This document shows, piece by piece, positions 1 through 34,417 of a DNA stretch of 34,417 nt (its first letter is position 1; the number at the start of each line of letters is the position of its first letter). The stretch comes from Melioribacter sp. Its GTDB lineage: Bacteria; Bacteroidota; Ignavibacteria; Ignavibacteriales; Melioribacteraceae. The stretch spans positions 1 through 34,417 of the forward strand of contig VEPI01000050.1 of assembly GCA_012026935.1 (NCBI GenBank). The letters are read 5' to 3'. The position numbers and the translations under genes were made by a program. Below the pieces are notes generated by a model, which saw only the letters and a list, made by a program, of their open reading frames with translations, was not told where the DNA came from and did no database searches.

Positions 1-537
1 CGAATCCAAATTCCCGGTCGGCTCATCGGCAAAAATAATATCTGGATTATTTGCAAGCGCACGAGCAACTGCAACTCTCTGCTGTTCGCCTCCGCTAAGT
101 TCCGCCGGTTTGTGGTGAAGACGGCCGCTCATTCCAACAAGAGCAAGCAATTCTTCAGCAAGCTTTACTGCATTTTGTCTTGGTTCGCCGCTTATCATTA
201 ATGGAATTGCAACATTTTCTGCTGAATCAAACTCCGGCAGTAAATGATGAAACTGAAAAACAAATCCGATATGCTTATTTCTAAATTTGGAAAGTTTATC
301 ATCGGAAAGAGAAAAAATATTTGTCCCTTTAATTTTTACTTCGCCTTCGTCGGCATTATCCAATCCGCTTAGAATATGAAGCAGCGTACTTTTACCCGCA
401 CCGGAAGCTCCGACTATCACGCTGATCATTTTGCTTTCGACTTGCAGAGAAACACCCTTCAAAATTTCCAGTTTGTGTTCGTTCTGCTTATAAAATGATT
501 TGTGAATGTTCTTTGCTTCAATAATAATTTCGTTCAT
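1..537 (-). CDS. lolD: Lipoprotein-releasing ABC transporter ATP-binding protein, LolD type (3' end cut by window edge)
   Basis: This is the ATPase of an ABC transporter, most likely the LolCDE complex that extracts lipoproteins from the inner membrane for delivery to the outer membrane. The 179 visible codons contain a Walker A motif (GASGAGKST), a Q-loop ([12 protein letters not shown], typical of LolD/MacB-type ATPases), the signature LSGGEQQR and Walker [14 protein letters not shown]. The reading frame is open to base 1, so the D-loop/H-loop end lies outside the window. The start is the ATG at 535-537 on the minus strand. It lies downstream of two LolC/E-like permease genes on the same strand, which supports the Lol assignment over a generic MacB-type exporter. 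A palindromic repeat (565-643) separates it from the upstream permease. Confidence 0.88.
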
Positions 538-564
538 AATATTTATTTCTGATTATGTTAAAAA

Positions 565-643
565 TCTCTGCGTACTTTGCGTATCCTTAGCGTCCTCTGC
601 GTTTAAAGCTTTAACCGCAGAGTGCGCAGAGAAGACGCAGAGG
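565..643. repeat. Palindromic interspersed repeat (CTCTGCG family)
   Basis: A near-perfect 28-nt palindrome occupies 595-622, with one mismatched pair: CTCTGCG on the left, CGCAGAG on the right, and TTAAAGCTTTAA at the centre. It is flanked on both sides by further degenerate copies of the CTCTGCGT unit. It fills the gap between the permease stop and the lolD start. The layout matches the repeat at 21671-21722, so it appears to be a REP/MITE-like dispersed element. It is not a terminator, because no T-tract follows it. Confidence 0.7.
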
Positions 644-648
644 AAATT

Positions 649-1875
649 TCATTCATATTTTATTGAATCAATTATTTTTGTATTAGCGGCTCTTTTAGCC
701 GGATAAATTGCTGCTATAAATGCCATCAGCAGAGCCATAAGACCAATTGCTAATAAGTCGCTCATCCTAATTTCAACCGGCATTGCATTTATAATGTACT
801 TTGATGCATCGAGCGGGTAGAAATTATATTTTATCTGCAGGTAACAAACCACAACGCCAAGTATTAAACCGATTACCGTCCCGATTACACCTACGAGAAG
901 TCCTTCGAACATAAATATTTTTCTGATCGAACTCTGATTAACACCCATCGAGCGCAAAACTCCGATGTCTTTCTTTTTCTCGATGACCGTCATTGTAAGA
1001 GAAGCAAAAATGTTGAAGACGGCAACGGCAATTATCAAACAGAGAAGAATGTAAGCGCCCCATCTTTCAATAAGCATTACATTGTAAAGTTCCTTGTGAA
1101 GATCATACCAAGTATTGATTGAAAATAATTTCGAATCAATTTTGGTTCGAAGCTCGTTTTTAATTTTATCCGCATTGTGGAAATCGTTGAGCCGGATTTC
1201 GTAGCCTGAAATTTGATCCTTCAAGCCGAATAGTTTTTGCGAGCCTGCAACTGAAGTAAAGACAGAAGAACCGTCGTAATCTTTGTTGTTCGATTCGAAT
1301 ATGCCTTCAACTATAAAACTTCTTGTTTGCGGAATCGAAAGTGTTGTAATTGTTCTTTCTATATTATAAGCAGATGTAACAGTAATTGTATCGCCGACGC
1401 GTGAAGAAAGACGCAGTGCAAGCGGTAAACCTAAAATTATTTTCTCGGATTGATCATCATTCAGATCGAATGAACCGCTTATAATTTTTGCTGCAACTCC
1501 CCATGATCTGTCTTTCTCATTGATCTCAATTCCTTTGAGATTAACTATTTCATAATTTTTCCTGTTCAGCAGTATGGCTTTACCATCAACAAAAGGAGAA
1601 TAGCTTGTTATTTCCTTTGTTTGATGTAAAATCTCTTCAACATTACCAATCTTTGCAAATCCCTTTTCATCAATTACGGAAATTCTAATATGAGGATCGA
1701 AGCTCACCATAATAGAAGTAACAACGGAACCGAATCCGTTGAAGACAGATAAAACTACCACAAGTGCGGCAACTCCAATTGTAATCCCAATCGTGGAGAG
1801 AAGCGAAATGATTGTGATGAAATTCATTTTTCTTTTCGCTTTCAAATATCTCTTTGCAATAAAAAATTCTATCAT
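649..1875 (-). CDS. lolE: LolC/LolE-family lipoprotein-releasing ABC permease
   Basis: An inner-membrane permease of the FtsX/MacB fold with the LolC/E layout. There is one N-terminal membrane helix after the IAKRYLKAKRKMNF stretch, a large periplasmic domain (about residues 45-265) and three C-terminal helices. The size (408 aa from the ATG) is normal for LolC/E. The start is the ATG at 1873-1875, one base after the upstream stop (TAG-T-ATG). An in-frame TTG nine bases further upstream would overlap the previous gene and is less likely. It is paralogous to the next permease, so the pair probably forms the LolC-LolE heterodimer. Which one is C and which is E cannot be settled from sequence reading alone. 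Confidence 0.85.
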   Translation of the reverse strand: MIEFFIAKRYLKAKRKMNFITIISLLSTIGITIGVAALVVVLSVFNGFGSVVTSIMVSFDPHIRISVIDEKGFAKIGNVEEILHQTKEITSYSPFVDGKAILLNRKNYEIVNLKGIEINEKDRSWGVAAKIISGSFDLNDDQSEKIILGLPLALRLSSRVGDTITVTSAYNIERTITTLSIPQTRSFIVEGIFESNNKDYDGSSVFTSVAGSQKLFGLKDQISGYEIRLNDFHNADKIKNELRTKIDSKLFSINTWYDLHKELYNVMLIERWGAYILLCLIIAVAVFNIFASLTMTVIEKKKDIGVLRSMGVNQSSIRKIFMFEGLLVGVIGTVIGLILGVVVCYLQIKYNFYPLDASKYIINAMPVEIRMSDLLAIGLMALLMAFIAAIYPAKRAANTKIIDSIKYE

Positions 1876-1876
1876 A

Positions 1877-3100
1877 CTATTCAAACCTAATGGCTGATAT
1901 CGGTTTTATTCTAGATGCAATAAATGCCGGGAGTAAAGAAGCTGTAATTGAAATAACCGCCGTGACAGCAGAAACAAGTAAATAATTATTCAATTCAATG
2001 GAGATCGGCACCTTAGTTACAAAATAAATCTTGCCGGGCAGAGAAATTATATCAAAATTCTGCTGGAGATAGCTAAGAACAAATGCTAGTGTAATTCCAA
2101 CCGCAACACCAATTGCAGTTAGAAATGCCGAGTGATATAAAAATGTTTTGATAACCAATTTTCTGTTTGCGCCGAGCGAACGTAAAATACCAATAGCATT
2201 TGTCCGTTCGAGAACGATCATAAGCAAAGTGCCTACAATGTTAAACACGGCGACAAAAATTATTAATCCCAAAATTATCGGGATCGGTTTCTTTTGCAGT
2301 TCGATCCATGTAAAAATATTTTGATGTAATTGAAAAACAGTCCGAACGTAATAAGGATAGCCGAGAAAATCTTGAAGACGGTCTGCAACTAAATTCACAT
2401 TTGTTAGATCCTTCAGTTTTATATTGTAGCCGGAGATTTGATCGCCCATCCCGAAAATATTTTGTGCAACTTTAATATTTACAAAAGCATTTAAGTCGTC
2501 ATATTCACTCATCCCGCTTTCGTAAACTCCGGAAACGGTAAATTGTTCAATCCCGGGAGGATTATCTGCCGTTGGTATTTGATCTTTCCTCAAACAGAAA
2601 ATTGTAACAACATCTCCAACTTTAATAAAAAGTTTTTCAGCAAGAGTTTTGCCAAGTATAATTTTTTGTAATTTGTTATCGGATTGTGATAGATCGAAAT
2701 TACCGCTTTGCAAAAAATTACTTAACTCAGAATTATCACTTTGAACTCCAAGGAGAGTTATTCCTTCAGTAATTTTTTTCGATTTAATGATTGCCAGCTT
2801 TGAAGTGTACGGTTCGATCTTAACGATATCTTGATTAAACTTTTCTAGAATTTGAGGCGCAGTTTCGGAAAAAGGGGGAAGATTTCTATTTCCGAAAGAA
2901 ACAATTTTAATGTGCGAATTGAATCTAATAATTTTTTCCGTAACAACTTTATCAAAACCGTCTAAAATTGTTAACGCAATAATTACAACCGCAACTCCAA
3001 GTGAAATACCGATAATTGTTATATAGGAAATAGCCGAAAGAAAGCGGGAATCTTTCTTTGATCTCAGATATTTTTTGGTAAAAAAGAAAGGTAACGACAT
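1877..3100 (-). CDS. lolC: LolC/LolE-family lipoprotein-releasing ABC permease
   Basis: First gene of the three-gene lol operon on the minus strand. The 407-aa protein has the family pattern: a short cytoplasmic FFFTKKYLRSKK start, a first membrane helix around residues 25-48, a periplasmic domain, then three helices near residues 270-400 with the FtsX-type RSLGAN loop between the first two. Together with the second permease and the ATPase it should form the lipoprotein-extraction complex. The ATG at 3098-3100 is preceded by a modest GAAGA ribosome site. Gene order permease-permease-ATPase differs from E. coli lolC-lolD-lolE. The symbols lolC and lolE are assigned by order only. Confidence 0.85.
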   Translation of the reverse strand: MSLPFFFTKKYLRSKKDSRFLSAISYITIIGISLGVAVVIIALTILDGFDKVVTEKIIRFNSHIKIVSFGNRNLPPFSETAPQILEKFNQDIVKIEPYTSKLAIIKSKKITEGITLLGVQSDNSELSNFLQSGNFDLSQSDNKLQKIILGKTLAEKLFIKVGDVVTIFCLRKDQIPTADNPPGIEQFTVSGVYESGMSEYDDLNAFVNIKVAQNIFGMGDQISGYNIKLKDLTNVNLVADRLQDFLGYPYYVRTVFQLHQNIFTWIELQKKPIPIILGLIIFVAVFNIVGTLLMIVLERTNAIGILRSLGANRKLVIKTFLYHSAFLTAIGVAVGITLAFVLSYLQQNFDIISLPGKIYFVTKVPISIELNNYLLVSAVTAVISITASLLPAFIASRIKPISAIRFE

Positions 3101-3261
3101 TCTTCACAATGTTTTTTGTAAAGATATAAATAATCAGAGAGAAGGGAAATGAATCATCATAAATTGACATTTCTAAACTAATACTATATTTTTGAAGCCC
3201 TAAAATGAAAAATAGATTCGTATTTATTCAGCAAGGTTAGAGCATCCCGATTATTGAGAAT

Positions 3262-3290
3262 ATTGGATTAGAAGCAAATTTTTACGTTTT
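3262..3290 (+). promoter_or_regulatory. Candidate promoter for the tRNA cluster
   Basis: ATTG at 3262-3265 and TACGTTTT at 3283-3290 are separated by 17 bases. They resemble the -33 TTTG / -7 TAnnTTTG promoter of Bacteroidota-type sigma factors, with one mismatch in each element. The site lies 27 bases before the first tRNA. This is a motif match only. Confidence 0.3.
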
Positions 3291-3317
3291 TTGAATGTTT
3301 GAAAAGCAGAATGAGAT

Positions 3318-3392
3318 CGGGGCGTAGCTCAGCCCGGCTAGAGCGCTTGGTTTGGGACCAAGAAGTCGCAGGTTCGAATCCTGTCGCCCCGA
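3318..3392 (+). tRNA. tRNA-Pro (anticodon TGG)
   Basis: The 7-bp acceptor stem CGGGGCG pairs with CGCCCCG, the anticodon stem is CTTGG/CCAAG, and the loop TTTGGGA gives anticodon TGG. The T-loop GGTTCGAATCC is canonical. The CCA end is not encoded. It is the first of four tRNA genes in a row. Confidence 0.96.
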
Positions 3393-3439
3393 CAACAATA
3401 GAGTAATTGCGTGTTTTAAAGTAACACGTTTTTTATGAT

Positions 3440-3513
3440 GCGCCCATAGCTCAATTGGATAGAGCAACAGCCTTCTAAGCTGTAGGTTAGTGGTTCGAGT
3501 CCACTTGGGCGTA
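3440..3513 (+). tRNA. tRNA-Arg (anticodon TCT)
   Basis: The acceptor stem GCGCCCA pairs with TGGGCGT, with a G-U first pair. The anticodon stem is ACAGC/GCTGT, and loop CTTCTAA gives anticodon TCT, which reads AGA/AGG codons. The T-arm GGTTCGAGTCC is canonical. CCA is not encoded. Confidence 0.95.
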
Positions 3514-3546
3514 CACAAGTTTGTTATTTGGAATTTTGAAATTTAT

Positions 3547-3624
3547 GGTGAGCATAGCTCAGTTGGTTAGAGCATCTGGTTGTGGCCCAGAAGGTCGTGG
3601 GTTCGATCCCCATTGCTCACCCCA
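3547..3624 (+). tRNA. tRNA-His (anticodon GTG), CCA encoded
   Basis: The sequence shows the histidine-specific extra G at position -1 (3547) opposite C73, the acceptor stem GTGAGCA/TGCTCAC, the anticodon stem TCTGG/CCAGA and loop TTGTGGC with anticodon GTG. Unlike its three neighbours, this gene encodes the 3' CCA (3622-3624). Confidence 0.95.
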
Positions 3625-3646
3625 GAAAATTTGTTGACTAAACATT

Positions 3647-3718
3647 GGCTCCATCGTCTAATGGTTAGGACCTCGCCCTTTCACGGCGGTAATAGGGGTT
3701 CGAATCCCCTTGGAGTCA
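3647..3718 (+). tRNA. tRNA-Glu (anticodon TTC)
   Basis: The acceptor stem GGCTCCA pairs with TGGAGTC. The anticodon loop CTTTCAC gives TTC. The D-arm (CGTCTAATGGTTAGGAC) and the T-loop GGTTCGAATCC are typical of bacterial tRNA-Glu. CCA is not encoded. It is the last tRNA of the cluster. Confidence 0.95.
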
Positions 3719-3828
3719 CAAATTATATTTCATTTCTTTTACTTCGTTGATTTATCAATCGGAATTCAAAATAATCTTTGGAATGATTTTTATCATTTTG
3801 TAATTTCATTCTAAAATTAATAAACGAT

Positions 3829-4635
3829 ATGGAACAAGAATATAATTTCCGCAATAGAGTATCCGATCAAGACGAATATAAAACAGATTCCAAACTTTAC
3901 AGAAAAAAAATCTTTCCTTCACTTTACTTTTTCACAAATATGATACGAATACTTTTGTATTCGAACAAACAAGCTAAGAAGGGAATTTATAATAGTGAAA
4001 AGTGGTATGATTCATCACTCGATACTTTGAAAAGTTTGGAGCGGACCGGTATTGAATTTCATTTTTCGGGGATGGATAATATTAGAAAAGCTAATGGCCC
4101 GGTAGTTTTTGTCGGGAATCATATGACAACTCTTGAAACTGTGATTTTCCCTTCCATCATTCGTCCTATTAAACCTGTTGTTTATGTAATTAAAGAAGAG
4201 CTTAGCAAGTATCCTTTGTTTGGTCCTATTGCACTTGCACGAGACCCGATTTTAGTCGGTAGAGAAAATCCGCGCGAAGATTTAAAAATTGTACTTGAAG
4301 AAGGCAGCAAAAGACTTCAAGCAGGTAAATCAGTAATTATATTTCCTCAACGGACAAGATCGGCAGGTTTGGACCCGGCGTTATTTAATTCACTTGGCAA
4401 CAAATTAGCAAAGAGAAATAATGTACCGGTTATTCCAATAGCACTTATTACAGATGCTTGGGGAAACGGAAAGCATATTAAAGAAGCCGGTAAAATTGAT
4501 CCTTCAAAAAAAGTTTTTATTTCATTTGGCCCGCCGATAAAAATTATTGGTAACGGCGCTGAAGAACACAATCAAGTAATTGAATTTATTGGGAATAAAT
4601 TCAGAGAATGGGGCAGACCGGAATTAGTAAAGTAA
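3829..4635 (+). CDS. PlsC-like acyltransferase with altered catalytic motifs
   Basis: A lysophospholipid/glycerophosphate acyltransferase-fold protein (268 aa), probably peripheral on the cytoplasmic membrane. The family's first motif NHxxxxD appears at residues 97-103 as NHMTTLE, with Glu replacing the usual catalytic Asp. The FPEGTRS motif appears as FPQRTRS (172-178). The following VIPIALITDAW block matches the usual V(I)P(V/I)A region. A mildly hydrophobic stretch near residues 28-45 may anchor it. The gene stands alone between the tRNA cluster and the Pho block. It may acylate a lysophospholipid or a lipid-A-like acceptor, but the altered motifs leave substrate, and even activity, open. 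The ATG start follows an AT-rich leader without a strong ribosome site. Confidence 0.75.
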   Translation: MEQEYNFRNRVSDQDEYKTDSKLYRKKIFPSLYFFTNMIRILLYSNKQAKKGIYNSEKWYDSSLDTLKSLERTGIEFHFSGMDNIRKANGPVVFVGNHMTTLETVIFPSIIRPIKPVVYVIKEELSKYPLFGPIALARDPILVGRENPREDLKIVLEEGSKRLQAGKSVIIFPQRTRSAGLDPALFNSLGNKLAKRNNVPVIPIALITDAWGNGKHIKEAGKIDPSKKVFISFGPPIKIIGNGAEEHNQVIEFIGNKFREWGRPELVK

Positions 4636-4677
4636 TTTCTTCATTCACTTCAACATTTGAGTAAATCCATTCATAAC

Positions 4678-4733
4678 TTAACAATTCTTTAACACTACCG
4701 TAATAATGAGTTAATACTAATTATTAATATTTG
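4678..4733 (+). promoter_or_regulatory. PHO-box array plus -7 element before the small membrane gene
   Basis: Four hexamers lie at an exact 11-bp period: TTAACA 4678-4683, TTAACA 4689-4694, GTAATA 4700-4705 and TTAATA 4711-4716. Ten bases from the start of the... last hexamer's final base (4716) begins AATATTTG (4726-4733), one mismatch from TAnnTTTG. The same arrangement with identical spacing lies before the porin gene. Direct TTAACA-like repeats with about 5-nt spacers are the known binding pattern of PhoP of Bacillus subtilis, so this is probably a phosphate-response-regulator site. Confidence 0.7.
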
Positions 4734-4756
4734 CCGAACAAAAAAATGAGGTAATT

Positions 4757-4957
4757 ATGTTTGGCTTATGGTTTTCAATAATTGGATTAATTTTTGGTGT
4801 TATATGTTCATATACTGCAAAAGAAAAAAATAGAGCACAGAAAGAGTGGTTTATACTAGGATTTATTTTCTCTGCTCTTAGTTTACTTTTATTGCTCATT
4901 TTACCCGATATAAAAGACGATTCCTATACTACAATTATTCTTGAGAAACTTAATTGA
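4757..4957 (+). CDS. Small two-helix membrane protein, probable Pho-regulon member
   Basis: A 66-aa protein with no recognised function. It has two predicted membrane helices, about residues 1-19 and 31-50, joined by a short charged loop (TAKEKNRAQKEW), and a polar C-terminal tail. The second helix has the pattern WFxLGFxFxxxxLLLLLILP seen in many tiny uncharacterised bacterial membrane proteins. It looks real because GAGG sits at a good distance before the ATG and because a PHO-box-like array with a -7 element lies just upstream (4678-4733). It is followed by a second copy of that array and then by the phosphate porin/pst operon, so a role under phosphate limitation is inferred. Confidence 0.7.
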   Translation: MFGLWFSIIGLIFGVICSYTAKEKNRAQKEWFILGFIFSALSLLLLLILPDIKDDSYTTIILEKLN

Positions 4958-4993
4958 ATTAGCCGATTAACGTTCAACTGCACTTATCTAAAC

Positions 4994-5049
4994 TTAACAA
5001 TTCCTTAACATTAGCTTAACATTGAGTTAATATTCAAAATATAAGTTTG
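4994..5049 (+). promoter_or_regulatory. PHO-box array plus -7 element before the porin-pst operon
   Basis: Four hexamers at an exact 11-bp period: TTAACA 4994-4999, 5005-5010 and 5016-5021, and TTAATA 5027-5032. Then TAAGTTTG (5042-5049), an exact TAnnTTTG -7 element, begins ten bases after 5032. The spacing is the same as in the array at 4678-4733. Transcription should start near 5056, which places the upstream TTG at 5047 inside the promoter and supports the ATG at 5083 as the porin start. Confidence 0.78.
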
Positions 5050-5082
5050 AACATCACAAAAAAATATAAGAGGAATCTCAGT

Positions 5083-6141
5083 ATGAAAAAAATCTGCACC
5101 ATTTCAATAATGTTAATTTTATTTGCCGCAGCTAATTTTGCTCAAGAAATAAAAGACAAAGTAAAATTCAGCGGAATGATATACAGTGATTTTTTCTACA
5201 ACATAGATAATGCCGATGCTGCAAAAAAAGATATTAACGGTTTCCAGATTAGAAGAATTTATTTTACTACAGATATTGCTGTAGCAGAAAAATTTGATGC
5301 ACGTTTCCGCTTGGAATCAGATCAAAGTGCAAATTCAAATACTCCCGGTGGTAAACTGGGTGTTATGGTAAAGGATGCGTACTTAAAATGGAAAGGTCTC
5401 TTTAGTGGTTCCGATATGTTTGTTGGTATTTCCCCTACTCCCGGATTTGATGTTTCCGAATCTGCTTGGGGATATAGGTCGTTAGAAAAAACCATTATGG
5501 ATCTTGATGGTATTGTCCCGTCAAGAGATTTTGGCGTGGACTTAAAAGGAAAGTTAGCCGGAGACGGCATTGTTAATTACTGGATAAAGCTTGCTAATAA
5601 TAGCGGCAATGGTCCGGAAACGGATAAATACAAAAGATATTATGCAATGCTTCACTTCAAACTTGCTGATGGATTTCAAGCAACTGTTTATGGTGACTAT
5701 GCTTCGAAAGGAGATAAACTTGATAATTTCGATAAAGTATTTAAATCCAATAACCAATTTGTAGGATCAGCATTCTTAGGCTATAAGCAGAAAGAAGATT
5801 TTTCAATTGGTGCCGAAGTCTTTATTAGATCAATCCAAAATAATTTTGCAAAATCTGCAGCGTCTGCTCTTCAGAATCAAAACAGTTTTGGTCTCTCATT
5901 ATGGGGATGGGCATCTCTTTCAGAAGATTTTAAATTAGTCGGCAGATTCGATAGTTATGATCCGAACTCCGATCTCGATAGTGATGGTAATTCGTTCTTT
6001 CTCGCCGGTCTTGATTATCGTCCGGCAAAAAATGTAAGTGTAATACCAAACTTCGAATACGTAAGCTATCAAGCAAAAGACGCACAAGGAAATTCTAAAT
6101 CAGATTTAGTTGCAAGAATAACATTTGCATATTCATTCTAA
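5083..6141 (+). CDS. Outer-membrane porin, probably phosphate-selective (OprP/OprO-like)
   Basis: A beta-barrel outer-membrane channel, probably for phosphate. The 352-aa product starts with a clear signal peptide (hydrophobic core in residues 5-16, cleavage likely after NFAQ or near it). It continues with alternating strand-rich sequence, including the FSGMIYSDFFYN and FQIRRIYFTTDI segments typical of the phosphate-selective porin family, and ends in a terminal Phe (ITFAYSF), the outer-membrane assembly signal. The ATG at 5083 is chosen because AAGAGGA lies eight bases upstream and because an in-frame TTG at 5047 overlaps the -7 promoter element. It is the first gene of the pst operon, only 21 bases before pstS. 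Substrate is inferred from context. Confidence 0.82.
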   Translation: MKKICTISIMLILFAAANFAQEIKDKVKFSGMIYSDFFYNIDNADAAKKDINGFQIRRIYFTTDIAVAEKFDARFRLESDQSANSNTPGGKLGVMVKDAYLKWKGLFSGSDMFVGISPTPGFDVSESAWGYRSLEKTIMDLDGIVPSRDFGVDLKGKLAGDGIVNYWIKLANNSGNGPETDKYKRYYAMLHFKLADGFQATVYGDYASKGDKLDNFDKVFKSNNQFVGSAFLGYKQKEDFSIGAEVFIRSIQNNFAKSAASALQNQNSFGLSLWGWASLSEDFKLVGRFDSYDPNSDLDSDGNSFFLAGLDYRPAKNVSVIPNFEYVSYQAKDAQGNSKSDLVARITFAYSF

Positions 6142-6162
6142 TTTTTTTATAAAGGAGATAAA

Positions 6163-7209
6163 ATGAAACTAAAAACAATTATTTCAGCACTTTTTTTAGC
6201 GCTTTCAATTTCATCAATAGCAAATGCACAATTACAACTTAACGGTGCAGGCGCAACATTTCCTGCAGTAATTTATTCCAAGTGGTTTGATGAATATAAA
6301 AATATGACAGGTGTACAATTTAATTATCAAGCTATTGGCAGCGGCGGTGGAATTAAACAAGTTACAGAAGGGACAGTGGATTTTGGCGCGACTGATGGAC
6401 CTATGACAGATAAACAATTAGAAGAAGCTAGATCCAAACAAGCTACCGATATTCTTCATATTCCAACTGTAATGGGTGCGGTAGTGGTAAGTTATAATTT
6501 ATCAGGGGTAAGCAGTAAATTAAATCTTGATGGAGAAACACTTGCGAATATTTTCTTGGGAAAAGTTACTAAATGGAATGATGGTGCAATTGCAAAACTC
6601 AATCCTAAAGTTAGTCTTCCTAATCAAGCAATTGTTGTTGCTCATAGATCTGACGGCAGCGGAACAACTTTTATCTTTACGGATTATTTAGTTAAAGTAA
6701 GTAAAGATTGGGAATCAAAGGTTGGAAAGGGAACGTCCGTAAACTGGCCGGTTGGCTTGGGCGGAAAAGGAAATGACGGCGTTGCAGGTTTAGTAAAACA
6801 AACTGAAGGATCAATTGGTTATGTTGAGTTAGCCTATGCTGTAAAAAACAAGATTGCTTATGCAAATATGAAAAACAAATCCGGCAGTATTGTTGAGGCA
6901 ACATTTGAATCAGTGAGCGCTGCAGCAGAAGGTGCATCTAAGAATATGCCTTCTGATCTAAGAGTTTCCATTACAAATGCCGACGGAAAAAAATCATACC
7001 CTATTTCCGGATTTACCTGGCTATTGGTTTATCAAAATATGAAAGATGAAGCAAAAGCTAACTCGTTAGTAAAATTCTTGAAATGGGCAATGGGTAAAGG
7101 TCAATCATTTGCAACTGATTTATATTACGCACCGCTTCCTAAAGCTGTAGTTAAAATGTGTGAAAAAAACATTGCAGCAGTCACTGCTAACGGTAAAAAA
7201 ATAAAATAA
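6163..7209 (+). CDS. pstS: Phosphate ABC transporter, periplasmic phosphate-binding protein
   Basis: PstS binds inorganic phosphate in the periplasm and hands it to PstCA. The 348-aa protein has a signal peptide ending at IANAQ. It has the family hallmarks: LNGAGATFPAVIYSKW near the mature N-terminus, YQAIGSGGGIKQ (phosphate-contacting loop), DFGATDGPM, and HRSDGSGTTFIFTDYL (second phosphate-binding loop). A strong AAAGGAGAT ribosome site precedes the ATG. It follows the porin by 21 bases and is followed by pstC after 13 bases, so it lies in one operon under the PHO-box promoter. Confidence 0.97.
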   Translation: MKLKTIISALFLALSISSIANAQLQLNGAGATFPAVIYSKWFDEYKNMTGVQFNYQAIGSGGGIKQVTEGTVDFGATDGPMTDKQLEEARSKQATDILHIPTVMGAVVVSYNLSGVSSKLNLDGETLANIFLGKVTKWNDGAIAKLNPKVSLPNQAIVVAHRSDGSGTTFIFTDYLVKVSKDWESKVGKGTSVNWPVGLGGKGNDGVAGLVKQTEGSIGYVELAYAVKNKIAYANMKNKSGSIVEATFESVSAAAEGASKNMPSDLRVSITNADGKKSYPISGFTWLLVYQNMKDEAKANSLVKFLKWAMGKGQSFATDLYYAPLPKAVVKMCEKNIAAVTANGKKIK

Positions 7210-7222
7210 TAATGAGAAACTA

Positions 7223-8191
7223 TTGAGTTATTCAGTATCAAAGAAAGAGAAAAATAATTTTCTAAAAAGATTTTTTCCTTCAAATAATTTGGGTGATTTT
7301 ATTTTTGAAAGACTGACTTGGCTTTTTGCCTTGTCGGTCTTTCTGCTTGTAATTCTAATGGGCTACGAAATGTATGAAGGGTCAAAAATCTCAATGCAAA
7401 AATTTGGTTTTGATTTTTTAGTTAATTCAGAATGGGATCCTGTTCAAGAAATCTACGGTGCACTCCCAATAATTTATGGTACTATCGTTTCTTCATTATT
7501 AGCATTAATAATAGCTCTTCCGTTCAGTATTGGTGTAGCAGTTTATTTGGCAGAAGTTGCCCCCCCGTGGCTGGAAAAACCGCTTTCTTTTTTAGTGGAA
7601 TTACTTGCAGGTATTCCAAGTGTAATTTATGGCTTGTGGGGAATTTTTGTTTTAGTCCCGTGGATTAGAACAGATGTCGAACCTTATCTATCCGATAAAT
7701 TGGGATTTCTTCCATTCTTTCGCGGAGCTCCTTATGGTTTTGGTTTATTGGCGGCAGTTTTAATTTTAACGATAATGGTTTTGCCGATTATTACTTCTAT
7801 CACTCGTGATGTTTTAAAGTCCGTACCGAGATCTCAACGTGAAGCTGCATTAGCACTTGGCGCAACAAAATGGCAATCAACAATTATTGTTCTGAAAGAT
7901 GCCAAATCGGGAATACTTGGTGCAACAATGTTGGGTTTTGGCAGAGCCATTGGAGAGACAATGGCGGTAACAATGGTAATTGGTAATCGTGCTTTGATTT
8001 CTCCATCGTTGTTTGATCCATCATATACAATGGCAAGTGTAATTGCAAATGAATTTACAGAAGCAACTTCGGAAATGTATTTGAGCGCATTAATTCAATT
8101 AGCATTGGTTCTCTTTGTAATTACAATTTTTGTCAATGCTCTTGCCCGGCTTTTAGTTTGGAGCATGGATAGAAAATGGAAAACGACATGA
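7223..8191 (+). CDS. pstC: Phosphate ABC transporter permease PstC
   Basis: Inner-membrane permease of the Pst system (322 aa). Six hydrophobic segments and the binding-protein-dependent permease loop are visible: SQREAALALGATKWQSTI, followed by GFGRAIGETMAVTMVIGN, a signature of PstC. The start is a TTG at 7223, because no in-frame ATG exists before residue 47 and the first membrane helix begins near residue 30. The stop TGA (8189-8191) overlaps a possible pstA start as ATGA. Confidence 0.95.
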   Translation: MSYSVSKKEKNNFLKRFFPSNNLGDFIFERLTWLFALSVFLLVILMGYEMYEGSKISMQKFGFDFLVNSEWDPVQEIYGALPIIYGTIVSSLLALIIALPFSIGVAVYLAEVAPPWLEKPLSFLVELLAGIPSVIYGLWGIFVLVPWIRTDVEPYLSDKLGFLPFFRGAPYGFGLLAAVLILTIMVLPIITSITRDVLKSVPRSQREAALALGATKWQSTIIVLKDAKSGILGATMLGFGRAIGETMAVTMVIGNRALISPSLFDPSYTMASVIANEFTEATSEMYLSALIQLALVLFVITIFVNALARLLVWSMDRKWKTT

Positions 8192-9042
8192 AGAAATCTA
8201 ATTTGTTCTATTATAGAAAAAAAATTACCAGCTTCATTATGATGTCTTTGACATTTATAGCCGCACTTGCTGCAATAATTCCCCTTGTATTAATTTTTTA
8301 TTACACTATCTCTAAAGGGATTACTTATTTAAATATTGATTTCTTTGTTGCAATGCCGAAACCGGTAGGTGAATCAGGTGGAGGAATGGCTAATGCTATA
8401 GTTGGTACTTTGATTCTTATCGGAATTGGCGGTGCTATTGGAATTCCGGTTGGAATAATGACAGGGACTTATCTATCAGAATTTGGAAATAATAAGTTCG
8501 GTTATATAGTAAGATTTTTGACTGATGTGCTGAGCGGAATTCCATCAATAGTTGTTGGCGTTGTAGCATATACTATGGTTGTGGTTCCAATGAAACATTT
8601 TTCCGCATTAGCCGGCGGAATAGCATTGGGCATTCTGATGATTCCAACTATTACTCGAACAACTGAAGAAATGATCAAGCTTGTACCGCATTCATTACGG
8701 GAAGCCGGCTTAGCTTTAGGAATACCTAAATGGAAAACAACTCTTTCTATTGTTCTTAAAACTGCTTGGAAAGGAATTGCAACAGGAGTATTGCTTGGAT
8801 TATCAAGAGCAGCAGGTGAAACTGCACCGTTATTGTTTACGGCACTTGGAAATCGTTTTTGGTCAACAAGTATCGGTCAGCCAATCGCTTCGTTAACAGT
8901 TTACATTTATGATTATGCAAAATCACCATTTGAAGATTGGAATCAGCAGGCTTGGACCGCTGCGTTAGTTTTAATTTTATTAATCTCGCTTTTAAGTTTA
9001 TTGTTTAGGATTATAACACGATCAAAATATAAAACGAATTAG
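8188..9042 (+). CDS. pstA: Phosphate ABC transporter permease PstA
   Basis: Second permease of the Pst transporter (284 aa from ATG 8188). It shows six hydrophobic stretches, the [14 protein letters not shown] segment, the cytoplasmic coupling loop [18 protein letters not shown], and [20 protein letters not shown], which is diagnostic for PstA. ATG 8188 overlaps the pstC stop as ATGA, suggesting translational coupling. The same overlap style is used in the VOR operon of this window. An in-frame ATG at 8176 would add four residues and cannot be excluded. Confidence 0.94.
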
Positions 9043-9056
9043 GTTGTAAAAAGAAT

Positions 9057-9806
9057 ATGGAAATTAAAATATCAGTTAAAAATCTTGAAGCATTTTATGG
9101 CAAGAATAAAGTACTGCATAATATCTCGATTGATATTCCCAAGAATAAAGTACTTGCTATTATTGGTCCATCGGGATGTGGTAAATCAACATTTATAAGA
9201 TGTTTAAACAGAATGCATGAAGTTGTAGGGGGATCAATTAAAGGCGAAATATTACTTGATGGAGAAGACTTAACAAAAACTGACCCTGTTCTTTTAAGAA
9301 AAAGAGTAGGAATGGTATTTCAAAAGCCAAATCCGTTCCCATCAATGTCAATATTCGATAATGTTGCTGCGGGATTAAAATTAAATGGAGTTAGAAATAA
9401 AAAACTGATTACACCGATAGTTGAAAAATGTTTAAAGCAATCTGCACTTTGGGATGAAGTAAAAGATCAGCTTGATAAATCCGGTGCGAATATATCCGGT
9501 GGACAGCAGCAGAGATTGTGTATTGCACGAACTTTAGCTGTTGATCCGGAAGTAATTTTAATGGATGAACCGGCAAGTGCTCTAGATCCGATCTCAACAA
9601 CAAAAATTGAAGATCTAATTTTTCAATTAAAAAAAGATTATACAATTGTAATTGTAACTCACAACATGCAGCAAGCCGCACGTGTTAGTGATTATACGGC
9701 ATTTTTCTATATGGGTGAAATAATTGAATTCGATGAAACAAATAAAATTTTTATTTCACCATCAAATAAACAAACTGAGGATTATGTCCGAGGTCGTTTC
9801 GGATAA
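9057..9806 (+). CDS. pstB: Phosphate ABC transporter ATP-binding protein
   Basis: ATPase that drives phosphate import (249 aa). It has Walker [10 protein letters not shown], followed by [10 protein letters not shown], which is typical of PstB. It has the Q-loop [20 protein letters not shown], signature ISGGQQQRL, Walker [14 protein letters not shown] and switch His in [13 protein letters not shown]. It lies 14 bases after pstA and 17 bases before the phoU ATG. Confidence 0.97.
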
Positions 9807-9823
9807 TATTGAAAGGGTATTGT

Positions 9824-10498
9824 ATGCAAGAACATTTTAGTCAAGAAATAGAAAATTTAAAAACCAGTCTTATCAAAATGGCATCAATAGTTGATGAGCA
9901 GGTTGATAAAGTGATTACTGCTTTAGAAAGCGGTGATGTCGAATTGTGCAAAGGCGTAAAGTCGAAAGATCTCGAAGTGGATGCTTACGATAACTTGATT
10001 CAAACTCAATGTGAAAACATACTTGCACTTTTTCAACCGGTTGCGAGTGATTTACGGTTAGTTATGTCGGCGATAATGATTAACAATAATTTAGAACGCT
10101 GCGGTGATATAGCAGTGAATATTTCTCAAAGAGTTAAGAAAACCGGTAATGAGCGCTCTCTTATTAGCGAATCCCAAATTATTGTCATGGCGCGCACCGC
10201 TCAGTCAATGCTTAAAAATGCAATTGATTCGTTCATAAAAAATGATACGGAACTTGCAAGCAATGTTATTGCAAGTGATGAAAAAGTTGATAAATTGAAT
10301 AAACAAATATTCAATTTTCTTGTTACAAAAATGCAATCTAACAATGAATTAATTGAAGCTTCCACACATCTTATTGTTATGTCCCGCCATATTGAACGAA
10401 TGGCAGATCATGCAACAAACATTGCAGAGAACTTAGTGTTTTATGTTGATGCTCAAATTATAGCCCATAGAAAAAAACTTGAGCAAAGCGGCAGCTAA
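9824..10498 (+). CDS. phoU: Phosphate-uptake regulator PhoU
   Basis: A 224-aa all-helical protein with two PhoU repeats, roughly residues 15-105 and 115-210. Each ends in the metal-binding type motif: NNLERCGDIAVNI in the first, HIERMADHATNIAEN in the second. PhoU couples the Pst transporter to the phosphate sensor kinase and limits phosphate uptake. The sensor and regulator genes are not in this window. ATG 9824 is preferred over a TTG at 9809 because GAAAGGG precedes it. It is the last gene of the porin-pst operon. Confidence 0.95.
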   Translation: MQEHFSQEIENLKTSLIKMASIVDEQVDKVITALESGDVELCKGVKSKDLEVDAYDNLIQTQCENILALFQPVASDLRLVMSAIMINNNLERCGDIAVNISQRVKKTGNERSLISESQIIVMARTAQSMLKNAIDSFIKNDTELASNVIASDEKVDKLNKQIFNFLVTKMQSNNELIEASTHLIVMSRHIERMADHATNIAENLVFYVDAQIIAHRKKLEQSGS

Positions 10499-10632
10499 CT
10501 TAAATCTGATAATGTCAGCAATATTTTCCGGAAGATTTACAAAACCTTGATATTATGCTCGAAATCGCATCTTTTAAGCGGATCATAAATCTAACAATTC
10601 ACACCTAAATTTTGAGTTAATTCAAACTTAGA

Positions 10633-10665
10633 TTTTGCTTCGAATACTACCTTTTGCTATATTGA
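10633..10665 (+). promoter_or_regulatory. Candidate promoter for the LD-carboxypeptidase gene
   Basis: TTTTG (10633-10637) and TATATTGA (10658-10665) are separated by 20 bases. This approximates the -33/-7 TTTG-N19/20-TAnnTTTG promoter, with the last two bases of the -7 element off. It lies 30 bases before the ATG at 10696. A degraded TAACA/TTAAT stretch at 10591-10622 lies just upstream but is not in 11-bp register. Confidence 0.33.
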
Positions 10666-10695
10666 AAATGAATTCGATCACGGAACTTGTTGTTA

Positions 10696-11637
10696 ATGGG
10701 AATAATCAAACCGAAAAGACTGAAATCAGGAGATACAATTGGAATTATTTCTCCTGCTTCCTCACCAGACGATCTAACAAAAATTAATAGCGGCGTTCAG
10801 TATTTAGAAAAACTTGGCTATAGAGTTGAAGTTGGCAAAAATGTCGGCTCTCAAGAAGGTTACCTGGCCGGATCAGATGCTCAAAGATTAGCTGATCTTC
10901 ATTACATGTTTAAGAATAAACAGATTAAGGCAATTTTTTCTATTCGCGGTGGTTATGGTTCCGGAAGATTGCTTGATAAAATTGATTATAAATTGATTCG
11001 TAATAATCCTAAAATATTTGTCGGTTACAGTGATATTAACGCTTTACAGTTGGCTTTTTTTGCTAAAGCCGGATTAATAACATTTGCCGGACCGATGGTA
11101 GCTGTTGATTTCCATGATGAAGTCAGTGCTTTTACAGAGGAAGTATTTTGGAGAACGATAACTTCGAATAAAAAAATTGGGAAACTGCTAAATCCCCGCA
11201 AAGAAAAATTTTACGTATTAAATAAAGGCAGAGCAACAGGAAGAATTCTTGGTGGGAATTTAAGTTTACTAAATTCACTTATGGGCACAGAATATTTACC
11301 AAAACTTAAAGATGCAATTTTACTTTTAGAAGATATACATGAAGCACCTTACCGTATTGACCGCATGTTAAATCAACTTCGTTTAACAAAAATATTGAAA
11401 CAGATTCGGGGAATAATCCTTGGTCATTTTGTGGATTGTGTTGAATCGGATCCAACTAAGCAGACTTTTACTTTGAATGAAGTCATCGTTGAATATTTTC
11501 AAGATCAAAAAATGCCTGTTCTTTACAATGTTAAACACGGTCACATCAAGGATAACATTACAATTCCTTATGGAATAAAATGTGTGTTAAATGCTTCCCG
11601 CGCATACATTGAAATTCCGGAAAACGCAGTACTATAA
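10696..11637 (+). CDS. ldcA: LD-carboxypeptidase (muramoyltetrapeptide carboxypeptidase, peptidase family S66)
   Basis: Cleaves the terminal D-Ala from the tetrapeptide of recycled cell-wall fragments. The 313-aa protein matches the S66 family: N-terminal KPKRLKSGDTIGIISPAS, the RGGYGSGRLLD block, the nucleophile Ser112 in GYSDINAL, the acidic member in LLLEDIHEAPYRIDRML, and a His in NVKHGHIKDN, giving the Ser-Glu-His triad. There is no signal peptide, so it acts in the cytoplasm. ATG 10696 is preferred to the two preceding TTG codons because the family normally begins a few residues before KPxxLxxGD. It stands alone between the Pho block and hydG. Confidence 0.9.
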   Translation: MGIIKPKRLKSGDTIGIISPASSPDDLTKINSGVQYLEKLGYRVEVGKNVGSQEGYLAGSDAQRLADLHYMFKNKQIKAIFSIRGGYGSGRLLDKIDYKLIRNNPKIFVGYSDINALQLAFFAKAGLITFAGPMVAVDFHDEVSAFTEEVFWRTITSNKKIGKLLNPRKEKFYVLNKGRATGRILGGNLSLLNSLMGTEYLPKLKDAILLLEDIHEAPYRIDRMLNQLRLTKILKQIRGIILGHFVDCVESDPTKQTFTLNEVIVEYFQDQKMPVLYNVKHGHIKDNITIPYGIKCVLNASRAYIEIPENAVL

Positions 11638-11835
11638 CGCCATAAAAGAATAACTCATCCAAATTTGCTTAGATCGAAGAATTTATTTTTAAGCTGATTC
11701 TCTTTTTTAAGAAAAATCCATTCCTTTTTGAACAATTCATTCAAAATTAGCATGATTCGTTAATGTTTTCCGCTGGTATATTTATTGTCTTCTTGAGCTT
11801 GGATAAAACACTTTTGAATGGTTTCAAGGCATTAG

Positions 11836-13227
11836 ATGGAATTTATTAACGAATCGGAAATCAACTCTTTAATATGTAACGGTAAGCTGAACGACCCGGT
11901 TTTTCAAAAAGAAATAATCCAAAAATCTAAAGCTGCAAAAGGATTATCGTTAAAGGAAAGTGCTGTACTGCTAAATATTTCCGATGCGGAAATAACAGAG
12001 GAACTTTACCATACTGCACGTGAAGTAAAAGAAAAAATTTATGGAAATCGTCTTGTCCTTTTCGCGCCGCTCTATATAACAAATCTTTGCATCAATAATT
12101 GTTTGTACTGTGCATTCCGAAAAGACAACACAGAATTAAAACGTAAAACATTATCAGTAAATGAAATTAAAGAAGAAACGGAATTTTTAGTTAAGCAGGG
12201 ACATAAAAGAATTCTTCTTGTTTGCGGTGAACATCCGAAGAAATCCAGTCTTGAATTTATAGGCGATGCAATTCAAACAATTTATGATGTAAATATTAAC
12301 GGCGGGAATATTAGAAGGATAAATATAAATTCTGCACCGCTGACTCTTGAAGCATTTAAAAAACTTAAAAGTTTTGGTATAGGTACTTATCAATGTTTTC
12401 AAGAAACATATCATTATAAAACTTATATGGAAATGCATCCTGATGGACCGAAGCATGATTATGCTTGGCGTTTGTATGCAATGGACCGTGCACTGCAAGC
12501 AGGGATTGATGATGTAGGTATTGGTGCTCTTTTCGGTTTGACAGATTACAAATTTGAAACCCTCGCAATGTTAAGTCATGCGTTTAATCTCGATCATCGT
12601 TTTGGTATTGGGCCCCATACAATTTCTGTCCCCCGTATTGAACCGGCGTTCAATTCACAGCTTTCATACAAACCGCCTTTTGCGGTTGATGATTCTTCTT
12701 TTAAAAAAATTATTGCTGTAATTCGTCTCGCTGTTCCATACACTGGAATAATTTTATCTACACGAGAACGGGCTGATTTAAGAAGAGAACTTTTCGAAGT
12801 CGGCATTTCACAAATCAGTGCAGGAAGCAGAACATCTCCCGGCGCTTATAAGGAATCACAAGAAACACTTGATGAACATGAAATGCAGCAATTTCAATTG
12901 GGAGATCACAGAACGCTTGATGAAGTTGTAAAAGATTGCTGCGGATTAGGATTTTTACCGAGCTTCTGTACTGCATGTTACCGTTCGGATCGAACAGGTG
13001 ATCGTTTTATGGAGTTAGCCAAATCCGGCAATATTGGAAAACTGTGTGTACCAAATGCAATTTCTACGTTTATGGAATACACAAATGATTTTGCATCGGT
13101 TGAAACAAAAATAGTCGCAAATACTTTTATTCAAAACGAGATTGAAAAATTTAATGGTACCGCAAGACATAAAACCGAAGAGATGCTCAAAAGAGTTAAT
13201 AACGGTGAAAAGGATGTCTTCTTTTAA
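11836..13227 (+). CDS. hydG: [FeFe]-hydrogenase maturation radical SAM tyrosine lyase HydG
   Basis: HydG splits tyrosine to supply CO and cyanide to the H-cluster of [FeFe]-hydrogenase. The 463-aa protein has the radical-SAM motif CX3CX2C at Cys85, Cys89 and Cys92 (LCINNCLYC). It also has the HydG-specific C-terminal cluster motif CX2CX22C at Cys378, Cys381 and Cys404. Other hallmarks are CGEHPK, TYQCFQETYH and GPHTISVPRIEPA. The C-terminal motif excludes ThiH, which lacks this second cluster. It is followed after nine bases by hydE. hydF and the hydrogenase itself are not in the window. Confidence 0.95.
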   Translation: MEFINESEINSLICNGKLNDPVFQKEIIQKSKAAKGLSLKESAVLLNISDAEITEELYHTAREVKEKIYGNRLVLFAPLYITNLCINNCLYCAFRKDNTELKRKTLSVNEIKEETEFLVKQGHKRILLVCGEHPKKSSLEFIGDAIQTIYDVNINGGNIRRININSAPLTLEAFKKLKSFGIGTYQCFQETYHYKTYMEMHPDGPKHDYAWRLYAMDRALQAGIDDVGIGALFGLTDYKFETLAMLSHAFNLDHRFGIGPHTISVPRIEPAFNSQLSYKPPFAVDDSSFKKIIAVIRLAVPYTGIILSTRERADLRRELFEVGISQISAGSRTSPGAYKESQETLDEHEMQQFQLGDHRTLDEVVKDCCGLGFLPSFCTACYRSDRTGDRFMELAKSGNIGKLCVPNAISTFMEYTNDFASVETKIVANTFIQNEIEKFNGTARHKTEEMLKRVNNGEKDVFF

Positions 13228-13236
13228 AAAACAACA

Positions 13237-14283
13237 ATGAAACTTGAACAAATTTTACATAAGGAAGAACTGACAAAAGAAGAAATAATATTTCTTCTTA
13301 ATCTAAAGGATAACAACGACCAACAAAAACTTTTCGATCGTGCTGACGAAATACGTTCGCTCTATTGCGGTAATGAAGTGCATCTTAGGGGAATAATTGA
13401 ATTTTCAAATTACTGTGAACAAAATTGTCTTTACTGCGGTTTGCGTAAAAGTAATAGTAAACTTTCGCGTTATCGTATGACACCTGAAGAGATTATAGAA
13501 ACGGCACGTATAATTTCTAATCAAGGTATTTATACAATTGTACTTCAATCCGGAGAAGACAACTATTACGATACTGATTTGATTGCATACATTATATATC
13601 AGATTAAACAGAGTACAGATGCAGCAATTACTTTAAGTCTTGGCGAAAGAAGTTTTAATGAATACCGAGAATGGAAAATTGCCGGGGCGGACCGTTATTT
13701 ATTAAAACATGAAACAGCAAATCACGATCTATATTCAGTTTATCATAAAAAACAAAAATTGGAAGATCGTCTTTCTCACTTAAGGTTTTTAAAAACAATC
13801 GGTTATCAAATCGGTTCCGGAAACATAATTGGATTACCCCTGCAATCCGTTGAAGATATTGCTGAAGATATTTTGTTATGCAAGGAATTGGATTTAGACA
13901 TGGCTGCATTCGGTCCATTCATACCATCACCTGATACCACTTACAAAAATAAAACTGCAGGTGATGTTGACTTAACATTACGAACTATGGCAGTAGCAAG
14001 AATTGTATTAAAAAAAGTTCATATTCCGGCAACAACTGCTCTTGCTACTCTTGATGAAGCAGGGAGAATTAAAGGATTAAATGCCGGTGCTAATATTGTT
14101 ATGCCTGATCTAACTCCGAGTCCATATAGAGAATTATACCAAATTTATCCGGACAAAAAATGTATTAATGATAATCCTCTTAATTGCAAAAGTTGTTTGC
14201 AATTACAAATTGAAGCCATAGGAAGAAAAATATCCAGTTCCCGTGGCGACTCGTTAAAATTAGCAGAACAGATGAAGGATTAA
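13237..14283 (+). CDS. hydE: [FeFe]-hydrogenase maturation radical SAM protein HydE
   Basis: Radical SAM enzyme needed to build the bridging dithiolate part of the H-cluster (348 aa). The radical-SAM motif CX3CX2C is at Cys60, Cys64 and Cys67 (YCEQNCLYC). The blocks TIVLQSGED, LSLGERSFNEY, RYLLKHETAN and FGPFIPSPDTTY are typical of HydE. A C-terminal CX7CX2C-like cysteine group (CINDNPLNCKSC) resembles the optional second cluster of some HydE and BioB-like proteins. It is probably cotranscribed with hydG. Confidence 0.94.
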   Translation: MKLEQILHKEELTKEEIIFLLNLKDNNDQQKLFDRADEIRSLYCGNEVHLRGIIEFSNYCEQNCLYCGLRKSNSKLSRYRMTPEEIIETARIISNQGIYTIVLQSGEDNYYDTDLIAYIIYQIKQSTDAAITLSLGERSFNEYREWKIAGADRYLLKHETANHDLYSVYHKKQKLEDRLSHLRFLKTIGYQIGSGNIIGLPLQSVEDIAEDILLCKELDLDMAAFGPFIPSPDTTYKNKTAGDVDLTLRTMAVARIVLKKVHIPATTALATLDEAGRIKGLNAGANIVMPDLTPSPYRELYQIYPDKKCINDNPLNCKSCLQLQIEAIGRKISSSRGDSLKLAEQMKD

Positions 14284-14291
14284 TAAATCCC

Positions 14292-14323
14292 TTTTCTTCC
14301 ATGAGCATTTGATTGTATATTTG
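14292..14323 (+). promoter_or_regulatory. Candidate promoter for the TPR lipoprotein / DUF58 pair
   Basis: TTTTC (14292-14296) and an exact TAnnTTTG element TATATTTG (14316-14323) are separated by 19 bases. The site lies 36 bases before the ATG, with an AGAGGG ribosome site between. It also separates the pair from the hydGE operon. Confidence 0.5.
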
Positions 14324-14358
14324 CCACCAAGAAATTAAAATATAAGAGGGTTTTTTTA

Positions 14359-14862
14359 ATGAAATTTTATACATCCATTCTATTAAGTACCATTGTTCTT
14401 TTTTCTGCTTGCAACTCACATAAAGATCAAGAAATATTTAAAAGTGCAGCCGAAAAATCCAAAGCTAAAAATTATTCCGAGGCATTAAAAGATTATCAAG
14501 AAATTATAAATGATTATTCAGGAAGTGATAAAGCTGCGGAAAGTATTTTTTCTGTTGCTGCGATGTATCATATGTATCAAATACCCAACGTTTCCAAAGA
14601 TGAATCACTCAAGAAAGCAGTTGAATATTATCAAAAATTATATCAGCTGTTCCCTCAAGATGAAAGAGCGCCTAAAGCCTTATTTATGTCAGGATTCATC
14701 CTGGCCAACGAACTTGGAAACACAAATGCCGCAAGGTTAGCTTATCAAGAATTTTTAAATAAATTTCCTAAGCATGAACTTGCTGTACCTGCGAGAGCGG
14801 AGTTAGATAATCTTGGCAAGACTCCGGAAGAAATTCTTCAAGAGAAAACAGCGAAAAAATAG
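14359..14862 (+). CDS. TPR-repeat lipoprotein (BamD/YbgF-like architecture)
   Basis: A 167-aa lipoprotein anchored through Cys19 of the lipobox LFSAC. After it come helical repeats of TPR type: AKNYSEALKDYQEIINDY, then ESLKKAVEYYQKLYQLFP with DERAPKALFMSGFI, then AARLAYQEFLNKFPKHE. This pattern is common in envelope scaffolds such as BamD and the Tol-associated CpoB/YbgF. The protein is shorter than BamD, so that identity is not claimed. Its TAG stop overlaps the GTG start of the DUF58 gene by one base, so the two are translationally coupled. Confidence 0.82.
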   Translation: MKFYTSILLSTIVLFSACNSHKDQEIFKSAAEKSKAKNYSEALKDYQEIINDYSGSDKAAESIFSVAAMYHMYQIPNVSKDESLKKAVEYYQKLYQLFPQDERAPKALFMSGFILANELGNTNAARLAYQEFLNKFPKHELAVPARAELDNLGKTPEEILQEKTAKK

Positions 14863-15770
14863 TGGCTGTAAAAACCCGAGACTATAAAAAATTTTTGGAT
14901 CCCGTTGTAATTTCCAAACTTAAAACTCTTGAACTAAAAGCAAGAATGGTAGTTGAAGGTTTTAAAGTCGGATTACACCGGAGTCCTTATCACGGATTTA
15001 GTGTTGAGTTCAGCGAGCATCGTCCTTATATGCAGGGTGATGCACTGAAAAATGTTGATTGGAAAGTTTTTGCCAAAAGCGAAAAATATTATATCAAACA
15101 ATTCGAAGAGGAAACAAATTTACTCTCCCACATTTTTGTTGACGCCAGTAAGTCAATGCAGTTCAAATACTCGGGCAAGGTTTCAAAAATAGATTATGCA
15201 ACAATTCTTGCTGCTGCTCTTGCTTATGTAATGATTGATCAACAAGATTCTGTCGGACTGGCAATTTACTCGGATAAAATTCATACGTATTTATCGCCAA
15301 AATCAAATCGTGTTTACCTAAGAACTTTGTTATCAGCTCTCAATCAAATCCAACCGGGAGGGGCAACGACAACTTCAAAATGTTTGGATTCTGTTGCAGA
15401 GAAAATAAAAAAGCGGGGGCTTACAATTATTATATCGGATTTTTTTGATGATATGAATTCAATACTTACCGCTCTTAAGCATATTCATTACAAAAAAAAT
15501 GAAGTAATAGTTTTTCAAATTCTTGACCCTATTGAAAAAAGTTTTGGTTTCGATCTTGATTCTGTTTTTGTTGATCTGGAATCGGGCGAGCAAATAACAA
15601 CACAACCACATCAAATCCAGCGCGCATACCAGGAAGCAATGAACGAATACTTGAATAAATTAAAAACCGAATGTTTGAATTTTGGCATTGAGTATAACTT
15701 GATTGATACCAGCCAGCCATTCGATAAAGCACTGATGAGTTATTTTGCTAAACGAACAAAGATGAATTGA
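14862..15770 (+). CDS. DUF58 domain protein (vWA-like)
   Basis: A soluble 302-aa protein of the DUF58 family, often found with MoxR AAA+ ATPases and Bat-type proteins. The family core is visible: GLHRSPYHGFSVEFSEHRPYMQGD, DWKVFAKSEKYYIKQFEEET, and a metal-ion-dependent adhesion site of the DxSxS form (VFVDASKSM). It ends in a Rossmann-like vWA fold (LTIIISDFFDD). No MoxR or BatA gene lies next to it here, so the partner ATPase must be elsewhere. The GTG start at 14862 is fixed by the one-base overlap with the preceding stop and by the AKTRDY-type N-terminus. The role is not known beyond the family context. Confidence 0.88.
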   Translation: MAVKTRDYKKFLDPVVISKLKTLELKARMVVEGFKVGLHRSPYHGFSVEFSEHRPYMQGDALKNVDWKVFAKSEKYYIKQFEEETNLLSHIFVDASKSMQFKYSGKVSKIDYATILAAALAYVMIDQQDSVGLAIYSDKIHTYLSPKSNRVYLRTLLSALNQIQPGGATTTSKCLDSVAEKIKKRGLTIIISDFFDDMNSILTALKHIHYKKNEVIVFQILDPIEKSFGFDLDSVFVDLESGEQITTQPHQIQRAYQEAMNEYLNKLKTECLNFGIEYNLIDTSQPFDKALMSYFAKRTKMN

Positions 15771-15778
15771 ATTAACGC

Positions 15779-15834
15779 GAATCGTGAAAAGTCAAACGCG
15801 AAAAGTGAAACGTGAGAAGTCAAAACGAAAAGGT
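15779..15834 (+). repeat. Four imperfect 14-nt tandem repeats
   Basis: Units begin at 15779, 15793, 15807 and 15821. Examples are CAAACGCGAAAAGT and GAAACGTGAGAAGT, with the core ACGYGARAAGT. The array fills most of the gap between the DUF58 stop and the NADAR gene start. It is probably a dispersed intergenic repeat, and no regulatory role is evident. Confidence 0.7.
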
Positions 15835-15845
15835 TATGGGAAGCA

Positions 15846-16532
15846 ATGAAGAATTTAATTTCCAATAAATCGTTGCTTACATTTCTTTTAATTTATACTG
15901 GAATAATTTTCCCGCAAGAGCTGCATAATATTCACGATCCAAAATATCCCACGCATTGGTGGACGCCGGTTCCCAAGGAAGGCGCGCCATCATGGGAAAT
16001 TCTTCCGCAAGAAGCGGGCCCCGGTGAAGTGATTCTTTCAAAACGGAATGAGCTCGGAATATTATCAAACTTTGCACCAACGCCGTTTATTTTTCATGGA
16101 AAACGTTATGCAAGTCTAGAAGGATTCTGGCAGATGATGAAATACCCGGAAAGTGAAGACGATCCTCGCGCTACTTTTCATGGGTTGCATTGGAAATATA
16201 CCCGCGAACAGGTAACCCAGCTGACAAGCTTTGAAGCTAAAAGAGCAGGTGATCTTGCCGAAGAAAATATGAAAAAGATGGGAATCAACTGGGTAACGTT
16301 TAAGGGAAAACGAATGGAATATAAACCTAATGTGCCCGGTAAACATTATAGACTAATTGTTGAAGCAACATGGGAAAAAGTTCGGCAGAATCCCGATGTC
16401 CAAAAAGTTTTACTTGCAACGGGTGATTTAATTTTAAAACCTGATCATCATCAAGAGCCAAACGCACCTGCTGCTTGGAAATATTATGAAATTCTTACCG
16501 AGATACGAGCTAAACTGCAAAAGAAAAATTGA
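15846..16532 (+). CDS. NADAR/YbiA-family protein with N-terminal export signal
   Basis: A 228-aa protein whose residues about 60-225 match the NADAR/YbiA fold. Members hydrolyse N-glycosidic bonds of riboflavin intermediates or remove ADP-ribose from guanine. Conserved features are LSNFAPTPF (73-81) and the SLEGFWQMMKY block with the putative catalytic Glu92 and Lys99. The C-terminal block VQKVLLATGD and ILTEIRAKL also matches. The WGxGxxGxGxN-like loop of E. coli YbiA is missing; residues HHQEPNAPAAW stand there instead. The N-terminus has two Lys and a hydrophobic core (about residues 10-22), so it looks like a signal peptide, with no lipobox. An exported NADAR protein is unusual. The gene converges on the phosphohexomutase/hicBA locus. 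Confidence 0.78.
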   Translation: MKNLISNKSLLTFLLIYTGIIFPQELHNIHDPKYPTHWWTPVPKEGAPSWEILPQEAGPGEVILSKRNELGILSNFAPTPFIFHGKRYASLEGFWQMMKYPESEDDPRATFHGLHWKYTREQVTQLTSFEAKRAGDLAEENMKKMGINWVTFKGKRMEYKPNVPGKHYRLIVEATWEKVRQNPDVQKVLLATGDLILKPDHHQEPNAPAAWKYYEILTEIRAKLQKKN

Positions 16533-16557
16533 TGGGCAATTCTATCATTCCTAAAAT

Positions 16558-16675
16558 TTAATTTCTTATTTCACTCACATATTTCTCAGCCAAATTCTCC
16601 GCATTTTCTTTAGTCTTCGCTTCAACAATACAAATCATAACGGTTAAAATGATTGTAAAGAGAAAGTGAATCCAG
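16558..16675 (-). pseudogene. Decayed duplicate of the 3' end of the phosphohexomutase gene
   Basis: On the minus strand this stretch reads IVEAKTKENAENLAEKYVS followed by EIRN and a TAA stop (16558-16560). This matches the C-terminus of the intact gene at 17149-18522. The first 54 bases of homology (16577-16630) match 17174-17227 with one mismatch. Further inside the gene, homology fades with substitutions and indels but remains traceable through W-x-H-F and AACCG to about 16672. It has no start and is not expressed as a protein by itself. It marks the place where the gene probably ended before hicBA arrived. Confidence 0.78.
16577..16630. repeat. 54-bp direct repeat, left copy (flanks hicBA)
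   Basis: Identical to 17174-17227 except for one base (A versus C in TCAGCCmAATT). With the right copy it brackets about 540 bp that contain the hicBA module. It lies inside the decayed 3' end copy of the phosphohexomutase gene. Confidence 0.9.
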
Positions 16676-16682
16676 CAATAAG

Positions 16683-16713
16683 TTGCTTATGTTCATTAAA
16701 AGAAATAATTTTT
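16683..16713 (+). promoter_or_regulatory. Candidate hicBA promoter
   Basis: TTG (16683-16685) and TAATTTTT (16706-16713) are 20 bases apart, close to the -33/-7 pattern seen elsewhere in the window. It lies 23 bases before the hicB ATG, immediately outside the decayed phosphohexomutase copy, as expected if the module brought its own promoter. Confidence 0.38.
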
Positions 16714-16736
16714 AACGGAATTAAAATGAGGTTTGC

Positions 16737-16949
16737 ATGAAAACTCGTGAAATTGATTATGTGGTTTGGAAAGAAGATAAATACTTTGTCTCACGCTGCA
16801 TTAATGTGGAAGTCTCTTCTTTTGGAAAAACTATAGAAGAAGCAATTAGTAATTTAAAAGAAGCTGTTGAACTATACTTTGACGGTGAGGATAAAGAACT
16901 TCCAGCGATAAATAATGTTATGTTGGGGCGGGAAGTAATTAATGCCTAA
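16737..16949 (+). CDS. hicB: HicB-family antitoxin
   Basis: A 70-aa antitoxin with the partial RNase H-like HicB fold. Visible are the opening strands (DYVVWKEDKYFVSRCINVEVSSFG), the helix TIEEAISNLKEAVELYFDGED and a short tail. No DNA-binding extension is present, so this is the short HicB form. The ATG follows GAGGTTTGC. The gene overlaps hicA by eight bases (16942-16949), as expected for a coupled toxin-antitoxin pair. The antitoxin-first order is one of the two known orders for this family. Confidence 0.87.
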   Translation: MKTREIDYVVWKEDKYFVSRCINVEVSSFGKTIEEAISNLKEAVELYFDGEDKELPAINNVMLGREVINA

Positions 16950-17157
16950 GTTATATTCCTCGACACAGATTCAAACTATCCTGCAAAAACTTCATTTCAC
17001 TTTTCAATCGCAAAAAGGTTCACATGGAAAATTCAAACATGCTGACGGTAGAATAGTAATATTGCCAATGAACAAGAAAGAAATTCCAATCGGTACATTC
17101 AGAAGTATTCTAAAGCAAGCGAATATTTCTCTTCAAGAATTTGAAAAATTATCTTAA
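16942..17157 (+). CDS. hicA: HicA-family mRNA interferase toxin
   Basis: A 71-aa toxin with the double-stranded-RNA-binding-like HicA fold. The catalytic histidine is in GSHGKF (residues 27-32), followed by GRIVILPMNKKEIPIGTFRSIL and KQANIS, the classic HicA C-terminal pattern. HicA cleaves mRNA when free of HicB. The gene starts inside hicB. Its stop (17155-17157) lies beyond the stop of the convergent phosphohexomutase gene (17149-17151), so the two 3' ends overlap by nine bases. The module is flanked by 54-bp direct repeats. Confidence 0.9.
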   Translation: MPKLYSSTQIQTILQKLHFTFQSQKGSHGKFKHADGRIVILPMNKKEIPIGTFRSILKQANISLQEFEKLS

Positions 17158-18522
17158 AGATAAAATTTCTTCAACATATTTCTCAGCCCAATTCTCCGCA
17201 TTTTCTTTAGTCTTCGCTTCAACAATAATTCTAATTATCGGTTCAGTATTTGATTTTCTGAAGTGTACCCAATGATCATCAAAATCAATTCGTAATCCGT
17301 CTTCAAGATTTATTTTCTCAGATTTATATTTCTCTACAAGTTTTTTAATTACATCATCCGGATTACGCGGCGCTGTTCCTTCAGAAACCGGGACTAGCTC
17401 AATTTTCTTTTTAACTATAAAATATTGAGGCAAAGATTTTTTCAATCCACTCATTTTACCGCGGTATTCAACTAAGTGCTGAAGCAATATTGCAGTCCCT
17501 GTAAGAGCGTCTCTTCCAAACACAGTTTGCGGTGCAATCACTCCACCGCTGCCTTCGCCGCCAATTACTGCATCAACTTCTTTCATTTTCTTAACAACAT
17601 TTGCTTCACCAACCGGAGCTCTAAAGACCCGGCATTCAAATTCTTTGGCAACATCTTCCACTGCGCGAGTTGTAGAAAGATTAACAACAACATTTCCTTT
17701 TCTTTCCTTCAGATAAAATTTAACTGCTTGAGTAATTGTATTTTCTTCACCGAACGGTTCGCCTTTTTCTGTAATTAATACTAACCGGTCAACATCGGGA
17801 TCAACAACTATTCCTAAATCCGCTTTATGTTTTATTACGGCTTCCATTGTTGCAGTTAAATTTTCCGGTATCGGTTCCGGCAATCGCGGAAAGATTCCGG
17901 TTCTTTCGCAATTTATCTCGATGACTTTGCAGCCAAGTTTGTTCAACAATTTCGGCATCGAATAAGCTCCCGCACCGTTTACGCAATCGAGTAAAACTCT
18001 AAATTTTCTTTTCCGGATTTTTGCAACATTTATATAATCCATCTTCAGTACCGCTTCCATATGATTATCCAAACCTTTTCTGTAATGAGTTACCTTTCCT
18101 AATTTATCCCAAGCAGAAAATTTTTTATCTGCTTCGTAAAGATGTTTCATCATACCGGCATTTTCTTCTGCGCTCATAAATTCACCGCTGCTATTGAGCA
18201 GCTTAAGTGCATTCCATTCATTTGGATTATGGCTCGCTGAAAGCTGAATCCCGCCAACAGCATTTAATTTTTTTACATTAAACAAAACTGTTGGGGTTGG
18301 ACAAATGCCGATATCCACAACATCATTACCTTTTGCAAGAAGTGTTCCTATAACAACGTTGCGTACCATCTCACCAGAAATTCGACCATCGCTTCCAACT
18401 ATGATTTTTCCTTTACCACAGAAATCAGCATAGGCAGAAGTGTAGTTTACCAAAACTTCTGGATCGAGTCCGTCACCGATTATTCCTCTTATTCCGGAAA
18501 TACTAACCATCAATGTTGGCAT
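17149..18522 (-). CDS. glmM: Phosphohexomutase (phosphoglucosamine/phosphomannomutase)
   Basis: An alpha-D-phosphohexomutase of 457 aa that interconverts hexose 1- and 6-phosphates for cell-wall or surface-sugar synthesis. The active serine is Ser97 in SASHNP, the metal site is DPDVDR (241-246), the sugar loop is GGEGSGG (321-327), and the phosphate-binding loop is RKSNTEP near the C-terminus. The sugar loop resembles archaeal-type GlmM/PMM more than the GEMSG-type loops, so glucosamine versus mannose/glucose specificity is open. AAGAGG precedes the ATG. The last codons (after EKYVEEI, giving LSLR and stop) lie in sequence shared with the hicA 3' end, and an older version of the gene end survives at 16558-16675. 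Confidence 0.85.
   Translation of the reverse strand: MPTLMVSISGIRGIIGDGLDPEVLVNYTSAYADFCGKGKIIVGSDGRISGEMVRNVVIGTLLAKGNDVVDIGICPTPTVLFNVKKLNAVGGIQLSASHNPNEWNALKLLNSSGEFMSAEENAGMMKHLYEADKKFSAWDKLGKVTHYRKGLDNHMEAVLKMDYINVAKIRKRKFRVLLDCVNGAGAYSMPKLLNKLGCKVIEINCERTGIFPRLPEPIPENLTATMEAVIKHKADLGIVVDPDVDRLVLITEKGEPFGEENTITQAVKFYLKERKGNVVVNLSTTRAVEDVAKEFECRVFRAPVGEANVVKKMKEVDAVIGGEGSGGVIAPQTVFGRDALTGTAILLQHLVEYRGKMSGLKKSLPQYFIVKKKIELVPVSEGTAPRNPDDVIKKLVEKYKSEKINLEDGLRIDFDDHWVHFRKSNTEPIIRIIVEAKTKENAENWAEKYVEEILSLR
17174..17227. repeat. 54-bp direct repeat, right copy (inside the 3' end of the phosphohexomutase gene)
   Basis: Matches 16577-16630 at 53 of 54 positions. It codes for the C-terminal segment IVEAKTKENAENWAEKYV of the intact gene. 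It begins only 17 bases beyond the hicA stop, so the module abuts this copy. Confidence 0.9.
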
Positions 18523-18545
18523 AACAACCTCTTAATAATAGTTGC

Positions 18546-18580
18546 CAATTGCGAATTGACAATTGAGAATTTAGAATTAT
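18546..18580. repeat. AATTG-rich interspersed repeat
   Basis: Imperfect iterations of AATTGMSAATTG and AGAATT fill the gap between the divergent phosphohexomutase and endonuclease III genes. Similar in style to the other dispersed short repeats in 18.5-25.5 kb. Confidence 0.45.
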
Positions 18581-18626
18581 TTTCTAATGGGAATTTAATA
18601 ACTTTATTAGCAAAAATATCTAAGAA

Positions 18627-19346
18627 ATGAGATCAATAAGAACATTAATAAATGAAGTCAATAATCTTCTAATCAAAAAATTCGGTATTCCTCCGCGGAA
18701 TAAAAAACTGCCGGATCCTCTTGATATGTTGATTGCAACAATCCTTTCACAAAACACAAACGATAATAATTCTTATAAAGCATATCAAAATCTGAAGAAT
18801 CGTTATAAATCATGGAATGAGCTGGTTAATGTAAAACGAGTGACTATTGAAAGTGTAATACGAGTTGCCGGATTAGCAAAACAAAAATCTCATACTATAA
18901 AAGAACTTATTGGAAAACTGAATACAAAAAATGATTTGTCTCTGCGATCAATTAAGAATTTAGATAACAATAGAGCAATAGAACAATTGAGCAATTTTCA
19001 TGGCGTCGGGACAAAAACTGCTTCATGTGTCCTTCTTTTTGCTTTAAATCGTAACATTTGTCCTGTTGATACTCATGTTCACAGAACTACAAACAGAATT
19101 GGAATTGTTTCTGAAAAAACGCCTGATAAAACTTTTTATGCACTCAACAAAAATTTTCCGGATAAAATTGCTCATTCATTTCATACAAACTTAATTCGCC
19201 TTGGAAGAGAAATTTGCACGCCAACAAAACCGGGTTGTGGAATTTGCCCATTAAATGAATTATGCAATTACCCAAATAAAAATTTTGATCTAAAGAAAGA
19301 AGGATTAAAACGAGATTTTATGCTCTTGGATAACGTGAGCAAATAA
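18627..19346 (+). CDS. nth: Endonuclease III-family DNA glycosylase/AP lyase
   Basis: Base-excision repair enzyme that removes oxidised pyrimidines (239 aa). The helix-hairpin-helix FHGVGTKTASCVLLFAL carries the catalytic Lys130, and Asp148 in CPVDTHVHR is the conserved acid. The C-terminal 4Fe-4S motif CX6CX2CX5C is intact (CTPTKPGCGICPLNELC). The protein has a short extra tail after the cluster. It may be Nth itself or the closely related UV-endonuclease/HhH-GPD group. The gene is divergent from the phosphohexomutase and is not obviously part of the lpd operon, from which a repeat-bearing gap separates it. Confidence 0.88.
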   Translation: MRSIRTLINEVNNLLIKKFGIPPRNKKLPDPLDMLIATILSQNTNDNNSYKAYQNLKNRYKSWNELVNVKRVTIESVIRVAGLAKQKSHTIKELIGKLNTKNDLSLRSIKNLDNNRAIEQLSNFHGVGTKTASCVLLFALNRNICPVDTHVHRTTNRIGIVSEKTPDKTFYALNKNFPDKIAHSFHTNLIRLGREICTPTKPGCGICPLNELCNYPNKNFDLKKEGLKRDFMLLDNVSK

Positions 19347-19410
19347 TTATGAATGATGAATTTTACGTTATGAATTGAGAGAACAAAAATTGATATTAAA
19401 CTTAAATTTT

Positions 19411-19456
19411 ACCGATCACTGACCACCGATAACTGATCACTTATAACGATCACTGA
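19411..19456. repeat. CGATCACTGA interspersed repeat
   Basis: The 10-mer CGATCACTGA occurs exactly at 19413-19422 and 19447-19456. A variant, CGATAACTGATCACTTA, lies between. It occupies the nth-lpd intergenic gap. No protein or RNA gene is seen in 19347-19507. Confidence 0.6.
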
Positions 19457-19507
19457 AAATGAACGAACATCACCTCGATCTTGTTTTTAAGTAGAAAGGA
19501 GTTCAAG

Positions 19508-19538
19508 TTTGTTTTCAGAGCTCATATCTTTATATTTC
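19508..19538 (+). promoter_or_regulatory. Candidate promoter for the lpd-lipB operon
   Basis: TTTG (19508-19511) and TATATTTC (19531-19538) are 19 bases apart, one base short of a perfect -33 TTTG / -7 TAnnTTTG promoter. It lies 33 bases before the lpd start. Confidence 0.48.
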
Positions 19539-19570
19539 GGCACATTTTCCAATCTGATTGAGGGATTTCA

Positions 19571-20974
19571 TTGAATAAACAGTACGATATTGTAATTCTT
19601 GGCGGTGGTCCCGGCGGATATGTGGCTGCAATTAGAGCAGCACAGCTTGGATTCAAAACTGTTATTATAGATAAAGATAATCTTGGCGGCATTTGCCTCA
19701 ACTGGGGATGTATTCCTACAAAATCTTTATTGAAGAATGCCGAGATATTTGATCTGATGAAAAATCATTCGGGCGAGTTTGGAATTTCTGTTCAGGGTTT
19801 GAGTTTTGATTTTAATAAGATTATAAAAAGAAGCCGCGATATTTCCGACCGCATTACTAAAAATGTTGAGTTGCTGATCAAGAAAAATAAAATTGATCGA
19901 ATGCGCGGATACGGAAAGTTAGTTTCTAAAAATCAGATTGATATTTTAGATGAAAGCGGTAAAAAGATTGATTCAGTTTCATCCGAAAAAATTATTATTG
20001 CAACCGGTGCAAGGCCAAAGTCTGTTCCGGCAATTCCTGTTGATAAAAAAAATATTATTACATCCACTGAGGCGATGAACTTACCGGCACAACCAAAAGA
20101 TTTAATTGTAATTGGTGCAGGAGCTATCGGAATAGAATTTGCATATTTCTATAATGTGCTCGGAACAAAAGTTACAGTTATAGAAATGATGGATCAAATA
20201 CTTCCGGTTGAGGATAAAGAAGTTTCAGAGATTTTACATAAAAACTTTAAGAAACGGGGAATTGAAATTTATACTTCGACTAAAGTTGAAAAAGCAGAAG
20301 TAAAAGGGAAAGAAGTAATTGTAACAATAGAGAAAGATGGAAAGAAAATAGAACTAAAATCTGAAAAAGTCTTGTGTGCAATAGGTGTTACGGGAAATGT
20401 TGAAGGGTTTGGTCTTGAAGAGTTAGGAATAGAACTTTATAAGAATCATATCAAGGTTGATAAGAATACTTACGAAACAAATATTACCGGAATTTATGCA
20501 ATTGGTGATGTTATCGGCCCGCCCTGGCTCGCGCACGTTGCTTCTGCAGAAGGAATACAATGCATTGAGATGATCAAAGGGAAGAATCCAAACCCGATTG
20601 ACTATAATAACATTCCAGGTTGTACTTATTGTAATCCGCAAGTTGCAAGTGTTGGGATGACTGAAGCTAAAGCACGCAAGAACGGATATGAATTAAAAAT
20701 AGGGAAGTTTCCGTTCATGGCAAGCGGGAAGGCATTTGCTGTTGGTGAACGTGAAGGATTTGTTAAATTAATTTTTGATGCGAAGTACGGAGAACTTCTC
20801 GGCGCACATATAATTGGTCCCGAGGCAACTGAATTGATAGCAGAATTAACTCTTGCTAAATCAATGGAAGCAACATTTGAAACAATAATAAAAACTGTTC
20901 ATGCTCATCCTACTTTATCGGAATCAATAATGGAAGCGGCGGCTAACGCTTATGGCGAATCAATACACATATAG
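19571..20974 (+). CDS. lpdA: Dihydrolipoyl dehydrogenase (E3)
   Basis: Flavoprotein that reoxidises dihydrolipoyl groups of E2 with NAD+ (467 aa). It has the FAD-binding GGGPGGYVAAIRAAQLG, the redox disulfide GGICLNWGCIPTKSL, the NAD-binding GAGAIGIEFAYFYNVLG, and the C-terminal dimer-interface catalytic motif AHPTLSESIMEA. The start is a TTG at 19571, supported by GAGGGA six bases upstream and by the family N-terminus (YDIVILGGG). The gene opens the lipoate/2-oxoacid dehydrogenase cluster and overlaps lipB by 23 bases. Confidence 0.97.
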   Translation: MNKQYDIVILGGGPGGYVAAIRAAQLGFKTVIIDKDNLGGICLNWGCIPTKSLLKNAEIFDLMKNHSGEFGISVQGLSFDFNKIIKRSRDISDRITKNVELLIKKNKIDRMRGYGKLVSKNQIDILDESGKKIDSVSSEKIIIATGARPKSVPAIPVDKKNIITSTEAMNLPAQPKDLIVIGAGAIGIEFAYFYNVLGTKVTVIEMMDQILPVEDKEVSEILHKNFKKRGIEIYTSTKVEKAEVKGKEVIVTIEKDGKKIELKSEKVLCAIGVTGNVEGFGLEELGIELYKNHIKVDKNTYETNITGIYAIGDVIGPPWLAHVASAEGIQCIEMIKGKNPNPIDYNNIPGCTYCNPQVASVGMTEAKARKNGYELKIGKFPFMASGKAFAVGEREGFVKLIFDAKYGELLGAHIIGPEATELIAELTLAKSMEATFETIIKTVHAHPTLSESIMEAAANAYGESIHI

Positions 20975-21665
20975 AATTTTTGATTATTCGGATTTTGGCA
21001 AGATTGATTATCAATCAGCATGGGATTTGCAGAAAGAAATTTTTGAACTCAGACTTCATAACAAAATTAACGATACTTTTTTCTTGCTGGAACATCCGCA
21101 TACTTATACTTTAGGTAAAGTTGCGCAGAAAGACAATTTAATAAGTACAAATGAGCAATTGAAGGAACTTGGAATCAGCGTTTATGAAATTGACCGCGGC
21201 GGTGATATTACTTATCATGGACCGGGTCAGATTGTTGGTTATCCAATCATAAAATTAAGTGACTGGAAAGAAGATACACATGAATATTTACGCGCTCTCG
21301 AAGAAGTGATAATCAAAACTTGTGCAGAGTATGGATTGAGTACAAATCGAAATCCAAAATATACAGGTGTATGGTTGGGAGAAAGAAAAATTGCAGCTAT
21401 TGGAATTAAAGTAAGCAGATGGATTACAATGCATGGATTTGCTTTCAATGTGAACACTGATTTAAATTATTTCGGTGGAATAATTCCATGCGGAATAAAA
21501 GATAAAGATGTTACTTCGCTCAAGCGTGAACTCGGTAAAGAAATTGAAATTGATGAAGTAAAAGAAAAATTAGTTAAGAATTTTCAAAAAGTTTTTGGTT
21601 ATAATGAATTCATCATCAAAGAAAAAAGTAATTACATGAAAGAATTTGAAAAGATATCTTTGTGA
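20952..21665 (+). CDS. lipB: Octanoyl-[ACP]:protein N-octanoyltransferase
   Basis: Transfers octanoate from acyl carrier protein to the lipoyl-domain lysine, the first step of lipoate attachment (237 aa). Family blocks are FFLLEHPHTYTLGK, DRGGDITYHGPGQIVGYPI, KIAAIGIKVSRWITMHGFAFNV with the catalytic Lys in the IKV segment, and GIIPCGI with the catalytic Cys. Its ATG lies within the lpd 3' end, and the sulfur-inserting partner lipA is in the same cluster. The C-terminal tail after about residue 215 is longer than in short LipB forms. Confidence 0.95.
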   Translation: MANQYTYRIFDYSDFGKIDYQSAWDLQKEIFELRLHNKINDTFFLLEHPHTYTLGKVAQKDNLISTNEQLKELGISVYEIDRGGDITYHGPGQIVGYPIIKLSDWKEDTHEYLRALEEVIIKTCAEYGLSTNRNPKYTGVWLGERKIAAIGIKVSRWITMHGFAFNVNTDLNYFGGIIPCGIKDKDVTSLKRELGKEIEIDEVKEKLVKNFQKVFGYNEFIIKEKSNYMKEFEKISL

Positions 21666-21670
21666 CATGA

Positions 21671-21722
21671 CGTCTTCGTGGTTAAAAATTTTACCACAAA
21701 GACTCTAAGACACAGAGAAGGG
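21671..21722. repeat. Palindromic interspersed repeat (CTTCGTGGT/ACCACAAAG family)
   Basis: An inverted repeat, CTTCGTGGT ... ACCACAAAG with a TTAAAAATTTT centre, is followed by degenerate ACTCTAAGACACAGAG units. Its order of parts is the same as in 565-643 (CGTC, inverted repeat around an AT palindrome, then AGAC-CAGAG units), so the two look like distant members of one family. The AGAGAAGGG at its end serves as the ribosome site of the E1 gene. Confidence 0.68.
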
Positions 21723-21731
21723 AATAGACAC

Positions 21732-23816
21732 ATGGCAAAAGAAAAAATAGAAACTGCTATAGATAAAAGTAATGGTAATACTCCTACCGGCAAATTAGAT
21801 TCATTGGGCGGAATGACAAAAGATGAATTGATGAATGTACTTCGTATTATGACTCTTTCCCGCACGATGGATATTAAAGTGATGAATCTTCTTAAACAAG
21901 GTAAAGCATTTTTTCATATTGCCGGTGCCGGACATGAAGCAACTCAAGTTGCTTTTGGACTTGCTATGAAAAAAGGTACCGACTGGGCTTTCCCTTATTA
22001 CAGAGAGATGTGTTTTATGTTAACTCTTGGTATGAAACCGGAAGATGCATTCTTAGCATTTCTGGCAAAAGCTGATGATCCGCTTACAGGTTCGCGCCAA
22101 ATGCCCTGCCATTGGTCCTCAAAAGAAGTTAATGTACCTACACAATCAAGTCCTACAGGCACACAATTTCTTCAAGCTGTAGGCGCTGCATTAGCGTTGA
22201 AGAAAAAAGGAATCAACGGAGTTGTTTATGTGAGCAGCGGCGAAGGGACTACATCTCAAGGAGAATTTCACGAAGCTGTTAACTGGGCATCCCGCGAAAA
22301 ACTCCCGGTGGTTTTTGTAATTCAAAATAATAAGTGGGCTATTTCTGTCCCGGTTCAAAATCAAACAGCCGGTAAGAACGCATCCATTCTTGAAATGATG
22401 AAAGGTTATGAAAACCTTCTTCGCATCGAAGTAGATGGAACAGATTTTCTGCAGGTGAATGCCGCTGCTCAATCAGCGTTTAAGAATGCAAGACTAGGAA
22501 GAGGCCCGGCATTAGTTGAAGCACACGTCGTAAGATTGTTTTCGCATTCATCATCTGATGACCAGAAAAAATATAGACCGAATGATTCTTTACAAGAGGA
22601 TTTGAAAAAAGATCCGATTGAAATATTAGTAAATGTTTTAAAGAAGAAAGAAATATTAACTGATTTAGCATACTCAGAATTTAAAAAAGAAATTTCTCAT
22701 CATGTAAACGAAGCAGCAGATTGGGCTTTGAAACAAGAAGAACCAAAACCAGAATCCGCAATTAGGTATGTGCTTGATGAATCCGGCACGAAAGATCGCC
22801 TCGAATACGAAAAAGGGAAGATAGAAGGAAAACCTGTTGTACTGGTTGATGCAATTAATCATGCGTTAAAAGAAGAAATGGATCGTAATAATAAAATTTA
22901 TGTTTTTGGCGAAGATGTTTCGGATGGTAAGGGAGGAGTGTTTACTTCTACAAAAGGTCTCTCAACAAAATTTGGAAACGAAAGAGTATTTAATTCACCT
23001 TTGGCCGAAGCAAGTATTGTTGGAGTTGCGATAGGTATGGCATTAAGCGGATTGAAACCATGCGTAGAAATTCAATTTGGAGATTATATTTGGCCGTCGT
23101 TCATGCAGTTCCGCGATGAAATGGTGATGTATCGTTACCGCTCAAATAATTTGTTTGAAGCTCCGGTTGTTACACGAGTTGCAGTAGGCGGTTATATTCA
23201 CGGAGGTTTGTATCATAGTCAAAACATCGAAGGATTTTTTGCCCATATGCCGGGACTATTAATTGCATATCCATCCAATGCTTCTGATGCAAAAGGTTTG
23301 TTGAAGACAGCGTTACGTTTAAACGATCCTGTCCTTTTCTTAGAGCACAAAGGTTTGTACCGCCAAAGTTACGCCTCATCAGTTGAACCTGATGCTGATT
23401 ATTTATTACCATTCGGGAAGGCGAAAATAGTTAAAGAGGGAAATGATCTTTCGGTGATTACTTACGGTGCAATGGTTCATGAATCAAACTTTGCTGTTAA
23501 GAAATTGGAAGATGACGGACACTCGGTTGAAATAATTGATATAAGAACAATAGCACCGCTTGATGTTGATACAATTTACAAGTCGGTAAAGAAAACAGGT
23601 AAAGCAATTGTTATTCATGAAGATACATTAACTGCAGGATTCGGTGCGGAGATTGCTGCGCTAATAACTGAAAATTGTTTTGAATCTCTAGACGGCCCGG
23701 TAAGAAGAATCGGTGCTTTAGATGCACCAATTCCTTTTGCACCAAATTTAGAACATGAAATTCTTCCAACAAGAGAAAAAATTTATAAATCGTTAAAGAA
23801 TTTATTAGAATACTAA
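21732..23816 (+). CDS. Fused E1 alpha/beta of a 2-oxoacid (probably branched-chain) dehydrogenase
   Basis: Thiamine-diphosphate-dependent decarboxylase component of a lipoate-linked 2-oxoacid dehydrogenase. The 694-aa product joins an E1-alpha domain (about residues 25-340) and an E1-beta domain (about 365-690). The alpha part shows SRQMPCHWSSKE, the ThDP motif beginning GEGTTSQGEFHEAVNW and closing with IQNN, and FSHSSSDDQKKYR, which resembles branched-chain E1. The beta part shows FGEDVSDGKGGVF, FNSPLAEASIVGVAIGMAL, EIQFGDYIWP and FLEHKGLYRQ. The ThDP motif has Glu where Asp is usual. The start is ATG 21732. An in-frame GTG at 21678 would translate the intergenic repeat and is rejected. Fused E1 genes are known in Bacteroidota. 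Substrate preference is inferred. Confidence 0.92.
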   Translation: MAKEKIETAIDKSNGNTPTGKLDSLGGMTKDELMNVLRIMTLSRTMDIKVMNLLKQGKAFFHIAGAGHEATQVAFGLAMKKGTDWAFPYYREMCFMLTLGMKPEDAFLAFLAKADDPLTGSRQMPCHWSSKEVNVPTQSSPTGTQFLQAVGAALALKKKGINGVVYVSSGEGTTSQGEFHEAVNWASREKLPVVFVIQNNKWAISVPVQNQTAGKNASILEMMKGYENLLRIEVDGTDFLQVNAAAQSAFKNARLGRGPALVEAHVVRLFSHSSSDDQKKYRPNDSLQEDLKKDPIEILVNVLKKKEILTDLAYSEFKKEISHHVNEAADWALKQEEPKPESAIRYVLDESGTKDRLEYEKGKIEGKPVVLVDAINHALKEEMDRNNKIYVFGEDVSDGKGGVFTSTKGLSTKFGNERVFNSPLAEASIVGVAIGMALSGLKPCVEIQFGDYIWPSFMQFRDEMVMYRYRSNNLFEAPVVTRVAVGGYIHGGLYHSQNIEGFFAHMPGLLIAYPSNASDAKGLLKTALRLNDPVLFLEHKGLYRQSYASSVEPDADYLLPFGKAKIVKEGNDLSVITYGAMVHESNFAVKKLEDDGHSVEIIDIRTIAPLDVDTIYKSVKKTGKAIVIHEDTLTAGFGAEIAALITENCFESLDGPVRRIGALDAPIPFAPNLEHEILPTREKIYKSLKNLLEY

Positions 23817-23823
23817 TCCGTAA

Positions 23824-23868
23824 CGCAGAATTATATTCTGCGATAGAACAGATTGTGAGCCTGTTCTA
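23824..23868. repeat. Twin-hairpin interspersed repeat between E1 and E2
   Basis: Two perfect 8-bp stems stand in tandem: CGCAGAAT/ATTCTGCG with a 3-nt loop (23824-23842) and TAGAACAG/CTGTTCTA with a 9-nt loop (23844-23868). No T-tract follows, so it is more likely a dispersed hairpin repeat or mRNA-processing/stability element than a terminator. Confidence 0.65.
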
Positions 23869-23888
23869 CAATTTATGTGGAGAAAGAA

Positions 23889-25469
23889 ATGAAAATTGAT
23901 ATCGTAATGCCGAAAATGGGTGAGAGTATTAACGAAGGAACGCTGATTAAATGGCATAAGAAAAAAGGTGATCGAGTTAAGAAAGATGAAATTATTTACG
24001 AAATAAGTACCGATAAAGTTGATACTGAAATTCCTTCACCGGAAAACGGAGTATTAGTTGATATTAAAGTTTTTGAACAAGAAACTGTTGAAGTAGGAAC
24101 AATTGTAGCTGTGATCGAAACGAATGGTGATGTCTCCTCCGTTCCGGTAGAAAGTAAGAAAGAAGAAATCCCTTCTACTACACAAGTCGGCGGTGAATTG
24201 ATTGACATAACTATGCCAAAGATGGGTGAATCTGTTATGGAAGGGACAATATTGAAGTGGCATAAGAAGGTCGGTGATAAAGTTAAGCGTGATGAAATTA
24301 TTTTTGAAATAAGTACAGACAAGGTTGATACCGAAGTCCCCTCACCTGTAGATGGTACACTTGCTGAAATTTTATTTGGAGAGAATGCAACTGTTGCTGT
24401 TGGAGTTACAATTGCAATAATATCTTCGAGCGGTGGGATAGTTAAACCAAGGAAAGATCAAAAGCATGAGCATGAACAAGATCATGAGGAAGAAAATAAA
24501 ACTGTTGGCACTCCATCATCTTCAACTCACAACTCACAGCTAACAACTAACAGATTTTATTCTCCACTAGTTCTTAGTATCGCCCGTACTGAAGGAATTT
24601 CTATGAGTGAACTTGAAACGATTCCGGGCAGCGGTATTGGCGGAAGATTATCTAAAAATGATCTTCTCAATTATGTTCGGAGCGGAAAGATCAAAAATGT
24701 TTCATACACAAATGCAAAATCGGTTTCTTTTCCTTCAACTCCTTCGCAAAAAAATATTTCCGGTCAAAGAGAAGAAATCATTCCGATGGATAATATTCGC
24801 ATGAGGATCATGCATCACATGCTGAATAGCAAAAATACTTCAGTACATGTTTCTGCAATGATTGAAGTTGATATGTCGCGCATATATAATTTTATTGAAA
24901 AGAACCGTGATACATTTGCTAATGAAGGTATCAAACTAACTTACATGCCGTTCATATCATTTGCAGTTATCAAGGGATTAAAGGAATATCCTCTGATGAA
25001 TGCTTCGATTGACGGTAGCAATATCGTAATGAAGAAATATATTAATCTAGGTATTGCTGTTGCAGTTGAACCAAACGGATTGATTGTACCTAATATAAAA
25101 AATGCTGATGAGAGAAATATACGCGGACTTGCAAAATCAATTGCGGATATTGGCAACAGAGCGCGGATGAAAAAACTTGTCCCCGATGATATTGTTGACG
25201 GAACATTTTCAATTACCAACTATGGAGTATTCGGTTCGTTATTCGGAACACCGATAATCAATCAACCTGAAGTTGGAATTCTTGGTGTGGGTGCTGTTAC
25301 AAAAAAACCGGTTGTTGTTGAAAACAATGGAATAGAAAGCATTGCAATCAAACCGATGATGTACCTTTCACTAAGTCATGACCACCGTCTTGTGGATGGA
25401 ATGCTCGGCGGAAAATTTTTGAAATCAGTAAAAGAAACTTTAGAAAATTTTGATACAAGTATTGTGTAA
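23889..25469 (+). CDS. Dihydrolipoamide acyltransferase (E2) with two lipoyl domains
   Basis: Core E2 of the 2-oxoacid dehydrogenase complex (526 aa). Two lipoyl domains lie at about residues 1-78 and 101-178, each with the lipoylation site STDKVDTE(I/V)PSP. A linker follows (about 179-218), then a peripheral-subunit-binding domain (FYSPLVLSIARTEGISMSELE ... GSGIGGRLSKNDLLNYV). The catalytic CoA-acyltransferase domain contains LSHDHRLVDGMLGG. ATG 23889 is chosen because GGAGAAAG precedes it; an upstream GTG at 23877 overlaps that site. Parts of the linker (KDQKHEHEQDHEEENK and SSSTHNSQLTTNR) are encoded by short interspersed-repeat sequence. Which 2-oxoacid the complex uses is not settled; branched-chain is favoured by the E1. 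Confidence 0.93.
   Translation: MKIDIVMPKMGESINEGTLIKWHKKKGDRVKKDEIIYEISTDKVDTEIPSPENGVLVDIKVFEQETVEVGTIVAVIETNGDVSSVPVESKKEEIPSTTQVGGELIDITMPKMGESVMEGTILKWHKKVGDKVKRDEIIFEISTDKVDTEVPSPVDGTLAEILFGENATVAVGVTIAIISSSGGIVKPRKDQKHEHEQDHEEENKTVGTPSSSTHNSQLTTNRFYSPLVLSIARTEGISMSELETIPGSGIGGRLSKNDLLNYVRSGKIKNVSYTNAKSVSFPSTPSQKNISGQREEIIPMDNIRMRIMHHMLNSKNTSVHVSAMIEVDMSRIYNFIEKNRDTFANEGIKLTYMPFISFAVIKGLKEYPLMNASIDGSNIVMKKYINLGIAVAVEPNGLIVPNIKNADERNIRGLAKSIADIGNRARMKKLVPDDIVDGTFSITNYGVFGSLFGTPIINQPEVGILGVGAVTKKPVVVENNGIESIAIKPMMYLSLSHDHRLVDGMLGGKFLKSVKETLENFDTSIV
24456..24495 (+). repeat. GATCAAAAGCATGAGCATGA repeat inside the E2 coding region
   Basis: Degenerate iteration of CATGARCA/GATCATGA within the E2 linker. 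The first 20 bases match 17 of 20 with the sequence just after the E2 stop (25470-25489). It encodes the His/Glu/Asp-rich part of the linker. Confidence 0.6.
24523..24553 (+). repeat. CAACTCACAACTCACA-type repeat inside the E2 coding region
   Basis: Imperfect iterations of CAACTCA/CAACTAA (at 24523, 24530 and 24544) lie within the E2 linker and are translated as part of STHNSQLTTNR. The composition is like the intergenic repeats elsewhere in the cluster. Confidence 0.5.
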
Positions 25470-25499
25470 GATCAAGATCATGAGCAAGAGTAAGAAGGA
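25470..25499 (+). repeat. GATCAAGATCATGAGCAAGA repeat between E2 and lipA
   Basis: Related to the coding copy at 24456-24495 (17 of 20 identical over the first 20 bases). It fills nearly the whole E2-lipA gap. The AAGAAGGA at its end acts as the lipA ribosome site. Confidence 0.6.
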
Positions 25500-25507
25500 A
25501 AATTTTA

Positions 25508-26410
25508 ATGATTAACCAACACCAGAAAAAATTTGCAGAGATAATTGAGAAGGACAGACTTGAGCTAGGTAAACGTCCGGATTGGTTAAAAGTGCGGTTG
25601 CCAACCGGACAAAATTATAAAGAAGTTCATGAATTGATGCGCAAATCAAAATTGAATACAGTTTGCGAGGAAGCAAAATGTCCTAATCTTGCAGAATGCT
25701 GGAACAGAAGAACCGCAACATTTATGATTCTAGGTGATACTTGTACAAGGAGCTGCGGATTCTGTAATGTTAAAACCGGAATCCCAAATGAATTAGATCT
25801 TGATGAACCGCGCAGAGTTGCCGAATCAGTTGAAGCATTAAATCTCAAACATGTTGTTATCACTTCTGTGGACCGCGATGAACTTAAAGATGGCGGTGCT
25901 TCAATCTTTTCAGAGACAGTTAGATTAATTCGTGGAAAAATGCCGGATACTACAATTGAAATTTTAATCCCGGATTTCAAAGGGGAGGAATCCTCGTTCA
26001 ATATAATTTTAGAAAATCCGCCGGACATTCTTAACCATAATCTTGAAACTGTCCAACGTCTTTATCATGGCGTTCGTCCCCAAGCAAAATACAATCGTAG
26101 TTTGGAATTGATTAGATGGTTCAAGCAGCACAATCTGAGAACGAAAAGTGGAATTATGGTTGGTATTGGCGAAACAAAAGAAGAAGTAGTAGAATTGATT
26201 AACGATCTATACAATCACGGTTGCGATATAATGACAATCGGTCAATATCTTCAGCCGACAAAAAATCATTTACCTGTTCACCGTTTTGTTACGCCTGATG
26301 AATTCAAGTACTATAAAGATTACGGATTGGAAATTGGTTTGAAAGCTGTTGAATCATCACCATTAGTTAGAAGTTCTTACCACGCAGATAAACATGCCGG
26401 ATTAGTGTAA
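25508..26410 (+). CDS. lipA: Lipoyl synthase
   Basis: Radical SAM enzyme that inserts two sulfurs into the protein-bound octanoyl group (300 aa). The auxiliary cluster cysteines are CX4CX5C (VCEEAKCPNLAEC). The radical-SAM cysteines are CX3CX2C (CTRSCGFC). The C-terminal serine motif RSSYHA is present. All three are diagnostic of LipA. It completes lipoate assembly with lipB in the same cluster. AAGAAGGA, contributed by the upstream repeat, precedes the ATG. Confidence 0.97.
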   Translation: MINQHQKKFAEIIEKDRLELGKRPDWLKVRLPTGQNYKEVHELMRKSKLNTVCEEAKCPNLAECWNRRTATFMILGDTCTRSCGFCNVKTGIPNELDLDEPRRVAESVEALNLKHVVITSVDRDELKDGGASIFSETVRLIRGKMPDTTIEILIPDFKGEESSFNIILENPPDILNHNLETVQRLYHGVRPQAKYNRSLELIRWFKQHNLRTKSGIMVGIGETKEEVVELINDLYNHGCDIMTIGQYLQPTKNHLPVHRFVTPDEFKYYKDYGLEIGLKAVESSPLVRSSYHADKHAGLV

Positions 26411-26625
26411 CCCGGTTTTGATATTTCTAAATCATTTCTCAATTATTAACAAACATTCTCACTTCTGAAAATCGGATTAATTGTCTTGAATAATAATTAT
26501 CTAATAAATAATTAGTGGGTTAGTTTTTCAAAAATAATCACTATTTTTTCTATGTTGATTTTAGAGATCGCAATTGTTTACTGGCACGTTAGTTTCTAAA
26601 GATTAGGTCTCAAATTCGGTTGGAA
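26411..26625. other. Intergenic stretch with no recognised gene
   Basis: AT-rich sequence after lipA. I see no tRNA, protein-like frame with conserved motifs, repeat family member or convincing TTTG/TAnnTTTG promoter. It probably includes the promoter of the VOR operon because there is no room for one after the terminator at 26675-26706. Confidence 0.4.
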
Positions 26626-26697
26626 ATGAAAAAAGTATTAATCGAAATAAAAAATAATATAATTCAAAAAACTGAAAAGGTTATAGCAATACTATAA
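26626..26697 (+). CDS. Possible 23-codon leader ORF before the VOR operon
   Basis: ATG at 26626 to TAA at 26695-26697. The predicted peptide begins MKKVLIEIKN and has six Ile, two Val and two Leu among 23 residues. Its last codons and stop lie inside the terminator hairpin (26675-26706). The upstream TTGGAA is only a weak ribosome site. In AT-rich DNA an Ile-rich short frame can occur by chance, so this is a candidate leader peptide only. Confidence 0.25.
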   Translation: MKKVLIEIKNNIIQKTEKVIAIL

Positions 26698-26706
26698 CCT
26701 TTTTTT
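26675..26706 (+). terminator. Rho-independent terminator / possible attenuator in front of the VOR operon
   Basis: A perfect 12-bp stem AAAAGGTTATAG / CTATAACCTTTT with a five-base loop CAATA, and a run of seven T's ending at 26706. It ends only 23 bases before the ferredoxin-subunit ATG at 26730. It could end lipA transcripts or act within the leader of the VOR operon. Confidence 0.78.
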
Positions 26707-26729
26707 GTTTAATAAGCTGAGGTAAATTC

Positions 26730-27017
26730 ATGGCAAAAGTAAAAGGTGATGTCCTAATTGATATCGAGAAATGTAAAGGATGCGAACTTTGCGCTGCGGC
26801 TTGTCCTCAAGAATCACTTGAGCTTTCTCGCAAATTGAACTCGAAGGGTTATCATTACATAGTTAAGATCGAAGATAATTGTACAGGTTGTACAAATTGT
26901 GCTTTAGTTTGTCCGGATGGAATAATTAAAGTATATCGTAAGACTGAGAAGAAGACTGAAAATATTGCAACAATTACAAATGTAACTCGTGATATAACAG
27001 TAACGGTGAACTCATGA
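26730..27017 (+). CDS. vorD: 2-oxoacid:ferredoxin oxidoreductase, delta (ferredoxin-like) subunit
   Basis: A 95-aa electron-transfer subunit with two 4Fe-4S motifs, CKGCELCAAACP and CTGCTNCALVCP. It passes electrons from the ThDP-bound substrate to ferredoxin. GCTGAGG precedes the ATG. The stop overlaps the next start as ATGA (27014-27017). The four-subunit organisation (delta, alpha, beta, gamma as separate genes) is that of VOR/KOR-type enzymes. Confidence 0.9.
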   Translation: MAKVKGDVLIDIEKCKGCELCAAACPQESLELSRKLNSKGYHYIVKIEDNCTGCTNCALVCPDGIIKVYRKTEKKTENIATITNVTRDITVTVNS

Positions 27018-28084
27018 AAGAACTAAAATTAATGAAAGGCAATGAAGCACTTGCCGAAGCAGCAATCCTCACTGGCTGCGATGGATATTTTGGATATCCC
27101 ATTACACCTCAATCGGAAATTTTAGAATACTTAGCGTTAGAAGCACGAAAAAGAACGGGAATGGTTGTTCTTCAAGCTGAAAGTGAAGTTGCGGCCATCA
27201 ACATGATCTACGGCGCGGCAGGAACAGGAAAGAAAGTAATGACATCTTCATCTTCACCCGGAATAAGTCTGATGCAGGAAGGAATTTCCTACATTGCTTG
27301 TGCAGAGCTTCCATGCTTGCTTGTTAATGTAGTTCGCGGTGGCCCAGGACTCGGGACAATCCAACCATCACAGGGTGATTATTTCCAGGCTGTAAAAGGC
27401 GGTGGGCATGGTGATTATAAGATGATTGTTCTTGCGCCTTCAACAGTTCAGGAAATGGCAGATCATGTTAAGCTGGGATTTGATCTTGCTTTCAAGTGGA
27501 GAAATCCGGTTATGATTTTATCGGATGGGGCGCTTGGACAAATGATGGAAAAAGTTCAACTTCCTGCTCAGTTACCTAGATCAACAGAAACTCCATCATG
27601 GGCAACTGTTGGTAAACCAAAAACCCGCGAAAGAAATATTTTAACCTCGCTTCATATTCAGCCGGATAAAATGCAGGATATAAATCTTCATCTGCAAAAG
27701 AAATACAGTGATATTGAGAAAGAAGAAATTAGATTTGAAAAATATGAGTGTGAAGATGCAGAAATAATTTTAGTCGCGTTCGGATTAGTTGCACGCATTT
27801 GTCAGAAGGCTGCACAGTTTGCAAGAGAAAAAGGTGTTAAAGTTGGTGTGTTTAGACCAATAACATTATTCCCTTATCCTTATAATGAATTAAATAAATT
27901 AGCCGATCAGGCTAAAGGAATTTTAACTGTTGAGATGAACGCCGGCCAAATGGTTGAAGATGTACGACTTGCTGTTAATGGAAAAATACCGGTAGAGTTT
28001 GTTGGAAGAATGGGCGGAATTATACCAACCCCGGAAGAAATTTTACATAAACTGGAAGAAAGATTTGTAGGAGAAATGGCATGA
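27014..28084 (+). CDS. vorB: 2-oxoacid (3-methyl-2-oxobutanoate):ferredoxin oxidoreductase, alpha subunit
   Basis: Large subunit (356 aa) of a ferredoxin-dependent 2-oxoacid oxidoreductase. MKGNEALAEAAILTGCDGYFGYPITPQSEILEYL, seen here as MKGNEALAEAAI followed by GYFGYPITPQSE, is typical of VorB/KorA. VRGGPGLGTIQPSQGDYFQA and the C-terminal NAGQMVEDVRLAV follow. The separate gamma subunit and this length favour VOR-type over the Bacteroidota KorA, which carries a fused gamma domain. The substrate could be branched-chain 2-oxoacids or 2-oxoglutarate. It is coupled by ATGA overlaps on both sides. Confidence 0.9.
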   Translation: MKELKLMKGNEALAEAAILTGCDGYFGYPITPQSEILEYLALEARKRTGMVVLQAESEVAAINMIYGAAGTGKKVMTSSSSPGISLMQEGISYIACAELPCLLVNVVRGGPGLGTIQPSQGDYFQAVKGGGHGDYKMIVLAPSTVQEMADHVKLGFDLAFKWRNPVMILSDGALGQMMEKVQLPAQLPRSTETPSWATVGKPKTRERNILTSLHIQPDKMQDINLHLQKKYSDIEKEEIRFEKYECEDAEIILVAFGLVARICQKAAQFAREKGVKVGVFRPITLFPYPYNELNKLADQAKGILTVEMNAGQMVEDVRLAVNGKIPVEFVGRMGGIIPTPEEILHKLEERFVGEMA

Positions 28085-28899
28085 ATGAAAAAACTATGAC
28101 GGAAGAACAACATTTTACAGAAGTAATTGCAGAGGAAAGTATTTGCACAAATGAAAATTTGGTTTTTGAAAAAACAAATATTTTAACCGATACACCAATG
28201 CATTACTGTCCGGGCTGCGGGCATGGTGTTGCTCATAGATTAATCGCTGAAGCTATAGACGAACTTAATATACAAGATAAAACAGTTGGCGTTGCACCGG
28301 TTGGATGTTCAGTTTTTGCATACAACTATTTTGATATTGATATGACCGAAGCTCCTCACGGAAGAGCATCTGCAGTAGCAACAGGGATAAAAAGAGTACT
28401 GCCCGATAAATATGTTTTTTCTTATCAAGGTGATGGTGATTTAGCTGCAATAGGAACAGGAGAAACTATTCATACATGTAACCGTGGCGAAAATATTTTG
28501 ATCGTATTTATTAACAATGGAATTTATGGAATGACAGGCGGCCAGATGGCTCCAACAACTCTCGTTGGGATGAAATCAACTACAACTCCATTCGGGAGAG
28601 AAGTTGAAGTGATGGGAAATCCCCTAAAGATTACTGAGTTGATTGCTCAACTGCCGGGAGTATATTATTGTACGCGTGTTGCAGTCAATACTCCCGTTAA
28701 TGTCCGCAAAGCAAAAAAAGCAATTCTCAATGGATTTAAATATCAGGAGTTGAAAAAAGGATTAAGTTTTGTCGAAGTCGTTTCCAACTGTCCTTCGAAT
28801 TGGAAAATGACCCCGGTTGATTCAAATAAATGGATGGAAGAAAATATGTTTCCTTTTTATCCGCTTGGCGATTTAAAAGTACCTGGAAAGGAGAATTAA
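28081..28899 (+). CDS. vorA: 2-oxoacid:ferredoxin oxidoreductase, beta (ThDP-binding) subunit
   Basis: A 272-aa catalytic subunit. It has YCPGCGHGVAHRL near residue 41 (cluster-proximal cysteines), the ThDP motif YQGDGDLAAIGTGETIH closing with FINNGIYGMTGGQ, and GRASAVATGIKRVLP. The first 35 residues are a short family-atypical acidic extension. ATG 28081 overlaps the alpha-subunit stop as ATGA. The gamma gene begins two bases after its stop. Confidence 0.92.
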   Translation: MNEKTMTEEQHFTEVIAEESICTNENLVFEKTNILTDTPMHYCPGCGHGVAHRLIAEAIDELNIQDKTVGVAPVGCSVFAYNYFDIDMTEAPHGRASAVATGIKRVLPDKYVFSYQGDGDLAAIGTGETIHTCNRGENILIVFINNGIYGMTGGQMAPTTLVGMKSTTTPFGREVEVMGNPLKITELIAQLPGVYYCTRVAVNTPVNVRKAKKAILNGFKYQELKKGLSFVEVVSNCPSNWKMTPVDSNKWMEENMFPFYPLGDLKVPGKEN

Positions 28900-28900
28900 T

Positions 28901-29455
28901 ATGCAAGAAGAAATTATCATAGCAGGATTTGGCGGGCAAGGTGTTTTATCAATGGGACAGATTCTTTGTTACAGCGGTGTTATGGAAAATAAGGAAGTCA
29001 GTTGGATGCCGTCTTACGGACCTGAGATGCGGGGAGGAACCGCTAATTGTATAGCAATTATCAGCGATACAAAAATTAGTTCTCCAATCGTTACAAAATT
29101 TGATACTGTAATTGCATTGAACCAGCCGTCATTGGATAAATTTGAAGCGGCAGTTAAACCTGGTGGGCTTTTAATTTATGAAGCGAATGCGATTATTAAT
29201 CCGCCTACAAGAAGTGATATTGAAATTCTTGCAATTGAAGCTGCAACAGAAGCCTCTAAATTGAAAAATACAAAAGTGATGAACATGATTGTACTTGGTG
29301 CGTTTTTGCAAAAGAAGCCGATTATTAAGATGGAAAATATTATTGAGGGAATTAAAAAAGTTCTTCCTGAAAGATATCATCATCTAATCCCGCTCAACAA
29401 ACAAGCTCTTGAAAAGGGAATGGAGTTGGCTCAACATATTGGAGTTACCGCATAA
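28901..29455 (+). CDS. vorC: 2-oxoacid:ferredoxin oxidoreductase, gamma subunit
   Basis: A 184-aa subunit with the family opening IIIAGFGGQGVLSMGQILCYSG, the block SWMPSYGPEMRGGTANC and the closing region MNMIVLGAFLQKKP. It completes the four-subunit enzyme. It is separated from the beta gene by one base (TAA-T-ATG). The letters for subunits vary between species, so the symbol is by position and homology only. Confidence 0.9.
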   Translation: MQEEIIIAGFGGQGVLSMGQILCYSGVMENKEVSWMPSYGPEMRGGTANCIAIISDTKISSPIVTKFDTVIALNQPSLDKFEAAVKPGGLLIYEANAIINPPTRSDIEILAIEAATEASKLKNTKVMNMIVLGAFLQKKPIIKMENIIEGIKKVLPERYHHLIPLNKQALEKGMELAQHIGVTA

Positions 29456-29547
29456 GATAATAAAATTGATTTGTATTTTTTAAATGGTATTAGTTTTTCC
29501 AGGAGATAAACCAATCAATTTTTCCCCTAATTAATTTTCCATACACT

Positions 29548-32475
29548 ATGAAAAATCAATCCATAAGATCTCATCATTTAGTAATAATATTAGCCATCGT
29601 AATGACGATTGTTACAGGATTGCTGCTAATAGGACTTAACAAAACGACAGAAAAAGAAATAGTAAAAGAGTATAATAAAGAACAGCTTCATTCTGTTAAA
29701 GATTTTTCAAGTAATATTGAAACATACATAAATACCAGAGTAGAAGTAGTTGATCTATTATCATCTCTCTTAGCTTTCCGAAAATACGATTCGAAATTTA
29801 TTAAAACTGAGATAAATCATTTTTATGAAAATGAAAAAGGAAATTTTGTAACTAAGTTGAGTCTATATGATAAAACCGGAACTATTATTTATTCCAGTAG
29901 TAAAGATATAATAGGACATAAATTAGCAGAATCTGAAATTTTTAGATGGGCAAAAAATCCGGAGAACAAAGGAAAACAATTCATATCGTCTCCAATCAAG
30001 GTACCAAAAGTAAAGGGTGATTCCATTCCTCACATACATTTTGTTATAGCAGTACCAATTTATAATGTAGCTGATATAAATGATAAAATGGATTCTTCTC
30101 AAAAGTTTTCAGGAGTAGTAACTGAAACCGTGGATTTTGATAAACTGCTTCAGACTTTAATTTCTAATCATCAATCAGATAAGGTTAAAGAATATCTTTG
30201 GGTTATGGAGAAAAATGGGACCTTATTATTTCATGCTGATCATCCCGAAATGGCCTTTGCTAATGTTCAGCAAAGGAATGAATCGTGTATGAACTGTCAC
30301 ATTTCTTTTCAACATATTGAAACAATGCGTTTAAAAAAAGAAGGGAATATAGAATATCAGCTAAAGAATAGACCGCTCAAATTAGCTAGTTATACAACAC
30401 TCGATTATAAAAATATTTCTTGGACTTTGGTTCTTAATATGCCATCGGAGCAAGTAGCTGGTTTTATAGATGAGAATTTATTTCGGTCTTATCTTCTTCT
30501 TGGAATGATTGCACTTACATTTTTTACAATTTCATTTTTTATTTACCGCGGTTTCAAATTGAGGGTTAGAGCTGAAGAGGAAACTAAACAGCTTAGAGAA
30601 AAAAGTATTCTTAAAGAAAAGATTGAAGAATCGGAGAAACGTTATAGAAATCTTGTAGAATCTTCACCGGATGCAATAGCAGTACATTGTGGCGGAATAC
30701 TTGTATATGCAAACGAAGCCAGCGCAAAATTGGTTGGTGCTTTTAAACCTGAAGACCTTATTGGAAAGCCTGCTCTTGATATACTTCATCCTGATTATCA
30801 TGAACAAACTAAAAAGCGAATTGAACAAGTGTTGCGCACTAAACAACCAAGTGATTTGGCGGAAGAAAAATTTATACGACTCGATGGAAAAGTTATTGAT
30901 GTTGATGTTATTGCTATTCCTACAACTTATAATAATAAAGATGCCGTGCAAGTTATTGTAAGAGATATTACAAATCGTAAGCGTGCCGAAAAAGAGATAA
31001 GAGTAAAAGAAAACAGGATGCGCATGATTGTTGAAGGAACACCTTATTTGTTTTTCTATACTCAGAATTCGGATGGAAGAGTCACTTATATTTCTCCTTC
31101 TGTCGAAAAGATCACAGGACATTCTGTTGATGAATGGATTAATCAGTCAAGTTGGTTCGTCACTGATAATAAGATTAACGAATATGCTAAAGAAAGAACA
31201 CATGCAAACTTGCGAGGAGAATTTTCGCAAAAACCAATATTATTAGAAATTGAACATATTGATAAACATCCAATTCTTCTTGAAGTATATGAAAATCCGA
31301 TAATTGAGAATGACACTGTTGTAGGACTTCAGGGAGTGGCTCACGACATTACTGAACGCAAACATGCGGAAGAGGAGTTGCGCACTAGGAAGGCATATTT
31401 ATCAGCGATCATAGAAAACCAACCCGGATTATTGTGGTTAAAGGATACAAAAAGCCGGTTCCTTGCAGTGAATCAAGCATTTGCTGCTGCCTGTGGTAGA
31501 CAAACTCCAATGGATGTTATCGGAAAGACAGACCTCGATGTTTGGCCCCGCGAGCAGGCAGAGAAATACCGAGCAGATGATGCTCAAGTGATGCAATCCG
31601 CCAAGTCAGTTTCGATTGAAGAACTGGTGTATAGCAATGGTGAAGCTAAATGGTTCGAGACATTTAAAACTCCTGTAAAGGATGCCAGTGGAAGAATTAT
31701 GGGTACTACCGGATATGCTCACGATATTACTGAGCGCATTCGAGCCAATGTAGAACTTATTAAAGCAAAAGAAAAAGCTGAAGAATCCGACAAACTGAAA
31801 TCTGAGTTCCTCGCACAAATATCGCATGAAATTAGAACTCCCCTAAATGCAATAGTCGGAAATGTTGAATACCTCGGTGAGGTTTTTGATGATAATATGG
31901 ATTCTGATTCCCGTAATTGTTTTGAAGGCATTAATCTAGCTTCAAAAAGAATTATTAGAACTGTAGATCTAGTACTTAACGTTGCTGAGTTACAAACCAG
32001 CGGTTATAAACCGTATCTTAGTAGTATCAATCTTGATTCTGAAGTTCTGCAAAAATTATTTCATGAGCATCAGCTTTCCGCTAAACAGAAAGGATTAGAG
32101 TTTGTTTATAATTGCAAGGTAAATGACTGGAATACAATAGCAGATAATTACAGCGTTACACAAATATTTGCCAACTTGATAGATAATGCCATCAAGTATA
32201 CAAAAAAGGGTAAAGTGGAAATACAATTAGATAAGAATGCAAATAACAAAATTATGGTTGAGATAAAAGATACTGGTGTTGGAGTAAGTAAAGAATTTCT
32301 TCCAAAGTTATTTGATCCATTCTTACAGGAAGATACCGGTTATACAAGATCTTATGACGGAAGCGGGCTTGGACTAACTTTAGTAAAGAACTACTGCAAA
32401 ATAAACAATGCAACTATAGAAGTTGAAAGTGAAAAAAATGTTGGTTCAACCTTTAGAGTAACATTTAACAATTAG
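29548..32475 (+). CDS. Three-PAS sensor histidine kinase with periplasmic c-heme motif
   Basis: A membrane-bound histidine kinase of 975 aa. Helix 1 is at about residues 11-30, a periplasmic Cache-like sensor domain at about 31-312, and helix 2 at about 314-333. The sensor domain contains CMNCH at residues 247-251, the CxxCH motif for covalent heme c. In the cytoplasm follow a short coiled coil (to about 365), three PAS domains (about 367-480, 485-610 and 612-735, each ending in a DIT-R/ER segment) and a HisKA domain with His760 in SHEIRTPLNAI. The ATPase domain has the N-box NLIDNAIKYT, G1 DTGVGVSKEF and G2 DGSGLGLTLV. There is no receiver domain and no adjacent response regulator. A redox- or gas-sensing role is inferred from the heme motif. 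Confidence 0.9.
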   Translation: MKNQSIRSHHLVIILAIVMTIVTGLLLIGLNKTTEKEIVKEYNKEQLHSVKDFSSNIETYINTRVEVVDLLSSLLAFRKYDSKFIKTEINHFYENEKGNFVTKLSLYDKTGTIIYSSSKDIIGHKLAESEIFRWAKNPENKGKQFISSPIKVPKVKGDSIPHIHFVIAVPIYNVADINDKMDSSQKFSGVVTETVDFDKLLQTLISNHQSDKVKEYLWVMEKNGTLLFHADHPEMAFANVQQRNESCMNCHISFQHIETMRLKKEGNIEYQLKNRPLKLASYTTLDYKNISWTLVLNMPSEQVAGFIDENLFRSYLLLGMIALTFFTISFFIYRGFKLRVRAEEETKQLREKSILKEKIEESEKRYRNLVESSPDAIAVHCGGILVYANEASAKLVGAFKPEDLIGKPALDILHPDYHEQTKKRIEQVLRTKQPSDLAEEKFIRLDGKVIDVDVIAIPTTYNNKDAVQVIVRDITNRKRAEKEIRVKENRMRMIVEGTPYLFFYTQNSDGRVTYISPSVEKITGHSVDEWINQSSWFVTDNKINEYAKERTHANLRGEFSQKPILLEIEHIDKHPILLEVYENPIIENDTVVGLQGVAHDITERKHAEEELRTRKAYLSAIIENQPGLLWLKDTKSRFLAVNQAFAAACGRQTPMDVIGKTDLDVWPREQAEKYRADDAQVMQSAKSVSIEELVYSNGEAKWFETFKTPVKDASGRIMGTTGYAHDITERIRANVELIKAKEKAEESDKLKSEFLAQISHEIRTPLNAIVGNVEYLGEVFDDNMDSDSRNCFEGINLASKRIIRTVDLVLNVAELQTSGYKPYLSSINLDSEVLQKLFHEHQLSAKQKGLEFVYNCKVNDWNTIADNYSVTQIFANLIDNAIKYTKKGKVEIQLDKNANNKIMVEIKDTGVGVSKEFLPKLFDPFLQEDTGYTRSYDGSGLGLTLVKNYCKINNATIEVESEKNVGSTFRVTFNN

Positions 32476-32479
32476 ACTT

Positions 32480-32511
32480 TTTGGAATTCAACGCATACTT
32501 TCATAATTTTC
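32480..32511 (+). promoter_or_regulatory. Candidate promoter for atpDC
   Basis: TTTG (32480-32483) and TAATTTTC (32504-32511) are 20 bases apart, one base short of the TTTG / TAnnTTTG consensus. It lies 31 bases before the atpD ATG. Confidence 0.45.
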
Positions 32512-32526
32512 CGCACAAAATTTTGA

Positions 32527-33951
<1,425 letters not shown>

Positions 33952-33972
33952 GCCGGAGGCTTACAAGTAATA

Positions 33973-34383
33973 ATGAAAGAAATTTTTGTTGAAATAATTA
34001 CTCCATCAAAGAGTGCATTTAAAGGACAAGTAAAATCTATTACTGTACCCGGAACACTGGGGAATTTTCAAGTGTTATTCAATCATGCACCTATGCTAAG
34101 TACATTTGAAATTGGAAAGATAAAATTGAATGATACCAATGATAAAGAAATTGAATATGCTACAAGCGGCGGAACAGTAGAAGTTAATGATAATAAAATT
34201 TTAATCCTTGCTGATAGTGTTGAGACTTCAAACGAAATTGATGTTGAACGTGCAAAGAAAGCTTATGAACGAGCTAAGGAAAGATTAGCCGCAACTAATA
34301 GAGGTGATATTGATGTTCTTCGAGCTGAACTTTCATTGCAGCGTGCAATTAATAGAATGAAATTTGTGAATGCTGATTATTAG
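33973..34383 (+). CDS. atpC: ATP synthase F1 epsilon subunit
   Basis: A 136-aa subunit of the rotor stalk. The N-terminal beta-sandwich is recognisable by VEIITPSKSAFKGQVKSI, VPGTLGNFQVLFNHAPMLS and the GGTVEVNDNKILILAD strand. The C-terminal part (about residues 85-136) forms two helices. The full-length form with both helices is present, which in other bacteria can inhibit ATP hydrolysis. GCCGGAGG lies upstream, 21 bases after atpD. Confidence 0.95.
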   Translation: MKEIFVEIITPSKSAFKGQVKSITVPGTLGNFQVLFNHAPMLSTFEIGKIKLNDTNDKEIEYATSGGTVEVNDNKILILADSVETSNEIDVERAKKAYERAKERLAATNRGDIDVLRAELSLQRAINRMKFVNADY

Positions 34384-34417
34384 CATTTAGCTGTTTGCTT
34401 TTAGTTTAAAAGAAAAA

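Follow-up and report, generated by a model that had tools for sequence, protein, structure and literature searches.

A hicBA toxin-antitoxin cassette between two copies of the glmM gene end in Melioribacter sp., and similar arrangements at other genes

The hicBA locus behind glmM

The window, meaning the whole stretch of 34,417 nucleotides from Melioribacter sp. that was analysed (contig VEPI01000050.1), comes from the genome labelled G000; other G numbers designate comparison genomes and L numbers designate loci. A small toxin-antitoxin (TA) pair lies here between a live glmM gene and a second, decaying copy of the end of the same gene. The features of this region are as follows.

14862 to 15770, plus strand: DUF58 gene, a convergent neighbour of glmM in many genomes of the family
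15846 to 16532, plus strand: NADAR/GP30.3-like gene (Phage_30_3 over cut-off, NADAR under cut-off)
16558 to 16675, minus strand: glmM remnant with its own stop, the displaced native 3' end (repeat, BLAST and protein match, with the G009 alignment); 16631-16675 is strongly decayed, 16577-16630 nearly identical to the live copy
16577 to 16630, minus strand: left copy of a 54-bp direct repeat (pairwise comparison)
16676 to 16736, plus strand: segment upstream of hicBA, a probable promoter (alignment)
16737 to 16949, plus strand: hicB, 70 aa, a short HicB-like antitoxin under the Pfam cut-off
16942 to 17157, plus strand: hicA toxin gene, 71 aa (PF07927, 57.6 bits against a cut-off of 27)
17149 to 17173, minus strand: last 8 codons of live glmM (EEILSLR and stop), glmM-like, different from the native end, overlapping the end of hicA
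17149 to 18522, minus strand: glmM, phosphoglucosamine mutase, the live target (TIGR03990, 512.5 bits against a cut-off of 439)
17174 to 17227, minus strand: right copy of the 54-bp direct repeat, within live glmM (pairwise comparison)

TIGR03990 is an archaeal-type model, and four PGM/PMM domains were recognised by Pfam in the window glmM. The gene is convergent with hicA and the two overlap by 9 bp at the glmM end; hicA and glmM are likewise convergent and overlapping in G026, which belongs to another genus. The segment upstream of hicB resembles, by alignment, the segments 5' of hicB in G008 (C45) and at the glmM locus of G006. From their sequences, hicB and hicA are predicted to form a type II toxin-antitoxin pair, with a toxic HicA that HicB would neutralise. 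HicA contains the GSH motif, which we take to have a role in this toxin. The window HicB had no match to a HicB model in Pfam, only one to DUF7387 at 24 bits against a cut-off of 27.9, and neither HicB nor HicA had an NCBIfam match at E 0.001. Relatives of HicB numbered 75 in the genome collection. Viral carriage was rejected given that no relatives were present in IMG/VR or in the phage collection, while plasmids gave six records, weakly similar (all below 60% identity), which bear a HicB annotation. The NADAR/GP30.3-like protein has, by eye, an N-terminal stretch resembling a secretion signal, which is unusual for its family.

The segments 16577-16630 and 17174-17227 are 54-bp direct repeats with a single mismatch (98.1% identity), and in a wider alignment the identity is 92% over 63 bp. 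An earlier note made from the sequence had these coordinates and this mismatch exactly right. It had also placed the live C-terminal coding sequence of a phosphohexomutase in the right copy, which is confirmed by glmM on the minus strand, and had put hicB and hicA between the repeats, where the two small genes are indeed located. In the left copy it had seen a decaying gene copy with its own in-frame stop, and three results agree with this. The translation of the left copy ends in ICIVEAKTKENAENLAEKYVSEIRN and a stop, the remnant matches live glmM by BLAST with E = 2.4e-22 (in a 12-sequence set), and a protein-level match to glmM spans 16564-16674 (59%, E = 1.6e-5). In the DNA alignment, the region of the WVHF codons is present with indels, up to a Trp codon at about 16675. 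The repeats flanking the hicBA insert measure 54 bp in DNA and about 110 bp at the protein level, and a pure 54-bp target duplication was rejected because the remnant extends, decayed, to this codon. The repeat pair is not due to chance, as a similar test found a nearby copy for 2 of 392 background gene 3' ends.

An empty site and a survey of glmM loci

The earlier note had expected that a relative without hicBA would have its glmM end adjoining the NADAR gene, and such a site was found in G009, a genome of the same genus, where the NADAR-like gene is followed directly by a single copy of the glmM 3' end. The NADAR/GP30.3-like gene is thus the flank that leads into the native gene end. Window positions 16482-16617 align with G009 without a break, an alignment that takes in the NADAR stop codon, the spacer and also the remnant. 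It follows from this continuity that the left copy represents the native glmM end, still at its original location, with the hicBA cassette and the current gene end lying in between.

A survey for a copy of the gene's own C-terminus within 2.5 kb covered 57 glmM loci whose downstream sequence could be read for 600 nt or more. A same-strand copy was present in two of them, G000 and G006, with a TA pair in between in both; the third match, in G056, is weak and on the opposite strand. The observation named by the earlier note as adverse to an insertion, a remnant in relatives without hicBA, was not made at these 57 loci, as both remnant carriers hold a TA pair.

Other small genes were noticed at this position. 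In G011 (L010, 2896-3474) a MazF/MazE pair (PF02452, PF04014), another type of TA, lies directly behind glmM in convergent orientation; this locus was considered as a remnant carrier and rejected, the search having found no glmM remnant above noise. In G014 (L118), from another genus, a hicB-like fragment and a small antitoxin-like gene, both by eye, are present within about 0.6 kb downstream of glmM, and in G028 a related hicBA pair at glmM has decayed. The DUF58/glmM junction seems to be a hot spot for inserted small genes.

The junction in common with G006 and apparent turnover of the TA pairs

In both G000 and G006 the join lies between the upstream segment of the cassette and the WVHF Trp codon. 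The match across this junction is 80% over 51 bp (alignment score 81 against a shuffle maximum of 69), about 39 bp of it in the upstream segment, which is partly common to other cassettes of the type, and about 12 bp in glmM. The argument for a shared event is that both breakpoints coincide. This is evidence against two independent insertions at glmM, a possibility that was rejected on these grounds, and suggests that the event was shared either by descent or by transfer; it also follows that close relatives without the insertion must have lost it or never received it. A simple recent insertion, as the earlier note had pictured it, does not agree with a cassette/remnant junction shared with G006, whose glmM locus holds a hicBA pair of a different type from that of the window. 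The near-identity of the 54-bp copies probably reflects later homogenisation of the repeats, since the outer remnant has decayed while these 54 bp are still 98% identical to the live copy.

Close relatives of the window pair are found beside an HSP90 gene in G008 (HicB 91%, HicA 79%) and at glmM in G026 (HicB 90%, HicA 74%). A pair resembling by eye that of G006 lies directly behind a truncated hicB of the window type in G065 and G068. From this arrangement, TA pairs appear to replace one another within the same slot. This second hicBA type, at L159 (G068, 1600-2242) and L169 (G065, 2001-2635), looks as though one TA had been inserted into another.

The live gene ends

The live glmM of the window ends in EEILSLR, the remnant in SEIRN and the G009 gene in GEVRNLILT, each before the stop. 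Of the last 24 bases of the live gene, 17 agree with the glmM ends of G010 and G007 (p = 0.00025 by comparison with random 24-mers of the window), and because of this match the last 8 codons look like an imported glmM end. The live glmM end of G006 is 78 and 75% identical to G008 and G011, against 89 and 87% for the rest of the gene and 83.5 and 84.3% for the remnant, so that, judging from these comparisons, the live end seems to be of foreign origin here as well. Such foreign-like live ends are not explained by pure target duplication.

A different picture was obtained for an Omp85-family gene with a ParE module in G048, where the repeat is 89% identical over 142 bp. In this gene it is the remnant that has decayed and is frameshifted. 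The live end looks native, being similar to 11 orthologs, so the idea that it had been altered was rejected. The gene-end-replacing process proposed in the earlier note consequently fits glmM, with its foreign-like live ends, but not other cases such as Omp85 in G048.

Duplicated gene ends at other TA loci

The search suggested in the earlier note for further small cassettes flanked by a duplicated gene 3' end found them both in the family and elsewhere. One target is a radical-SAM gene here called lipA-like (lipoyl synthase by eye, Radical_SAM according to Pfam). Among its 12 loci in the genus, 9 have no hicBA, G006 and G008 have the full pair, and G004 has hicB with, by eye, a piece of hicA beside it. 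The sequence that follows hicA in G006 and in G008 can be aligned with the empty lipA-like site of G011, across the decayed gene end and into the native downstream region; the automatic repeat test detected the G006 copy and not that of G008. A transposase-like gene (RAYT by eye) is located between the lipA-like gene and hicB in G006 (L064, 610-1041) and is absent in G008. This gene and a dehydrogenase piece at L073 were both named by eye and had no Pfam match.

Gene-end duplications at hicBA were also found at lplA in G008 (live end and remnant 80% identical), in G045 (93% over 115 bp) and in G022 (91% over 43 bp), and at the level of the class the end of an FtsK gene is repeated at 78%. A record of Candidatus Staskawiczbacteria has an identical second copy (100%) of the last 31 bp of the RNase J gene, into which the reading frame of hicA continues. 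A Ktedonobacterales record has a 42-bp repeat, 97.6% identical, of the 3' end of an M20 peptidase gene, and here the copy starts just after the hicA stop. The cassettes in these two records measure 470 and 503 bp respectively, and we take the records to represent Patescibacteria and Chloroflexota. Pfam support was obtained for M20, MazF/MazE, HSP90, FtsK and ParE. No terminal inverted repeats were found in 8 cassettes by a simple test, at most 11 of 30 end positions matching.

Frequency of flanking repeats

Within the family, hicA was found in 45 of 75 genomes, at 91 places, of which 90 were used; the place left out is another fragment of a G062 gene already counted. At E < 1e-6, 19 of the 90 hicA loci are flanked on either side by direct repeats, compared with 3 of 196 random positions, which were drawn from glmM neighbourhoods of the same family. 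Among the matches listed, flanking repeats occurred at 5 of 30 PIN loci, 6 of 30 ParE loci and 1 of 30 loci of an acetyltransferase (GNAT) control. The pooled values are 30 of 150 for TA against 4 of 226 for controls (Fisher p = 1.4e-9), the controls being unmatched for accessory or intergenic context and the PIN and ParE loci not being individually confirmed as TA pairs. Contig ends leave less than 500 nt on one side at 10 of the 90 hicA, 6 PIN and 7 ParE loci. Flanking repeats were also seen for hicA of the wider class (6 of 29, among the matches listed) and for relatives of the window HicB in the genome collection (11 of 75).

Of the 19 hicA loci with flanking repeats, 10 were assigned to an ORF end by the automatic test. 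Gene-end calls were accepted or rejected by eye, and 9 of the 19 were accepted as gene-end duplications, eight at 3' ends (L063, L064, L073, L074, L085, L087, L091 and L150) and one at the 5' end of a short-chain dehydrogenase gene in G013 (L157). In L063 and L073 just 7-8 codons are common with the gene and the remainder is downstream DNA. Over all accepted gene-end cases, in this set and elsewhere, repeat lengths range between 31 and 147 bp; L379 was overlooked by the automatic test and found by eye. Of the 10 loci that were not accepted, nine look REP-like, attC-like, repetitive or otherwise not derived from a gene; L165 was rejected as repetitive, and the duplication at L183 (G029) is mostly intergenic. 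With one 5'-end duplication and one that is largely intergenic, a process specific to 3' ends, as the earlier note had it, is not borne out.

Some other repeats around TA genes were noticed by eye. Those at L072, L167, L246 and L264 are long and attC-like or REP-like, and integron cassettes may exist in the family. At L196 (G023) a 125-bp repeat of 97% identity (1615-1739 and 3451-3575), resembling an integrase fragment, flanks a hicA-like gene.

A stricter test directed at gene 3' ends, in which a copy of the last 75 bp of the facing gene was sought across the TA, gave 5 of 101 for hicA, 1 of 29 for ParE, 2 of 31 for hicA of the wider class and 1 of 85 for HicB relatives, and none at 27 PIN loci or at 24 acetyltransferase control loci. 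One of the two background copies mentioned above is the G006 glmM case, and with this case left out of the controls the pooled result is 9 of 273 against 1 of 415 (p = 0.0015), the background and TA tests having slightly different search spans. The match at L408 (63-67%) is doubtful, as it may be a shared secretion-domain tail, and without it the result is 8 of 273 (p = 0.0034).

Probable insertion with a long target duplication, and alternatives

The repeats, the empty site, the decay of the remnant, the recurrence at other genes, the enrichment at TA loci and the junction shared with G006 are direct observations, and we consider that they are probably best explained by hicBA being a minimal cassette whose insertion at the glmM 3' end was accompanied by a long target duplication, the repeats serving as homology thereafter. 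The cassette, made of the upstream region, hicB and hicA, would be of about 0.5 kb, and the duplication would originally have covered about 110 bp from the Trp codon of the WVHF motif. glmM owes its survival to one copy remaining joined to the complete reading frame, and the other copy, the native end, would have become the decaying remnant. Template switching or one-sided homologous recombination may have made the first junction; either would give the product seen here. In later recombination steps, the repeats could have allowed transfer into empty sites of relatives, replacement of the last codons of the gene by the glmM end of a donor, homogenisation (the 98% stretch) and precise loss. With an active toxin such loss would come at a cost, and this addiction may slow it down. 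Insertion inside a gene would destroy it except where the duplication extends beyond the end of the gene, and survivors would therefore pile up at gene ends by selection. Counting against this explanation are the junction shared with G006, by which G000 and G006 are not two separate events at glmM, the foreign-like live ends, the lack of gene-3'-end copies at the 27 PIN loci with just one among 85 HicB relatives, and the roughly one half of the TA-flanking repeats (10 of 19 for hicA) that were not taken to be gene ends.

Perhaps no duplication of the target took place at all, and the glmM 3' end of a donor was recombined in together with hicBA, through homology on one side and illegitimately on the other, leaving the old end behind. 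We regard this import of a gene end as a real possibility with somewhat less than an even chance. It is consistent with the glmM-like last 8 codons of the live gene, with the live end of G006 being more diverged from G008 and G011 than the remnant is, and with the related hicBA at glmM in another genus (G026) and, decayed, in G028. However, the copies of the 54-bp repeat resemble one another more than they do any of the orthologs compared and are about equally distant from G009 and G010 (87.0 and 88.9%), and the 31-bp and 42-bp cases have no sign of a foreign end, though these were compared without orthologs. The first arrival at each gene would also be left unexplained.

Recombinases are much poorer candidates than either of these processes. 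The action in trans of a site-specific integrase at gene 3' ends would account for a duplicated gene end with a restored gene, but the targets differ (glmM, lipA-like, lplA, Omp85, RNase J and others), the repeats have lengths between 31 and 147 bp, a gene 5' end is involved in one case, and no integrase is encoded among the 8 window genes checked by Pfam, so that we find this explanation very improbable. Carriage on an integron cassette or an IS/MITE has in its favour the attC-like or REP-like repeats seen by eye at some other TA loci of the family and the transposase-like gene, by eye and with no Pfam match, beside the G006 lipA case. Yet the window repeat is glmM coding sequence, terminal inverted repeats were not found by the simple test, and the flanking genes checked include no transposase, which makes this the least probable explanation of all, with hardly any weight.

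The interpretation given in the earlier note is partly supported, by the empty site, by the finding of remnants only together with a TA pair and by the glmM-like last 8 codons of the live gene, and is not supported as it stood on 3'-end specificity, on the novelty of the mode and on recency. Extending the idea of insertion with a target duplication, we tentatively suggest, as a possibility that we would not yet call probable, that type II TA modules are minimal mobile elements themselves. The bare operon would insert along with a long duplicate of its target, for the most part tolerated at gene ends because the gene is saved by the duplicated stretch. Its own repeats would then serve for its spread and turnover by homologous recombination, and addiction would work against its loss. 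If true, this would explain in general terms, for different phyla, how TA modules of chromosomes integrate without a recombinase.

Comparison with known systems

The window pair is like the HicAB type II systems in its HicA family match over the cut-off and in its two small overlapping genes, and it differs in its short antitoxin, which is HicB-like but under the Pfam cut-off. Genomic islands that target tRNA genes duplicate the 3' end of a gene and restore the gene, and the same is seen here. Unlike these islands, the present cassettes carry a TA only and sit at protein-coding targets, and no integrase was found among the 8 window genes; nor was a constant att core found across the cases, since genes and repeat lengths differ from one to the next.

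A 2020 review describes the mechanism of TA integration as not elucidated and TA insertion as seemingly not occurring at random locations. For restriction-modification systems, insertion with long target duplication has been published, according to the papers of Nobusato (2000) and Furuta (2010) as they are cited in PMC3874152 and PMC3031569, and in view of these citations the process that the earlier note had suggested as a possible mode of TA mobility is not new as a mode. TA modules as its cargo appear to be unreported, which falls short of proof of absence in print: no report of target duplication for TA modules was found in the titles and abstract openings searched, and most subscription papers lie outside that search.

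As far as these citations describe the restriction-modification insertions, the resemblance lies in the lack of a link to transposons, in long and variable duplications of about 100 bp and in a cargo of the addiction type. The characteristic features of long target duplication are present here: target repeats, single-copy empty sites (glmM in G009 and the lipA-like gene in G011), and neither transposon ends (in 8 cassettes) nor a transposase (among 8 window genes). As to whether both copies derive from the recipient, the 54-bp copies are about equally distant from orthologs, yet the last 8 codons of the live gene and the live end of G006 are foreign-like. Compared with the restriction-modification insertions, again as cited, the cargo here is a type II TA module of 0.5 kb (hicBA and also a ParE module), gene ends are preserved, and the hosts are Ignavibacteriales and members of other phyla. 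The signature of a long target duplication with a decaying gene end is visible at the sequence level, which makes the mobility of TA modules a countable and testable question, and it ties them to restriction-modification systems, another addiction-type element that bears the same signature.
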